This document shows, piece by piece, positions 1 to 64,000 of a stretch of 64,000 nucleotides of DNA (position 1 is the first letter of the stretch; each line of letters starts with the position of its first letter). A program made the translations under genes and the position numbers. Source of the DNA: Candidatus Poseidoniaceae archaeon (GTDB taxonomy: Archaea > Thermoplasmatota > Poseidoniia > Poseidoniales > Poseidoniaceae); assembly GCA_028353405.1 (NCBI GenBank), contig JAOMOG010000003.1, positions 1 to 64,000 on the forward strand, written 5' to 3'. Under the pieces are notes generated by a model that did no database searches, was not told the origin of the DNA, and saw nothing but the letters and a program-made list of their open reading frames with translations.

Positions 1-250
1 TAGTCTTGTTAGAATCTATATCGCGAATCTGAGTTAGATAAGCAAGCCTAATCCCAGGAGCTAATCTAATGTCACCAGCATCTTGTGATTGTTCGGATAT
101 TGTGTTGAGCAGTGTTGTTTTTCCAGCACCATTATGGCCAACGATACCAATCCTGTCTCCATCCTTGACCAGTAGATTGACATCGCGAAGAACATCAACT
201 GCACCAAAGCTTCTATCGATGCTTTCAACACTGATCAACTCTCGAACCAT
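1..250 (-). CDS. ABC-F type ATP-binding protein, N-terminal part (runs off window)
   Basis: Own translation of minus strand from ATG at 250: MVRELISVESIDRSFGAVDVLRDVNLLVKDGDRIGIVGHNGAGKTTLLNTISEQSQDAGDIRLAPGIRLAYLTQ; Walker A GHNGAGKTT and ABC-F-like 'GIRLAYLTQ'. Confidence 0.8.
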   Translation of the reverse strand, partial: MVRELISVESIDRSFGAVDVLRDVNLLVKDGDRIGIVGHNGAGKTTLLNTISEQSQDAGDIRLAPGIRLAYLTQIRDIDSNKT

Positions 251-318
251 GATGTTCCCTAATTATCTCCGCTTGCCACCCGTTCTTAAAGCAAATGCTT
301 CACTATGAAAGCGATGTA

Positions 319-654
319 TCAATCAAATGAGGTGAATGCAGTAACAATTCTTGCTCGTTTTGATAATTTGTTGGTGCGGGCAGCTACTAATTTTCTTCTC
401 AATGCTAATTCATCTTTCATACCTGGGCACAATATCAAGCAAACAGCGAAACCAAGGATAGTTCCGACAATTACTGAAGGTAGCAATGAAATTCCTAAGA
501 TGAAACTATTTGCAATTCCAGTAATAGAACCACCAATAATTCCGATGCCCAGTGGCTTCTGAGTGAGGGAGAAGAGAGAGGTTTGTACAGACTCTGCTAA
601 CTCATCCGCAACGTTGCGGCTGATGGCAATCATTTCTGTAGCCTCTTCAGTCAT
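319..654 (-). CDS. Small predicted membrane protein (111 aa from the MTEEATEM start)
   Basis: ORF 319..705; internal ATG at 654 lies ~28 nt downstream of a TATA-like element (TTTATACTATATA); glycine-rich hydrophobic segments. Confidence 0.55.
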   Translation of the reverse strand: MTEEATEMIAISRNVADELAESVQTSLFSLTQKPLGIGIIGGSITGIANSFILGISLLPSVIVGTILGFAVCLILCPGMKDELALRRKLVAARTNKLSKRARIVTAFTSFD

Positions 655-817
655 TTGATAACATTCAAAAACGACGGTATATAGTATAAATGCCGTCATG
701 GGCACTTTCTAGTGATTTTTTATCCGGATTACACACAATCAAACAGCAATTATGCTGTTTTGTGGAATCTTAGTAATGTTAATTGGAAAAATTAACAATA
801 GTAGTTGAATCGGTAGG

Positions 818-1621
818 ATGATGAAGGATTGCCCATTTAGTAATTCCATGGACATCGCTTCAGAGTTGGTTAATGCTGCGAAAAAACTGTCAGCAGTATG
901 CGATTCCCTAATTCCTACAATCGAGCAAAAAACGATTGTCTGCCATGCTACCAACCCAATTAATTATGCTTGGGAGCATCATTTACAATATCTAAATAAA
1001 TGGGGTTCAAGGGGTGGAAAAACAATTCTTCTGGGAATGAATCCAGGTCCTTGGGGTATGGCGCAATCAGGAGTGCCATTCGGTTCTACTGATGTAGCCA
1101 AAACATTCCTAGAAATCGAACCTCATAGTTTGCAAACACCTAGCAATGCTCACCCAAAGAGACCGATTGAAGGTTTATCCTTACTGCGACAAGAAGTGTC
1201 TGGCGAGCGTCTTTGGGGTTTGATGGAAATGCATTACAAAACTGCTGAGAATACATTTGACAATATTTTCGTAGTAAATCATTGTCCACTTTTATTGCTA
1301 GGAGAAAGTGGTAAAAATCTAACTCCTGATAAATTACCTACAACAGTAATGAAACCAATTTTGGATGCTTGTGACCAACATTTGCTAGAAGTTGTTGATA
1401 TTTTACAGGCGGATAGGATCATCGGAATTGGAAAGTATGCAGAATCAAGAGCTAGAAAGGCTCTCTCTGCAGGTAAGTCTGGTAAAGGAATCTCCAAAGA
1501 CGGGCGTCAAATTCACATCGCTACTTGCTGGCATCCAAGTCCAGCAAGTCCACTAGCAAACAAAAATGGCAGTGCTGATTGGAGAGCGAATGTAATCGCT
1601 GCCTTAACCGAAGATTATTGA
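818..1621 (+). CDS. SMUG1-like uracil-DNA glycosylase
   Basis: Motifs GMNPGPWGMAQSGVPFGSTD, HPKRPIEGLS, VVNHCPLLLL, IIGIGKYAESRARKAL, WHPSPASPLANKN match SMUG1 family signatures. Confidence 0.85.
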   Translation: MMKDCPFSNSMDIASELVNAAKKLSAVCDSLIPTIEQKTIVCHATNPINYAWEHHLQYLNKWGSRGGKTILLGMNPGPWGMAQSGVPFGSTDVAKTFLEIEPHSLQTPSNAHPKRPIEGLSLLRQEVSGERLWGLMEMHYKTAENTFDNIFVVNHCPLLLLGESGKNLTPDKLPTTVMKPILDACDQHLLEVVDILQADRIIGIGKYAESRARKALSAGKSGKGISKDGRQIHIATCWHPSPASPLANKNGSADWRANVIAALTEDY

Positions 1622-1622
1622 A

Positions 1623-3563
1623 TCAAAGATTGCTGATTGCATCATCGTGCTTTGTTAGCAAGTTGCGCAACTTTACCTTCATTGAAGGAGTTAGTAAATC
1701 ATTATCAGTTGTCCATTCTTCATGATCTAAAATAATACTACCAGCGACTTCGTATCCCTTCCAAGCAGGTGCTACCATATTGTTGGTTTTCAATTCAGTG
1801 AGCAACCAATTCTTGACATTTTGATCTTTACATATTTCAGCATCATCATTTGGAAATTTAACATTAGCATCGGTTAAACCAGTCTTGAGGGCATCCATAT
1901 TAGGATGAACAATCAAGTATGTTTTGACCATGTTTCTTCCGTCGAGAACAGCGCCTTCCACATATGGTGAAAGTTTGACATTTTCTTCAAGAGGTGCAGG
2001 AGATACATACTTTCCATTTTCTAACTTAAATTGACTCTTGACTCTTCCAGTAATGCATAGGAATCCATCAGAAGTTAATTTTCCTAAATCTCCAGTTCTA
2101 AATTTACCAGGTTCCATTATAACTTCAGCAGTTGCTTCGTCATTATTCCAGTATCCCATCATTACGTTTGGTCCTTGAACAATAATTTCTCCTTCATCTG
2201 GGCGAGCAGGGTCGTCCCATGCATCGGTATCAATAATGACATTAACACCATTTGCAACTCTTCCAACAGTATTCAACTTAGACATTCCAGGGCCAGACCA
2301 TCCATTTGCTGAAACGAGTGGTGAGGTTTCGGTCAATCCATATCCTTCATAACAATTGAATCCAACCTTTTGGATAAAAGAAGCAACATCAGGGGATAAA
2401 GCAGCAGCTCCAGACATACAGAATCGGATGTTTCCACCGAATCGGGCACGTACCTTGCTCCAAACCAACTTATCCCAGAGTTTGTCAAAGAAGCCGTTCG
2501 GTGCAACAGCGTCACATTCGACACCAGCCTTTTCGATTCTCTTTGCAGCAGATTTCTGCGCTTTGCCAACAAACATTTTCTTCAAGCCAGTTGCACTTTC
2601 AAATTGGGAATTGACTCTATCGTAGAACTTACTCCAAACTCTTGGTACAGCAATCAATACTGCTGGCTTGATCTCTTGACATTCATCAGCGATTCTTGTC
2701 AAGTCTGAAATCAAGTTGATGTGGACTCCAGAACGAATCATCCAGTGCAAGTCGAAAGTTGAACCGAATGAGTGAGCCCAAGGTAGGAACGCAGCATTCT
2801 TATCACCGACATAGATTGTGAACGTTGACTGAACACAAAGAATATTGGATAGTGTATTCCAATTAGAAAGCATAACTCCTTTTGGATTTCCAGTTGTTCC
2901 AGATGTGTAAATCAATGTGTTGAGTGCGAATGGGTCATCTGCGATTTCAAAGTCTCCAGCACTACGTCCAGCGCTAACAAATTCTGCCCATGTATGGACA
3001 GTTACTCCTTCCGGAGGTAGTTCATTTGCAGGTTCGTCGCCAATTAGTAATACTCCAGCGGATGGCCAACCAGCAGCATCTGCTGGCATTGTTTTTACCA
3101 ATTTGTCCAATGTTGCTGAATTTTGAATTGCGATAAGTGATGGTGCAGAATCGTTCAAGATATATGCCCATTCTTCAGGATGTTGGTGAGTATACATTGC
3201 TGTATAAGCTGCACCGATTGCGTTTGCTCCATAGGACAATGCTGCCCATTCTACTGAATTATTGAGAATTAATGCAATACGATCGCCTGTGGATACACCG
3301 ATTGAATTCAATTGTTTACCAACAGAAGTTGATAATTCTCCAAAGGTATTGTAATCCAAATGAACTCTATCCATTCCTTTAGCAGGAATATATCCAAAAC
3401 AATTCAAATCTCCAAATCGCCCAACACTTGTCATCAACATTTGGTATAAAGTCCGAGGATCATCTCCTTCAGGTGTCTTCCATTGTCGGTCGTCCGATTG
3501 TTTTTCCCAAGCCATCTGCTGCGCTGCCATATTCACTAAGTGTGGCATCAAACACTTAAACAA
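1623..3563 (-). CDS. AMP-dependent synthetase / long-chain acyl-CoA synthetase
   Basis: TLIYTSGTTGNPKGVMLSN AMP-binding motif, YGLTETSPLVS, GEIIVQGPNVMMGYWNN, FRTGDLGKL. Confidence 0.9.
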   Translation of the reverse strand: MFKCLMPHLVNMAAQQMAWEKQSDDRQWKTPEGDDPRTLYQMLMTSVGRFGDLNCFGYIPAKGMDRVHLDYNTFGELSTSVGKQLNSIGVSTGDRIALILNNSVEWAALSYGANAIGAAYTAMYTHQHPEEWAYILNDSAPSLIAIQNSATLDKLVKTMPADAAGWPSAGVLLIGDEPANELPPEGVTVHTWAEFVSAGRSAGDFEIADDPFALNTLIYTSGTTGNPKGVMLSNWNTLSNILCVQSTFTIYVGDKNAAFLPWAHSFGSTFDLHWMIRSGVHINLISDLTRIADECQEIKPAVLIAVPRVWSKFYDRVNSQFESATGLKKMFVGKAQKSAAKRIEKAGVECDAVAPNGFFDKLWDKLVWSKVRARFGGNIRFCMSGAAALSPDVASFIQKVGFNCYEGYGLTETSPLVSANGWSGPGMSKLNTVGRVANGVNVIIDTDAWDDPARPDEGEIIVQGPNVMMGYWNNDEATAEVIMEPGKFRTGDLGKLTSDGFLCITGRVKSQFKLENGKYVSPAPLEENVKLSPYVEGAVLDGRNMVKTYLIVHPNMDALKTGLTDANVKFPNDDAEICKDQNVKNWLLTELKTNNMVAPAWKGYEVAGSIILDHEEWTTDNDLLTPSMKVKLRNLLTKHDDAISNL

Positions 3564-3610
3564 TGGGCCGGTTTCACAATGGAGAATCTTTCTATTTACT
3601 TAGCAAAGGT

Positions 3611-6361
3611 TCATTCTTCGTCTTCACGACGTGTCGTGAAAATGAATCCTATAGCGATTGCAGCAATAGTTCCAACAACTCCGATTGCAGGTAATCCTCC
3701 ACCGGAGCTACTGCCACTACTCATGATGAGAATTGACATTGTTCCAGTATTTCCATTGACAGTTCCATCAAAGGCTGTGACTGTGCATGTGATAAAGTCA
3801 GCAGTTGCGTATCCAGAAGACAATGTATCCGTGGTCGCACCAGGGACTGCAACGCCATTTATCGACCACTGAATCAGTGAAGCATCAGGATCCATATCTG
3901 GGTCGCTATATGTGTAAGAACAAGTCAGTGTATCGGTTTCAATTGGTGATGGTGGCGTGATTAATACATTGGAGACCGATGGTGCAGTGTTGTTAGCAGG
4001 TTGAACAAAATAATATCTATTCATGGTGTTTCCTTGAGCCATTCCATCATGTGCAATCGCTTCACAGTGGACAATATCGCCAACAACAAAACTGCCTGCA
4101 GGAATAATATTATTCAAAATGCCAGTACTGATTTGGACGTTGTTAACATTCCAAGTAAAAATCGATTGATCAGGGTCGTTATCAGGATCGCTGTAGGTTG
4201 CACCTTGAGCGTAACAATCCAGTGCATCGCCAGAATAGGCAACAGGAATCTGTAGCGTGTACGAGATAGTAGGTGGGGAATTTACTGCAGTACCTGTGAT
4301 GGTGAAACACGTTGTTCCACCGTTATCCGTAAGGAAGACATTCGCCTCATACAAATTAGCTAATACACAATAATCACCTGGACCAAGTCCAGTAAAGGTA
4401 TCGTAGAAGTTGATGTTGATAGAATTTGCAACCCAAGTGTACATTCCCGAAAGAACATAATTGGATGAACCAACTTCAAAGACATAATACTCCAAGGTAT
4501 AATCAGCACCCGTACGAGTACAATTTACGTAGAATGTTGCATCTTGGTCATCTCCATTTGCATAAGTAGAAGCGTCCATCCAACTCCAAACTTGTGTGTA
4601 TGAACTATTCAAGCCACAAGGGTCGAGAGGGGTGCTTCCTCCACCACCGCTGCTATTCCCAGTCACTGTGAAACATGTGACTTCAAAATCAACGAATTGA
4701 TATGCTCCGCCACTAACCATGTAGAGTGTTGCGTTGACACAATAAGTTCCTTGTGCAAGGTTACTCCAGGAATCATCCATTGACTCATGGGAATCGGTTT
4801 CAGTCCAATTCCATACTGAGAAATCACTCCATGCCCCGCCACTAGTAGAATATGCAAAGACATGTAATTCGTAATCTTTGGTGTTAACACTACAATTGAC
4901 ATAGTAATCTGAATACACCGTTGTTCCTTGCGGATAACTTTGTGCATCGGTCCAAATCATCAAGTCGGTCATTGAAGGGTCATTACCGCACGTAAGCACT
5001 GTATAATTCTCTGTAACAGGAGTCATTGTCATCAAGACAGTTCCACTGTTTTGGAAGGTTAAAGCAGTTACGAATGCAGTTGGATCGTTCGGGTCAAGCA
5101 TTTCAGAAGCTTCAATTCCGCGGATTGACATTCGTTCTACAGGTGTTGAGAAGGTGTAAGGAACACCTCCGTCAATGTCAATATTTGAATCATACCAACC
5201 ATTAGTTCCGTAAAAATACAAATCAAACACATCATCTCCATAGCCCAATGGAATTTCGACAGAAACAATGGAAGGTCCGCTGTAAACAACATAATCATAA
5301 CCAACTGCGACCACAGGATCAATCCAAACTGAAACTCCAGATTGGTTAAAGAAGAACCAGAATGAATTGGTTTGATTCCAACAATCATCAATAGTTACAT
5401 TTGAAGGACCGGCATCCCAATTAATCTGTGAACAGTTAACAGGCATTATTGGGTTTGTTTGATTGTTACCGGCAGTGTTGTTACCACCGGTGTTATTGCC
5501 GCCAGTATTGTTGCATCCGACTTCAATATTGTAATAGAAAGGACTGTTTGAAAACAAATTGCCCAATCCTGAATCTGCTGGATTAAGCATCACAGTGTAC
5601 ACTCCAGTATTGAGTGCAGAGGAATTGAACGTCCACGTGTAGGACACCGTTCCATTTGAGTTTACACTGATTAGTGGGCTTCCAGAAGCAACAATAGTTG
5701 AGCCACTTGTAATCTCCCATTCAAGATAGAATTCGGTTGCATTGAGTCCGTTGATGTTCATGAAGATTTCAATATCTTCTGCCGTGCTAAAACAATACTG
5801 AAGTTGATATGCATTGTAGGTCATTTGATTGCTGTTGTTACCGCCAGTATTGTTACCACCGGTATTGTTGCCTCCAGTATTGTTACCACCGGTGTTGTTA
5901 CCTCCAGTATTGTTACCGCCACTTGAGAAGAAAGCGCAATCATGGTTCCCATCATTATCTGCGTCATAGATGTTGGTTGATGCATTTGAATCACTCACTT
6001 CCAACGAATCATTCAATCCATCTCCATCATCGTCAATGTCAGATTCATCGTTAATGCCATCGCCATCAAAATCCAGTGGGGAGCTATCGTTTGAATCAGG
6101 AATACAATCGTTATCATCATCCGAATCAAGGTTGTTAACAACTCCGTCTCCATCGTTGTCATTGCTGCCATTGTAAGTTTGGTTGTTCAGAATAGATTGT
6201 TGCTGTGTATCTGTAAGGACGCCTACTGAGCGTGCCCCTGATTCAAGCACAGGTCCCTGCCAGGAATCCTCATCGGATTGAGACGGTATTTGAGCAAATC
6301 CATTTGATAGAATCTGTACAAAAAGTAAAATTGCAATCATTGTTATTGACGTCTTTTGCAT
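3611..6361 (-). CDS. Secreted surface protein with thrombospondin-type-3-like Ca-binding repeats, GGNNT repeats and short C-terminal membrane anchor
   Basis: Signal peptide; DNDGDGVVNNLDSDDDNDCIPDSNDSSPLDFDGDGINDESDIDDDGDGLND; (GGNNT)n; C-term LPAIGVVGTIAAIAIGFIFTTRREDEE. Confidence 0.8.
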   Translation of the reverse strand: MQKTSITMIAILLFVQILSNGFAQIPSQSDEDSWQGPVLESGARSVGVLTDTQQQSILNNQTYNGSNDNDGDGVVNNLDSDDDNDCIPDSNDSSPLDFDGDGINDESDIDDDGDGLNDSLEVSDSNASTNIYDADNDGNHDCAFFSSGGNNTGGNNTGGNNTGGNNTGGNNTGGNNSNQMTYNAYQLQYCFSTAEDIEIFMNINGLNATEFYLEWEITSGSTIVASGSPLISVNSNGTVSYTWTFNSSALNTGVYTVMLNPADSGLGNLFSNSPFYYNIEVGCNNTGGNNTGGNNTAGNNQTNPIMPVNCSQINWDAGPSNVTIDDCWNQTNSFWFFFNQSGVSVWIDPVVAVGYDYVVYSGPSIVSVEIPLGYGDDVFDLYFYGTNGWYDSNIDIDGGVPYTFSTPVERMSIRGIEASEMLDPNDPTAFVTALTFQNSGTVLMTMTPVTENYTVLTCGNDPSMTDLMIWTDAQSYPQGTTVYSDYYVNCSVNTKDYELHVFAYSTSGGAWSDFSVWNWTETDSHESMDDSWSNLAQGTYCVNATLYMVSGGAYQFVDFEVTCFTVTGNSSGGGGSTPLDPCGLNSSYTQVWSWMDASTYANGDDQDATFYVNCTRTGADYTLEYYVFEVGSSNYVLSGMYTWVANSININFYDTFTGLGPGDYCVLANLYEANVFLTDNGGTTCFTITGTAVNSPPTISYTLQIPVAYSGDALDCYAQGATYSDPDNDPDQSIFTWNVNNVQISTGILNNIIPAGSFVVGDIVHCEAIAHDGMAQGNTMNRYYFVQPANNTAPSVSNVLITPPSPIETDTLTCSYTYSDPDMDPDASLIQWSINGVAVPGATTDTLSSGYATADFITCTVTAFDGTVNGNTGTMSILIMSSGSSSGGGLPAIGVVGTIAAIAIGFIFTTRREDEE
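5465..5516. repeat. 15-bp tandem repeat encoding (GGNNT/A)n, minor block
   Basis: attgttaccggcagtgttgttaccaccggtgttattgccgccagtattgtt; translates NNTGGNNTGGNNTAGNN. Confidence 0.75.
5834..5920. repeat. 15-bp tandem repeat encoding (GGNNT)n, major block
   Basis: tgttaccgccagtat/tgttaccaccggtat/tgttgcctccagtat/tgttaccaccggtgt/tgttacctccagtat/tgttaccgcc. Confidence 0.9.
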
Positions 6362-6381
6362 GATTGGCGCAGGTACTATCT

Positions 6382-6392
6382 GTATATAACTT
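6382..6392 (-). promoter_or_regulatory. Archaeal TATA box for the 916-aa surface protein gene
   Basis: Minus strand AAGTTATATAC centred ~25 nt upstream of ATG at 6361; fits a leaderless start. Confidence 0.55.
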
Positions 6393-6396
6393 AAAT

Positions 6397-8172
6397 CTAT
6401 TCAAAAAACATTGCAAAATCATCATTCCAATCAACATCGGTAGCATCGAACCACTGTTGTGGATTTTGATAAGCACCAGAGTTACTATTTTTACGTATAT
6501 TCTTAGCCCGTTGACTTACCAGTTTCCAAGCAGTTTTCTCACCAATGCCAGGAATCGCTTCAAGTTGCTTTTGTGATACATTGTTATGATTTAGATTAAT
6601 TTCTACTCCAGTGATCGAACGAGCACCATGGCCTGTGACAATTATATCTGATTGAGTTTCTAATGGAATATGGTATTCAACTCCAATCAGTATTGGATAT
6701 GCGCCTATTTGACGTCCGAAAGAAATACCGGCCTTACCATGGCAATCTTTGCCTGTATGCGCTTCTGTTTGATGTGCTGCAAGGCGAGTTCTTCCATCAT
6801 GAGTTTCCCAATGCACATCGCATAACTTTTCACCCAAAGGGAATAACTCCTGTAATAAGGGTCCATCAATGTTGTCTCTGACACTTGTTTTGAATGAATT
6901 AAAGTCTTTTTGCGATATATCTTGGAAACCTTCACCTTCTACTTGGCGAATGTTAATTCTACGAAGCAGTAGGCCCTCATTACGAATCTCGTGTAATAGA
7001 TTGAGGTTTAGATCATATGATGCTGAAGATTCACCATTTAATCCAGCAATAAAGTTCAGTCCTGGTAACAGATTTGGCAATCCGCGTGACCCACGTCCTC
7101 GGCCATGCTTATTGATGAGGCGAATTGCACTCTTCAGTTGTGCAGAATCACAATTCAACCAATTTGCTTGATGGACATTAGGGTCTGCTGATTCTAAACC
7201 GAATGATAGAACTGCACCATCCGATAATGTTTCAACCAAAGTTTTTGTAATCTCTTCAGAAGGTTCAAGATGCTCTGCAATAATAGATGGATTACCATTG
7301 TCTGTATGAAGGATGCCAAGGCGTTCATCTTCTCTTAACCCATGCAATAATTGAGCGATAGGTTCTGGGTTAGGAATTGGATATTCTAGTTCTTGCACAC
7401 CATCGGCCATGTAGGTGTATGTGTCGGTCATACCACCAAGTCGAACATGCTCAACACCTGATTCATGGGCTAGACGAACTTCTTCGATGACATCTTCTGG
7501 TGTCCGCCAAATCGGAATACCCTTTTTCGGTTCTATGCAAAATTTACAGCCTCTCTTGTAACGAACACAGCCTTGGTAAACTTCTACTTCATAGGTAAGA
7601 GGTCCTCTCTTTTCTTCATCTCCTAGATCTGGATGTTGAGTTACAGCCTTACTAGTAGCACCAGATTGTGCCCACAGAGTCCACTGTTCGGCAGTTCTAC
7701 GGCAATGTTTCCATTGACCTGATTGTAAGAAATTAGAAAGAGTAGCGTCGGTATCTTGCACAGCCAAAAACAAGTTACTGCGTAATGGATTCCAACCCTG
7801 CTGACGCCATCCACGGATAGCCCATCCACCGAATAGAGCAGGGACTTGGGCAGGTAATTGGCGAATAATATTACGAGTTTCCTTCAATGAAATAGGAGTA
7901 CCTCTCAAATACCTTCCAGGAACAACAGCACCAGCAATACAAGCCACACCAGAAACATTTGACAATCGCGCACTTGCAGCCTCCTCTCCTTCAACACGAA
8001 TAAAATCGCGCCACTGGTCAATAGTGACGTAATCATATTCTATTTTTGCTTGCTCAAGAACTCCGCATAAGTAGCGGATATGAAATCCAACGTAAGGAGG
8101 AACACCGAATGCGGCTGGTTCATCCTCATAACCATCGAGGACTAACCATCGGGGTGATGTTGACTCGACCAT
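6397..8172 (-). CDS. Radical SAM enzyme with C-terminal helix-hairpin-helix (COG1031-like)
   Basis: GCVRYKRGCKFCIEPKKGIPIWRTPEDVIEEV cysteine cluster; C-terminal LEAIPGIGEKTAWKLVSQRAK HhH. Confidence 0.8.
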   Translation of the reverse strand: MVESTSPRWLVLDGYEDEPAAFGVPPYVGFHIRYLCGVLEQAKIEYDYVTIDQWRDFIRVEGEEAASARLSNVSGVACIAGAVVPGRYLRGTPISLKETRNIIRQLPAQVPALFGGWAIRGWRQQGWNPLRSNLFLAVQDTDATLSNFLQSGQWKHCRRTAEQWTLWAQSGATSKAVTQHPDLGDEEKRGPLTYEVEVYQGCVRYKRGCKFCIEPKKGIPIWRTPEDVIEEVRLAHESGVEHVRLGGMTDTYTYMADGVQELEYPIPNPEPIAQLLHGLREDERLGILHTDNGNPSIIAEHLEPSEEITKTLVETLSDGAVLSFGLESADPNVHQANWLNCDSAQLKSAIRLINKHGRGRGSRGLPNLLPGLNFIAGLNGESSASYDLNLNLLHEIRNEGLLLRRINIRQVEGEGFQDISQKDFNSFKTSVRDNIDGPLLQELFPLGEKLCDVHWETHDGRTRLAAHQTEAHTGKDCHGKAGISFGRQIGAYPILIGVEYHIPLETQSDIIVTGHGARSITGVEINLNHNNVSQKQLEAIPGIGEKTAWKLVSQRAKNIRKNSNSGAYQNPQQWFDATDVDWNDDFAMFFE

Positions 8173-8197
8173 GACGTCAACTCATATCTGTTCGCTA

Positions 8198-9622
8198 TCA
8201 TTCTTTCTTAGGATGTGGGCGGCTGCGAGGTTTCTTTGAATCTTGTTCTTCCTCACGCATTGCTTGAAGTTCACGATTAGATTTTACAGGTTTTCCATCT
8301 CCGCCCTTGGCAGCATGAGAACTCTTTTTCCCACCTTGTGCAATATCGACTTTGATTTTCCGGCCCATCAATTCAGAACCGTTCATCTTAGCAACGATCT
8401 CTTCACCTTTGTCACCTTCAGCTATCCAAATAAATGCGAATCCCTTTGGCTTGCCTGTGTTTTTATCAGTTGCCAAAACCATTCCATTAACGGTTGCAGT
8501 TCCCTCAAAGTGCTTTTTAATGGCATCTTCAGTTGCTTTGAATGGTAGATTTCCAACATATACTTTAGTTCCTTCAGGGTCTTTTCTCTTGTTATTTCCC
8601 TTCTTGCTATCATCATCAGCATCCTTTACAGCAATTCTACGGCCACTAATTTTGTGGCTATTTAGGGCGCTGATTGCAGCGGTTGCTTCATCCTTGCTTG
8701 AGAATGTAATGAATCCGAATCCTTTGTTAGCAGTTCCATCACCAGCAGGTAAGAAACAATCTTTGACAACTCCGTGTTTTTCAAACAAATCTCTTATCTG
8801 CTCGGTTGTAACATCTCTTGGTAGTCCACCGATGAATAAACGAGTTCCAGGTGCAGGCTTATCACGACGTCCTCCAGCGCTACCACCTTCACCTTCAAAT
8901 CGGAAGTAACTTTTTTCACGACCGTCTTCACGAACATCAGCAGCAATGAATGTTGCACGACCTGATGGCCCCTTTGCGAATAATGTTTCAGCTTGCTTAC
9001 CCCATCTTTTTCCAGGGTTATTTAGAGCACTTGCGCCTGTTTCAAGTTCAGCCCATCCAGCAGCAAAATTATCTGCTAATGCTCTGAAAGATTGATAGTC
9101 ACAATTTGGACACTTTACATTCCAATCTCCATTTAGTTCAGCGATTAATGTACTTCCACAAGGAGGGCAGATAGCGTGTAATACTCCACAATCATTTCTA
9201 TCTCTAAAACTGATGCTGACCACTGGTGAAACCCGCTTGACTTCTGCACGGCAGATATCTCTGCGGCGAACAGCATCACTTGTTTGATGCATGTAGCGAT
9301 CAACCAAATCAGTGACACGGAATTGACCATATAATTGGTCGGGAGTTATACTACCAGTTTGCCCTTCAATAACGAGGATTTGCGCTTCCCCATTTTTCTC
9401 ATTCAATCGAGTAATTTCACAAATGACAGTATCACCAATACTAACGCTGTTAACCATCTTTGTCGCTGCGACTGAACCGATACCCTCAGCGATTGAAAAT
9501 TGTCCAATAACTGTGGAAATAATCGTTCCATCTCTTTCAATAGTGCCTTCACCAGCCTCACATTCTGAGGTGGTTGACACTTGCATTCCCGGGGTGACGA
9601 GGCTCGCCGTCATTTTTATCAT
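8198..9622 (-). CDS. Exosome subunit Csl4 (N-term + S1 + zinc ribbon) fused to two RRM domains
   Basis: N-term VTPGMQVSTTSECEAGEGTIERDGTIIST, S1-like middle, CPPCGSTL...CPNCDY zinc ribbon typical of Csl4; RRM1 RLFIGGLP...KGFGFITF; RRM2 KVYVGNLP...KGFAFIWI; basic tail. Start possibly M4 at 9613. Confidence 0.88.
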   Translation of the reverse strand: MIKMTASLVTPGMQVSTTSECEAGEGTIERDGTIISTVIGQFSIAEGIGSVAATKMVNSVSIGDTVICEITRLNEKNGEAQILVIEGQTGSITPDQLYGQFRVTDLVDRYMHQTSDAVRRRDICRAEVKRVSPVVSISFRDRNDCGVLHAICPPCGSTLIAELNGDWNVKCPNCDYQSFRALADNFAAGWAELETGASALNNPGKRWGKQAETLFAKGPSGRATFIAADVREDGREKSYFRFEGEGGSAGGRRDKPAPGTRLFIGGLPRDVTTEQIRDLFEKHGVVKDCFLPAGDGTANKGFGFITFSSKDEATAAISALNSHKISGRRIAVKDADDDSKKGNNKRKDPEGTKVYVGNLPFKATEDAIKKHFEGTATVNGMVLATDKNTGKPKGFAFIWIAEGDKGEEIVAKMNGSELMGRKIKVDIAQGGKKSSHAAKGGDGKPVKSNRELQAMREEEQDSKKPRSRPHPKKE

Positions 9623-9677
9623 TCCTTAAGCAGACTTGGCCCAATGAGGGACTCAAATCGTATCGCTCTAATGTTGG

Positions 9678-9692
9678 GGGGTAGCCCACCCC
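9678..9692. other. Short GC-rich hairpin GGGGT-AGCCC-ACCCC followed by TTTT on + strand
   Basis: Perfect 5-bp stem in the 135-bp intergenic region between the methyltransferase and csl4. Confidence 0.35.
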
Positions 9693-9757
9693 TTTTCAAA
9701 CTCTCTCATCACCATGGAGTTCTAACCTTGTCACAAATGTAATACTGTGAATGGATA

Positions 9758-10435
9758 TCATTCAGTATCATCAATCTCTTCAATTGGTATTTTAGAATTA
9801 CCAGGTCGATGGAATCTCCAGCAAATAATATCGGTGAAAGCCTTGCCTTTGGAGTGATGTGAATAGGTTGGTGGTAGACGGAATTTACTTTCTAATACAC
9901 CTTCAATCTCCCATCCATGCTCTTTTGCAAGAGATTCTAAATGAGTTGCTTTTGCAGAATGTAATACATGAATCGATTCAACATCTAGCCCAAATGCATA
10001 TTGCAATATTGCACGGTCTGCCCGTTTACTTTGAACTCCCCATGGTGGATTCATTACGATAATATCTACATCGGAAACATCGATCGCATCAATGCCTACA
10101 AATGCTTCAATTACAGTTGTTGATGCAGAAAATTTAGATTTCAGATTTTGACAATTCTTTCTCGCAATTTCTGCAGCGAGTGGATCTGCCTCAACCAATG
10201 TGATTTTTCCAGCTCCGATGAAAAGACAGCCTAAACCCAATATCCCATTTCCAGCACATAAGTCCAGTACATGTTTCCCGTCAACATTGTCTAATTGGTC
10301 AACACCTAGCATCCAATAGGCTGCTAAGTCGCCCTCTGTTGCGTATTGCTCAAGTTCAACATTTGAGCATGGATGAGGAATCAATTTTGACAATTCAATT
10401 GCCAGATGCTTTGGCCGCATCATTTTATTCACCAA
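9758..10435 (-). CDS. METTL5/COG2263-like RNA adenine-N6 methyltransferase
   Basis: VLDLCAGNGILGLG SAM motif I; IIVMNPPWGVQSKRADRAIL N6-MTase NPPW motif. Confidence 0.75.
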   Translation of the reverse strand: MVNKMMRPKHLAIELSKLIPHPCSNVELEQYATEGDLAAYWMLGVDQLDNVDGKHVLDLCAGNGILGLGCLFIGAGKITLVEADPLAAEIARKNCQNLKSKFSASTTVIEAFVGIDAIDVSDVDIIVMNPPWGVQSKRADRAILQYAFGLDVESIHVLHSAKATHLESLAKEHGWEIEGVLESKFRLPPTYSHHSKGKAFTDIICWRFHRPGNSKIPIEEIDDTE

Positions 10436-10689
10436 CGAGGCTGACGAAATTGTTGGTTTTGCTGTCTCTGTTGCGCAGCAAGATCTGCTTGTTGGCGAGT
10501 ATTTTGAACTCTAGACATTGTATTGTTTTGATTTTGAGGTTGTCCAGCAGAAAGTCGCTGGTAGTGAATTTGTTCAGCCTCTGAACGAAGGCGAGCAAGG
10601 AGTTGTTCTCCTGGTTGTTGGTTACCACAAAATCTGCAGAAACGGATACCATCTTGGTGCCGTTGCCCACAGTTGATACAGAACCCCAT
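10429..10689 (-). CDS. Small zinc-ribbon protein, Gln-rich C-terminus
   Basis: MGFCINCGQRHQDGIRFCRFCGNQQPGEQ; 4-Cys zinc ribbon; overlaps the start of the next gene by 7 bp. Confidence 0.65.
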   Translation of the reverse strand: MGFCINCGQRHQDGIRFCRFCGNQQPGEQLLARLRSEAEQIHYQRLSAGQPQNQNNTMSRVQNTRQQADLAAQQRQQNQQFRQPRW

Positions 10690-10734
10690 TTATCTCCCTC
10701 ATTCAACGCAGTGGTCCGACCATTTTGAACCTAC

Positions 10735-11832
10735 TCATCCCATAGCGGTCAATTGCAAGAAAACAGGCCATGTTTCAAATCCAATTGCCAATGCTCTTTC
10801 ACTGAGATCTTCCCATCTTGGGTCATTCATCATTTCAGTAGGTTCTACACCCGCTGCCATTAGTCCAGTTACCAATTCTCTAAATTCAATTTCGACATCA
10901 GACATTTCTGGTAATTCTTCAACCTCAGGTTCTGGAAGGCTGACACTATTCTCGCCAGCAGTAGGTTGTGAATCATTGAATGATGATTCAAGGGTTGAAT
11001 GATCTTCAGCCTCATCTACAACTGGTGCAACAGAGGATGCACCTGGTAAAGGAACAAATGACATTTCATCATTGGTAGTAACTTCTTCAACAACGCTGTC
11101 CATAACCTCTTGATTGAATCCATCGGTCATAGCCTGTATATTCGATTCAACTTCTACTACCTCTGGGGCAGGGGCGGGAGGCTCAACACTTTGTTCAGCA
11201 GTAGGTTCAACTGCTGTAATATTGACTTTTTTCTGTAAGCGCCCGATTCCCAAAACTTCAGCCTGTTGTCTTGCCATTTCTGCGGCTTGACGTCGTGGCA
11301 AAGAAACGAAACACTTCCCAGGTATGCTAGAAGGCGGGAAAGGCAAGTAATAATTTCCAATTTGTGGAAGCGAAGGGTGTCTAAAGCATAGCATCATTTC
11401 ACTTTCAAATGGTCTTTGGTTTGGTAAACCCATGGAGAAAGGAACTGAACTAACCTCTACTGTTCCGCGTAACCATCCTTCACTCGTGATCAACTGTTGT
11501 AGCCAAGGGCCCATGTCCGGTGTTGCTAAATCTACGAATTGGAAAGATGCATCTCTTGGATCAAGTCCTTGTTCCTCTAATAATTTAGCCTCCGCTCGTG
11601 GCCGATGGAATACAGTAATCACAGGTTGTCCGTGCTCAATCATATCGCCATGAAGTTCCAATAATTTACGCTGTTTTCGCGGTAGAATTAGTAAGATTTT
11701 CATCCTTGTGGCTTGCTCGTCCCACATTTCTCCCCATCTTTCTTCAGCTTCTACAATGAGTTGACCAATAGTCATATCCGGAATTAACGCTGTGATTCCC
11801 ATGCCGCACCAATGCTTAGGAGTGAGGCTCAT
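10735..11832 (-). CDS. Conserved-looking protein of unknown function (365 aa)
   Basis: Long ORF in a co-directional run; no motif I recognise; acidic linker between two folded-looking ends. Confidence 0.6.
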   Translation of the reverse strand: MSLTPKHWCGMGITALIPDMTIGQLIVEAEERWGEMWDEQATRMKILLILPRKQRKLLELHGDMIEHGQPVITVFHRPRAEAKLLEEQGLDPRDASFQFVDLATPDMGPWLQQLITSEGWLRGTVEVSSVPFSMGLPNQRPFESEMMLCFRHPSLPQIGNYYLPFPPSSIPGKCFVSLPRRQAAEMARQQAEVLGIGRLQKKVNITAVEPTAEQSVEPPAPAPEVVEVESNIQAMTDGFNQEVMDSVVEEVTTNDEMSFVPLPGASSVAPVVDEAEDHSTLESSFNDSQPTAGENSVSLPEPEVEELPEMSDVEIEFRELVTGLMAAGVEPTEMMNDPRWEDLSERALAIGFETWPVFLQLTAMG

Positions 11833-11856
11833 CGTTTAGCAATAGCGCCAAAGCGA

Positions 11857-12975
11857 TTAGTCAAGATAACCTTCGCTCAAGGCGAATTCAGCCAGCAAAA
11901 CAACACCGCCAGCAGCCCCTCTAATCGTATTATGAGAATATGCTTCAAATGATAATAAATCAGGCTTTATCAATTCGATATTACCTACTGTTATCGCCAT
12001 TCCAGCTCTTAGATTGCTACTCGGTTCAACGTCTTGCGGGAAGTTTTCACCATCAGCCCAAAGATGTGTAGTAGTGTCAATTTGTTCAACCAATTGAATA
12101 GGATTAGTCGGCGCACTTGGTAGATTGAGCAATTGGGGAGTTGAGTGAAAAGTTGACATTAACATCTTTACTTCTGAAAGGGTAGTTGGATTCAATAATT
12201 TAACAGTGACGAATACCTGATGTCCATCCTTTCTTGGAACTCTTTGACAAATGATATCTGTGTCAATGGAGGCATTTGTAATGTGAACCGAAGACTTTGG
12301 GTTTTTACGTGATGGTTCATCATTTGTTTTTCCGAATATGTAGCGAAGTTCACTGGCAGTTTTTCTTGCTTCATCTTCTATCTCAGGATCAACAATTCCG
12401 GCTAGTGCATTTTCATCGAACAATAATCTCCATCCACCTCCTGAAAGGGCTTGTTCACTACGCATGGTAACCGATTTAATTCCCAGCAACTTGCTAAGTG
12501 GAGCCAGTGGCATTGCCATTGGAATCAATGTGCAATTGGTTGAACAAACCATCGGTAAACCATCAACAGCAAAATGTTCCATATGTTGAGGGTTGATTTC
12601 TGCAATTACCAGTGGAATGCCATCAACGCGCCGATATGCACTGGCATTAGAGAATATAGCAAATCCGGATTCAGCCAACATCGGTTCAACATCTTGCGCT
12701 ATTTCACCAGGAATTGCAGAGAATACAATGCTAACTCCAAGATCGAGTAATGTATTACATATTTTAGAATCGGCCAAATCTAAAACATTAATATCTGAAA
12801 TATCAGGCCTTTCTTGTTCTAGTTTCCATTCGATAGTATGCAAGGCCTTTCCTGCAGTATCGGGGCCACCACAGACAGCAGCCAATTCAAACCAAGGGTG
12901 GTTAACTAATCGCTGTTGCAGCCTTTGACTAACGAGCCCACTAGCGCCTAGTACCGCACATAGACGCTTTGCCAT
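11857..12975 (-). CDS. asd: Aspartate-semialdehyde dehydrogenase
   Basis: AVLGASGLVSQRLQQRL N-term, FSNASAYR, CSTNCTLIPMAMPLAPL catalytic Cys, QALSGGGW. Confidence 0.85.
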   Translation of the reverse strand: MAKRLCAVLGASGLVSQRLQQRLVNHPWFELAAVCGGPDTAGKALHTIEWKLEQERPDISDINVLDLADSKICNTLLDLGVSIVFSAIPGEIAQDVEPMLAESGFAIFSNASAYRRVDGIPLVIAEINPQHMEHFAVDGLPMVCSTNCTLIPMAMPLAPLSKLLGIKSVTMRSEQALSGGGWRLLFDENALAGIVDPEIEDEARKTASELRYIFGKTNDEPSRKNPKSSVHITNASIDTDIICQRVPRKDGHQVFVTVKLLNPTTLSEVKMLMSTFHSTPQLLNLPSAPTNPIQLVEQIDTTTHLWADGENFPQDVEPSSNLRAGMAITVGNIELIKPDLLSFEAYSHNTIRGAAGGVVLLAEFALSEGYLD

Positions 12976-13020
12976 AGATGAGCCAATGAATTGCTGTCTT
13001 TGACTGTTTGTAAAGTGGAT

Positions 13021-13758
13021 TTAGTCCTTAATTCCCAAATTCCCTTCCCCTAATCTTAGCTCTACCGGGGTTGGAAATATTTTACGAACCAATAATTTGC
13101 GAAGAATAATCCACCCATCAGGTACACTTCCAAGTTTTGCTTCTCCAAGTCGTTTTGAGTATCTTATCGGGATAAATGAAATCTTGATTCCTTCAACAGC
13201 ACAAGAGGTGAACATCTCTGCTTCAATCTCAAATTTCATACTATTCAATTTTAATTTGCCCAATGACTCTCTATTGAATGCCCAAAAACCAGAGCAGAGG
13301 TCATTGGTTCCTACTCCGAATAAAGTAGTTGCAAACCAAGTTAATAGATGATTTCCTAAATAATTTAATCGAGTCATAGCACCGTCATCAATCCTACCTC
13401 GCAAACGGTCACCGACGATAATTTCTCTATTTGGTAAGAGTTTGACAAAGTTAACAATTTGTTCGGGATGATAGGTTCCATCACAATCCAACATGATCAA
13501 ACTGTCACTTTTTGATTTCAAAAAATGCAAAAATCCCAAGCGCATTGCAGCACCTTTACCAGTTCCTTGCTGTCTAATTACTTCAGCACCAAGTGCTTTT
13601 GAGATTTTCACAGTATCATCTGAACTGCCACCATCAACGACCATTATCGAAATATCCCAGCCCATTTCTTCTAACTTTGAATGGGGGATTCGCGGGATAA
13701 TTTCTGCCACACCCTCCGCTTCATCAATAGCGGGAAGCATCACTGTTAGGTGTGGCAT
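13021..13758 (-). CDS. Family 2 glycosyltransferase (DPM1-like)
   Basis: VMLPAIDEAEGVAEIIPRI, MVVDGGSSDDTVKIS, GKGAAMRLGF, MLDCDGTYHPEQI. Confidence 0.85.
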   Translation of the reverse strand: MPHLTVMLPAIDEAEGVAEIIPRIPHSKLEEMGWDISIMVVDGGSSDDTVKISKALGAEVIRQQGTGKGAAMRLGFLHFLKSKSDSLIMLDCDGTYHPEQIVNFVKLLPNREIIVGDRLRGRIDDGAMTRLNYLGNHLLTWFATTLFGVGTNDLCSGFWAFNRESLGKLKLNSMKFEIEAEMFTSCAVEGIKISFIPIRYSKRLGEAKLGSVPDGWIILRKLLVRKIFPTPVELRLGEGNLGIKD

Positions 13759-13808
13759 GTATACTGGTTGAATGTTAATTGGTTTTGATGCCTTCGCTTA
13801 TTTAGGCC

Positions 13809-16139
13809 CTATTCTATTAGTTCAATCCAGTGCAGAATCAATCCCGATTGATCGAAAACAACATCTCCTCTACCACTTAGCCCCGTAGGGTTTATCCACA
13901 TCTTTGAAGAAGTAGAATCATCCCATTTTATTGAATAATCTATATTCGGTGAGAGTTGATTATTTTCAATATAAAAACAATCTTCAATAAAACCGCTTCC
14001 CCGCTGCAAGGTATTATTACTTTCAATTAGACTTTGACCCAAGGCTGTTATCGCAGAGTCGACATTACCTATTCTTTCTATTAAGACGCATATCGTTGTT
14101 GAACTACTTTCTAAATTAGAAAATACATTTAAAAATTCTAGTTCCAAATCAACCCCTTCTTGAATAAATATTCTTTTTTCATTTACTGAGATTGGATTTA
14201 GGAACTTTTGAGAATTCCATGTATCGGTTCTTTGCTGACATGAAGTTATGCAGTGTTGCTCGCCAATTGCAATAAAATCACTTTGTGACTGATTGCCGTC
14301 GGGCATCAGTTTCCACATTTTACTAGAATCAATATTCTCTATCTGATTCCAATACTCTGATTTTGCTAGATAGAATTGCATTACCCCTCTTGGTGAGGTT
14401 ATCGCATGAGTTATCGCCAATCTTGAAAGCGAATCAACATCATCTAACTTGATTGCAGTTGTAACTTCTGCTTGGATTGAAGATTCTAATTCCACCAATC
14501 CCAGAGTAGGTATGCTAGTTAATTGGATATGGGATGGCACATCCCATAAATGACCCCAATGTGTGTTTTCAGAGTAAACAATACTGCCCGGTGGTAAATC
14601 TATCAGCGATTCTCTAAGTTCTAAATCGGAATTACTAATTGGGCGTAATTCATCATGCTGTGACATTTCAATCATCATTACCAATCCTGAACAAAATGCC
14701 AACATTATTGCAACAATAATTGTGAAAACAACTCTTTGGTTGAGATGGGGATCCCATCCATGTGTTAGAATTCGATTCCCGCCCCCTTCTATTCTCAAAT
14801 TTGTTGTAGGGCTTAACCAAAGAGCAACTAATGCAGCCAATGGAATATGGAATGCATGTATGCTCATTGAGTATAATGTATAGGACAGTAATGACAAGAT
14901 GGGTAATTTATCAAAACCTTCGATGAGATGGATTCCAGTTAATAACCAAAGTAAACCAATCCATATCGTCAAGATACGGCCTTCAATATTATTACGTAAG
15001 CGATATGCTGCAAGCATTCCAAATATCAATAATAATCCATTGTAAAACATTAGCGGCCTTCCACCTTGCCAACCATACTCAGCAAAGACTGCTGATTCTA
15101 ACATCCTCGGAGCGAGAATGAATAGCGCAATAGCCGCTGCGGCTAGTAATAATATTGAACTTATAATCAATATTTTTCTAACACTATTACCAATTGATTC
15201 ATTTGTAGTCAATCCAATAATGATATGTGAGAGCATTAGTAATCCGAGATAAATTGCACCAGTTGGATGTATTAGCGCTACGCATACTACGGCGATAACA
15301 AATGCTCTAGTATGATATTTCACATCGGTTGAAGTTTGTCTCAATAGAACTAGCAATCCAACAACCAATCCCAGTAGACTTGCTACAGTTGGGTATCCTG
15401 AATCAAATGTTTTTGCGAAAATACCCAACCCTAAAACCATTGCAAAAATAGATTCAACACCAGCTCCATTACGGTCCATTGCACCCCATATTCCTAGCAT
15501 GATTGCGAATAATGAATAGTGGCCTAACTCAAAAACTGCGACAGCAGAATCAAGATCTAATACGCTAGCGATGAATGCAGATAATGCCGGATAAGCAGGA
15601 GGATATGTCCAGTATCCAAGGTTTGTTCCAGTCAAAGCCAAACTACCAGTGAGGCCTGCTTGGCCGCTTAGGACCGAGAAACCAATCCAGTCAACTCCAA
15701 ATGGAAGGTCTTGAATCATTGGAATTAATAGGACGCTAAAGCAAATAATAAATGCAATAATAGTTTTCCAATTCACTCTATTTGCTTGAATCCATTTCTG
15801 AGCAGCAACTTCATCGCCAATTTCCTTATCCGATAATGAATTTAGATTATCTTTCATTGCCGATTCTAGGATTCCCCATGGTGATAATTTGCCATCACTG
15901 GTGGATTTTATGTTTGACATAGATGCTAAATTGATAATTAACAAACACAATGACGTAAAGAAAACCGACCATATATTTAGCAATAATAGCAATCCATTGA
16001 TTCCGTAAATAATTAATAATCCTAGTGCTGGTGCCAATAATATTTTACGAAACGGATCGGAACTAGCATCTAGTATTCTTGCAAGTGCAAACCCTGGTAA
16101 TATGCTCACTACTACGATGAGAGCCACAGTGAGCAACAT
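13809..16139 (-). CDS. Large multi-pass membrane protein, glycosyltransferase/oligosaccharyltransferase-like topology
   Basis: Multiple TM helices then C-terminal extracytoplasmic region; start probably MLLTVALIVVVSILPGFALARIL at 16139 rather than 16226. Confidence 0.6.
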   Translation of the reverse strand: MLLTVALIVVVSILPGFALARILDASSDPFRKILLAPALGLLIIYGINGLLLLLNIWSVFFTSLCLLIINLASMSNIKSTSDGKLSPWGILESAMKDNLNSLSDKEIGDEVAAQKWIQANRVNWKTIIAFIICFSVLLIPMIQDLPFGVDWIGFSVLSGQAGLTGSLALTGTNLGYWTYPPAYPALSAFIASVLDLDSAVAVFELGHYSLFAIMLGIWGAMDRNGAGVESIFAMVLGLGIFAKTFDSGYPTVASLLGLVVGLLVLLRQTSTDVKYHTRAFVIAVVCVALIHPTGAIYLGLLMLSHIIIGLTTNESIGNSVRKILIISSILLLAAAAIALFILAPRMLESAVFAEYGWQGGRPLMFYNGLLLIFGMLAAYRLRNNIEGRILTIWIGLLWLLTGIHLIEGFDKLPILSLLSYTLYSMSIHAFHIPLAALVALWLSPTTNLRIEGGGNRILTHGWDPHLNQRVVFTIIVAIMLAFCSGLVMMIEMSQHDELRPISNSDLELRESLIDLPPGSIVYSENTHWGHLWDVPSHIQLTSIPTLGLVELESSIQAEVTTAIKLDDVDSLSRLAITHAITSPRGVMQFYLAKSEYWNQIENIDSSKMWKLMPDGNQSQSDFIAIGEQHCITSCQQRTDTWNSQKFLNPISVNEKRIFIQEGVDLELEFLNVFSNLESSSTTICVLIERIGNVDSAITALGQSLIESNNTLQRGSGFIEDCFYIENNQLSPNIDYSIKWDDSTSSKMWINPTGLSGRGDVVFDQSGLILHWIELIE

Positions 16140-16186
16140 AGTTGCTCCCTTTAGTGACGGGTTTTGACCTCTTCGCCAATCATCAT

Positions 16187-16831
16187 ATGAAATCACTACT
16201 TCGCGAGGGTATGGTGCAACCACCAAATGGATTTCATACAGTCGTGAATTTACCAGAACATTATTGGGTTTTTGACTTCACAAAAGGAGTTGATGCTTCA
16301 TGGGAGTGTCCATTTGATTATCAAATAGGCCGTTATGATGAAATTCGACCAGGGATGTATGAGCAAGAACTATTTTCAGGTAATCGCGATTTACATGTAG
16401 GAATTGACATTGGAGCTCCCCAACAGACTGAGGTATTTGCTTTCACAGATGGAATAATTCATTCCTTTGGAATTAATTCCGAAGATGGGTCTTACGGGCC
16501 AACAATAATTACTCAACATCAAGTATCATTAGCAAGCCATGTAGGTTCACAAAAGATGAATCCAATCACAACAATTTGGGTTCTACATGGCCATCTTGCC
16601 ACTGAGAGCCTTGAAGGATTAGAAATCGGTCAAGAAGTTCGTGGTGGACAATTATTAGCCCGCATCGGCAATAAATCTGAAAACGGAGGATGGGAGCCCC
16701 ATTTGCATATTCAACTTTCATTGATAGAGCCAATAACATTTGATTTGGAAGGGGTTGTGGCTAGGGAAAACCGTCAACAGGCATTGCAACAATTCCCTGA
16801 TCCACGTTTGATACTAGGGGAAATATATTGA
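16187..16831 (+). CDS. M23/LytM-fold peptidase-like protein
   Basis: HVGIDIGAPQQTEVFAFTDGII, VLHGHLATESLEGLEIGQEVRGGQLLARIGNKSENGGWEPHLHIQLSL (HxxxD and HxH). ATG at 16187 or 16208 preferred over TTG at 16142. Confidence 0.8.
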   Translation: MKSLLREGMVQPPNGFHTVVNLPEHYWVFDFTKGVDASWECPFDYQIGRYDEIRPGMYEQELFSGNRDLHVGIDIGAPQQTEVFAFTDGIIHSFGINSEDGSYGPTIITQHQVSLASHVGSQKMNPITTIWVLHGHLATESLEGLEIGQEVRGGQLLARIGNKSENGGWEPHLHIQLSLIEPITFDLEGVVARENRQQALQQFPDPRLILGEIY

Positions 16832-17947
16832 TTACTTTCCAGTTTTAGTTGAAAGAAAATCCTTCAATGCAATAATTGGCTCAATTTCAGCAGGATCTTT
16901 TCCATGTAAAAAGGCTAGAGAAATTGAAATCCAATCCATTAGTATGCACAAATATAACAACGCTTCAAGCAATGATTTTCCTTCACCATCAATTCTCCAT
17001 GCAAAGTCTGTAGAGAAATGTGATACCATCCAATCCATCCTATGTGATACGCGAGGGTGAATTCCTTGCCAAGCCAATAGCAGAATTACCTGTTGTTCAG
17101 CATCGGGATCCTGAGTCTTGCCCACGCCACCCCATGCAACACTTTCGTTGTGATTCATTTCAGGAACAGTACCAATTCTTACAAATCTAGCACTATTTTC
17201 ATTTAATTGATTCTTGAATCGAATCAATGCAGGAGATAGTTCGTTAGGACCTAAAATGCTGATTGGACGGTCCACCATGGCCATTGCCAATTGAACCAGA
17301 TCACCTTCAGGGTCAGTGATAATGTCAAATCCATCAATGGCTTGCTGTAACCGATTCAACATTGCTTCATCTTCCCCTTCAAAGGGTCGTGGCAGTCCAC
17401 CAATAATTCTCATCAAGGCCAATTGTCTTGCAAATATATGGCCAAAAGCAGTACGCGGTGGTTGTCCACCAATACTGGAGATTAGGTGGCATTTAGGATA
17501 TAATTCGCATAGCCCAGCAAGTTCTCCACCAGTTGAAATTACGATTGCAGTAGCGCCTGCCTTCAAAGCTATTTCACAGGCTGAAAGAGTTTCTTCGGTA
17601 TTTCCACTATGACTTGTTGCTACGACAAGCCAAGATTTATTCCACCACGCAGGTAGTGAATAATCGCGAATTGTTTTGATTGGTAAACTGCCATGTTTCT
17701 CGGATAGGGTGGCAATAAAGTCTCCACCTGCGGCAGAACCCCCCATTCCCAAAAATAGTGCACCTTGCCATTTAGTTGACCTAATATCTTCCAGCCATGG
17801 CATTAATTCTGTGTTGACAGATGTCAAACCTTTGCGGATATCATCAACAAATGAGCGAGTGAAGCCAATCATTCCTTGATTATCTAATGACTCAGCCAAT
17901 TCAATAATACTTGCAACTGTGTTGCTTTCAGTGGACTCTTCTTGCAT
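16832..17947 (-). CDS. Bifunctional phosphoglucose/phosphomannose isomerase (SIS domain)
   Basis: FLGMGGSAAGGDFIA, VATSHSGNTEETLSACEIALKAGATAIVISTGGEL, RFKNQLNENSA, MNHNESVAWGG. Confidence 0.88.
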   Translation of the reverse strand: MQEESTESNTVASIIELAESLDNQGMIGFTRSFVDDIRKGLTSVNTELMPWLEDIRSTKWQGALFLGMGGSAAGGDFIATLSEKHGSLPIKTIRDYSLPAWWNKSWLVVATSHSGNTEETLSACEIALKAGATAIVISTGGELAGLCELYPKCHLISSIGGQPPRTAFGHIFARQLALMRIIGGLPRPFEGEDEAMLNRLQQAIDGFDIITDPEGDLVQLAMAMVDRPISILGPNELSPALIRFKNQLNENSARFVRIGTVPEMNHNESVAWGGVGKTQDPDAEQQVILLLAWQGIHPRVSHRMDWMVSHFSTDFAWRIDGEGKSLLEALLYLCILMDWISISLAFLHGKDPAEIEPIIALKDFLSTKTGK

Positions 17948-17949
17948 CT

Positions 17950-19041
17950 TTAATCCTCCTTTATTTGAAATTCATCGGATTTGGAATCATCAATTCCAAG
18001 ATGCTGTAATGCCATCCACTCATCCTCGATTCTTGCAAGTAATAATTTCTTATCTCCTTTGTAATCCCAAGGTAATCTAACTGAGGTCATTTGCCAATTT
18101 TCAGGGTTAAGGAATTCTCCAACCGATGAATCTTCAGTGATTAATTCCACTGAAATGAAATCCTTCATTTGACAAACAACGTTTGAATGTTCCAAGTCTC
18201 TCCAAGTAGCACCTGTTCTTTCACGACGGTCTATTCTTTCCATTATTGCACCATCTTTGGACCAAGAGGCAGGGCGCCAAAAGTTATCTTTCCATTTTAC
18301 AACATCACCTAAATCATATCCTGGTTTGCGATATAGTAGGGTTAAACGGGTTACATCAATTCCATCTTTTCTACCAACAGTAGAATTGGATTCACTGATG
18401 TGACCGCCAAAGTTTGAGGCCATATGACGTCCCCAAGCGCGTGCTAATCCTTTACTCCCCAGTACTACGTCATAACCTCCAGTAACCGCTCCTTCACTGG
18501 TGATAAAGAACATCGGGTCATCACTTAAGTTCTCAATTACAACATCTAGTGATGCTCTTAAAGTTTTGAATTCTGCATCGGACAATCGCCTTCCCGATGA
18601 ACGAACTTGGACTGTTGCCTCAAAGTAATTACCAGCTTGTCTTGTGCAAGTTAAACAGACACCATTAGCCATTCTTGCGCGCATTGTATGCTCTTCAGTA
18701 TACACTAACTCGTCGATTGTTCCTTCAACTTGTAAATGTAATAATGTATGTCTATCAGAGATTGTTTGGGATTCAAATGCAAGTCCGATATCTCCTGCGC
18801 CTTTATGGAATAGTACATGGCGCTGTATCAATTCATTCCAGATATTCTCCTCGCTTATGAATATCCATTTTCCTTGAATTTCTACAATTCCACAACGAGC
18901 ACAACGTACCCATGGAACATTTTCTGGAACTTCAACTAATTTGACTCTTTTACGAGTGCATTCTTCGCACATTCGGCCGCTGAATAAGGGGGGTTCAGAT
19001 CCACAGACTAGGCAAAAATCACCACCGAGTCCTTCCGCCAT
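17950..19041 (-). CDS. NMD3 family protein
   Basis: FCLVCGSEPPLFSGRMCEECTRKRVKLVEVPENVPWVRCARCG N-terminal Cys clusters characteristic of NMD3. Confidence 0.82.
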   Translation of the reverse strand: MAEGLGGDFCLVCGSEPPLFSGRMCEECTRKRVKLVEVPENVPWVRCARCGIVEIQGKWIFISEENIWNELIQRHVLFHKGAGDIGLAFESQTISDRHTLLHLQVEGTIDELVYTEEHTMRARMANGVCLTCTRQAGNYFEATVQVRSSGRRLSDAEFKTLRASLDVVIENLSDDPMFFITSEGAVTGGYDVVLGSKGLARAWGRHMASNFGGHISESNSTVGRKDGIDVTRLTLLYRKPGYDLGDVVKWKDNFWRPASWSKDGAIMERIDRRERTGATWRDLEHSNVVCQMKDFISVELITEDSSVGEFLNPENWQMTSVRLPWDYKGDKKLLLARIEDEWMALQHLGIDDSKSDEFQIKED

Positions 19042-19090
19042 GATATCCCTCTCCAGTCTTGGGTTGATTTACCTGCTTTCAACCTGTGGC

Positions 19091-19291
19091 TTAGTTTTCT
19101 TCACTAATTGTGGATTGTAATGCAATACTATCTGCTTCAATGTCTTCTTTGCCCATACTTGTTTCAATGGCATAAATACGTAATTCAAGGTTTTTAGAGC
19201 GAGCAAATACAGTCCAAGTCCATATTGCAATCCCTAATATCATTCCTAGATATCCAACAGTTAAGTAACTCATTCCTTCCATTTCATCCAC
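19091..19291 (-). CDS. CcmD-like single-TM protein
   Basis: 66 aa, one TM helix, overlaps ccmC stop region; positional evidence plus YLGMILGIAIWTWTVFARSKNLELRI. Confidence 0.5.
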   Translation of the reverse strand: MDEMEGMSYLTVGYLGMILGIAIWTWTVFARSKNLELRIYAIETSMGKEDIEADSIALQSTISEEN

Positions 19292-19986
19292 CCTTATCTA
19301 TTTCGCTCTGTAACATCTCGACTCTCTGTTCGAGTTTGGTAATATGCATTGATGTCAGTATATGTCCAATAATAAAAATTGTAAATGATATCGCACCGAT
19401 GAAGAGAACCAATGCCATATCAGATTGCAGTGAACCATCACTGCCAGTAGCCACAACCGGTCCTGGGTGACGAATCACCCAAAAGCGAGTGGCGATGTAG
19501 GTAAATGGTACGAGAGCAAAACCGAATAACCCGAAAGCAGAGAAGACATCTCTTGTTTCAATTCCATCCGGTTGTGAGCGCCTTCCCAAAACGAGGAATA
19601 ATGCAAGCAATGTCAATAGTCCAAATGTATTGAGTCTAACATCGGTCCAATCCCATGGAGTTCCCCATTCTGCAGAACCCCAAATAGTTCCGGACCAAAC
19701 TGTCATCAAACCGGTGGCTAATCCAGCCTCTGCTCCTGCAACATGTAGGCGCCAACCGGTTGGACTACGTTTGAAAAACCATAACGCAGAGCCAATAAAA
19801 AGAATTGCGAATGCAATGAATGCAGCCCATGCAGATGGCACATGCCAATAGAAAATACGCTGTGCTGCGGGTGATTCAAAGGCATCGATTGCAACGCTTG
19901 GAGCCCACATCAATCCGAGATAAAGTGTGCTCATGATTCCAACGAATCCAACACTGAGAAAACTGGCTCTAATTCGTTCTCCCATA
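19284..19986 (-). CDS. ccmC: CcmC-like heme exporter / cytochrome c biogenesis protein
   Basis: RIFYWHVPSAWAAFIAF, WGSAEWGTPWDWTDVRLNTFGLLTLLALFLVLG (Trp-rich heme-handling motif), RFWVIRHPGPVV; start near MGERIRASF. Confidence 0.82.
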
Positions 19987-20022
19987 ATGAGTCCCCTACT
20001 GTGATTGTTTTCAAATTGTGTT

Positions 20023-21240
20023 TTAGATGTAGGCAATGAGTTCATTGACAACAATTGACCATGGTAGAATTAATATCGGAGTTAATAATCTGATAAAGAC
20101 TGCTTGCGGCCTTGATAATTTATTTGTAGATAATTGCAAAAAACCGATAATAATTGAGCATATTAGTGTTGTCAGAGAGCCTGCAACAACCACGATAAAT
20201 TGCAAACCTTCAAGGAAAATATATGAAGAAATAGTAGTCAATACAGCACCTGTCAAAATTGGAATTATTATCGCTCTTGGCGTTGCAGTATTTGCTTGCC
20301 ACCAATCTAGCGCTCGGTTTTCGCGTAGCAGATTTACAACCGGATCACCACAAAGGCCAGCAACAAATGCTGGTAACAATACAAATCCCATTTTGAGTCC
20401 AAGTAAATTCTTCAATTCAAATGGCTCAACCATTGACAATAAAATTCCCAATGTGAGAAAACCAGCGATTCCATTATTGGCAAAACCAGCTTTTGTTTTG
20501 AGATTATATGAAAAACCAGACATTATCCAATTGGTTGATTTCACACTTTCAACCTCTTGTAATTGCCAGACATCACCACTTGGAGGTTTTTGCTCAGTAT
20601 CGTGATTAAGATTATTGATGCGAGTTGCGCATTTTATAATTCGTTTGTCGTGCGTGGCAATCAAGAAGGCATGACCAGCCAAACGAAGGCTAGTGATGTG
20701 TTGACTTAGTACCTGGATTGCATCATCATCCAATCCGGAATCAGGTTCATCCAGTAAAATAAGGCGGGGTGATTTAGAAACCATTGCCGGTAAAAGGCCG
20801 GCGATTACGGAAACTTTACGTTGCTGTCCACCGGATAGATGGGCGATCAAATCATTGCTACGGTGATCAAGTGAGTATTGTTTCAGTATCGGTGCCAAGT
20901 CTATTTTTGTTTGACAAATGGACATCATATTGTTGAGGTGTTCAGCGATTGTATCGCTTCCGACTAGCCCATTTTGTTGTAGTGTCAGTCCGAAAGGCAC
21001 AGTTGGGGGCTTTCTGCGACCTTCACTATCGATTACCAATTTCCCATGTTGTAATACTTGGCCTTTTTCAAGAGGTAGAATACGTGCTGCTGCCTCAATA
21101 ACTGTTGATTTTCCGCATCCATTTTCACCGTGCAGTACTACGACTTCGCCCGATGAAACCTGCAAGGAAAAATCGCTTACAACAATACCCATGCCGCGAC
21201 GAATTTCAACCGACTCAAAGGCCAGCAACACATCGGACAT
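20023..21240 (-). CDS. CcmA-type ABC ATPase fused to a C-terminal multi-TM CcmB-like domain
   Basis: Walker A HGENGCGKST, LSGGQQRKVSVIAGLL signature, LILLDEPDSGLDDD; C-terminal TM domain with LLRENRALDWWQANTATPRAIIIPILTG. Confidence 0.7.
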   Translation of the reverse strand: MSDVLLAFESVEIRRGMGIVVSDFSLQVSSGEVVVLHGENGCGKSTVIEAAARILPLEKGQVLQHGKLVIDSEGRRKPPTVPFGLTLQQNGLVGSDTIAEHLNNMMSICQTKIDLAPILKQYSLDHRSNDLIAHLSGGQQRKVSVIAGLLPAMVSKSPRLILLDEPDSGLDDDAIQVLSQHITSLRLAGHAFLIATHDKRIIKCATRINNLNHDTEQKPPSGDVWQLQEVESVKSTNWIMSGFSYNLKTKAGFANNGIAGFLTLGILLSMVEPFELKNLLGLKMGFVLLPAFVAGLCGDPVVNLLRENRALDWWQANTATPRAIIIPILTGAVLTTISSYIFLEGLQFIVVVAGSLTTLICSIIIGFLQLSTNKLSRPQAVFIRLLTPILILPWSIVVNELIAYI

Positions 21241-21361
21241 ATCATTTGCACAATGCCCTACTTATTCGCTTTTCTCACAGAGTGCTAGAATACAAATTTG
21301 ATAACTATTCTCGCAATAAATGATAAGTCCGGAGCCTTAAACCACAAACATGGGCTATGCT

Positions 21362-22384
21362 ATGTCAGTTTTCGGCATCGCTGAATGGTTCTTGTTGTTG
21401 CTTTGGTTTGCAGTCCTTATAGGTCCACTAATTTATGCAAAAATAAATGAAACATCATATGCACTTTCTCTAACCGTTTCGGTATTATTTGGATATGTTA
21501 TCCAAGTGGTTTGTACACTTTTCGCACAGTGGGGTTTAGTGGAATATTGGGTCTGGTCTGACTTCGTATTAATTCCTTCAAGGGCGTCTTCGCCGCTGTG
21601 GATTCATACATTATTTTCAGCAGGATTCTTGCATGCAGATGCTCTACACGTTCTCGGAAATACTGTAATATTGGCCTTAATTGGAATACCTCTAGAGCAA
21701 AGGTTGGGAGGAAAACGCTATCTTCAAATATATTTCATTGGATTATTCGGTGGTTCATTTGCTTGGTATATTTTTAATTCCGCTTCCAATACTCCTTCGC
21801 TCGGAGCTAGTGGGGCAGCCTTTGGATTACTCGGAGCTTATTTGGCTGGATGGCCGAGGGATGAAATACCATTTCCGCTAATATTGATTCGCAAATGGCC
21901 TGTGACATTAATCGCATTACTTTACTTCGCACTTGAAATTATGAGAGCGTTTGATGCCATGGCTTTGGGCAAGGGTACGAATGTCGCTCATATGGCACAC
22001 CTTGGTGGCTTTGTTGCAACATATTTGGCGCTTCCATTGGTGGCCAAAGGTGGCCCATATGCACTGGGAGTAAACGATGGCGGACCTGTAGGTCAAAGTT
22101 CACTTTCTTTGCGAATGAAACAAATGAAATCTTCTATGATCAGCCTTAATGATTTACCCGACCCTTGGAGTGCAGGTGGATTTGAATTGCCAAAGAATGT
22201 TAAGGAAACTTTACAGAAATTAAGAGATTCAGGGGATGAGGCAGAAACTAGAATCGCATGGATGGAACATTTAGCCAATCAATCAGAATGTCCTGTTTGT
22301 GGTGAAGGTATCGGCATGGTTGAAAGAAATGATGGCCCAACAATCCAATGTTCAAAAAAACCACACCATTTCCATTGGCCTTGA
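21362..22384 (+). CDS. Rhomboid family intramembrane serine protease with C-terminal zinc-ribbon-like tail
   Basis: HADALHVLGNTVILALIG, LGASGAAFGLLGAYLAGW (catalytic Ser), NVAHMAHLGGFVATYLAL (catalytic His); tail CPVCGEGIGMVERNDGPTIQCSKKPHHFHW. Confidence 0.85.
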   Translation: MSVFGIAEWFLLLLWFAVLIGPLIYAKINETSYALSLTVSVLFGYVIQVVCTLFAQWGLVEYWVWSDFVLIPSRASSPLWIHTLFSAGFLHADALHVLGNTVILALIGIPLEQRLGGKRYLQIYFIGLFGGSFAWYIFNSASNTPSLGASGAAFGLLGAYLAGWPRDEIPFPLILIRKWPVTLIALLYFALEIMRAFDAMALGKGTNVAHMAHLGGFVATYLALPLVAKGGPYALGVNDGGPVGQSSLSLRMKQMKSSMISLNDLPDPWSAGGFELPKNVKETLQKLRDSGDEAETRIAWMEHLANQSECPVCGEGIGMVERNDGPTIQCSKKPHHFHWP

Positions 22385-22420
22385 CTCCCCCGCCCCTAAA
22401 GGGGCAGGGGAGAGTGTCAA
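22381..22420. mobile_element. Solo 40-bp hairpin resembling IS200/IS605-type palindromic end (putative PATE/MITE remnant)
   Basis: TTGACTCCCCCGCCCCT AA AGGGGCAGGGGAGAGTGTCAA; imperfect palindrome with terminal TTGAC/GTCAA, one mismatch and a 4-nt bulge; no transposase nearby. Confidence 0.4.
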
Positions 22421-22474
22421 GTGGTGGATAGTCTCAAAGGTGAGAGGTGTATCCATCACAAATGGGGTGTGCGT

Positions 22475-25400
22475 ATGCAATTTCAAAGGATATCTAAAAG
22501 CCACTGGACTTCACTGCTTTTGGTGTTAATGTTCTTGATTGCTGACTTGAGTGCATTTGGAACCGCTTCAGCAACGAACTTGGACCAAGAAGAGACATCA
22601 GCGGTTCAATTTGCGGAGCCTATTTTTATCGACGGTCTACCTCCTTTAATGTGTGAAGATAGCTATTGTAAGCGCCCTTTAAGGATGATCGATAGGGATG
22701 GTCGTGACGCATCTGAGGCAGACGGGTGGTGGCACGGATACGGTCCAGATTTAGACTGGAATGGCATGGATGATCGCTTACAAAGAGTTCTTGTAGGATA
22801 CGATTCAATATCTCCTACTGCGATAATTGGCGAAGACGGTAGAAAAACCGTCGCCATCGTCGTAGACTTTGCATGGCATCCGGATGAAACGGATGAATAT
22901 TCACTAAAGCAAATCCTCGAATCCCATTCCTGGGTTGGCGAAGATAACGGTGCTTGGTTTCAAGTATTGGATAGCATTGATTCAATCGCGGTAGACAAAG
23001 TCCCAGTAAGTGCATTAATGGACATCTATTTCCTTGAAGGTGTAGTTGTTGTTGAAATGCAGAATGTAATGATTCCATTCAATAATGTTGCATCAAAGGC
23101 GGCACGTTCATTGCCAAGTGATGAATATCCTTCAAGTGCATATGAAAGAGATTACACCGGAGCAGGAGTTGTTGTTGCAGTTCTTGATACAGGAGTGGAC
23201 AATGAACATCGTTCATTAAACGATTTTGATGATAATGACGATGAACCAGACTTAGATGCGACATCATATAATGACCAAAAATGGCTAGCTGGATATGATG
23301 CAACTTCATCAGCGAGTAATCCGGATGGAACTCAAGATCCAGATGATGGAAATGGCCATGGCACTCACGTTGCAGGTTCAGCAGTTGGAACCGGTGGCTC
23401 TTCAAGAACGGAGATGGGTACTGGTCCTGGGGCATTTTTAGTCGATATTAAAGTCCTATCAGATGCTGGTGGAACAAATTCACAATCTTCTCTGAGTGGG
23501 ATTCAATGGATGATAAATAATGTAGATACTGACTGGGGTGTTAATTCATCTGGCAGAGGAATACAAGTCGGTTCGATGTCCTTCGGCTCAATTTCATCGC
23601 CGTTAAATCCTGGTGATGAGGGTGATAATGGTTCTGGCAGCGAAGCGCGATTGATCAACGATGCGACAACCGCAGGAATCGTTTGTGTTGTAGCAATGGG
23701 TAATGATGGTGCTAAGAGAGTACCATCTCCTGCAAGTGCAGATGGTGCGATTTCAGTCGGCGCTGTAGATGATAGAGACAGCATCGATAGAGAAGATGAC
23801 ATAATGGCTTCCTATTCCAACTGGGGGCCGCGCTTAAGCGATGGTGATGATGATGATTGGGATGAATTAAAGCCAGATATAACCTCTTATGGTACGGGCA
23901 TAAATTCTGCTTCAGCAGCAACAGGAGCATCTTTTCCAGGGCAACCAGAAAGGCCTATGGCGGATTCTGGTTATGAATCAAAGGATGGAACGAGCATGGC
24001 AACCCCTATTGCTTCAGGAATAGTTGCAACATTATTGCAAGCAAAGCCGAACCTTACTCCACAAGAGGTCAAAGATCTCTTGAGGAATTCAAGCGAGCAA
24101 AGAGGTGAAATCAGTGAATCTTCAATTTCAAATAGATGGAATGAAAAATGGGGCTTCGGCCTAATCGATGCTTCTTGTGCAATAGACATGGCTTTGCAAC
24201 TTGGATGTGGTAGCGGTGGTGGACTCCAATATGGAAATGGAAGCGAAAATGATGTTAGTATTAATTATCCAAGTAATGATACGTGGTTAATCGAAGGCGA
24301 CATGGTTAGATTTTCTGGAAGTCTGATTGGAGACAATGCATCTGAATATGGTGAAGTACAAATCGCAATTGAACAATATCGCTTTAACAACAGTTGTTGT
24401 GGTTCTAAGCCGGACGATGTTGAATTATTGAAAAATTGGACTACGGTCGGTGGTGCTTTACCTGATTGGTTCTTAGATGTTTCAATCAAACCCAGCTGGG
24501 TTGTATCTAATGAAAATTATACCAAGGTGGCTGTTAGAGCACTAAAAGAACTTGGAGATGGGTCTGCAATCGCGGTTAGAACAGTCAATATCGGTCGTAT
24601 GGCTATGGGTCTTTCAAGTCCAGAAACAAGTGAAACCTTAATTGGAAATATTCAATTTGAGGGGACACATGATGCAATTGAACCTGACAGAATTGAATAT
24701 CAAATAAATAACGATGAGTGGGAGACTGGTTATGAAATTTCAACTTCCAATAATCAGTGGTCTATCAATTGGGATTCTACCGAAGTAGATGATGGGTCAC
24801 ATATAATCTCCTTCCGTCTTGTTAATGAAAGTGGAATCAAATCAGAAACGATTAGGTACATGTATGATGTAGATAACATGCCTCCTCAATCAGAATTACA
24901 ATTTATTGGTGTAGTGCAAATATTGGAACAAGGGTTGCCAGTACATAGCGCAATTGCTGGTTCTTTGCTTGAAGTTGATTTCACAATAGGCAATTATGGT
25001 GATTTAGCCGCCACAGAAATCGCGGTTGATTTGATAGCACCCGGAAGTAGTTCTGAAACATATCCTTCGGGAGTAATAGTCGAAAGACTCGATGAAGGAG
25101 AAAGTACGCAATTGAAATTATATTGGTGGGCTACTGAAGCAGGAGTCCACAATGTGACAATAAACATTGATGAAGATGATGCAGACAATTCAAACAATCA
25201 ATACACATTCTCATTCACAGTTGAAGAGAGGCCAGTTGAGGCAATGCTCCGCTTTATGCAGGGGGCGGTCACTACTTATCCCGAGATTCCTATGCCGGGA
25301 ATAGCATATTCCATTAATGTGAGAATTGACAATTTGGGGCAATCAGATGCAACAGATCTTACTATGCGTCTAGAGAAGAGAATAGATGCATTGGGATGGC

Positions 25401-27409
25401 AAGAGATTACAGAAGAATCAATAATGGTTGTCGAAGGTTCATCTTCTGCTTCAGGGCATGCAACAGTTTCATTCCAAGATATTAACCCTGAAGTGGGATA
25501 TATATTCTACCGTGCGACTTTGTTAGGGGATGGAGTTGAGGCAAGTGAAAGCATCCACTACTTTTACACGATACTCGATGAAGTTAGTTTAGGTTCTCAA
25601 GTAAGAATCAATCTGGTGGAAGATGAAGTGGCATTAGAATTTGTAGGATTGGATGATGGAGCATTGTTGTTTACTACTATCAATGGTGAGTTACATGTTA
25701 GAACCATCACAAAATTAATGTCGATGCCAGGTGATGTAAAATTGGAACAGAATTGGGGTGGAGAACTTGCTGTTAGTCAACGTGAAGATGGTTTGGTTCA
25801 AGCAGTATGGAATCGTAAGACAATCAGTGTTGAGGGCTATACTTACACCGACTTGGCAATGAGTGCGATTTCAGCAAGTGGCGAAACTACACCAGAGCAA
25901 TCCTTGATGGCTCCATTGAAATTAACCGAAGGTTCGTACTGGGGGCTCTCCATCGACCAAGATGATGGAAAAATGGTAATTGCAGGCTATCAAAGAGATA
26001 TTTCAACCGGAGGCTCGTGGCAAGATATAACCTCAATATTCACCCTAACTTCTGAAACACCAGATGCCCAAGGTTCTTGGGGCAATCCAGTAATTGTGTT
26101 ATCAGATATAGACATTAGCCGAAGTAAAGGAGATTCACTGACTATAGCCCTCGGTTCAGAAGAATTACACATTATTTACCAAGAAATTAGAGACGATGTT
26201 ACTGGATTAGAACGCGTCGGTTTGATGTATACTCGTGGCGATTCATCAACTTCTTCATGGGGTTTCCAAACATCGATAGGCGATGATGCATCATTAGCAT
26301 CAATGGTCTTAGAGGAAGGAGAAGATGGAGAAGTAATCTATGCAGCTTGGAGAGAAGGAAAAGGAAAAGAAGCAAAGATGACTTACACAATTACCGATAG
26401 ACTGTGGTCAGGCAATGCTAATCACGTTAGTGCGCCAGGAATGTCTAATCTCAAAATGAATCCGACCACACGTGGAGTTCAATTATTATTTGATGAAATC
26501 AATCTCTATGGTCCTGTAACTCGTTATGGACTATTGTTACAGGATATGACTCTAACAGACTATTCTGTTTCCAATGTTTTGACTGAAGGTTTCCTTTCTG
26601 GATATGCTGGCATGGAATATGATGGCCTGATAATGCTATCTTCCGCTAGTGGTAGTCTGACCTTGAAACCTCTTGCTGCATACAATGAAGGTACCAAAGA
26701 GGTTGAAGATATCCCATTTTTAGAAAGTTTACTATCTTACTTGCCGGGGGATGAAGGAACAAAGAAGTCTATCTTAATCGGAACAGTTGTAGCAGTGCTC
26801 ATCTTCTTGGTATTTATGTTCGTTTCAGTTAGTTCTTCTTCGCGCCGTAGAGATCTAGAATTGATACAATCAAAGGTCGATGATAAAACAGATGATTCTG
26901 TTGAGATAATGATAAATCCAGAGGAAGATGATGGACCACTGCTGGCAATTGATAGGGAAGAAGATGAATTGGTTGTTACAGATGCCATTGTTATGATGGA
27001 GGATGAAGAGAAACCATCACTCGGAGATTCACTCACAGAGAAGTCTGAAAGTGGTGAAGGAAGCGCCCGTCTTGAAAGAAGAATTCACAGAAAGGAAAAG
27101 AGAGAGCAGCAGGAAATGTTCGATGAAATAAGCAAAAATCTTCCTCCTTTGGCTTCTTTGAACCAGGCTCCAAGCGATGCAGTCTTGCTCGATACATCCC
27201 AGTTGCCACCATTACCTGAACTTCCTCCACTTGGAGACCTTCCACCGTTAGGGCAACTACCACCATTGGCAGGATTGCCTCCATTGCTTGGAATCGCACC
27301 ACCACAAAGAGATGTCGTATGTTCTAGTTGTGAGGCCAAGTTCACAGTCAAGGACATGACTAGAAAGAGTGTCTCGTGCCCGATATGTTCTCATGTCACT
27401 GAATTCTGA
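22475..27409 (+). CDS. Giant membrane-anchored subtilisin-like (S8) serine protease with CARDB-like domains, TM, LPPL-repeat and cytoplasmic zinc ribbon
   Basis: VVVAVLDTGVD, DGNGHGTHVAGS, KDGTSMATPIASG catalytic triad motifs; signal peptide from ATG 22475; TM KKSILIGTVVAVLIFLVFMFVSV; C-term CSSCEAKF...CPICSHVTEF. Confidence 0.88.
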   Translation: MQFQRISKSHWTSLLLVLMFLIADLSAFGTASATNLDQEETSAVQFAEPIFIDGLPPLMCEDSYCKRPLRMIDRDGRDASEADGWWHGYGPDLDWNGMDDRLQRVLVGYDSISPTAIIGEDGRKTVAIVVDFAWHPDETDEYSLKQILESHSWVGEDNGAWFQVLDSIDSIAVDKVPVSALMDIYFLEGVVVVEMQNVMIPFNNVASKAARSLPSDEYPSSAYERDYTGAGVVVAVLDTGVDNEHRSLNDFDDNDDEPDLDATSYNDQKWLAGYDATSSASNPDGTQDPDDGNGHGTHVAGSAVGTGGSSRTEMGTGPGAFLVDIKVLSDAGGTNSQSSLSGIQWMINNVDTDWGVNSSGRGIQVGSMSFGSISSPLNPGDEGDNGSGSEARLINDATTAGIVCVVAMGNDGAKRVPSPASADGAISVGAVDDRDSIDREDDIMASYSNWGPRLSDGDDDDWDELKPDITSYGTGINSASAATGASFPGQPERPMADSGYESKDGTSMATPIASGIVATLLQAKPNLTPQEVKDLLRNSSEQRGEISESSISNRWNEKWGFGLIDASCAIDMALQLGCGSGGGLQYGNGSENDVSINYPSNDTWLIEGDMVRFSGSLIGDNASEYGEVQIAIEQYRFNNSCCGSKPDDVELLKNWTTVGGALPDWFLDVSIKPSWVVSNENYTKVAVRALKELGDGSAIAVRTVNIGRMAMGLSSPETSETLIGNIQFEGTHDAIEPDRIEYQINNDEWETGYEISTSNNQWSINWDSTEVDDGSHIISFRLVNESGIKSETIRYMYDVDNMPPQSELQFIGVVQILEQGLPVHSAIAGSLLEVDFTIGNYGDLAATEIAVDLIAPGSSSETYPSGVIVERLDEGESTQLKLYWWATEAGVHNVTINIDEDDADNSNNQYTFSFTVEERPVEAMLRFMQGAVTTYPEIPMPGIAYSINVRIDNLGQSDATDLTMRLEKRIDALGWQEITEESIMVVEGSSSASGHATVSFQDINPEVGYIFYRATLLGDGVEASESIHYFYTILDEVSLGSQVRINLVEDEVALEFVGLDDGALLFTTINGELHVRTITKLMSMPGDVKLEQNWGGELAVSQREDGLVQAVWNRKTISVEGYTYTDLAMSAISASGETTPEQSLMAPLKLTEGSYWGLSIDQDDGKMVIAGYQRDISTGGSWQDITSIFTLTSETPDAQGSWGNPVIVLSDIDISRSKGDSLTIALGSEELHIIYQEIRDDVTGLERVGLMYTRGDSSTSSWGFQTSIGDDASLASMVLEEGEDGEVIYAAWREGKGKEAKMTYTITDRLWSGNANHVSAPGMSNLKMNPTTRGVQLLFDEINLYGPVTRYGLLLQDMTLTDYSVSNVLTEGFLSGYAGMEYDGLIMLSSASGSLTLKPLAAYNEGTKEVEDIPFLESLLSYLPGDEGTKKSILIGTVVAVLIFLVFMFVSVSSSSRRRDLELIQSKVDDKTDDSVEIMINPEEDDGPLLAIDREEDELVVTDAIVMMEDEEKPSLGDSLTEKSESGEGSARLERRIHRKEKREQQEMFDEISKNLPPLASLNQAPSDAVLLDTSQLPPLPELPPLGDLPPLGQLPPLAGLPPLLGIAPPQRDVVCSSCEAKFTVKDMTRKSVSCPICSHVTEF

Positions 27410-27418
27410 GTTGATATT

Positions 27419-29239
27419 ATGTGTGGAATTTTTGGTTATATAGGCTCAAAAAGAGCAACCCCTATTCTGATTGATGGAATGAGGAGACTAGAATACCGCG
27501 GTTATGATTCCACAGGTATTGCGATCAAGGATGGAGATATTTCAATTTTCAAAAAAGTTGGAAAAGTTAGCGAAATGCGTTCAATTCTTCCACTTAATAT
27601 TCAGGGTACAAGTGGAATTGGCCATACTCGCTGGGCTACACATGGTGGAGTGACAGATGCGAATGCCCATCCACATGCTTCTGCTTCCGGTGATGTTGTA
27701 ATTGTTCATAATGGAATCATAAATAATTCTCGATTACTCAGAGCTTCATTGATGGCTCAAGGTATAGAGTTGAAGAGTGAAACCGATTCAGAAGCCTTGG
27801 CCCATATGATTGAAATTGAATTGGCAATAGATGATGATCCTGAAGCAGCAGTGAGAAGGGCACTTCAGAAAGCAGTCGGTACTTGGGGGCTTTGTGTTCT
27901 GTTCAAAAACCATGATTTGATAGTTGTTGCAAGAAATGGTTCACCTTTGGTTATTGGCAAGGGTGACGGCGAGACCTTCATTTCAAGCGATGGCCCTACT
28001 CTTTCGGAATTCACTGACAGGGTTGTCTACTTAGAAGATGGAGATATTGCAGTGGTAACAGCAACTTCTATCAAGCGTTCTAGTTTGAAAGGAGATAGTA
28101 AAAAAGTTGAAGTTACAGTTCTAGAGAAATCTTGGGGTGAAGCAGAATTAGGCGCATATGAGCATTTTATGCTTAAAGAAATACATGAACAGCCTGATGC
28201 GTTGAGACATTGTATTAGCGGCCGTTTAGATAGGGTTCGGGGAAATGGAAGGTTAGGCGGATTACGTCTCTCTCCATCAGACTTAGCAAAAGTTCCGCAT
28301 GTCCGTTTAATCGGTTGTGGAACAGCATTGAATGCTGCTGAAATAGGCCAATTATTAATTGAAAAATTAGCGAGAATACCAGCAGTAACTCATATTGCTA
28401 GTGAGTTTAGGTATAATGAACCAGTGATAAATCCAAATGCACTACACTTTGTAATTTCTCAATCCGGTGAAACAGCAGATACATTATCTGCGGTAAAAGA
28501 AATACAATTGAAAGGCGGTCAAGTACATGGAGTAATCAATGTCGTAGGATCTACTATTGCTCGCCAATGTCGACAAGGAGTGTATATTCATTCGGGACCA
28601 GAACAGTCGGTAGCATCAACAAAAGCATTCTCAAATATGGTTGCAGCTTTGACAATGTTCGCTCTCCAGGTTGGGCGTTCACGTTCTACAAGTAAGGAGC
28701 GCGGGCAAGAAATAATTCATGGTCTACAACAGATACCACATCTTATTGAAGAGTACCTTGAGAATCAAGGTCCGATAATGGAAGCGGTTGAATTAGTTAA
28801 AAACGCAAAGAGTGTATTTTTCTTAGGGCGAGGTCTTTCCGCACCAGTTGCTAAAGAAGGTGCATTAAAATTGATGGAAGTGGCCTACATTCCTTGTCTA
28901 GCATATCCGGCAGGTGAAATGAAGCATGGACCGATTGCTTTGCTAGAAGAAGGAAGTCCGATAATATTCATCGTTCCAAATGACCATGTCAAAGAGAAGA
29001 CAGTATCAGCAATTCATGAATCCAAAGCGCGTGGTGCTAAGATTATTTTAATTCATGAAGAGGGAGATGATATTAGTTTGGAAGGAGATGTCAATATTGC
29101 GATTCCGAAAGTTCACTCATTGCTATCACCACTTCTGACAGTTGTACCGTTACAATTGATCGCATATCATACTGCAATCACACTTGGACATGACGTAGAC
29201 CGTCCAAGAAACTTAGCAAAATCAGTAACAGTTGAATAA
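27419..29239 (+). CDS. glmS: Glutamine--fructose-6-phosphate aminotransferase
   Basis: MCGIFGYIGSKRATPILIDGMRRLEYRGYDSTGIA; SIS domains ISQSGETADTLSA; C-term PRNLAKSVTVE. Confidence 0.95.
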   Translation: MCGIFGYIGSKRATPILIDGMRRLEYRGYDSTGIAIKDGDISIFKKVGKVSEMRSILPLNIQGTSGIGHTRWATHGGVTDANAHPHASASGDVVIVHNGIINNSRLLRASLMAQGIELKSETDSEALAHMIEIELAIDDDPEAAVRRALQKAVGTWGLCVLFKNHDLIVVARNGSPLVIGKGDGETFISSDGPTLSEFTDRVVYLEDGDIAVVTATSIKRSSLKGDSKKVEVTVLEKSWGEAELGAYEHFMLKEIHEQPDALRHCISGRLDRVRGNGRLGGLRLSPSDLAKVPHVRLIGCGTALNAAEIGQLLIEKLARIPAVTHIASEFRYNEPVINPNALHFVISQSGETADTLSAVKEIQLKGGQVHGVINVVGSTIARQCRQGVYIHSGPEQSVASTKAFSNMVAALTMFALQVGRSRSTSKERGQEIIHGLQQIPHLIEEYLENQGPIMEAVELVKNAKSVFFLGRGLSAPVAKEGALKLMEVAYIPCLAYPAGEMKHGPIALLEEGSPIIFIVPNDHVKEKTVSAIHESKARGAKIILIHEEGDDISLEGDVNIAIPKVHSLLSPLLTVVPLQLIAYHTAITLGHDVDRPRNLAKSVTVE

Positions 29240-29998
29240 TCAATTGATTGAGAATCTTTGTTCAGATTCTTTCCAATTTAATGGCATATATCCAAGTTTG
29301 TGACGAGTATGTCGCATTTTCACAACACCAAGTTTTCTTGTAACTTCATCACCGCTTCTCTCCATGACAAGATGAACTACGCCATCAGCAAGATAGTCTT
29401 CAACACCGTATTCACCAAATTGTTTGTGATCTTCTCCAGTCATTTCACAGATGAAGAAAGAAGTAAGTCCGAGTCTTCTAACCGCTTCAAAAAGACGGAA
29501 AATCTCATCGCGAGGATTTTCCATTTTTGTTAATGTAAAGAAAGCACCCAATGAATCAAAGACTAATAATTCAAAACCAATAGATTCTCGATATGATGTT
29601 AATTGTTTAATCAATTGCCCCATCCAGTCGATACGGTTATTCATTCCTTGTTGGTCTAATTGAACTCTAAGGTCGGCTAAATCAATAATAGCGATACGGT
29701 TTCTCACACGGACGTCATCAACATTCATTCCCATGTTAGACATGTGAGAACGAAGTGAATCTTTACCTTGCTCAAGAGTGACATATATTCCACTGGTTTC
29801 ACCGTAAAGAACTGCATTGTAAAGTAATGAAAAAGAAACACTGGACTTCATTGCACCAGATGCACCAGCGACAATACAGAGGTGTTCTTTAGGTATTCCA
29901 CCTTGCATATTTTCATCTAATCCTTCAATATGGGTTGGGATTCTTTCTATCTCGTCCATGTCGGCCACTACTCGGTGGTATCCCCTACGAGTCTTCAA
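29240..29998 (-). CDS. KaiC-like RecA-superfamily ATPase
   Basis: IPTHIEGLDENMQGGIPKEHLCIVAGASGAMKSS, LLVFDSLGAFFTL Walker B, LADGVVHLVMERSGDEVTRKLGVVKMRHTRH. Confidence 0.8.
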   Translation of the reverse strand: MKTRRGYHRVVADMDEIERIPTHIEGLDENMQGGIPKEHLCIVAGASGAMKSSVSFSLLYNAVLYGETSGIYVTLEQGKDSLRSHMSNMGMNVDDVRVRNRIAIIDLADLRVQLDQQGMNNRIDWMGQLIKQLTSYRESIGFELLVFDSLGAFFTLTKMENPRDEIFRLFEAVRRLGLTSFFICEMTGEDHKQFGEYGVEDYLADGVVHLVMERSGDEVTRKLGVVKMRHTRHKLGYMPLNWKESEQRFSIN

Positions 29999-30078
29999 CC
30001 TCTCCCTTGTTCAGTTTGCTAATTTTTTGAAAATAAATCTTAAAAAAAGCAATAATCTCAAGCCCCTTAGGTGTGGAT

Positions 30079-30654
30079 ATGGGGGATTTAGATACAGTTT
30101 GGCTCGCTTCTAAATCTCCTCGTCGGGCGCAATTATTGAGGGAAGTTTTTCCAAATATTTTATGCCAAGGAATAGAAGGTGTTGACGAAAAACCTCCATT
30201 AGGTGAAGTTGAATACCAAGTATTAGAAATTTGTAAAAAAAAGGCACTGGCTGCTGATTTGGAACCTCAAATTGGAGACTATGATGTAGTAATTGTCTGT
30301 GACACTATGCTTTGTGACCCCGATGACTCAATGTTAAGCCTTGGTAAACCAATGGATGAAATAGAAGCTGCAATGATGTTGCATCGGCTTTCAGGGAGAA
30401 GGCACCAAGTTTGGTCTGCAACTGGAATTAAAAAGTTATCAAAGTGGAAATTTTATTGTGAATCCTCCATCGTCGAAATAACTCCTCTACCCGATGAAGT
30501 ATTAGTTGAATTAATCTTATCTAAATCATGGCATGGTAAAGCCGGTGGATATGATTTGGCTGGGCCCATGGGTCAATGGGCGAAGTTGATAGATGGTTCA
30601 GAATCAACAGTATTGGGAATTGCATCACAAGCACTGATCGATTTGCAGCAATGA
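30079..30654 (+). CDS. Maf-like nucleotide pyrophosphatase
   Basis: VWLASKSPRRAQLLREVFP, VVIVCDTMLC, LGKPMDEIEAAMMLHRLSGRRHQVWSATGI, AGGYDLAGPMGQW. Confidence 0.85.
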   Translation: MGDLDTVWLASKSPRRAQLLREVFPNILCQGIEGVDEKPPLGEVEYQVLEICKKKALAADLEPQIGDYDVVIVCDTMLCDPDDSMLSLGKPMDEIEAAMMLHRLSGRRHQVWSATGIKKLSKWKFYCESSIVEITPLPDEVLVELILSKSWHGKAGGYDLAGPMGQWAKLIDGSESTVLGIASQALIDLQQ

Positions 30655-30663
30655 AATAATGAT

Positions 30664-31257
30664 TTATTGCAATAATGCAGTAATTCCTAAATCCTTATTG
30701 GCGACTTCTACTAATACATCGCAACCTGGAATCATCAATAATTTATCTTCTTGGTCAAGAGAAAAGATTGATACTCCACTTTCATCACTCATGTGCTTCA
30801 ATTCTCTCCGGCATGCGGCTTGGTGAGAATCCATGTGAACGAGTGGGCGTAAATCGACAATAACAGTATCTCCTTGGAGTATTCGCTTTCCTATATTCCT
30901 TGTTGCAATACGGCTCATCTTATCTGGTGAGACATATCGTAAAGCACGTGTTGGGAATGAGCGCCTAGGTCCATTATGAGCTGCAAGATCATGAAAAGGT
31001 TCGCCATCAGAAGTAACTGGGCCAGTCCACCCAACAGGAACTTGTTTGAGATTTCGTATGACTATTTTCTGTGGATTATTTGAGGCAATGGGCATCTCAT
31101 TTGTATCCATATCTTCTTTCGGAATCAACAAATGTTGTTCAGTAGTAGGATCAGGTACTACCGCTTTTGGCTTTTTCTTCTTCTTTGGCTTCTTGGCAGC
31201 AGATTGGATACTCTCCTCAGGATCGGGTAGTCCAAAAAATTGCCATAGATTTGCCAT
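30664..31257 (-). CDS. SepF-like (DUF552) protein, candidate FtsZ membrane anchor
   Basis: N-term MANLWQFFGLPDPEES resembles SepF amphipathic helix/FFGL; C-term RALRYVSPDKMSRIATRNIGKRILQGDTVIVDLRPL...DQEDKLLMIPGCDVLV matches SepF core pattern. Confidence 0.6.
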   Translation of the reverse strand: MANLWQFFGLPDPEESIQSAAKKPKKKKKPKAVVPDPTTEQHLLIPKEDMDTNEMPIASNNPQKIVIRNLKQVPVGWTGPVTSDGEPFHDLAAHNGPRRSFPTRALRYVSPDKMSRIATRNIGKRILQGDTVIVDLRPLVHMDSHQAACRRELKHMSDESGVSIFSLDQEDKLLMIPGCDVLVEVANKDLGITALLQ

Positions 31258-31266
31258 TTATGTCCC

Positions 31267-34200
31267 TCAGAAGTCTAAATCATCAAGCAAACCGCTCATG
31301 TCAGTACTGACAGAGGTGGCAGGGGTATTGTTAGTTGCCGGTTGAATTAGTGGTTGAGGTGCTTTATTTGCATCCAACCACTGTTGACCGTAGTAATCCC
31401 ATTGTTCCATTGTCCAACCGTCCGGTAATCCAGTATCTGGTAGAGCAGGACTCTGATTGGTTTGCACTGGTTGGGCAGCAGCTGGTTGCTGGACTTGTGG
31501 TTGGGCGACTTCAGCACCAACTTGTCCAAAGGCATCATACTGCGCAGCAGGTTGTTGGCTAGGGGCAACTGCCGCTTCACCAAACAAATCAGAACCAGGT
31601 TCAGAAGTAGGTAGGCTTGCACCGGAAGCGAATCCTCCATAGGATTGATATTTGTCTTCCGTTGGTTCTGAAGATTTACGTGTGATCAGTAAGAATATTG
31701 AAAGTCCGATTACCAACGAAAACAATAACACCAATACACCAGTTCCGACAGAACCAATTTCATCACTAATAGAATCAAGAATAGAATCAGAAGGGATTGC
31801 TTTGACAACGATGGTCATCGTAGATGATGCACTTTCATTATTGTCATCGATTACAACCAATGTAATGTCCCAAGTTCCAGCAGGCATGTTTTCCATAGTG
31901 TAATTAATTCCATAAAAGTCAATGTCACCATCATTATCGCCATCTAAATCTGTATCTAAGTGGTTTGATTTCCATTGATAGATAAGGTTTGACTTGTCTG
32001 CAGGAGTATCAATCGAATCTTTAGCACTCAACAATACGTTATCACCTTCGGTAATATCTGTAAGGTTTGTAACAGTTGATATTACTGAGCGTGGCGGCAA
32101 GTTCTGTACACTAATGTTAACCGACTGGGAAGCACTTGCTCCATCATCATCAGTAACAGTAGCAGTAATCCAACGAATACCAGTTGTAGGCCAAGAGAGT
32201 GTCATATTTTCACCAGTTTCTTGACAGTCGTTTGTAGCATCACCGTCACTGTTCAAATCTACTGCACCATTCAAGTCCCAGCAAATCTCTAATGTATCAA
32301 GATCCGATGCAGTATCGCTTACTTCAACATTTAATGTGATGTCATCATCTTCAAAGATTGGTGCATCTCCAGGTAGTCCAGTTATTGTTGGCACAACATT
32401 TGAAATCATTACTTTCGCAGTTCTATCTTCCGACTTTTCACCGTCATCGTCCCAAGCAGCAACACTGATTATGTGTTCGCCAGAAGTATCCCAAGAGATA
32501 GATACAGTTGATGCTGGTCCATTTGTAGTTTCACTCCAATTAGAATCTAGATGAGATGGTAACCATTCAATATTGAGATAATCTCTATCGCTGAGTGTAT
32601 CATCACCATTTACTCGTAATAATACAATTTGGTCTTCATCTAGATACCAAGTACCATTTTCATCAAGAGAAATATTTTGACCAGCATTCCAAAGTTCTGG
32701 TGTGTTGAGTGTTGGTGCAATATTCAGAACATTTAATGTCCGATTTACAGTTGTTACTGTGCCATCATCATCCATCGCTTCAGCGACGATCATAATCTCC
32801 CCTTCTGCTAGTGGAGTAAAAGTACAAGTCGGCTGTGTCAAACCTTCCTGACAATTTGTACCAGGCCAAGAAATAGTTACTTCTTGACCAGTAGGCGAAG
32901 TTGTATCCACATCCCCTGAGTCAGTTGCATCAATTGTAACTGAGCTCTCTACTGGGATGCTATCTGGCATTGACAGATTGATATATGGTGCTCGATTAAG
33001 TACGGTTACATTTGTATCTATTACATCAAAATCCAATTCATCATCAATGACGATTAATTTGATATTCCAAATGCCACTATCGCTCCAATTCCATTGAGTC
33101 CAGCAATCCGGGGAATCGATTACATCTATCAATCCAGTACGAGATTCTATCTCAAAGCGACAATCAACATCACCGCCATCCTCGTCAAAAGAAGCAGTCG
33201 CATTCAATGTTACATTCTCAAAAGTATATTTTCCTTCATCAATCATTATGTCGGCAGTAGGTGCTCTACCGATGAAAATACTGATGTTCGCATAATTGTT
33301 ACTTCTATTAGCATCTTGAGTAACAGTTTGGTCTGGGTCTACTGTAAATGCCAATGTCTTGAAACCAATTGACTCACTTTCTAGAATAGTCCAATTTACC
33401 AATATACGTTGCTCTGAATATGCAGATATTGGAGGAATGCTCTCTCTGAAACTAGTGCCATCTGGAGTGGTAATTTCGATCTCTGTAGCAGGCGAGGTCA
33501 ATACTCCACGATTCTGTGCAGGTATTGAGAAAGATAGTATGTCACCCGGTAATGCTGCAAAACCTATCGATTGAGAAAGTATTGCGGAGTCTTGTCCTCG
33601 ATGTCTAGTTACGATGATAGAATCGGATTGTGCGACTAAATCGACAGCGACAACACTCAAATCGACAACCAATGTTTTGGCGCCGATTATTTCTTCCACA
33701 GGATCCCAAACAATGATTCCATTACTGGTATAATCGTCACTCGAAGGCGTATCGTCAACGACAGTCGATGAGTTCAGACTACTGGTAGCATTACCATTAC
33801 CATCTGTAGTAGGATTATCTATTGTTTCATTCAATTCATATCTCAATTGTAAATTTTTGTTAGCCTGAGGTATATTGTTGATCATATATGATATTGAAAT
33901 ATCCTGAATTGCTTCAGGGAGCGTGGCAATAGATTGGGTATTGACTTCTATTTCCACATTTCTCGCACCTGGATTTGAACTATCTTGTACTCCCCATGAA
34001 TCTGCAGGGGAGTATTCCTTTAGCAACCAATCGATTGTGAATCCTGCTGAATTAGCTATTCTAATCCATGCTGGACCTCTTACCGCTGGACAGTACCACT
34101 GGAAACCTGCATTCACACCAGTTTCATTCCATTCCATAATTTTGTACGAATCATCACAACCAGTGTAGGAGATTTGAGTTCCATCTTCGATTGGCACACC

Positions 34201-34920
34201 ATTTGATGTTACTTGCCAACTAGAATTGTCAGTGCTATTTGTATCAAATTCCGACGGGTCAAAATAATCTGAAGTGCCGGTTACAGTTGTACCTGCTCGG
34301 AATGGCATATACCATTGGTCCCCAGTATGAATTGGGAAGTCATATTTTTCTTTGGCAGGTTCATACCATGTATCAAAAGTCAAATCAGCTAGATCTTGCT
34401 TCAAAAACCCGATGTTGAAAGGTAAGAAATCAACTCCTAATGTGAATTGCATATTGATGACAGCCAGGTCTCTAACCCTAACGATATCTACTCCATCGTA
34501 TGCGATGTTAAGTCGTCCACTTGTTCCTTCAAGAGTTGCACCACTATTACCCGATGTAAAATCACCACTAATTGTGATTTCATAGACCAATGTCTGCACA
34601 CCATCTATCATCATAAATTTAATATCTGTAATTTCATAATCTGTTTCTCCAGTTAAAGTATTAATTGATGCAGTAACATTTGCTTGGGCAATTAATGCCG
34701 CAACATCAAACAGAGTATCGTAAGTCCATTCATCTCCAATACGGTAATTTGGAACATCTGGTGCTGATGTCGTACCATCAGCATGTGACTGATTGGAGTC
34801 ATCTAAGTGCTGATTATTTTCATCTAGCAGCAAAGAAAATGGTGCAAGGAAAATAATCGCGAAAAGAGCAATTGCAACGATTCGTTGTTGTATCATTACA
34901 CTCCCATATCGGTGACTCAT
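31267..34920 (-). CDS. Giant surface protein (1217 aa) with PKD/CARDB-like domains, TM, cytoplasmic Trp-rich tail; paralog of next gene
   Basis: Signal peptide, repeated PKD-like SFDEDGGDVDCRFEI..., TM VGTGVLVLLFSLVIGLSIFLLI, tail LPDGWTMEQWDYYGQQWLDANK. Confidence 0.8.
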   Translation of the reverse strand: MSHRYGSVMIQQRIVAIALFAIIFLAPFSLLLDENNQHLDDSNQSHADGTTSAPDVPNYRIGDEWTYDTLFDVAALIAQANVTASINTLTGETDYEITDIKFMMIDGVQTLVYEITISGDFTSGNSGATLEGTSGRLNIAYDGVDIVRVRDLAVINMQFTLGVDFLPFNIGFLKQDLADLTFDTWYEPAKEKYDFPIHTGDQWYMPFRAGTTVTGTSDYFDPSEFDTNSTDNSSWQVTSNGVPIEDGTQISYTGCDDSYKIMEWNETGVNAGFQWYCPAVRGPAWIRIANSAGFTIDWLLKEYSPADSWGVQDSSNPGARNVEIEVNTQSIATLPEAIQDISISYMINNIPQANKNLQLRYELNETIDNPTTDGNGNATSSLNSSTVVDDTPSSDDYTSNGIIVWDPVEEIIGAKTLVVDLSVVAVDLVAQSDSIIVTRHRGQDSAILSQSIGFAALPGDILSFSIPAQNRGVLTSPATEIEITTPDGTSFRESIPPISAYSEQRILVNWTILESESIGFKTLAFTVDPDQTVTQDANRSNNYANISIFIGRAPTADIMIDEGKYTFENVTLNATASFDEDGGDVDCRFEIESRTGLIDVIDSPDCWTQWNWSDSGIWNIKLIVIDDELDFDVIDTNVTVLNRAPYINLSMPDSIPVESSVTIDATDSGDVDTTSPTGQEVTISWPGTNCQEGLTQPTCTFTPLAEGEIMIVAEAMDDDGTVTTVNRTLNVLNIAPTLNTPELWNAGQNISLDENGTWYLDEDQIVLLRVNGDDTLSDRDYLNIEWLPSHLDSNWSETTNGPASTVSISWDTSGEHIISVAAWDDDGEKSEDRTAKVMISNVVPTITGLPGDAPIFEDDDITLNVEVSDTASDLDTLEICWDLNGAVDLNSDGDATNDCQETGENMTLSWPTTGIRWITATVTDDDGASASQSVNISVQNLPPRSVISTVTNLTDITEGDNVLLSAKDSIDTPADKSNLIYQWKSNHLDTDLDGDNDGDIDFYGINYTMENMPAGTWDITLVVIDDNNESASSTMTIVVKAIPSDSILDSISDEIGSVGTGVLVLLFSLVIGLSIFLLITRKSSEPTEDKYQSYGGFASGASLPTSEPGSDLFGEAAVAPSQQPAAQYDAFGQVGAEVAQPQVQQPAAAQPVQTNQSPALPDTGLPDGWTMEQWDYYGQQWLDANKAPQPLIQPATNNTPATSVSTDMSGLLDDLDF

Positions 34921-34951
34921 TTAATGCAATTGATTCATTGACTAATGGCAA

Positions 34952-37900
34952 CTATTGCATTGAATCCAAGTATTCCTGTCCAAAATGCTGCCACTGGTCT
35001 TCACTCCACCCCTTCGGTAAGCCATCTTCAGGGATCGGCGGTGAGTCTATATTCAACTCAGCAGTTGGGCTAATTTCATCTTCTTGTTGCTGCTCATTTA
35101 TTGGTGATTTGGGATCAATCGAATCTTGCGGTGCTATTTCCATGGCAGCCGCAAATGTGTGAAGCGGTGGAGAGGTTTCAGGTCTCTTTGCTTCAATCAT
35201 CCTCGCCATGTGGTCAATCGGTTCACCGAATTCATCTAATTCGTTTTGAAAGTTGGATAGTTCTGGCCACATATCAGGCTGAATCTCTTTTCTTCGTCCA
35301 GATAATAATGTAAGCACTGACAGAATTGTCACCAATAATGCAAGTTGAGCAAATGCATTTGCTTCTTCACCAATTAATGAAGCGCTTATTTTTTCAACAA
35401 CATTTCGCTCAGGAGGAGATACGTCGATATTCTTTGTAGAGGTTCCAGGACGTTCAGGGTCTTCATCCCAAGCGATTGCTTTGATTTTAGCAACCCCTGA
35501 AACACGGAATACATGAGAAACTGTTTTTCCAATCAAATCAGCATCGTTATCGGAGATTCCATCACCATTACTATCGCTTGTAATATCCAAATCCCAGACG
35601 ATAGTGATGTCGTCAATATCGTTAATTGAGTCGATTGTCGCAGAAGCATCGAGAGTACATTCGCGGTATGCTACACAAGATACATCACTGATTCTTACCT
35701 TTGGAGGTATGTTAAGGACTTCGATGACGAGAACTTCACTCGAATATGCGCCATCATCATCAGTGACATGGTAGATAATTGTGTGAGAGCCACTTCTATT
35801 CCATGAATATGTTAAATCATCTCCACGAATGTCACAATCATCAGCAGCAGAGCCGTAGCCGTCACTATCTATTCCTGGGTCAATATCCCAACATCTGCTC
35901 AATGTAGCAATGTCACTCTCTGTGTCAGTAGCAGAACCGGTAATCGAAATTTCTTGCCCTTCAGCAATTGGTAATATTTGATCTAAAGCCTCAACAATAG
36001 GTGCAGCATTTCTGACATTGACCCAGCGTTCTTCAACCGCACTAGATGCTCCATCTGTGTCGGTTACTTGCAAGCGAATCTTATGCAATCCCGAATCACT
36101 CCACAACATTGGGAATTGAGATGTTCTTCCTTCCAAAATTTCCATCAGAGATGGTTGTGCATCATCAGGCCACCATGTATGAATTAATTTATCAATATCA
36201 TCAATGGAATCATCAGATTGGCCCTTGATATTGACCAATTGGTCTTCATCAACTTGCCAAATATGTTGGTTATCACTCTCAATCGCAATTGAACCATCCA
36301 ATAATTGTATTGTGGTTCCATGCGGCGCAATATTGGTGAATTTTATATCAATACTCGCTGTGGTCTTTGTAAAGTCATCATCTTCTGCAATTGCCAAAAA
36401 TGAATGCCATCCTTCATGCAAAGCAGTGGTGGTACATACTCGCGTATAGTAACCCTCTTGGCAAATTGAATTGGGCCAATAAACATCTACAACACCCGGC
36501 CAAATCTTCTCAGAATCAGAATCATTTGCATATGCATACAATGTGATTGGATGCTCAACCTTGGCTTCAGTTCTTGAACTTCTAATCTCTATCTTTGGTG
36601 CCCGGTTCTCAACCTCAACGATCAAGGTAATCGTCACCTCATCCCTCTCATCATCAATAACGGTGATATCAACAGGATATTGACCATCATCAATCCAAGA
36701 ATAATTTAGCATGCAGGATTGCGAAATAAACTCTTGATTTTTCCATTGGCGCGAACCATCATCAAAGGTGACGGCGAATTTACAAAACACATCTCCACCA
36801 TCTTCATCAAAACTTTGTGAAGCGTCAATTAATGCTAATTGATTGGTTTGAATTGATGAAGAATTAGCCAAAGCGGTTGGCATTCTACCAACGTTTAGAT
36901 TCAATTGTGCATAATCATTAGTTGAATTTGCATCAGCGGAATTAACCGAATCAGGATCAGCTTCCCAACTCATTGGAATACTGCCAATAGGTGAATCGGC
37001 AGGAACAGTCCAGGTGAAGTTGACTTTGTGCACAGCATAAGTGGCTAATGGTGACATCATGTGCCGACTGGTTTGGCCATCTGGGTGAGTGATTAGAATC
37101 TCAGCAGGTGTGGATGTAGTGATGCCACGATTTTTTACTGAAACTTCAATGAATAATTGATCTGCAGGCAATACATTCCATCCGGTAATTGAATTTAATT
37201 CAGATGTGATACCACTTCTATTCCTCATCACGATTGCAGAATCTAAATCCGCAATTAAATCAAGTCCGACCATATATTCATCTAATGTAATGGTTGCAAC
37301 TCCGATATGATTGGCAATTTTAGCAACGAATGCGTGACTGGCCCAATCTAAAGCGTAGGCAGAAGAGTCTAATTTGTCTGAAACATCGATAACCGCCCAA
37401 GCACTTCCGTTAGCAGCAGTGGTTAGAGATGCAAGGAATCCAGTGGTCTCATAACGCAATTCTAATTGTAATCCAGCAATGTTTGAAAAACAGGTAGCGG
37501 ATACATTAGCCCATACTTCAATTGGCGTATTGAGTGCAGTAATTGAGTTGGTTGATTCAACATTTATACAACGCTCACGAGTACCAGGGTTTTGATAAAT
37601 ATCGACTCCAGTAGAGTCCTTTGGAATATATTGTTTCAATCTGAAATCAATTGTTAATCCAACATCTTCTTCATTATGCATCCATGCATAATTTCTTGCT
37701 TCTGGGCAATACCAACGGTATCCGGATTCATCACCTTGAGAATCATAGGAAGTCAAGCCGTAAGACTCATTGCAACCACCATAACCAATTGTCTGTCCTC
37801 TACTATTGAATGGTTTACCAACTGCAGTAACCTCCCATGTTGTAGAATTGGTGTCGGAGACTGGTGGCGGGAATGGTGTGATGTAATCACTTGTTCCAGA

Positions 37901-38542
37901 CCAAGTAGAACTGGTAGTTTTTGTTGTAGTCCAACGTTCATCAGCTCTAAGTGGGAAATCATATACTTCATTGACAGGTGAATAGGTATTGGTAATTGTA
38001 ATATCACCAAGAACCATAGTTAAGGATGAAATTCCGTATGGAACGAATTGGATGTACATGTCCAAGTCGCTTCGTATTGTTGATAAATCGCTAACCTGAA
38101 TTATTTCCGTCTGAGTATATTCAATGAATGCATTACCAGTATATCCATCCAATTCTACTCCGGATTTATCAAAATTAGCATATGATCTAAGAGTATAGGC
38201 CAAGACGGTCTTATTGTCAACTGACTGCTCGGTAATGGAGATTACTTCCGCAGTGGTGTCACCATTTATTTCTCCGACTGAAGCGCTTACTCCACTGTTG
38301 ACAATCAATGCAGTCGGGTCAAAGGTTCCGGAATAAATCCACTTGTCACCGATTCTCCAAACGGGAACGTCGCTAACACCTGGGTCGCCAGAAGCACCTG
38401 ATCTAGCAGGAATTATATTTTCAAATTCTAGCGGGCCTGCAGTATCATCTTGCTGAGAAGATAGGAAGGGGCTGAGGGATGATATCACTATCAAAAAAAA
38501 GAGCGCCACAGCCGGAACTGCAGAACTAGACTTGCGCCTCAT
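34952..38542 (-). CDS. Giant surface protein (1196 aa) with PKD/CARDB-like domains, TM, cytoplasmic Trp-rich tail; paralog of previous gene
   Basis: Colinear with 1217-aa protein (e.g. DVPVWRIGDKWIYSGTFD vs DVPNYRIGDEWTYDTLFD); tail LPKGWSEDQWQHFGQEYLDSMQ. Confidence 0.8.
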   Translation of the reverse strand: MRRKSSSAVPAVALFFLIVISSLSPFLSSQQDDTAGPLEFENIIPARSGASGDPGVSDVPVWRIGDKWIYSGTFDPTALIVNSGVSASVGEINGDTTAEVISITEQSVDNKTVLAYTLRSYANFDKSGVELDGYTGNAFIEYTQTEIIQVSDLSTIRSDLDMYIQFVPYGISSLTMVLGDITITNTYSPVNEVYDFPLRADERWTTTKTTSSTWSGTSDYITPFPPPVSDTNSTTWEVTAVGKPFNSRGQTIGYGGCNESYGLTSYDSQGDESGYRWYCPEARNYAWMHNEEDVGLTIDFRLKQYIPKDSTGVDIYQNPGTRERCINVESTNSITALNTPIEVWANVSATCFSNIAGLQLELRYETTGFLASLTTAANGSAWAVIDVSDKLDSSAYALDWASHAFVAKIANHIGVATITLDEYMVGLDLIADLDSAIVMRNRSGITSELNSITGWNVLPADQLFIEVSVKNRGITTSTPAEILITHPDGQTSRHMMSPLATYAVHKVNFTWTVPADSPIGSIPMSWEADPDSVNSADANSTNDYAQLNLNVGRMPTALANSSSIQTNQLALIDASQSFDEDGGDVFCKFAVTFDDGSRQWKNQEFISQSCMLNYSWIDDGQYPVDITVIDDERDEVTITLIVEVENRAPKIEIRSSRTEAKVEHPITLYAYANDSDSEKIWPGVVDVYWPNSICQEGYYTRVCTTTALHEGWHSFLAIAEDDDFTKTTASIDIKFTNIAPHGTTIQLLDGSIAIESDNQHIWQVDEDQLVNIKGQSDDSIDDIDKLIHTWWPDDAQPSLMEILEGRTSQFPMLWSDSGLHKIRLQVTDTDGASSAVEERWVNVRNAAPIVEALDQILPIAEGQEISITGSATDTESDIATLSRCWDIDPGIDSDGYGSAADDCDIRGDDLTYSWNRSGSHTIIYHVTDDDGAYSSEVLVIEVLNIPPKVRISDVSCVAYRECTLDASATIDSINDIDDITIVWDLDITSDSNGDGISDNDADLIGKTVSHVFRVSGVAKIKAIAWDEDPERPGTSTKNIDVSPPERNVVEKISASLIGEEANAFAQLALLVTILSVLTLLSGRRKEIQPDMWPELSNFQNELDEFGEPIDHMARMIEAKRPETSPPLHTFAAAMEIAPQDSIDPKSPINEQQQEDEISPTAELNIDSPPIPEDGLPKGWSEDQWQHFGQEYLDSMQ

Positions 38543-38661
38543 GATATGGGCAAAACGGAACTACCTCATCTATTCTTTGCCGTTACGGGATTGCTAGATT
38601 CATCAATAGATGAACAAACATTCGTGTTGATAGTCAAGAAATATGCTTCTAATTGGTTACT

Positions 38662-39294
38662 TCAAAGAAGATCTGCCAATTCATCCTTGATGATTTCTAC
38701 AGCTTCAAGAATTTCACTCTTGTGACGAGCACCAGTAATTACCATCTTTCCAGAACCGAAAATCAAACAGACAACCTTAGGGAAGTCAAGTCTGTAAATT
38801 AGTCCAGGGAATTGCTCTGGCTCGTACTCAACCTTGTCGAAAGGTAAGTGGAATGTTAGATTGTTAAGGTTCAACTTGCGTGGAAGTCCTGCAAGAGGGG
38901 AACCCTTTGGAAGGTCAAGGGTGTCAATTCTTTGTAGTCCATCATAATCTTCAGGATAGTGAAGGGCATAGGTTGCAACCATGTTTTGAACTTCAATTTC
39001 AACATCTTTCTTGTCCCATGTCTCAATACCTGCGCCGCGTAGGTCCTGAATCATGCGCTCAATTCCAGTGTGAATGTTATCCTTGTTCTTTCCACCAGTA
39101 CAAACAGCTCTTCCAGAACGGAACATCAATATTGCAAGTTTAGGGTCTTTGACACGGTATACGACACCAGGGAATTGTTCTGGCTCATATTCACAATTCA
39201 ATTGAATTGCGATGTCCGGAAGATCAAGTTCTTCCGCTACTCGAGTGCTGGCTACTACGTTTACGACAGTTAGACGCTCTTCATCAGTGGTCAT
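38662..39294 (-). CDS. tbp: TATA-binding protein with extended second repeat
   Basis: Two TBP repeats: NCEYEPEQFPGVVYRVKDPKLAILMFRSGRAVCTG and KVEYEPEQFPGLIYRLDFPKVVCLIFGSGKMVITG; start M5 (39294) favoured by TATA spacing. Confidence 0.95.
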   Translation of the reverse strand: MTTDEERLTVVNVVASTRVAEELDLPDIAIQLNCEYEPEQFPGVVYRVKDPKLAILMFRSGRAVCTGGKNKDNIHTGIERMIQDLRGAGIETWDKKDVEIEVQNMVATYALHYPEDYDGLQRIDTLDLPKGSPLAGLPRKLNLNNLTFHLPFDKVEYEPEQFPGLIYRLDFPKVVCLIFGSGKMVITGARHKSEILEAVEIIKDELADLL

Positions 39295-39316
39295 GTCCCT
39301 CGCCACTTATAACCAC

Positions 39317-39326
39317 TATATAAAAA
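39317..39326 (-). promoter_or_regulatory. TATA box of tbp
   Basis: Minus strand TTTTTATATA ~26 nt upstream of ATG at 39294. Confidence 0.6.
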
Positions 39327-39376
39327 GAAAGCCAACTTTTACTATTTGCCGAGAAGAGAAATCATCATGCAGTACT

Positions 39377-40570
39377 CTATTTACTAGATGGTTTCCAAAA
39401 AGGCAATCCTTCATGGCTTTCTATTCGCACTCCAGCGTTGCCTATTTTAGAGATTAGAGTTCTACCACCAGCCAATTCAATCGCTTCACTGGTTTGCTTT
39501 GGATTTCGAGTTAATGCCACCATACAACCGCCACCACCCGCTCCAGTTAGTTTCGCTCCCAGCGATGAAGGTGCAGCAGCACGAACCAGATCATCTAACT
39601 CCAAGCATGATACGCCGAGGCCTCTAAGCATCAGATGATTTTCACTCATCGCTCTTCCAACCGCTTCATAATCGCCTTTCAGCAGTGCTTCAACTCCTCT
39701 GCGAGCGATGAGTCCAATAGTTTCAATCTCTCTCATCCGCTGTGGGTTTTCACTCATCGCCGCAGCGACTTTGGCCACTTGTATTGAAGTTGGAGCATGA
39801 ACTCCAGAGTTCCCTATTACGAGATACACATCTTGTTCATCTGTCATTACAGGAATGGTATGTACCTGCCAAGTTCTATCACCTTCAGGAATATTAAGAG
39901 TTCTTGTATATACCCAATCAGTTCCCTTTTCAACTTCATCAGAAAGTAAAACAATTCCTCCATGTGCGCATACTGAAGAATCCATAGGAGATGCTCTTCC
40001 TCCTTGTGCAATCGCTTCGACAGCATGGCCAAGCAATGCACATTCATCAACATCTATTGCTTGCTCGCCCCAAACGTGTGAACTTCCTTGGCCATTAGCC
40101 CCTACTCTTCTAGCAGGGTCTTTACCCTCATCAACTTTAGAATATACATCGGTATCAGTTAGTTGGCTTGAGAAACCTTCAGCCCAGTCTTTGGTTTCAG
40201 TTGCTTCTCCACCCTCGGATAACCAACGCCCTCTTGCAGCACGTAAACAAGCGCTGGCAGCAACTGACAATGCTGCTGAAGAACCCAGTCCAGAGGCTGG
40301 AGGTACGTCACCATTAATATGAATCGAAAGTGCTGGCGCTCCTGCCTTTTTTTGCCATAGACGCGAGCGCAATGCCTCAACATGAGGATGTTTGGAAGGA
40401 ATTAATTTCATACCATCAATACGCCACTCATCGGCTCCTTCTTCTAATAATTCAAGGCTGACGGTAATGCGCTGCTCAATAGCTACAGCAACAGCAGGTT
40501 GTCCAAAAACAACAGCATGTTCTCCGAACAAGATACACTTGCCTGGTGCACTTGCTTCAACTTTAGCCAT
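39377..40570 (-). CDS. Mevalonate kinase (GHMP kinase)
   Basis: ASAPGKCILFGEHAVVFGQPAVAVAIEQR, PPASGLGSSAALSVAASACL, KLTGAGGGGCMVAL. Confidence 0.9.
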   Translation of the reverse strand: MAKVEASAPGKCILFGEHAVVFGQPAVAVAIEQRITVSLELLEEGADEWRIDGMKLIPSKHPHVEALRSRLWQKKAGAPALSIHINGDVPPASGLGSSAALSVAASACLRAARGRWLSEGGEATETKDWAEGFSSQLTDTDVYSKVDEGKDPARRVGANGQGSSHVWGEQAIDVDECALLGHAVEAIAQGGRASPMDSSVCAHGGIVLLSDEVEKGTDWVYTRTLNIPEGDRTWQVHTIPVMTDEQDVYLVIGNSGVHAPTSIQVAKVAAAMSENPQRMREIETIGLIARRGVEALLKGDYEAVGRAMSENHLMLRGLGVSCLELDDLVRAAAPSSLGAKLTGAGGGGCMVALTRNPKQTSEAIELAGGRTLISKIGNAGVRIESHEGLPFWKPSSK

Positions 40571-40733
40571 CTAACCCCTCCTCTATTCAAAGGCAGTAGG
40601 GCTGCCCTTGATAATTATGCTACATTCTCAATTTAACAATAGCACTAATTTAGTAAGTGGAAAATCAATGCATTGAATAATCTATTTGCCTTCGCTGATT
40701 TGTTGGGAGGTCAATCCTAACGGTGATTTGTCA

Positions 40734-42791
40734 ATGGAACACCCATTATTCATGAATTATGGACCGATTCCGGGGATCTTAATTTTCGCTGTATTAATGG
40801 CAGTATCCGGTGGTTTCTTCTCATATCAAGTTGTCAAAGCGACCCGTCTTGTTCGTCTTGGGAGGCCAGATAATAGATTTGATAATTGGGGCGCAAGAAT
40901 TTCCGAAGTAATAACTGGATGGTTAGGTCAAAAGAAGGTCTTGAAGGACAGAGTTGCTGGTGGAATTCACGTAATGATGTTTTGGGGATTCTTGATGTTA
41001 TCAACTGATATGTTTGATTTAGCAACAGGTAATTGGTTCTCTCATAACTTACTGCCAGCGGTCATTAAAGGGCCGTGGAATCTAATGGTTGAATTTGGAT
41101 ACAGTCTTGCATTTGTCGGTTGTTTACTGGCATTGATTAGAAGAGTTGTTTTCACACCTGATAAGTTGAAAGGAAAATCTCAACTCGAAGGTAATGCAAT
41201 TCTTCTACTGATAATGACGATTACAACGACCTCATTCGTAGTTGAGGCTGGTGAAGCGTCAGTGAGCAGCACTTGGGAGCCAATCGGTTACTGGGTTGCT
41301 CAAACATTCACTCCAAGCACCGCAATGGTAGTTATTTCTTATTGGGCTCATATGTCTGCGATTGCAGCGTTCCTTTTCCTAATTCCAGTTTCAAAGCATA
41401 TGCACTTAGTAATGGCTTTTCCAAATGTATTCTTCCACGATATGACTCCGATGGGAACTATGCTTCCGTTGGCGGTTGGCGAAGACGGAAAGGCAGTACC
41501 ATTAGATGATCTAGACATTGAATCCTTTGGAACTGAGAACTATACAGATTTGTCATGGAGAGATTTAATCGATGGCTGGGCTTGTACTTCTTGTGCTCGT
41601 TGTCAAGATGTTTGTCCAGCATATGCTTCAGGAAAACCTCTCAATCCAATGACGGTTATCCATTCGTTGAGAAACTATGCTAACGACCACTACGAGACTC
41701 TCATCGCTGGTGAAAAACCAGAAGAGGATATCATTGCACGTCTTGATGAACAAGCGATTTGGGCTTGTACGACTTGCCATGCTTGTGTTGAGGCTTGTCC
41801 GATTTACATCGACCATGTACCGAAACTAACTGATGCACGACGCCATCTAATGATGGAGAGAATGGAGTTTGACCCTGCGGTGGAAGATTCTATCATGCCT
41901 TTGATGGGTGCGATTGAAAACATTGAATCCGATTCAAATCCTTACGGAATGCCATCACATGAAAGAGGTGATTGGGCTGAAGGTTTGGATGTTAAGATTG
42001 CAGAACCGGCAGAATACATCTACTTCGCGGGTTGTGCTGCATCATTCGATGAGCGCAACAAGAAAGTCGCACGCGATACAATTAGCATAATGAAAGAAGC
42101 AGGACTAGATGTTGGTATTTTGGGAATGCAAGAAGGGTGTAGTGGAGATGCTGCTCGACGTGCAGGAAATGAATATCTATTCCAGATGCTAGCAGAAACA
42201 AATATTGCTACCTTTGAAGAAATTGGTGTTAAGAAAATCGTTGCATCTTGCCCACACTGTTTCCATACTCTTGGCAAGGAATACAAAGACTATGGTGGTG
42301 AAGACATTGAAGTAATGCACCACTCTCAATTAATTTCACATCTTCAGCAAGAAGGAAAACTACCAGATCCTAAACACGACGGCTCTGTAACTTACCATGA
42401 CCCATGTTACCTTGGAAGAATCGGTGGTGAAACAGAAGCACCACGCGCTGCTATCGGTGGAGTAGATATTGAAACTGAACGCAGTGGTAAGGATTCTTTC
42501 TGCTGTGGTGCTGGTGGAGCACAAATGTGGATGGAAGAGCATGTTGATGATGGATATGACAAAGTTAACGTAATCCGTTCAAAGGAACTTGCAGCGACTG
42601 GAGCAGATACTGTAGCAGTTGGTTGTCCATTCTGTTCAACTATGGTTACAGATGGATTGAATGCAATCGGTTCAGATATGGAAGTCAAGGATATTGCAGA
42701 AATTGTATGGCAACAAATCAAGTCAAACGATGAAGCATTACAATCTAAGAAAGCCACTCCAGAAATCGCAGTTGAGCCTGCAGAGGCATGA
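40734..42791 (+). CDS. Membrane-bound Fe-S oxidoreductase: NarI-like membrane domain fused to HdrD/GlpC-like 4Fe-4S + CCG domains
   Basis: CTSCARCQDVCP, CTTCHACVEACP ferredoxin motifs; CPHCFHTLGKEYKD, YHDPCYLGR, CCGAGGAQMWMEE CCG domains; N-terminal TM segments. Confidence 0.85.
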   Translation: MEHPLFMNYGPIPGILIFAVLMAVSGGFFSYQVVKATRLVRLGRPDNRFDNWGARISEVITGWLGQKKVLKDRVAGGIHVMMFWGFLMLSTDMFDLATGNWFSHNLLPAVIKGPWNLMVEFGYSLAFVGCLLALIRRVVFTPDKLKGKSQLEGNAILLLIMTITTTSFVVEAGEASVSSTWEPIGYWVAQTFTPSTAMVVISYWAHMSAIAAFLFLIPVSKHMHLVMAFPNVFFHDMTPMGTMLPLAVGEDGKAVPLDDLDIESFGTENYTDLSWRDLIDGWACTSCARCQDVCPAYASGKPLNPMTVIHSLRNYANDHYETLIAGEKPEEDIIARLDEQAIWACTTCHACVEACPIYIDHVPKLTDARRHLMMERMEFDPAVEDSIMPLMGAIENIESDSNPYGMPSHERGDWAEGLDVKIAEPAEYIYFAGCAASFDERNKKVARDTISIMKEAGLDVGILGMQEGCSGDAARRAGNEYLFQMLAETNIATFEEIGVKKIVASCPHCFHTLGKEYKDYGGEDIEVMHHSQLISHLQQEGKLPDPKHDGSVTYHDPCYLGRIGGETEAPRAAIGGVDIETERSGKDSFCCGAGGAQMWMEEHVDDGYDKVNVIRSKELAATGADTVAVGCPFCSTMVTDGLNAIGSDMEVKDIAEIVWQQIKSNDEALQSKKATPEIAVEPAEA

Positions 42792-43432
42792 GCATGAAAA
42801 AACTCCTCGTAGTCGACCTATTGGCTGAGAGAGAAGGATTTGGCAAGCATGGAACTGCAGAAATAGTTAGTCACTTTCCTGATTATGAGATTTTCTTGTG
42901 GGCACCACATACTACTAAAGCACTCGACTATGGATGGGGTGTAAGAGTTGACTCAGCAATAGATGCTGATGTGATTATCATTACTGGCTCAAGAAAGAAT
43001 GTAAGTCAATGGGAAGATTGGATGGATCAAGTTGCAGATTTGATTAGGACTGCAGATGTACCAATTTATGGGATTTGTTTTGGCCATCAAATAATTGCAG
43101 CTAGTTTAGGTGGAAAAGTAGTCAGAGCAGAAAAGAATAGTAATTTCCTTGCAGATGTAAACTATGAGGATGGAACTCTCGTCAAGCAATTATTTACTCA
43201 TCAAGACCATGTTATTGACGCTGGAGAAATGCAAGTCATTGCGAGTTCACAACATTGTGCAATAGTTGCCTGTCAACATCCTACGCGACCGATTAAGTCA
43301 GTACAATTCCATCCCGAAGCAGTACAATCAGTAATGCATGAATCCATTCTCTGTGGAGATTTGAGTGAAGACGAAGCGAATGCATTTGGAGATGCAATCC
43401 AAGATTTGAATGTAGCACAGTCACTGTTCTGA
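42788..43432 (+). CDS. Class I glutamine amidotransferase (GMP-synthase-like)
   Basis: YGICFGHQIIAASLGGKV catalytic Cys; SVQFHPEAV His; overlaps previous stop by 4 bp. Confidence 0.8.
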   Translation: MSMKKLLVVDLLAEREGFGKHGTAEIVSHFPDYEIFLWAPHTTKALDYGWGVRVDSAIDADVIIITGSRKNVSQWEDWMDQVADLIRTADVPIYGICFGHQIIAASLGGKVVRAEKNSNFLADVNYEDGTLVKQLFTHQDHVIDAGEMQVIASSQHCAIVACQHPTRPIKSVQFHPEAVQSVMHESILCGDLSEDEANAFGDAIQDLNVAQSLF

Positions 43433-44146
43433 ATCTTGATCAAGAGATTTTGTCTCTTCCAAATCCGATTCAAATGAAGCAAGGGCAATAAACAAGCCAA
43501 TGACCAAGAAATATTCAGCTGGTGCTGCGATATCTATTGCACTTTGTAATGGTGTTAATTGAATCAAAGCATCTTGTGCCTCAGCCTTGGACATTCCGTC
43601 CACGGCATCCCTTAATGCGGAAGTCATAACATTGAATGAGATGAAAGAAATAATAATAGCAATCCATCGTAAGATTTTACCCTTTTTCTGTGCGTTAGGC
43701 AACGCTAAATGAGCCATTAAAGCCCATAACATACCAACTTGGAAAACACCCAAAGCAGTGAATATATGAAACTCTAAGAAATCATACATATTTGCAAAAG
43801 CCATCAATGAAATATTGACTCCGGTGTAAAATCCACATAGCATGCTGATGAACAATAATTTCGGGCGGCAGTCTTGACGTTGAGTCCACCACATTCGGTA
43901 CGAAACAGCGCAAATAATGAATCCTGAAATGAATAATCCAGATGTAAACAAGATTCGTTGTGGGCCCGGATAATCCGATTCAGAAATGAAAAATGGTACA
44001 GCACGCGCATCACCGCTAAGCCAATGAATAAGCATTGCAAGACTCAATGTCACTGCAGGAACTGCCCACCCCAATCTTGCTAACATCGTATCAGCAACGA
44101 ACTTGTCTCCAAGTTTGATTCCGCCTTGACCCTTGAAATCAATCAT
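43421..44146 (-). CDS. Multi-pass membrane protein, possibly Frag1/DRAM-like
   Basis: ~6 TM; AVPFFISESDYPGPQRILFTSGLFISGF resembles Frag1/DRAM 'PYISD...PE...F' region (weak). Confidence 0.45.
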   Translation of the reverse strand: MIDFKGQGGIKLGDKFVADTMLARLGWAVPAVTLSLAMLIHWLSGDARAVPFFISESDYPGPQRILFTSGLFISGFIICAVSYRMWWTQRQDCRPKLLFISMLCGFYTGVNISLMAFANMYDFLEFHIFTALGVFQVGMLWALMAHLALPNAQKKGKILRWIAIIISFISFNVMTSALRDAVDGMSKAEAQDALIQLTPLQSAIDIAAPAEYFLVIGLFIALASFESDLEETKSLDQDSEQ

Positions 44147-45162
44147 TGATATGCCTCCACAGTATCCTTGATTGTAGTATCAACATCAATCCATTCAATT
44201 CCTAATACTTCTGTTGCAGGTGTTGAATCATAATCTGCATCTCCACGCATTATCCCCTTTGCTATCTGCCTGGTGAGAACTCGCTTTTTAGTGAATATTG
44301 CACCAACCCAATCTTGGAATACGGCCAAAGGTAACATCCAATTTTGTAGAGCTAGTTTCGGAGATTTTGATTTAGGATATAATTCTCTTGTTCTTTTATG
44401 CAACGCTGCCACCGTTGTATTATTATGAGGTGCTAGAATGAATCTTCCACTGGCTTCATCAACTTCAAATGCTCTGCGATGAGCCATTGCAACATCTTTG
44501 ACATGAACAAAAGCCATAGGGATTTTCATTGTCATCGGGAATTTTCCTGCCAGTGCATCTCCTATGATATCAGTTGATGGTGTTGGGCGAGAGAATCCAC
44601 CACCGAGAACACCACTTGGATTGATTACTCGTAGGTCTAAATTGAATTGCTTAGCCAATTTCCAAGCATGCCTTTCAGATTCGGTCTTTGCCATTACATA
44701 AGGCATTGAGGTATTGGTTTGCCAGTCAGTATGATCCTTTACTTTACCTTTCGGTTCCGAGCCCACAGCAGCAACGCTGGAGGTGTAAACGACTCTGTTA
44801 ATTCCCACTTTAGCAGCGGCTTTGAGTAAATTATCAGTTCCTATATTTGCAGTATCAATGATAAGTTGTCCGTCTCCACTTGTAGCATAAATTGTTGCGG
44901 TATGGAATAAGCCATCACATCCCGCAAGGTGTTGTTCCCAACCTTCTGAATCGAGAACATCTCCTTCAACCAACTCTAAACGCTGTTGACAGTCCAACTT
45001 TTTGGCGTGTGCAATCACATGATTCACTTTGTTTGGATCTGCTAAATCACGAACTGAACCTTTGACATTGTAGCCATTTAACAATAGGTCTTCAACGATA
45101 TGATTGCCAATATGTCCATTGACTCCGGTAACGAATATCGTCTTGCCATCGCCTTGTCCCAT
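44143..45162 (-). CDS. NAD-dependent epimerase/dehydratase (extended SDR, dihydroflavonol-reductase-like)
   Basis: KTIFVTGVNGHIGNHIVEDLLLNGYNVKGSVRD, VVYTSSVAAVG, YVMAKTESER; start MGQGDGK at 45162 preferred over 45285. Confidence 0.85.
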   Translation of the reverse strand: MGQGDGKTIFVTGVNGHIGNHIVEDLLLNGYNVKGSVRDLADPNKVNHVIAHAKKLDCQQRLELVEGDVLDSEGWEQHLAGCDGLFHTATIYATSGDGQLIIDTANIGTDNLLKAAAKVGINRVVYTSSVAAVGSEPKGKVKDHTDWQTNTSMPYVMAKTESERHAWKLAKQFNLDLRVINPSGVLGGGFSRPTPSTDIIGDALAGKFPMTMKIPMAFVHVKDVAMAHRRAFEVDEASGRFILAPHNNTTVAALHKRTRELYPKSKSPKLALQNWMLPLAVFQDWVGAIFTKKRVLTRQIAKGIMRGDADYDSTPATEVLGIEWIDVDTTIKDTVEAYQ

Positions 45163-45218
45163 GAGCAATGCAAAGAGCGATACTGTATCAACCTTCAAGT
45201 GAGAGTGGCAACACCCCC

Positions 45219-46718
45219 ATGATGAGTCAGATGCCAATTCGCATGCATGATACCCTTCGCAGGAAAAAGGTGGATTTCTCCACAATCGAAGCTGGTAAAG
45301 TTTCGATGTATGTCTGCGGTGTCACAGTTTACGACCGCTGTCACTTAGGTCATGCAAGGTGTTATCTTTCCTTTGATTTGATTCATCGATGGTTAGAACA
45401 GAGTGGTTTTGATGTTCATTACGTGCAAAATTTCACAGATATTGATGATAAAATAATTCACCGTGCCAATGAACTAGATGGTGATTGGAAAAAGTTGGTT
45501 GATGAGAATATTGAAACCTATTACGAAGATATGGACGCTTTGAATATACTTCGTGCTGATGATTATCCACGTTGTACAGATTATGTTGATGACATGATTA
45601 GAATCACTGCAGATTTAATTGAAAAAGGCAATGCTTATGTTGCTGATGATGGAGTATACTTCTCAATTGAATCAGCTCCAGAGAAATATGGTATGTTAAC
45701 CGGACAGATTCTTGAAAATGTCCGCAGTGGTGCGGGTGGAAGAGTTGATGATACTGGCAAGAGCAAGAGAGATCACAAGGATTTCGCACTTTGGAAAGCA
45801 GCAAAACCAGGTGAGCCAACATGGGATTCACCTTGGGGTGCAGGCCGACCGGGTTGGCACATAGAATGTACAGCGATGTCAATGGATTATTTTGGAGCGC
45901 AATTTGATATTCATGGTGGCGGTCACGATTTACGTTTCCCTCATCATGAAGCAGAAATATTCCAAGGAGAATGTCATACCGGTTGTTCACCTGTAGTCCA
46001 TCATTGGTTGCACAATGGTTTTGTCAATTTAGATGGAGAAAAGATGAGTAAGTCATTAGGCAACTTTTGGACTATTAATGAGATATTGAAAAAGGTTGAC
46101 GCAATGGTACTTCGTTTCGCATTAATCAATGCCCATTATCGTTCACCAATTGACATGAACGATGCATTGCTGAATGATGCTGAACGTAATTACAACCGAG
46201 TATTGGAATGCTATGTTACATCTCTAAAGGGTTGTCTTGCAGAAAATAATGTACCGCTGCCAGTAGCAGACTTTGCCAGTACTAATCCACTTTCAAAATC
46301 ATTAGCACTCTTGGAAAAGATGGGAGAAGGTTTTGCTAAAGCAATGGATGATGATTTCAATTCACGTGAAGCAGTTGCCAAGGTATTGGGTGCTGTACGA
46401 GAAATAATGAAGATGCACAATAGTGATATGGACGCTGTAGATTCAAACGCCTTTTCACATTATGCAATTGATTGGTTAGAAGAAACAGCTGGAGCAGTTC
46501 TTGGAGTCTTACCGACGCGAGAGATGGCGCTAGCAGAACCTGAAGAAGATCCGCGCAAATTAGAGATTGCAGATGAAGTAGACGCTTTATTGCTAGCAAG
46601 AACCCAAGCCCGTAGCGACAAAGATTGGGCAAAGGCTGATGAGATTCGAGATGCACTACATCAGATGGGTGTGGTGGTAACCGATACTGCTGAAGGACCT
46701 ACTTGGGACTTAGCTTAA
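45219..46718 (+). CDS. cysS: Cysteinyl-tRNA synthetase
   Basis: [49 protein letters not shown]. Confidence 0.95.
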
Positions 46719-46721
46719 CGC

Positions 46722-49388
46722 TTATTCCTCTTCAGACTTTGATTCAGTTTTAGCCATCGGTGGTGGTGCAGGAACGAAAGAATCCTCTTGCGACTCTTCA
46801 AGTTCAGTCTCATCCCATATTTTCTCAATACGGGCCTCTCCAGCGAGATCTAAATCTTCGCCACTGCTCTTACCTAGAACATACAATCCTATGCCGATAA
46901 CCGCAACCATTGCAATTAAAAGCATCGTGGTAGTTGTTTTAGTCTCTTCATTCGAAACTGCTTCGGTATCGCCTGAAGTATCATCGTCAACTGGTGGATT
47001 TTCAGTACAAGGAGGAGCAGTTCCGTCATCACAAAGTGTAATTTGGTTATTATTGTTAGTTTCGTCAGTTCCGGCCGAGTTTCCTCCGGTATTATCTGTA
47101 CCTCCGGTATTACCTGTACCCCCATTATTACCTGTGCCGCCGGTATTGGTTTCGTCGTCAGGAAGAACAACATTGGTTCCAGTCCGATCTCCATTCTCAT
47201 CCATTGGAATATCGTAAAACGAGTAGAGCAAAGACAAATCTATGTGGGTATTAGCCCAAGATGAACGGTTGATGACATCGAAATATCGTTCATCACCAGT
47301 GGTGAAGATTGGGTCGACTGTTATGTTTCTGAGTTGTGAGACTCCTGTATTTGCAGAGTTTTTACCATCGAATGCTGTGTTGAGGTACGATTGAACTTCT
47401 GCATCAGTACTCCATGCTACACCGTCTGGTGCGTTCCAGTGTTCACGTATGTCAGTGACATTATTGCGCATTGCCATTGCAAGCCCACTTTCTATTTGTT
47501 CCCAAGTCTGAGAACCATCAACGACTGAGGTAGATGTGATGTCAATGACTTTGGAAACGCCACCACCAGTAATCGGTTCCCAATCATCGCCTTTCAATTG
47601 TGTCATGATATCTTGGTCACCAAACAGTGCCCTTCCGTTCACGACTGTGAGACGAACATCAGCATCAATAGCCTCAATGAGGTTTCGATATGGGTCGTCA
47701 TGGAAGGTATCAATGACCACGAGGTCTGCTACCATTTTATCTTTAATTTTTCCAACATGATCTTCCCATTTAGCAGCAGCGGCAGGATTTGATGTTACCA
47801 TTTCCACCATTTGATAATTGGTGAAATACGAGTCCATGACTTCGGTGTTCCATAGATCTGCGACCTTGAGTTCGTGCAAATTATTCTTGGAACCACTTGG
47901 TCCCCAATCGGGTGCCAGTGATATTTCGATACCAGCTTTGTCAGCCGCACGAACATCGGTTGTGTTCCCATAAAGCAGGAGATTGGAGAGTGGTGACCAC
48001 ACTAACTTTGAGCCAACAGCACCCATTGAATCAAATTGTGATGGCGTAAGTGCTGTACCATGAATGACAACAGTAGGTTCAGCGAGAAGACCCTTGCTGT
48101 TGAGTAAATCGAATTCATCCCTACTTGTTTGGTCAACACCTTCTGACAAGTGTATGTACCATGCTTCAATGGAGCCATCATTGAAACCAGCAATCTTGCC
48201 ATCGACGTTGTAGTCTGAATCATACCAACTGCATACTGCGCATGTGGTGGCATTGTCTTTTCCAAAGTTCCATAATTCAACGTTTCGTGAAAGAGTGTTA
48301 TCCCATGCATCATTGCCGGAAGGTGAACCTTGAACTGCAGTAACGCCACCAGCTATTGCTTGGACTTCGGCATACTTCATTTGTTCAGTTGCCATGCCCC
48401 ATTGATTGTTCGATTGAACATTGTTTTTCATCCAAGTGATACTCGGTTGGTAGTCGTAGTTGTTTCCCCATTGACCACGATTGGTATAGCCGCCTTCGGC
48501 TGACCTTTGAGATTCAGAGAGGTGAACATCAAAATCCCATAATGGTATGTGGTTGTAATGCATGTGATTGTGTAAGTCAATAAGTCCAGGATAGATGGTT
48601 CCATCGGTTTCAACAATAGGTACATTCGTCAAGTCAACACCATTTGGTATCGCTGAACCAGTTGACCAAACACCATCAATCATTCCATCTCGAACCATGA
48701 TGTTTCCTTGGTTGATGACACTTGTTTCTCCTTCTATAGTTACAACGCGTCCCTTGAGTAGGTAGGCGTTATTGGAAGATGTTTCTGGAATATGATAGCA
48801 ATTGACTATGTTAAGAGCGGTCTCAGATGCTTGACCGCCAGGAGCCCAACCCGGTGTTGGGTCTACTTTTTGCAAATCTCCATTACCATCTTCAATGTAT
48901 GATTTACCGTACCAAGAATCTTCACTAGGGAAGGACATTGAATCAACAGCAGTTCCAGAATCATCACTGATGGTGACAGTGTTATTATTGAAGTAATCAA
49001 GCAATAGGTCAGAATTTGCATTGAATACAGTTAATCGTCCATCAGCCGGTAAGACTGTGTTCCAAGCCAGTTGGCAAGGAGGACTTCCACTGGTTAGTGA
49101 TAGTTGCCAATTTGAAACATTTACTGGTGAAGAACCGGTATTCCACAGTTCGATGAACTGGTCGGAATATTTGCCGTAATCACCATCACCATTCCAGTCG
49201 ACTGCTCCGTAGACATTATCTGAGGTGTCATTAGAAACGAGGTTATTCGGACTGATCAATAATTCAGAGACTACGACCGTATTTTCACGGCTGGCAGTTG
49301 TTGATGATTCATCGCTAGCAATGACCGACATCACCGGTACGAGCATGATGACGAGAACGATGAGGGCGGGTAATTGGTTGATGCGCAT
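46722..49388 (-). CDS. Secreted membrane-anchored amidohydrolase with N-terminal lamin-tail-like domain and GGTGN repeats
   Basis: Signal MRINQLPALIVLVIMLVPVMSVIA; VVSELLISPNN...DQFIELWNTGSSPVNVSNWQLS (LTD-like); YPGLIDLHNHMHYN metal motif; C-term TM TTMLLIAMVAVIGIGLYVLG. Confidence 0.78.
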   Translation of the reverse strand: MRINQLPALIVLVIMLVPVMSVIASDESSTTASRENTVVVSELLISPNNLVSNDTSDNVYGAVDWNGDGDYGKYSDQFIELWNTGSSPVNVSNWQLSLTSGSPPCQLAWNTVLPADGRLTVFNANSDLLLDYFNNNTVTISDDSGTAVDSMSFPSEDSWYGKSYIEDGNGDLQKVDPTPGWAPGGQASETALNIVNCYHIPETSSNNAYLLKGRVVTIEGETSVINQGNIMVRDGMIDGVWSTGSAIPNGVDLTNVPIVETDGTIYPGLIDLHNHMHYNHIPLWDFDVHLSESQRSAEGGYTNRGQWGNNYDYQPSITWMKNNVQSNNQWGMATEQMKYAEVQAIAGGVTAVQGSPSGNDAWDNTLSRNVELWNFGKDNATTCAVCSWYDSDYNVDGKIAGFNDGSIEAWYIHLSEGVDQTSRDEFDLLNSKGLLAEPTVVIHGTALTPSQFDSMGAVGSKLVWSPLSNLLLYGNTTDVRAADKAGIEISLAPDWGPSGSKNNLHELKVADLWNTEVMDSYFTNYQMVEMVTSNPAAAAKWEDHVGKIKDKMVADLVVIDTFHDDPYRNLIEAIDADVRLTVVNGRALFGDQDIMTQLKGDDWEPITGGGVSKVIDITSTSVVDGSQTWEQIESGLAMAMRNNVTDIREHWNAPDGVAWSTDAEVQSYLNTAFDGKNSANTGVSQLRNITVDPIFTTGDERYFDVINRSSWANTHIDLSLLYSFYDIPMDENGDRTGTNVVLPDDETNTGGTGNNGGTGNTGGTDNTGGNSAGTDETNNNNQITLCDDGTAPPCTENPPVDDDTSGDTEAVSNEETKTTTTMLLIAMVAVIGIGLYVLGKSSGEDLDLAGEARIEKIWDETELEESQEDSFVPAPPPMAKTESKSEEE

Positions 49389-49473
49389 AGATAATCCTCG
49401 TAGCGATAGCACATGAACTCGTCGGCAGGATGGCATGGGTGGTTTGAAGAACCCCAGCCGCTGGCAATTAGAT

Positions 49474-49851
49474 ATGGCAGTAGTCGATGTTACCGAACCA
49501 GAGTTCGCTGGATTAATTGAAAATAATAATATTGTAATCCTAGATTTCTGGGCGGAGTGGTGCGGTCCTTGTAAGGCATATGGACCAGTTTTCAAGCGTG
49601 TATCAGAAGATTACCCCGATGTTGTTTTTGCAAAAATTAACACTGAACAAGAGCAAGCATTATCACAATCATTTGAAATCCGCTCGATTCCAACAACTAT
49701 CGCATTCAAGGAAGGAATCGGTGTATTCATGATGCCAGGTGCATTACCAGAGAAAGATTTGAGAGAATTAGTAGTTAAGTTAGGCGAGATTAACATGGAT
49801 GAAGTTCGGGCACAACTTGAAGCTGAAGAAACCAGTGAAAATTCACAATAA
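49474..49851 (+). CDS. Thioredoxin
   Basis: VILDFWAEWCGPCKAYGPVFKRVS; start may be 49435 or 49474. Confidence 0.9.
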   Translation: MAVVDVTEPEFAGLIENNNIVILDFWAEWCGPCKAYGPVFKRVSEDYPDVVFAKINTEQEQALSQSFEIRSIPTTIAFKEGIGVFMMPGALPEKDLRELVVKLGEINMDEVRAQLEAEETSENSQ

Positions 49852-49905
49852 TGCTTTACTCCAACAAACCAACAATTCAAAACCAAGCGAAGATGCCCAA
49901 AGGGC

Positions 49906-51708
49906 ATGGACAAGCGCCCATTACTCATTACGCTGCTATTTGTTAGCAGCATGTTTGCTGGATGTTTTGGCAACGATGTCGTTGAAAATGAGGAAATAGA
50001 GTCTGATTACGATGTTTATCCAGAACCTTGGCAACGTGCTGATATAGATTATTCTGTGAATGCAGATTTTTCTAGAGTCACCGTTAATGGAACATTTGGC
50101 ATAGATGATGTTCGCTCGGTATTCGTACCTGTTCCTTCAATCACTCTAGCCGATGGCGGTGCAGGTGCTACTGGTTCTGCAGAAGTTCACCTTGGACTTT
50201 GGTTACCTATCATAGAGGGCTGTGATTGGGAAAGTGCTGAACTTCCCGAAGAGTGCCATGTGCCAATTATTTCAGAGATTGGACCATATTATTCGGATGG
50301 AGATGTTGACGCATTAACTCCTGCTGATAGATTGGGTAGATTTTTGATTGAGAATTATGTTCCACATGGATATGGGGTTGCTCAAGTATCTGTTTTTGGT
50401 ACTGGAGAATCAAATCATTGTATGGACTTGATGGGAACTGATGAGCAGCGTGGAATTGATGCTGCGGTCACTTGGCTTGGTTCACAACCTTGGTCAAATG
50501 GTAAAGTTGGAATCATTGGAAAGTCATATGATGGTTCAACTCCTTGGCAAGCAGCAACATTCGGTAATGAATTTCTTGCAACTATCGTTCCTATGTCTGG
50601 ATTGATTGGAGTTCATGATTTGATGTGGAGAAATGGAAGCATGGAAGCACGTGGCATGATTATGCATAATGGTGTCTATGGCTCATTTGGTGTTGATGGT
50701 GATACAGAAGATTCACAAAATATGTGTGAAGGCTACATAGAAGGATATGCGATGGGTCCATTGGCATACTTGAGCGGTGGAATGGTAGATTATGCTGGTA
50801 ATACCTATTGGACTGAACGCTCATTCTTAGATCGTGTTGTGGATAATTACAACGGCTCAGTGTACATTATTCAAGGAATGCAGGATTGGAACGTCGACCC
50901 GCATATGACATTCCCAACTCATCAAATCGTTGAAGATGCTGGAATTGAAATCAAGACTTTAGCCGGTCAATGGAATCACAATTATCCAGACCGTGCTGAC
51001 CATGCAGACCTTTCATCAGGTGAAGGAGCAGAAGCTTATCCATACACATTAAGATGGGATTGGGCTGATGAGATGTTATATTGGTTTGATTGGTATTTGA
51101 AAGGTGAAGGCAGAGCCCCAAGTTTGGGAGTTGAAATGCAAGATAACCGCGGTGGCTGGAGATTTGAAGCAACATATCCTGCATCAGATACCGAATATCT
51201 TGAGATTGCTGCTGAAGACTTATCTCCATCAGGTGCATCAATTACGGGAACTAATTCGATTATGATGACATATGGGCCATTTGAAAGTGATACATATATT
51301 GCTGGAATGCCCACTTTCCATATGGCAGTAGCACCGCATACGACTAATGGTGCACATGGCTACTTGGAAATGACTGATGATTCAGGAATGCATCTTGGTC
51401 ATGCGGTAATGGATTACAGATTCCATGCTGGTGGCCGTGATGGGCAAGAATTACTTATACCATTTTCTCAAGTGACAGGATTAATGGAATTCATGCCAAT
51501 GGATATATTCTTAGAAGCAGGAGAATCAATTCACATAACTATGACTCAAACAGGTTCTGATTATGTTCCAAGTCCGGCAAGTATTGGTCCATACTCAATC
51601 GATTGGTCTACTGCAACATTGACTCTTCCTATAGTTAACAGAACTTGCGATCAGTTATTCCAAGCACCTATCCATGAATATGGTGGAGAAGGGCAACGAA
51701 CTTGTTAG
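49906..51708 (+). CDS. Lipoprotein X-Pro dipeptidyl-peptidase / CocE (S15) family hydrolase
   Basis: Lipobox [27 protein letters not shown] nucleophile motif; C-terminal jelly-roll-like region. Confidence 0.8.
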
Positions 51709-51786
51709 TCCTCTATGACAAAATCCGCTTCAGTTTGCGTTTTCAGCATATAACCATGCGCTATTCTCTTAAACGGTTGGCAAACC

Positions 51787-53787
51787 ATGGTAAGTATGGT
51801 ATTGAGTGCCCTCCCTGGTGTTGGAAAACAATTGGCTAAGAAATTGACCAGTCATTTTGGCTCTGAAGAATTGGCAGTAGCATCTCTCAAAGGCGGAGAT
51901 TTGGCAAGGATTGCTGAGATTGATGGGCTATCACCAAAACGTGCATTATCACTGGCTAGAGCTGTTGCAGGAGATAGCGGTACTTTCCTTGCAACTAAAG
52001 AATCAATCAGTGTTCACAAACAATTACTCTCGAGCATTAGCGCCTTTACTTCTTGTCAAGCGAGCAGAGATAGAATGCAATTACTAACTCCAGTTGCAGA
52101 CCCGAGTGAACGCAGAAAGAAATCAATTCTTTCTCATAACTTTGCATCAAGTCATCCGGAATTGGTTACAATTTTTTCAGAATCTTGGAAGTCACTTGCA
52201 ATCACACGTTCTCCAAATAATCGATATGAGCGTGTAGTGGTCTCAAAGCAACCACGTGAGCATCTTAAAAAATGGTGTAGAGTTCTAACTCCTGGTAATG
52301 GGGAAACATGGAAGGATTACACTGTTTTCAAGTCAATTACATGGATTGGAGGAGGCGCACCTGCTGAAATTCCAGATGGTTGGCTGGTTCTCAGCAATGA
52401 TCCGGATGAAGAATTAATCGTCCCTGAAAAAACACTTGACTGGTTTCAACATAACAAGCGTACTTTACAAGTGGTTAGAGAAATCGTTGAATTGAAAGCG
52501 ATAGAAGAGGATTTCCACCCATTCCTAGACGCACTTTTCACTTCTGTTGAAGGACTTAGTGCATTACCAGAACTATTGGATGAGATAGATGATGAAAGTG
52601 ATTTAGAAAAAGTCGCAGAAGTCAAAGATTTGCTCTGGGGTAAAGTCAAATCGCTTTGTGAAGAAGTCAACTTAGAAGTTGAGAACGCTATGAATGATGC
52701 CAAAATGGCCCTATCCGGTGCAGAATTGTTAGAGGCATTATCTGATGGTACAGCATTCCAAAGAAAGATACGAGATGCAACAAGTATGGTAATTTCTGAT
52801 GCGATGGAGAAAGCAAAAACCACATTGAATGAATTCCTTGAAGGAACTGGCAGTCGATGCCCATTCGATCTGTTCACCAATGATTGGCCTGCAAAAATTA
52901 ACCGTTCAACAATTGACAAAATAGATGGTCAACTAGAATCGAAATTAGTTTCTGATAAAGCGCAGCATATCTCTAATTTAGCGGCTAAATTAGGTCCGCT
53001 AAAGAGTCACTGCGAATCTGCAATCCGAGAATTAATCGAGTTTGACCAATGGCTTGCAATCGCTAAATGGGCTCAGAAAAATGATTGCACAATCCCAGAG
53101 ATTGTGGACCATGGAATCTATGTTGAAGAGGGGCGACATCTGCTATTGGGATGTCCAGCAGACCCGGTCACTTACGGCTTAGGTCAAGCTGCTGATGAAG
53201 GAGATAAGCAATCCTTAGCACTACTCACTGGTGCAAACTCTGGTGGTAAAACCACTCTGTTAGAACTGCTCGCTCATGTTAGTATTCTAACTCACATGGG
53301 GTTGCCAGTTCCAGCCAAGAGTGCTAAAGTGGGACTCGTTGAATCGCTTCACATACTGGCCAAGGCTGGTGGGACTCAAAGCGCGGGTGCGCTTGAGCAG
53401 ACTTTAGTTGAATTAGCAGAAGTGGTTTCAGACCCGTCTGCAAAATTGATTCTCGCTGATGAATTGGAAGCAATTACAGAGCCGGGTGCAGGTGCAAGAA
53501 TTATTGCTGGTATGCTCTTAGCGGCAGAATCTCAACCTGAAACTACGATGATGCTAGTAACGCATCTAGCACCAGCTATAATCAAGGCAAGTGGTCGTGA
53601 TGATCTACGAGTTGACGGAATTGAAGCGAGTGGATTAGATGCGGATATGGAATTGATTGTCGATAGAACTCCAAAGCGAAATCACTTAGCCCGTTCAACA
53701 CCGGAATTGATTGTTAAGAGGCTTGTTCAACGCTCACAAGGAAATGCTCGGGGACTCTTCTCAGATATTCTTCAAATGTTTGATTGA
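51787..53787 (+). CDS. MutS-family ATPase (COG1193-like) with N-terminal helix-hairpin-helix
   Basis: LSALPGVGKQLAKKLTSHFGSEE HhH; LTGANSGGKTTLLELLAHVSILTHMGLPVPA; LILADELEAITEPGAG; MLVTHLAPAI. Confidence 0.82.
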   Translation: MVSMVLSALPGVGKQLAKKLTSHFGSEELAVASLKGGDLARIAEIDGLSPKRALSLARAVAGDSGTFLATKESISVHKQLLSSISAFTSCQASRDRMQLLTPVADPSERRKKSILSHNFASSHPELVTIFSESWKSLAITRSPNNRYERVVVSKQPREHLKKWCRVLTPGNGETWKDYTVFKSITWIGGGAPAEIPDGWLVLSNDPDEELIVPEKTLDWFQHNKRTLQVVREIVELKAIEEDFHPFLDALFTSVEGLSALPELLDEIDDESDLEKVAEVKDLLWGKVKSLCEEVNLEVENAMNDAKMALSGAELLEALSDGTAFQRKIRDATSMVISDAMEKAKTTLNEFLEGTGSRCPFDLFTNDWPAKINRSTIDKIDGQLESKLVSDKAQHISNLAAKLGPLKSHCESAIRELIEFDQWLAIAKWAQKNDCTIPEIVDHGIYVEEGRHLLLGCPADPVTYGLGQAADEGDKQSLALLTGANSGGKTTLLELLAHVSILTHMGLPVPAKSAKVGLVESLHILAKAGGTQSAGALEQTLVELAEVVSDPSAKLILADELEAITEPGAGARIIAGMLLAAESQPETTMMLVTHLAPAIIKASGRDDLRVDGIEASGLDADMELIVDRTPKRNHLARSTPELIVKRLVQRSQGNARGLFSDILQMFD

Positions 53788-53892
53788 TACTAACTCGCTT
53801 ATTGTTTCGCAATCTGCAAAAGTTTGTAAATTGCATGGGGAATATATCTTGCTTAGGGTGAAGTTCAAGTCAAAACCCTAAGTGGCCCAAGT

Positions 53893-56800
53893 ATGGCTCA
53901 ACCAAACGCTGCTGGTGATTTGGATGCGGTTGCCCTCGAAACAGCGCTATTAGAGGCGTGGGGGCAAGAAAATGCTTTCCAATCTAGTATTGATTCACGT
54001 CGTACAGGAGCACCATTCATTTTCTTGGAAGGGCCGCCTACTGCAAATGGAAAACCTGGAATTCACCACGTTGTTGCTCGTGCTTACAAGGACTTAGTTT
54101 GTCGATGGAAAACAATGGAAGGTTTCCTAGTTGAAAGAAAAGGTGGATGGGATACTCATGGCTTACCAGTTGAGATTGAAGTTCAGAAGAGATTGGATTT
54201 AATGAGTAATGAACAGATTGAATCTTTTGGAATGAAGGAATTCAATCAGGCCTGTCGCGAATCGGTTTGGACCTATGAAGAATCTTGGAGAGAAATGACC
54301 GAGCGCATGGGTTATTGGGTTGACTTAGACAATCCATATGTCACCTTAGACAATAATTATGTTGAATCTTGCTGGTGGGCATTGAAACAAATGTTCAGCA
54401 AAGATTTACTTTATCGAGGGCACAAGGTTTTACCTTATTGTCCACAAACAGGAACGTCTTATTCTTCTCACGAAGTAGCACAAGGATACAAGGAAGTCGA
54501 AGAGCCTTCAGTTTATGTTAAATTCAAATTAGTTGATCAAGATGCATCAATTCTTGCTTGGACAACCACTCCTTGGACACTTCCAGGAAACGTTGGATTA
54601 GCAGTTGGACCAGAGGTCACTTATGTTCGAGTCAAGGTTACAGAGGATGCAGTAAATTGGCAAGGTGCTGGTGGTGCTACAATCGGTGAAGAGTTAATCC
54701 TCGCCAAAGATTTGATGAAAGAAGTATTGCGTCATCATGCAGAAGTTTTGGAAGAATTCCCTGGTAGTGAATTAGTTGGTAAAGCATACGAGCCGCTATT
54801 CCCTGATGCTGTACCACGTGGTGATTCACAATCAGCATGGACTATTTTAGAAGCAGATTGGGTAACAACTACTGATGGTACAGGTGTGGTTCACACCGCA
54901 GTAATGTATGGTGAGGATGATTACAATCTTGGAATGGCTGCAGGTTTGCCTGCTCACCACACAGTGGAAATGAATGGTTCATTCTGTGAAGGAATCCATC
55001 CTCAACTAGATGGCAGATATGTCAAAGAATGTGACGGCACTATCATTGAATTATTATCAAGTCCGGGTGGCTCAAATGGTAAAGGTCCACAAAGTGGATT
55101 ACTATACCGAGAGAAACTATATTCTCACGATTACCCACACTGCTGGAGGACTGATCATCCACTTCTTTACTATGCAATGGATTCATGGTTTGTTAGAATG
55201 ACTGCAGTAAAGGAGAGATTAATCGAATTCAATAGCCAAACAGAATGGGCTCCAGATTGGGTCGGTGAGGGTCGCTTTGGTGAATGGATTCGTAATGTCA
55301 AAGATTGGGCGATTTCTCGCGAAAGATACTGGGGGACGCCTATTCCAGTATGGAGAAGCGAAGACGGTCAAATGAAATGTGTTGGTTCTATTGCTGAACT
55401 TCAACACGAAGTCGCTTTAGCAGTGGCAGCTGGATTTGACAATCCAGATTGTCCTGATGATGTTGATCTACATCGCCCGATAGTTGATGAATTTACTTTC
55501 GTAAGTGATGATGGTAAACCAATGAAGAGAGAACCTTTCGTAATGGACTGCTGGTTTGATTCAGGCTGTGCATCTTTTGCTCAATGGCACTATCCGTTTG
55601 AGAACAAAGACACATTTGAGTCATCATACCCGATTGATTACATCTGTGAAGGAGTGGACCAAACACGAGGATGGTTCTACACATTGCTAGCAGTTTCTAC
55701 AACTGTCTTTGATTCAATTTCTTACAAACGTTGTCTAAGTCTCGGTCTAATCTTGGATGCTGAAGGTAAGAAAATGTCTAAGTCTAAAGGAAATATTGTA
55801 GACCCTTGGGATCATTTTAATCGAGAAGGTGCAGATGCTACTCGCTGGTATATGGTGACAGCAGGAGCGCCATGGAGTCCGTTGAAGTTTGACCCGAATG
55901 GGGTTAGAGAAACTTATGCAAAGATGTTCCTAACCCTTTGGAATGTTTACAAATTCCATGCAGATTATGCAGCACTTGATGGGTTTGACCCAGAAAAATC
56001 AGAAAATGATGTTTCATCAAGGCCAGCATTGGACCGTTGGATTCTATCGCGAATGTCATCTGTTGCAAGTGAATATCACAATGATTTCGTTTCTTGGAAT
56101 TTCCATAAGGCTTGTCGTGACCTAGAAGATTTCGTTGTCAATGATTTATCCAATTGGTATGTTAGACGCTCCCGCAGAAGATTGTGGGATGAGGCTGAAA
56201 ACGAAGACAAGGCATCTTGTCAACATACACTTCACGAAATATTGGTGGTAATTTGCCGTTTGATGGCTCCAATATCTCCATTCATGGTCGATGTCATTCA
56301 TCGTAATATTACTGGAAAACCAGTTCATCAAGCCGCTTGGCCATTGGGCGTTCCAGGAAGCCTTGAGGGTGCAACATCGGATGAGTGGGACATTGAAGCA
56401 GCAGCAGCTACCGCAACAATACCACCTGTAGATAAGAAATTAGAAGAGACAATGAGTTTGGTTCGTGAACTCGCTGAAGCAGGAAGAAGAATTCGCGTTG
56501 ATGCTGGTAGAAGGCAAAGACTTCCTTGTGCACAAGGATGGATTGTTGCAGGTCCAGACGTTTCAATTTTCCATGAGATTTTAGCAGAAGAATTGAATGT
56601 TGAGACTATTGCAGTTGAACAAGATTTAGACCGATTCCAAAAAGTAGAACTTGCACCTAATTTTAGAACCTTAGCACCGAAAGCAAGAGCAGAGGTTAAT
56701 GCAGTTTCTAACGCGATAAAGAATGCACAAAACCCTGATGAGATGCTTGCAGCAATCAAAGCCGGTGGAATGCAAATTCTAGGCGTTGACATAGATGAAA

Positions 56801-57177
56801 ACGATGTTGAGATTCGTAGAGCAGAAAGAGATGGATTTGCTGCTGAAACGGTCACTATCGGCCAAGGCGAAGATGCATTCCAAGTATCATTAGTATTGGA
56901 TATGCAAGATACACCGTTGCTTTTATCCAAGGGATTGGCGAGAGATATAACTCGTAGAATCCAAGCCAAGCGCAAGGAAATGGACTTTGAAATAGAAGCG
57001 ACAATCGATTTGCAGGTGTGGTTGCAAAATGCACCTGAGATGTTTGAATCAGATCAAACATGGATTGCTACAGAAACACGAAGTGCAGCAGCAGTATTCC
57101 ATTCAGAGGGCCAAGCACCAGCAAATGCAGATTCATTCACAGTCGATGGAATCTCTGTTCAATTTACAGTAGAGTGA
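53893..57177 (+). CDS. ileS: Isoleucyl-tRNA synthetase
   Basis: EGPPTANGKPGIHHVVARAYKDLVCRWKTMEGFLVERKGGWDTHGLPVEIEVQK; AWTTTPWTLPGNVGLAV; KMSKSKGNIVDPWD. Confidence 0.95.
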   Translation: MAQPNAAGDLDAVALETALLEAWGQENAFQSSIDSRRTGAPFIFLEGPPTANGKPGIHHVVARAYKDLVCRWKTMEGFLVERKGGWDTHGLPVEIEVQKRLDLMSNEQIESFGMKEFNQACRESVWTYEESWREMTERMGYWVDLDNPYVTLDNNYVESCWWALKQMFSKDLLYRGHKVLPYCPQTGTSYSSHEVAQGYKEVEEPSVYVKFKLVDQDASILAWTTTPWTLPGNVGLAVGPEVTYVRVKVTEDAVNWQGAGGATIGEELILAKDLMKEVLRHHAEVLEEFPGSELVGKAYEPLFPDAVPRGDSQSAWTILEADWVTTTDGTGVVHTAVMYGEDDYNLGMAAGLPAHHTVEMNGSFCEGIHPQLDGRYVKECDGTIIELLSSPGGSNGKGPQSGLLYREKLYSHDYPHCWRTDHPLLYYAMDSWFVRMTAVKERLIEFNSQTEWAPDWVGEGRFGEWIRNVKDWAISRERYWGTPIPVWRSEDGQMKCVGSIAELQHEVALAVAAGFDNPDCPDDVDLHRPIVDEFTFVSDDGKPMKREPFVMDCWFDSGCASFAQWHYPFENKDTFESSYPIDYICEGVDQTRGWFYTLLAVSTTVFDSISYKRCLSLGLILDAEGKKMSKSKGNIVDPWDHFNREGADATRWYMVTAGAPWSPLKFDPNGVRETYAKMFLTLWNVYKFHADYAALDGFDPEKSENDVSSRPALDRWILSRMSSVASEYHNDFVSWNFHKACRDLEDFVVNDLSNWYVRRSRRRLWDEAENEDKASCQHTLHEILVVICRLMAPISPFMVDVIHRNITGKPVHQAAWPLGVPGSLEGATSDEWDIEAAAATATIPPVDKKLEETMSLVRELAEAGRRIRVDAGRRQRLPCAQGWIVAGPDVSIFHEILAEELNVETIAVEQDLDRFQKVELAPNFRTLAPKARAEVNAVSNAIKNAQNPDEMLAAIKAGGMQILGVDIDENDVEIRRAERDGFAAETVTIGQGEDAFQVSLVLDMQDTPLLLSKGLARDITRRIQAKRKEMDFEIEATIDLQVWLQNAPEMFESDQTWIATETRSAAAVFHSEGQAPANADSFTVDGISVQFTVE

Positions 57178-57237
57178 GTTGAAATCGTTTAATCTTTGAA
57201 GCGATGCCTTGAAAGAGAGGATGCGCGAGGTTTTCTT

Positions 57238-58635
57238 ATGCGCCGAGTGCTGCTTTGCTTGTTCATTGCAACTTCCACCCTAATGGCTGGTTGTTTAGGC
57301 GGTGGTGAAGGATTAGTCAGTGAGGAAAAGGTAGCACCTATTTTTGATGATTACATCATGATAGATGAAGCAGCTCATGGTGATGTGAGAGAATTCCTTA
57401 CCATCGATTTGCGAACAAATGAAACTACCAATACTACATGGGCAGTTTTCAATAAGGATTACGGTGGTAATTGTTGCGAGCATTATATCGCTACTACAAT
57501 TGAAGGAGATATCATGAATATTGGTGGCGAGTATCCTGTTTACACAGAAGACCGCGGCCATGCTTGGGACACTTACATCCCAGGAGTTCTCCCAGACACT
57601 CAGTGCCGAACTTTCGTTCCAACAAATCCAGGCCAAGAGGGACTTGGTGAGGGGAGTATTGTCCAAGCAACAAATGGAGATATTATCTCAATGACGTGGT
57701 TCCCGTATATTGGTGCTGATGGCAAGATTGACAAATTCTATGCACTCTTGTATGATGATAGTGAAGAGGAATGGAAGTGGTGCTATAATCGGATCACTGA
57801 ACCATTTTATGACCGTTCATGGCAAGTCGAAGTAGTAGGTCCAATATCATCCAGTTTAGGCAGTGGTGATTGGGCTAGTATTATCGTTTCTAATTTCTGG
57901 CATCAAACTCAAAATGCTGGAGGTCAAATCAGTGTTGACGGATTGAATTATTATCCATTCCAATTCCCAAATAGAGGTGGTGGCGACCCAACAATCGAAT
58001 TAGATTTGAATTTTACAGAAGCTGATTTACCAGCATACTATGATGTCAATAAGCCACACAAAGAAATGCGTTCCTTCCCACTCCCTTCTGGTGGATTGCT
58101 ATTCCCTAATTATTATGATAATGGTAATGCAGCATATATGGATACTACATTGTCATGGAATGAACTTGAAGTTCAATTCCCTTCCGAATATTGCCAAATA
58201 GATAGTACTGGTTCGATTCATTGTATGAAGAATACTGGTACTGATTTTACACATTTCATTTCATATGATGGAACTAATAGTTGGCAAAATTATACTTATC
58301 AAATGGGTAATGTTTCAACATCAATCGAAGAGTGGGAGTTTCAAGCAAATGGAGAATTAGACCTATTTGTTCTAAATATTCGCTACCAAAGTAGCGAAGG
58401 TCCAGACGTTGATATGGTCTACCATGTACGCGGATATTCAGAAGACATGTCGCCAGATACTTTGACCTATATTGGAGAGGGTGATTTAGATTCAACATCC
58501 GGTGCAGGCAACGATATTCGCTTTGACTTTGCAAGCCTAGCAATATTGTCTGACGGAGGGGTTGTAGTCGCTTTCCACGACTCAACCGATGTAGATCCGT
58601 TATTCGCAATTGAATTGGAACTTCCTCAATATTAA
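57238..58635 (+). CDS. Putative lipoprotein, beta-propeller-like (unknown function)
   Basis: MRRVLLCLFIATSTLMAGCLGGGEG lipobox; BNR/propeller-like content. Confidence 0.65.
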   Translation: MRRVLLCLFIATSTLMAGCLGGGEGLVSEEKVAPIFDDYIMIDEAAHGDVREFLTIDLRTNETTNTTWAVFNKDYGGNCCEHYIATTIEGDIMNIGGEYPVYTEDRGHAWDTYIPGVLPDTQCRTFVPTNPGQEGLGEGSIVQATNGDIISMTWFPYIGADGKIDKFYALLYDDSEEEWKWCYNRITEPFYDRSWQVEVVGPISSSLGSGDWASIIVSNFWHQTQNAGGQISVDGLNYYPFQFPNRGGGDPTIELDLNFTEADLPAYYDVNKPHKEMRSFPLPSGGLLFPNYYDNGNAAYMDTTLSWNELEVQFPSEYCQIDSTGSIHCMKNTGTDFTHFISYDGTNSWQNYTYQMGNVSTSIEEWEFQANGELDLFVLNIRYQSSEGPDVDMVYHVRGYSEDMSPDTLTYIGEGDLDSTSGAGNDIRFDFASLAILSDGGVVVAFHDSTDVDPLFAIELELPQY

Positions 58636-58764
58636 TTTTGTAATAAGTGTCCATTTTACGCTGGCAATCGCATAAAATTAATTGACTCAATATATTGAAT
58701 AAACGACATTATTTGAGATTGAGCAGGGGTATCATTGAAGACCTTTCATCAACAGCGTCAGCCT

Positions 58765-61700
58765 ATGGCGAGAGGAGGCTATGCCCATCGTGCAATTCTC
58801 CTAGTCGTATTGTTATTGATTGGAGGGCCAGTCCAAATCGGCCTTTCAGCGCAATATGATGGCACAATTGCCCAGCAGTCACTGATTGATGAGCCTACAA
58901 TATTCCCTGCTGCTACTGGCTCAACGCAGACCATTTCATTAGATGGCTCAACTGTTAATGATGCCTTTGAAGTGGAGGTACTAAGCGAAGAGCCACTAGT
59001 TGATATCAAACTCAATCTTTCACCAGCGGTACAAGTCACTCAATCTTCATATATTTGGGATGATAACAACATATGGTCACATGCAGATGCACAACTAGAT
59101 GGTGCCAAGCAATCCGGTGTTGGTTTATCTCTGAAGGGCGTAGACGCAGTATGGGATTTTAATTCAGGCAATGATGGTTGGACTTTCTCCAACGCTTATT
59201 CGGGAAGGTCAACCCTTCAATGTGGAACAAACGGTACTGGTGGTGGTTCGATCAGAACTTATGCGGGTTCAACATACGCAACTTCTCCAGTAGTCAATCT
59301 TAACGGATTATCTTCAGTTTCCGTTCATGCGTGGGTGAAACAGGGTAATTCAGGGTGTGGAGAAGAACCAGATGCCAATGAAAACCTTGCATTCCAATAC
59401 AAGACAAGTAGCGGTGGATGGACAACTTTTCAAACATACATGGGTTCAACTGCTGGAGGTACAGCGGTTCAGTTGAGTCAAAATTTACCAGCCGTAGCAT
59501 TACATGCTAATAGCCAGATTAGAGCATACCAGAATTCAGGTTCAAGCACATGTTGTGATTATTGGTTCTTTGATGACGTATTCATGGACATTCCTTCATC
59601 TGCAACTTGGATCAGCCCCACCATCGGTTGGGCTAGCAATGCATCATTCCCAGTTTCAAAATCTGTTATGGCTCCAATGTATATCGATGCCGATGTACCT
59701 GCAGGAGCACGGCTTGATTGGACCGTATTGGATGATAATGGGCTTGAAATTGATGGAATGAGTGGTTCAGGCGCAGTGATCCCTCTACAATTTATTGATT
59801 TTGAAAATATTAACGAAGTCAGGATTAAGTTTGAATTTAATGAATCAAATGCTGGATTGATTCCAAGAATTTTCGCACTTTCATTTGATGGTGCATACAA
59901 AGACACATTACAACCACTTCAAACAGGGATGATTTGGACCAATAATGGAGCACTCTATACCAGCAGTGCAACCCAATTCTCAGGTAATGCAACTGCAAAT
60001 ATCACCTCTCCTTGGTATAGTGCTGACTTTGCATCTGAAAGTGTAGTGGTAGATGGTCAGAGCACAAATGCACAAGCACAAATACGATTTGATAGAGATG
60101 ATAACTGGACTAATATTTCTTTACCATACACCTATAATTTGGATGAGACACTATATGGATTACAATTACAATTCGCAGCCCTTGCTCCTGCCGATGGCAA
60201 TATGAGTAATTTCACATCTTGGCAAGTTGATGAAATTGAACTTAGATTTAGTGGTGGGTCTTACCCAGCCCAACCTGCAATAGATTTCTCCGGCGATGAA
60301 CTCCTTGAATGGGGAGGCAGTGATGATAGAGTCGGCTCTTGGGGTTGGCAAGATCGATTCGCTAATGGCGAGACACAGGTAGAAGTCATAGCAGGTATCT
60401 CAGGGTATGCTACAACAAAAGCTTGGATTCCAAAGGATGATTTACAATCACTTTCGTTCTCAGTATTGGCACAAGGTGGGACATTTAACACAGTCAACAT
60501 CGTTGTTGGAAGTACTACTGTCACTACCTACACATTTTCCGATCGCACTAATGCACAAATACAATTGGATATTTTAGAATTGGATGATCTCAAATTAGAA
60601 TTAGCAGCATCTACCTCAGCAGTTGCCGCATTAGGTACATTCTTTGTAGAAGTTGAATTAGAAATCCTGGGCTCTGGCAATATCACTTATGGTGGATTGA
60701 GTGCACCGTATCAGGCATCAATGACATTGGATGCTGGTCCACAATCAGCATTCGTTTTAGCAATTAATTCCGCTCGAAGAGGATTAGTTCCGAGTCAAGG
60801 GATTCACCATATTCCTGTTCCATTCATCGCATCATCCGCAGGTGACTTGAAAATTGAATTGGTATCAATGAACTCCTCATCAGAGGTTGTTCTTATTGAT
60901 ACTAGCATGGAAGATGAACCATTGACACTGACTCCAAGTCAGCAATGGATGACTATGCACGCATCATATCAAGTGTTTTCTTCAACCGCCAATATGGTTC
61001 GTTTTGATGTATTTGGTTCTGAAAATGAAGCGACTTGGTTGCTACCATTGAATGGGGGAGGACCGATTGGACAAGGAGATTATGACAAGGTTGAGTTACA
61101 CCCAACCAATGCCCTACAATCAACTGTTAATGGCACTGATGTTGATTTCAGTATAACCTTTAGACTTGAACCGGATTGGGAGGATGAAGATATATTGACT
61201 GTTTCCTCAAGATTGATTCTCAGTAGTAATACAATCTCAATTCCAGCATCCTACTATTGGGGTGGATTTGACTACCAAGGATTTGAAAACGACTTAGAAA
61301 TACATTCATTCAGTGTCTCAACGGATGAAGGAGAAATTCCTCAATCTGTTAATTTCTTACAATCGTCAGATGAGATCGTATTTACAGTTGATATTGGATT
61401 TGAGGGCGTTGATAGCAATGCTTCATTTGCCGATGGTGATGCGTTGGTAGAACTTGTCAGAGGAGGACAAGTGATTGCAAATACAACGAGTTTGGATGAG
61501 GATATTTGGGTTGTCAACGATACAATTCCTTTCACTCACGGAAATCTAACTTGGACTATCAGAGTAACTCCATTAAGCGGTTCAGGTACAACAACTAATT
61601 CTGAGATTTCTAGAACGTTCTTTATCGATTCAGTGAGACCGAGGGTGCTTGAGACCAGTGTTGGTTGGTATGATCATAGAGAACCAAGTGATACTCAAAC

Positions 61701-63867
61701 GATGCATATTCAAATCACTGACCAGCCTGAATTACCGACCAATATTCATGCTAAAGTATGGCGGCAATGGCTTGAAGATGACAATATGAATGGCTGGCCA
61801 GACCCTGGTGAGTATTCTTCAATGTCATTGCTACACCCGTCAAACCTTGGCTCTTTAGTAGGGCAATATACACTGTTATTGGATGATAGCGGTGGCAGCA
61901 TCGGGCAGAAAGTTGCAGTCTATATCGTAGGCCAAGATACCGCCGGTTATGCAATCAAAGATGCAGGTTCAAATCAAAGTGGTGAGCACTTATTCATGTA
62001 TCAATTAGCACCTGATGGCCCTCCATCCATTATGGCTAATGCATTCTCATGGCAAGATGGTCGTCAAGCTTGGTTACATCCGGATATGCCATATGTTCTG
62101 GAGGTTGATATCAGTGAACCAAACGGTGGTTCTGATCTTGCTTCTGTAGAAGTGGCCTTGGCTGGAAATCAAGGTTCTGACCCACTTCTAATAACTTGGG
62201 ATTTTGAAACTGGAAATTGTACAAGTGCTTCATCGCATATCATTTTAGATGATTGTAAAATGATGGGTGCTAATGGCTATGCCACTCCTTATGAAAAGGA
62301 TATGACTCTGCAAATTGAATTACATTTGGCCTGGACAATGCCTGATTTAGGAGAAACGAGAAGAGAGCCAATAGTCACTGTAGTTGATAGAGCGGGTCAA
62401 GAAGCAACTCATAATTTCCCAGAAAACAGATGGAAGTTTTCAGCCGCAATGGAAGTACTTGAAGAATCAGTAAATCTACATCTCTCCTCTGGTACATTGC
62501 TTGGTGATGGAGCGAGATTAGGGCCGAATAGTGCTATGGAGATTTCAGGAGGCGTAGTTTTCTCAGAAACAGGAACAATACCAGACTTCAACTGTAGCAT
62601 TGATATTTTGTTTGATGGTGAAAGCAAATCAACTTTAGCACAACAAGGCATTTGGAACATCGCTCTAACCACGCCGGGCCTTTCTGGTACAATTCCACTA
62701 ACCTGGTCTGTTGGCTGCATGCCTGAACAAGGAATTGATGCTACTGATAAAGGAACTTCAGTGCGTTGGATTGTAGTTGATGGAGAAGGGCCTATTCCAG
62801 TTGAAATTCTCTCACCGAGAATGGATGCAATACTTGATTCGGAGCAACATGAGATTCGAATTGTTGTTTCTGAAGAAGGCGGTATCGATATTGAATCATT
62901 ACAATTAATTTGGTGGGTTGAAGATGAAATCACAGGAGACCATCTTAGAGATGGAACTGAGCCAATGCTATTGGTGGGCAATGAGATTGAAGGTCTCAGA
63001 TTAGAACTCACCTCTTCGTTTGATTTAACAGAAATTACCGATGGTATGCTAGAGGATCGATTGCAGGTTTATGTTCGCATTGATGGAAGAGATTTAGCAG
63101 GTAATCAGATACTCGGATTCTCGGGTACTCCTGCGGGCACTCCAGTTGCACAGTGGGGTATGAGATTCTTAGAACCTGAATATCAATTGGAGCCATCATC
63201 AGTAGAATATTCACGGCTGATGGTTGAAGTCGGTCAAACAACTTCAGTGTTAATTAGTGTCCAAAACATTGGCACTTTGGACGGAACAACAGACGCAGTC
63301 ATTACCGCAGTTTCCCAAGATGGAACACGCACGATAGTTAGGCGAACCAGCGTTGATGTTCCAAAGGGTGGTATCGGAATCATCAGCCTAGATTGGGGTC
63401 CTGAAAGTCCAGGATTGCAGTGGATTGAGGTTACCCTTGAAGATGGAGAGACTGCTAATGGCCCATCGATTGACGTTAGGCCAGAGAGAGTAATGACAAC
63501 CAGTGAGAAAATCTTTGGCGATGTCCACCCTGTTTTGGGTACATTCGTTGGGATTCTATTCCTTTCAATTATAATCACAGGATTGATTTGGGCTAAGAGA
63601 TTAACCAATAATAAGGGTAGTAGAGAGCATTACGATTGGGATGAATACTCATCCGAATTAGATGATGATGAAGATGATGAATACGAAGAAGATGAAGTTC
63701 AACCGACCCAATCGGCGGCAGTAGCAGCAGTTCAGACCCAAGTTCAGGAAGAAGTGGTTCAAAGTGAATGGGAATTAGGTGCTGATGGTTATTGGTGGTA
63801 TCATGATAAAGAGACCAATGAATGGTGGTACAAAGATGCTGAAGGTAATATCGTACAGTTTTCTTGA
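58765..63867 (+). CDS. Giant surface protein (~1700 aa) with C-terminal TM, acidic linker and Trp-rich WW-like cytoplasmic tail
   Basis: Signal AILLVVLLLIGGPVQIGLSA; TM VLGTFVGILFLSIIITGLIWA; tail ELGADGYWWYHDKETNEWWYKDAEGNIVQFS; TTG 58735 alternative start. Confidence 0.75.
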   Translation: MARGGYAHRAILLVVLLLIGGPVQIGLSAQYDGTIAQQSLIDEPTIFPAATGSTQTISLDGSTVNDAFEVEVLSEEPLVDIKLNLSPAVQVTQSSYIWDDNNIWSHADAQLDGAKQSGVGLSLKGVDAVWDFNSGNDGWTFSNAYSGRSTLQCGTNGTGGGSIRTYAGSTYATSPVVNLNGLSSVSVHAWVKQGNSGCGEEPDANENLAFQYKTSSGGWTTFQTYMGSTAGGTAVQLSQNLPAVALHANSQIRAYQNSGSSTCCDYWFFDDVFMDIPSSATWISPTIGWASNASFPVSKSVMAPMYIDADVPAGARLDWTVLDDNGLEIDGMSGSGAVIPLQFIDFENINEVRIKFEFNESNAGLIPRIFALSFDGAYKDTLQPLQTGMIWTNNGALYTSSATQFSGNATANITSPWYSADFASESVVVDGQSTNAQAQIRFDRDDNWTNISLPYTYNLDETLYGLQLQFAALAPADGNMSNFTSWQVDEIELRFSGGSYPAQPAIDFSGDELLEWGGSDDRVGSWGWQDRFANGETQVEVIAGISGYATTKAWIPKDDLQSLSFSVLAQGGTFNTVNIVVGSTTVTTYTFSDRTNAQIQLDILELDDLKLELAASTSAVAALGTFFVEVELEILGSGNITYGGLSAPYQASMTLDAGPQSAFVLAINSARRGLVPSQGIHHIPVPFIASSAGDLKIELVSMNSSSEVVLIDTSMEDEPLTLTPSQQWMTMHASYQVFSSTANMVRFDVFGSENEATWLLPLNGGGPIGQGDYDKVELHPTNALQSTVNGTDVDFSITFRLEPDWEDEDILTVSSRLILSSNTISIPASYYWGGFDYQGFENDLEIHSFSVSTDEGEIPQSVNFLQSSDEIVFTVDIGFEGVDSNASFADGDALVELVRGGQVIANTTSLDEDIWVVNDTIPFTHGNLTWTIRVTPLSGSGTTTNSEISRTFFIDSVRPRVLETSVGWYDHREPSDTQTMHIQITDQPELPTNIHAKVWRQWLEDDNMNGWPDPGEYSSMSLLHPSNLGSLVGQYTLLLDDSGGSIGQKVAVYIVGQDTAGYAIKDAGSNQSGEHLFMYQLAPDGPPSIMANAFSWQDGRQAWLHPDMPYVLEVDISEPNGGSDLASVEVALAGNQGSDPLLITWDFETGNCTSASSHIILDDCKMMGANGYATPYEKDMTLQIELHLAWTMPDLGETRREPIVTVVDRAGQEATHNFPENRWKFSAAMEVLEESVNLHLSSGTLLGDGARLGPNSAMEISGGVVFSETGTIPDFNCSIDILFDGESKSTLAQQGIWNIALTTPGLSGTIPLTWSVGCMPEQGIDATDKGTSVRWIVVDGEGPIPVEILSPRMDAILDSEQHEIRIVVSEEGGIDIESLQLIWWVEDEITGDHLRDGTEPMLLVGNEIEGLRLELTSSFDLTEITDGMLEDRLQVYVRIDGRDLAGNQILGFSGTPAGTPVAQWGMRFLEPEYQLEPSSVEYSRLMVEVGQTTSVLISVQNIGTLDGTTDAVITAVSQDGTRTIVRRTSVDVPKGGIGIISLDWGPESPGLQWIEVTLEDGETANGPSIDVRPERVMTTSEKIFGDVHPVLGTFVGILFLSIIITGLIWAKRLTNNKGSREHYDWDEYSSELDDDEDDEYEEDEVQPTQSAAVAAVQTQVQEEVVQSEWELGADGYWWYHDKETNEWWYKDAEGNIVQFS

Positions 63868-63880
63868 GAGGTGATTTACT

Positions 63881-64000
63881 TTGAGCAACCTTGTCGGATT
63901 ACTACAACTTGATCCAACTGTTGGAGATTTAGAAGGTAATTCTAAGCGTATAGAAGGATTAGTGTCTCAAGCAAAAATGAACGGAGCCAGCGTCGCTATT
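63881..64000 (+). CDS. Nitrilase-like glutaminase domain, probably N-terminus of glutamine-dependent NAD+ synthetase (partial)
   Basis: Own translation from TTG: (M)SNLVGLLQLDPTVGDLEGNSKRIEGLVSQAKMNGASVAI, similar to NadE N-terminal 'QLNPTVGDIEGN'. Confidence 0.6.
   Translation, partial: MSNLVGLLQLDPTVGDLEGNSKRIEGLVSQAKMNGASVAI

Follow-up and report, generated by a model that had tools for sequence, protein, structure and literature searches.

Near the start of contig JAOMOG010000003.1 from a Candidatus Poseidoniaceae archaeon, one gene appears to join Csl4, a cap subunit of the RNA exosome, to two RRM domains. Is this a genuine fusion, how far does it extend among related archaea, and what might RRMs do on the exosome cap? 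We addressed these questions by analyzing the window, a stretch of 64,000 nucleotides that contains the gene, together with genomes from the same order and phylum.

The csl4-RRM gene and its product

Positions 8198-9622 on the minus strand hold a single ORF of 474 aa with no internal stop (Table 1). The sequence-only reading had described it as Csl4 followed by two complete RRMs, and its coordinates and motifs proved correct. The N-terminal part was identified as Csl4 by two profiles: the NCBIfam Csl4 equivalog NF034126 scored 94.3 bits (cut-off, 90) over residues 8-186, which map to C23:9065-9601 of the organism's own genome, and the Pfam domain ECR1_N (PF14382) scored 34.5 bits (cut-off, 27). 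A Csl4 match over the cut-off is thus present in the first ~185 residues, the stretch on which that reading had staked its assignment. In a phmmer comparison, the first 190 residues aligned end to end with Archaeoglobus fulgidus Csl4 (2ba1_A; E 2.9e-12). Translation may start at Met4 (9613) rather than Met1 (9622), because Met4 alone is invariant in relatives and Met1 is not kept in all of them.

The C-terminal part contains two stretches matching Pfam RRM_1 (E 9.5e-37), with the RNP motif pairs LFIGGL/KGFGFITF and VYVGNL/KGFAFIWI. All six RNP aromatics are invariant in the alignment of relatives from the window's family. The Rbp-type equivalog domain NF058537 (cut-off, 100 bits) gave 104.9 bits for the whole protein, a value that is the sum of the two RRMs. 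The AlphaFold model had a mean pLDDT of 63 and a pTM of 0.37 and is usable for single domains alone; residues 1-40 and the regions between domains are of low confidence, and no geometry can be read from them. A fold search with this model matched tandem RRMs in the PDB, such as those of Sxl, HuD, CUGBP1 and hnRNP A2/B1.

Table 1. Features of the csl4-RRM locus (positions in the window unless a locus is named)
Feature	Position	Strand	Remarks
csl4-RRM fusion gene	8198..9622	-	474 aa; Met1 at 9622; Met4 at 9613, conserved start candidate
Csl4 proper: N-terminal ECR1_N-like domain, S1-like domain, zinc ribbon	9065..9601	-	residues 8-186; NF034126 and ECR1_N matches
Zinc ribbon (CPPC...CPNC)	9101..9169	-	residues 152-174; Cys152/155...Cys171/174; four Cys invariant in window's family
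Conserved linker (LN..GKRWG..AE..F..G..GRATFIAADVREDG)	8888..9037	-	residues 196-245; common to other Poseidoniales family, absent in plain Csl4
RRM1	8633..8839	-	residues 262-330; RNP aromatics F263, F302, F304 invariant
RRM2	8351..8563	-	RNP aromatics Y355, F395, F397 invariant
Basic tail	8201..8335	-	mostly low confidence (probably disordered), short predicted helix; from alignment and predicted model
RsmD/PrmC-like methyltransferase	9758..10435	-	upstream of csl4; neighbour of csl4 across phylum
Radical SAM protein with C-terminal helix-hairpin-helix	6397..8172	-	directly downstream of csl4; conserved neighbour within order
Second-family example locus with treble-clef zinc finger	L099:949-2214	-	TIGR04272/zf_Tbcl_2

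Distribution of the fusion in Poseidoniales and across the phylum

Relatives were found in 287 of the 319 Poseidoniales genomes searched, covering all 22 genera. In the window's family (11 genera), more than 100 genomes have homologues that cover nearly the whole protein in one open frame and are 98 to 38% identical to it, and chance is therefore excluded. No Poseidoniales genome examined encodes the two halves separately, the arrangement that would have spoken against the sequence-only reading. We regard an assembly or gene-calling artefact that joins two genes as a negligible prospect: the same fusion recurs in these separately assembled genomes, including the single-contig genome G035, where it is a 496-codon open frame, and nothing was found in favor of an artefact or a frameshift. 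Two apparent irregularities were also traced. Flags for internal TGA codons in genera g5 and g11 arose because the search reads through the normal stop codons, which lie close to the end of the match, and a 579-aa form (L071) reflects a stretch of masked N bases within the gene rather than an insertion.

The fusion occurs in two forms, Csl4-RRM-RRM in the window's family and Csl4-zinc finger-one RRM in the other Poseidoniales family. This second family, which we take to be Thalassarchaeaceae (MGIIb), encodes at the same locus one protein of ~410-450 aa in which Csl4 and the same linker are followed by a zinc finger, a single RRM and a basic, RG-rich tail. All 15 second-family proteins scanned have a single RRM and, between it and Csl4, a CxxC-x17-CxxC treble-clef finger (TIGR04272 / zf_Tbcl_2). 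The three RNP aromatics of this RRM are invariant in the alignment, and the first member of the family scored 80.2 bits with NF058537. RG-rich segments lie on either side of the RRM in the second family and in g11, a divergent genus of the window's family; they are short or absent in most window-family genera. When profiles of the two forms were compared (E 5e-74), Csl4, the linker (LN..G.RW...AE) and the last RRM aligned. Both forms have the linker and plain Csl4 lacks it, which argues for a C-terminal extension older than the split of the two families, and the module was most likely fused to Csl4 in the ancestor of the order. A tree of the RRMs (80 columns, long branches) placed the window-family RRM1 sequences in one group and did not separate RRM2, the second-family RRM and the stand-alone RRMs; it therefore supports no claim of either a single capture with later duplication or two captures.

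The class also includes a sister family, presumably marine group III, which has a plain Csl4 of 182-214 aa without an RRM; eight of its nine genomes carry one separate RRM protein each (85-105 aa where read). Most Csl4 open frames among the top matches listed from elsewhere in Thermoplasmatota are ~185-220 codons long. In our 392-genome sample, the RRM form of Csl4 was seen only in Poseidoniales, and the listed RRM matches from beyond the order sit in short separate frames. Beyond the class, 238 Thermoplasmatota genomes were sampled and RRMs were present in only 16 of them, which bears out the earlier remark that they are uncommon in archaea. Within the order, RRM_1 matches were detected in 82 of the 86 window-family genomes sampled (two per genome in 78 of the 82) and in 58 of 59 of the second family (one per genome in 57 of the 58), and the places listed fall in frames of Csl4 length or at truncated contig ends. 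The RRMs of Csl4 are thus essentially the only RRMs in Poseidoniales genomes. Five genomes without an RRM (G051, G057, G117, G125 and G260) are also those with no Csl4 match or a weak one, as expected if one locus is absent from an incomplete assembly.

The Csl4 part itself is divergent, scoring 94 bits with NF034126 against about 170-206 bits for the best-scoring other Thermoplasmatota; among 22 genomes tested, Csl4 was over the curated cut-off in 17 and just below it in five. Three loci of other Thermoplasmatota (L115, L117 and L121) have RGG-rich Csl4 tails behind the zinc ribbon, which are independent candidate RNA-binding additions at the position of the Poseidoniales module. Candidate RNA-binding elements thus appear to have been added to Csl4 more than once, and its C-terminus seems to be a place to which RNA binders have repeatedly become attached.

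Csl4, the exosome core and DnaG

One Csl4 per genome was found in the 20 Poseidoniales genomes inspected, with a second fragment at a contig end in G279. Additional profile hits in these 20 genomes were Rrp4 or weak S1-type matches, and a second, plain Csl4 was accordingly rejected. The Rrp4-Rrp41-Rrp42 cluster was present in 20 of 20 genomes tested (C17:6204-8091 in the organism's own genome). Besides Rrp41 and Rrp42, this genome encodes an extra bacterial-type RNase PH at G000:C1:101500-104500 (L178:710-1537, minus strand; TIGR01966, 236.9 bits; cut-off, 141.5); a third RNase_PH match was detected in all 17 Poseidoniales genomes tested and in none of three other Thermoplasmatota tested.

For the second-family model, the top PDB fold match was archaeal Csl4 (2ba1_A; E 2.5e-14), followed by Csl4 chains of eukaryotic exosomes. 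The methyltransferase-csl4 neighborhood is kept from Poseidoniales to distant Thermoplasmatota, and the fusion sits at this ancestral locus. Elsewhere in the window, positions 3611-6361 (minus strand) encode a protein of 916 aa that is probably located at the surface and has Asp-rich repeats of the calcium type as well as GGNNT repeats in tandem. The Poseidoniales protein shares its ECR1_N-like and S1-like domains and its zinc ribbon with archaeal Csl4 of A. fulgidus (AF_0206; PDB 2ba1/3m7n) and Sulfolobus solfataricus, and archaeal Csl4 is likewise single copy, with a methyltransferase neighbor and the core subunits present. It differs in being ~290 residues longer, owing to the linker, two RRMs or a zinc finger plus one RRM, and the basic tail, and in its more divergent Csl4 part.

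The sequence-only reading had further taken archaeal Csl4 to be the subunit that selects RNA substrates. This does not agree with the published S. solfataricus exosome, in which Csl4 has no poly(A) preference of its own but is required to dock DnaG, and the poly(A) preference is conferred by DnaG and Rrp4 (PMC4227792). There, Csl4 is anchored to the ring via its N-terminal domain, and DnaG brings RNA via its own N-terminal domain and needs its C-terminal region to bind the Csl4 exosome (PMC4227792).

DnaG was present in 22 of 22 genomes tested (loci L182-L203; G000:C7:20207-21361 in the organism's own genome), with its N-terminal and TOPRIM parts intact. Given its presence in all of them, we rejected loss of DnaG as the cause of the fusion; only its C-terminal region is divergent. 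That region has 20-31% identity to an outgroup, compared with 47-52% for the rest of the protein, and the Asp of the outgroup F/M-D-G motif is lost in 18 of 18 Poseidoniales. The C-terminal regions of sister and outgroup DnaG are likewise less conserved (34% and 54%), and the divergence is therefore only a hint that docking of DnaG on Csl4 may have changed in Poseidoniales. If partners have been rewired in this way, the RRMs might bind a protein such as DnaG, the ribosome or the methyltransferase instead of RNA. We consider such a docking role improbable: the RNA-contact aromatics of all RRMs are invariant, as RNA binding predicts, and the DnaG divergence may reflect only a faster evolution of Poseidoniales in general.

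Proposed role of the C-terminal module

A laboratory construct offers a parallel in layout. In the engineered Csl4-NT, the N-terminal RNA-binding domain of DnaG was placed on the C-terminus of Csl4; the fusion bound poly(rA), and the exosome that contained it was the fastest on poly(rA) and A-rich RNA (PMC4227792). The Poseidoniales Csl4-RRM shares this layout, with RRMs in place of the DnaG domain: in both, an RNA-binding or putatively RNA-binding addition is C-terminal and the ring anchor is left free. Unlike Csl4-NT, the Poseidoniales fusion is natural and order-wide.

The invariance of the RNP1/RNP2 RNA-contact aromatics in all aligned RRMs, combined with the Csl4-NT-like layout, makes a built-in RNA-capture arm the most likely function. 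We propose that the protein is probably the sole Csl4 of the Poseidoniales RNA exosome, with an appended C-terminal module that captures RNA and feeds the phosphorolytic core. The Csl4 N-terminal domain would anchor it on the Rrp41/Rrp42 ring, its S1 and zinc-ribbon domains would be placed in the cap, and the conserved linker would carry two RRMs (window's family) or the treble-clef zinc finger, one RRM and RG-rich tail (other family). These RRMs would grip single-stranded RNA and concentrate it locally at the cap, from where the 3' end of the held RNA would be fed into the phosphorolytic core, a task that falls in Sulfolobus to the DnaG docked on Csl4. From sequence comparison, we predict that the protein assembles into the exosome, binds RNA and affects decay or tailing.

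How selective such an arm would be is a separate matter. Tandem RRMs with intact RNP motifs resemble the motif-recognizing Sxl, HuD and hnRNP A1/A2, and the module is constant across the order; on these grounds, the two RRMs might read a defined motif and send chosen mRNAs or processing intermediates to the exosome, as the sequence-specific recruiter proposed from the DNA alone would do. We think this unlikely. The RRMs are generic, Rbp/hnRNP-like domains with intact RNA-contact aromatics; their sequence reveals no target motif, the general Rbp type is a close match among prokaryotes, and a fixed motif shared with the other family, which has one RRM, a zinc finger and an RG tail, is improbable. 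The Rbp type is known in cyanobacteria for cold-inducible proteins, and the match to NF058537 would also suit an RNA chaperone, in which the RRMs melt or hold structured RNA (e.g., rRNA fragments, in cold sea water) and keep the exosome from stalling without choosing its substrates. The RG-rich segments beside the RRM in the second family and in g11 point the same way, but they are short or absent in most window-family genera, and chaperone activity is not something that can be inferred from sequence. Such a role strikes us as a minority possibility, slightly better placed than motif-specific recruitment.

Besides the RNA-capture arm, we put forward tentatively, at somewhat less than even confidence, a broader scenario: in the last common ancestor of Poseidoniales, the only RRM protein may have become part of the exosome cap and may have stayed there in all descendants, giving a dedicated RNA-targeting exosome in which Csl4 would have taken over substrate choice from DnaG. 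Single-RRM proteins of the Rbp type in bacteria and archaea (NF058537) have the same RRM type and RNP motifs, as does the sister family's 85-105 aa RRM protein; these stand alone, whereas in Poseidoniales the RRMs are fused to Csl4 and no stand-alone copy was seen in the genomes tested. Eukaryotes have RRM-bearing adaptors, such as RBM7 in the NEXT complex, that deliver RNA to the exosome. The fusion might be their natural archaeal counterpart, built into the core complex; RBM7/NEXT-type adaptors are separate and helicase-linked, whereas the Poseidoniales RRMs lie inside a cap subunit, and the likeness is likely convergent.

Csl4 and the RRM are each known. In the open-access literature searched, we found no report of a natural Csl4-RRM fusion. 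Substrate choice by the archaeal exosome is poorly known, and the fusion links RRM function to this complex by comparative genomics alone, as a Rosetta-stone argument. Given that it is fixed across the order, RRM proteins that stand alone in related archaea may likewise work together with the exosome. The module lends itself directly to testing: a laboratory version of this design altered exosome activity (PMC4227792).

These findings suggest that the RNA-decay machine of Poseidoniales carries its own substrate-catching arm. Poseidoniales are among the commonest archaea of the surface ocean, and the fusion therefore bears on RNA turnover in a major group of plankton.

Follow-up and report, generated by a model that had tools for sequence, protein, structure and literature searches.

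The SepF-like gene of the window (the whole 64,000-nucleotide stretch that was analysed, from an assembly that is 66% complete) lies directly behind two genes that encode giant surface proteins. The order on the minus strand is that given by the first-pass annotation: a gene for a protein of 1196 amino acids (34952..38542), a gap of 31 nt, a gene for a protein of 1217 amino acids (31267..34920), a gap of 9 nt and the gene for a 197-amino acid protein (30664..31257). We refer to the last as SepF-A, a diverged SepF paralogue based on the ORF call, profile comparison, fold and tree, and to the others as giants 1196 and 1217. The string of genes extends upstream of giant 1196 on the same strand, across a gap of 119 nt, to TBP (38662..39306) and then mevalonate kinase, a GHMP kinase (39377..40570). 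The closest named relatives of SepF-A are found in a Euryarchaeota MAG (96% identical) and a Candidatus Poseidoniaceae MAG (92%), which places the window in Marine Group II (Poseidoniales).

The two giants are paralogues, with 32% identity over 400 N-terminal residues, and each has, by hydropathy, one strong C-terminal transmembrane segment followed by a cytoplasmic tail; both of these points had been proposed from the sequence alone. Both giants also have a hydrophobic N-terminus and PKD domains that score above the Pfam cut-off (PF00801 at 31.7 bits, cut-off 23.5, in giant 1217; PF18911 at 46.6, cut-off 27, in giant 1196). The model of residues 50-449 of giant 1217 (pLDDT 85.7, pTM 0.85), analysed by fold search, predicts a beta-barrel-like domain (about residues 50-309; 33994..34773, minus strand, as are all features of this protein) and then an Ig/macroglobulin-like domain (about residues 322-424; 33649..33957). 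The matches of the latter to complement C3-type proteins were set aside as fold similarity only. The same protein has a CARDB-like stretch that is below the Pfam cut-off (residues 457-543; 33292..33552), PKD-type repeats (residues 841-1039; 31804..32400) and the transmembrane segment (residues 1061-1079; 31684..31740).

Conservation of the gene order

We compared the locus in the family of the window, in a second family from the same order, probably the Thalassarchaeaceae, and in a sister family of the same class, probably a Marine Group III lineage. The order giant to SepF-A is kept in every readable locus, that is, in 38/38 named loci of the window's type with upstream sequence and in 20/20 loci of the second family, in which a giant is likewise directly upstream. 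The gap between the two genes is 9-16 nt in loci of the window's type, with 4-nt overlaps if an alternative upstream GTG start is used, and is 77-89 nt in a few loci of the second family. There are two giants per locus in the window's family, in five loci of which the counterpart of giant 1196 was located by tblastn, and one in most loci of the second family.

Since every readable locus of the two families retains this order even though their SepF-like proteins are just 24-41% identical to SepF-A of the window, it is conserved far beyond chance, and the fact that the genes flanking SepF-A on its opposite side differ between the families adds to this argument. However, TBP and mevalonate kinase are found upstream in both families as equally conserved neighbours, and thus a functional link does not follow from gene order by itself; two such genes, with no evident functional tie, call for caution about any coupling between SepF-A and the giant.

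Two other arrangements were noted. In a subclade of the window's family, SepF-A and Maf are separated by a gene on the SepF strand (L059:8274-9566 (-)); its product, of ~430 amino acids, has hydrophobic segments near the N-terminus and matches no Pfam model. In the sister family, the single SepF, which seems to be without an N-terminal membrane helix, comes after a gene for a large PKD protein with a HEFGH metalloprotease motif and a C-terminal transmembrane segment (L113:6068-9514 (+)). We rejected this neighbour as an instance of the same linkage because it is metalloprotease-like, with PKD repeats, and only weakly related to the giants.

SepF-A, SepF-B and FtsZ

As a single sequence, the 197-amino acid protein matched no Pfam or NCBIfam model and a PDB search gave nothing useful; single SepF-A sequences score under the cut-off of the Pfam SepF model, PF04472. 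When SepF-A of the window was aligned with 28 relatives from the two families, the best PDB profile match was the A. fulgidus SepF (3zie, E 0.0098), and hhalign of this alignment against 23 canonical Thermoplasmatota SepF sequences gave a probability of 94.4 and an E value of 8.5e-8, the two alignments staying in register between the (F/Y)xDL motif and the final strand. Similarly, an HMM of canonical SepF, made from 14 sequences, none of them from Poseidoniales, was searched against all ORFs of the collected loci and matched canonical SepF, the giant-linked proteins, one copy of the second paralogue described below, and nothing else. The core of the SepF-A model is predicted with pLDDT over 90; Foldseek matched the model to 3zie, 3zig and 7al1 with a probability of 1.00, and the top PDB matches in a VIA fold search were all SepF (3zig_B with Z 11.4, rmsd 2.4 and 84 aligned residues). 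IF3-type folds reach a Z of about 7 in that search, and this, together with the empty single-sequence Pfam and NCBIfam searches, is what could be said for a different small alpha/beta protein of IF3-like topology. The SepF structures are clearly ahead, however, and the in-register profile-profile match and the matches to the canonical HMM also argue against an IF3-like protein, which we consider very improbable. SepF-A is almost certainly SepF by descent, and the SepF-like assignment in the first-pass annotation holds, although SepF-A is not the sole SepF, as a second, less diverged copy is found in nearly every genome of the order. The two checks named in that annotation, a structural match to the SepF fold and a conserved gene order in close relatives, both came out in its favour.

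The N-terminal element and the core that had been pointed out earlier are both present. The core spans residues 104-186 (30700..30948, minus strand), based on profile and structure matches. The protein starts with MANLWQFFGLPDPEE (31213..31257, minus strand), a putative membrane or partner motif; in the alignment, this corresponds to a conserved hydrophobic LWxFFGLPDP. Residues G9, L10 and P11 of the motif do not vary among 29 relatives, and a short helix is predicted at residues 4-7. Residues 11-60 behave as a flexible linker, with pLDDT 55-65, no secondary structure and a length that varies among relatives. As its SepF core follows a variable linker and, before that, a conserved hydrophobic motif, SepF-A probably lies against the cytoplasmic side of the membrane. 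The helical hydrophobic moment of the motif is higher in some members of the second family but low in the window's family, and the low value may count against a membrane-seated protein. Helix alpha2 keeps its basic residues (CRREL), which appear to align with the positions at which M. smithii SepF relies on Lys115 and Arg118. Both membrane binding and FtsZ binding by SepF-A are inferred.

PF04472 matched in 89 of the 145 genomes sampled from the phylum, in none of the listed genomes of the window's family and in one of the second family (G040), where the matching gene is other than SepF-A. We therefore rejected the idea that the order has one undetected SepF: the extra match in G040 is a second paralogue, SepF-B, which is matched in 56/59 relatives. 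SepF-B occupies a locus between proteasome-beta and ZPR1 that is conserved across the order (for example L270:9527-10159 (+), on contig C51 of G000, outside the window) and matches canonical SepF with an hhalign E of 2e-10. Of 194 sampled genomes of the class, 168 gave a match for SepF-A and 163 for SepF-B; neither profile matched in the listed sister-family genomes of this sample, and canonical SepF was found in all three sister-family genomes checked with Pfam. In the tree, SepF-A and SepF-B form separate clades (support 100/97 and 96/89) that group together versus canonical SepF (96/91), a grouping in which long branches may mislead; AU p values for placing the sister-family SepF with SepF-A or with SepF-B were 0.265 and 0.203. 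This tree is consistent with a duplication before the split of the two families. Most archaea have one SepF (Pende et al., PMC8178401), and the literature library that we searched held no account of an archaeon with a second copy. The two SepF paralogues of Poseidoniales, with SepF-B near-universal in the order, are new here.

FtsZ co-occurs with SepF, being present in 59/59 relatives, and the order has FtsZ-A, FtsZ-B and a shorter third paralogue (L001:961-2130 (-); L133-L199). FtsZ-A ends in GF[QH]RFD or close variants and FtsZ-B mostly in xEFVN or xEFIN, while the sister family and several other Thermoplasmatota have at least one FtsZ with a GI[DE]FV-like tail. Compared with the latter, the FtsZ-B tail is recognisable but the FtsZ-A tail is not. 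Judging from these endings, which take the place of a single canonical archaeal tail, the FtsZ tails of Poseidoniales have diverged, which is also new here. Small PRC-barrel genes are present as well; the PRC-barrel family includes proteins that work alongside SepF when haloarchaea divide. In many genomes of the second family, such a gene lies ~1 kb from FtsZ-A (G044:C7:187059, G045:C26:54659, G043:C18:29070 and others) and possibly encodes a CdpB-like division protein.

The giant tail and its possible coupling to SepF-A

Several large proteins per genome have a cytoplasmic tail that closes with the motif GLPxGWTMEQWxxYGxxWL. In giant 1217, a motif search places GWTMEQW at 31399..31419 (minus strand), and the tail continues to a C-terminal LLDDLDF (31270..31290, minus strand) that is near-invariant in relatives by tail alignment. 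GWTMEQW matches 6 times in G000 and 11 times in G003, and in both genomes only the SepF-adjacent giant runs past the motif to LLDDLD[F/L], which is absent from the other proteins with this tail; giant 1196 stops after the motif, without the extension. This restriction of the ending to the SepF-adjacent giant is likewise new here. Among adjacent giants of the window's type, 37/38 have this ending by a strict pattern, and the remaining one ends in LDGLDF. The stretch past GWTMEQW is 34-77 amino acids long in this set; across the 37 distinct tails, no more than one sequence deviates at any of positions -2 to -5, compared with an entropy of about 2 bits or more in most linker columns. The SepF-binding segments of FtsZ tails are LDDFI in M. 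smithii and DLDV in C. glutamicum (PMC8178401), which LLDDLD[F/L] resembles; we take this resemblance as a lead, and the acidic peptide as a concrete candidate contact for the link between envelope and division machinery that the first-pass annotation had suggested. In part of the second family, other acidic endings (EDIEALFEE, EEE) are found in place of LDDLD, and these seem to count against docking of the tail.

The most likely reading, to which we assign a probability of about 0.42, is that SepF-A is a cortical protein of the SepF type and is coupled, possibly via the tail, to the giant. SepF-A would be made together with the giant directly upstream, as gaps of about 9-16 nt suggest co-transcription, and would sit at the membrane as a dimer, as expected from its family. 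The giant would expose its ectodomain (the beta-barrel-like, Ig-like, CARDB-like and PKD parts), cross the membrane with one helix and dock on SepF-A with the tail that ends in LLDDLD[F/L], perhaps in the groove that receives FtsZ tails in canonical SepF. If so, SepF-A would connect the protein layer outside the cell with the FtsZ/SepF machinery of the cortex. That SepF-A and the giant are functionally coupled, rather than merely adjacent, is a tentative conclusion; that the tail itself docks in the groove for FtsZ seems unlikely, and we are equally doubtful that an FtsZ-tail-like peptide in this groove provides a direct transmembrane link from the outer protein layer to a dedicated second SepF, with SepF-A and SepF-B splitting surface coupling and FtsZ anchoring between them.

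It is quite possible that SepF-A is instead an ordinary, diverged membrane anchor of FtsZ that has the gene order, or a transcript, in common with the giants without contacting them, and that the tail binds another partner. The retained SepF core and hydrophobic N-terminal motif, the presence of FtsZ in all relatives and the inclusion of TBP and mevalonate kinase, which are unrelated, in the conserved string of genes would all be expected in this case. Left unexplained are a conserved terminal peptide found only on the SepF-adjacent giant and a linkage that has outlasted strong sequence divergence. A further, rather improbable alternative takes SepF-A out of division altogether, as a cortical scaffold for surface proteins only, with SepF-B alone serving FtsZ. 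SepF-A is on a long branch and has lower PF04472 scores than SepF-B (3/29 versus 15/23 members), in line with this alternative, but it retains the whole core and the basic alpha2 residues, and SepF-B, which has no obvious N-terminal membrane motif, would be a poor sole anchor.

If SepF-A is indeed coupled to the giant, the cell surface of Marine Group II archaea in the surface ocean may be wired to the division machinery, which bears on what ties the archaeal FtsZ/SepF ring to the cell surface. The two papers on SepF from 2021 describe membrane anchoring, and the one on Haloferax goes no further than suggesting coordination with the addition of new surface layer (PMC8187382). Poseidoniales abound in the ocean, and Pfam does not pick up their SepF; their two SepF paralogues, diverged FtsZ tails and SepF-linked giant with a conserved cytoplasmic end make a link between surface and divisome directly testable.

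Comparison with known systems

The closest known system is archaeal SepF (PF04472; PDB 7AL1/7AL2 from M. smithii, 3ZIE from A. fulgidus and 3ZIG from P. furiosus; HVO_0392 of H. volcanii). SepF-A shares its core fold and register, the (F/Y)xDL motif before the core, a variable linker, a hydrophobic N-terminal stretch and FtsZ in the same genomes, but has diverged beyond single-sequence detection by Pfam, has a strongly conserved N-terminal xLWxFFGLPDP, belongs to a pair of paralogues and has a fixed place behind the gene for a giant surface protein. SepF-B has the SepF core in common with SepF-A, but differs in its locus, in its closer match to PF04472 and in lacking an obvious N-terminal membrane motif. 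The giants resemble archaeal surface proteins of the PKD/CARDB type in their N-terminal signal-like segment, PKD repeats and single C-terminal transmembrane helix, from which the SepF-adjacent giant is set apart by the conserved terminal peptide on its cytoplasmic tail and its fixed linkage to the SepF gene. This tail resembles the C-terminal SepF-binding peptides of FtsZ in that a short acidic-hydrophobic peptide ends a linker, but here the candidate peptide belongs to the cytoplasmic part of a surface protein that spans the membrane.
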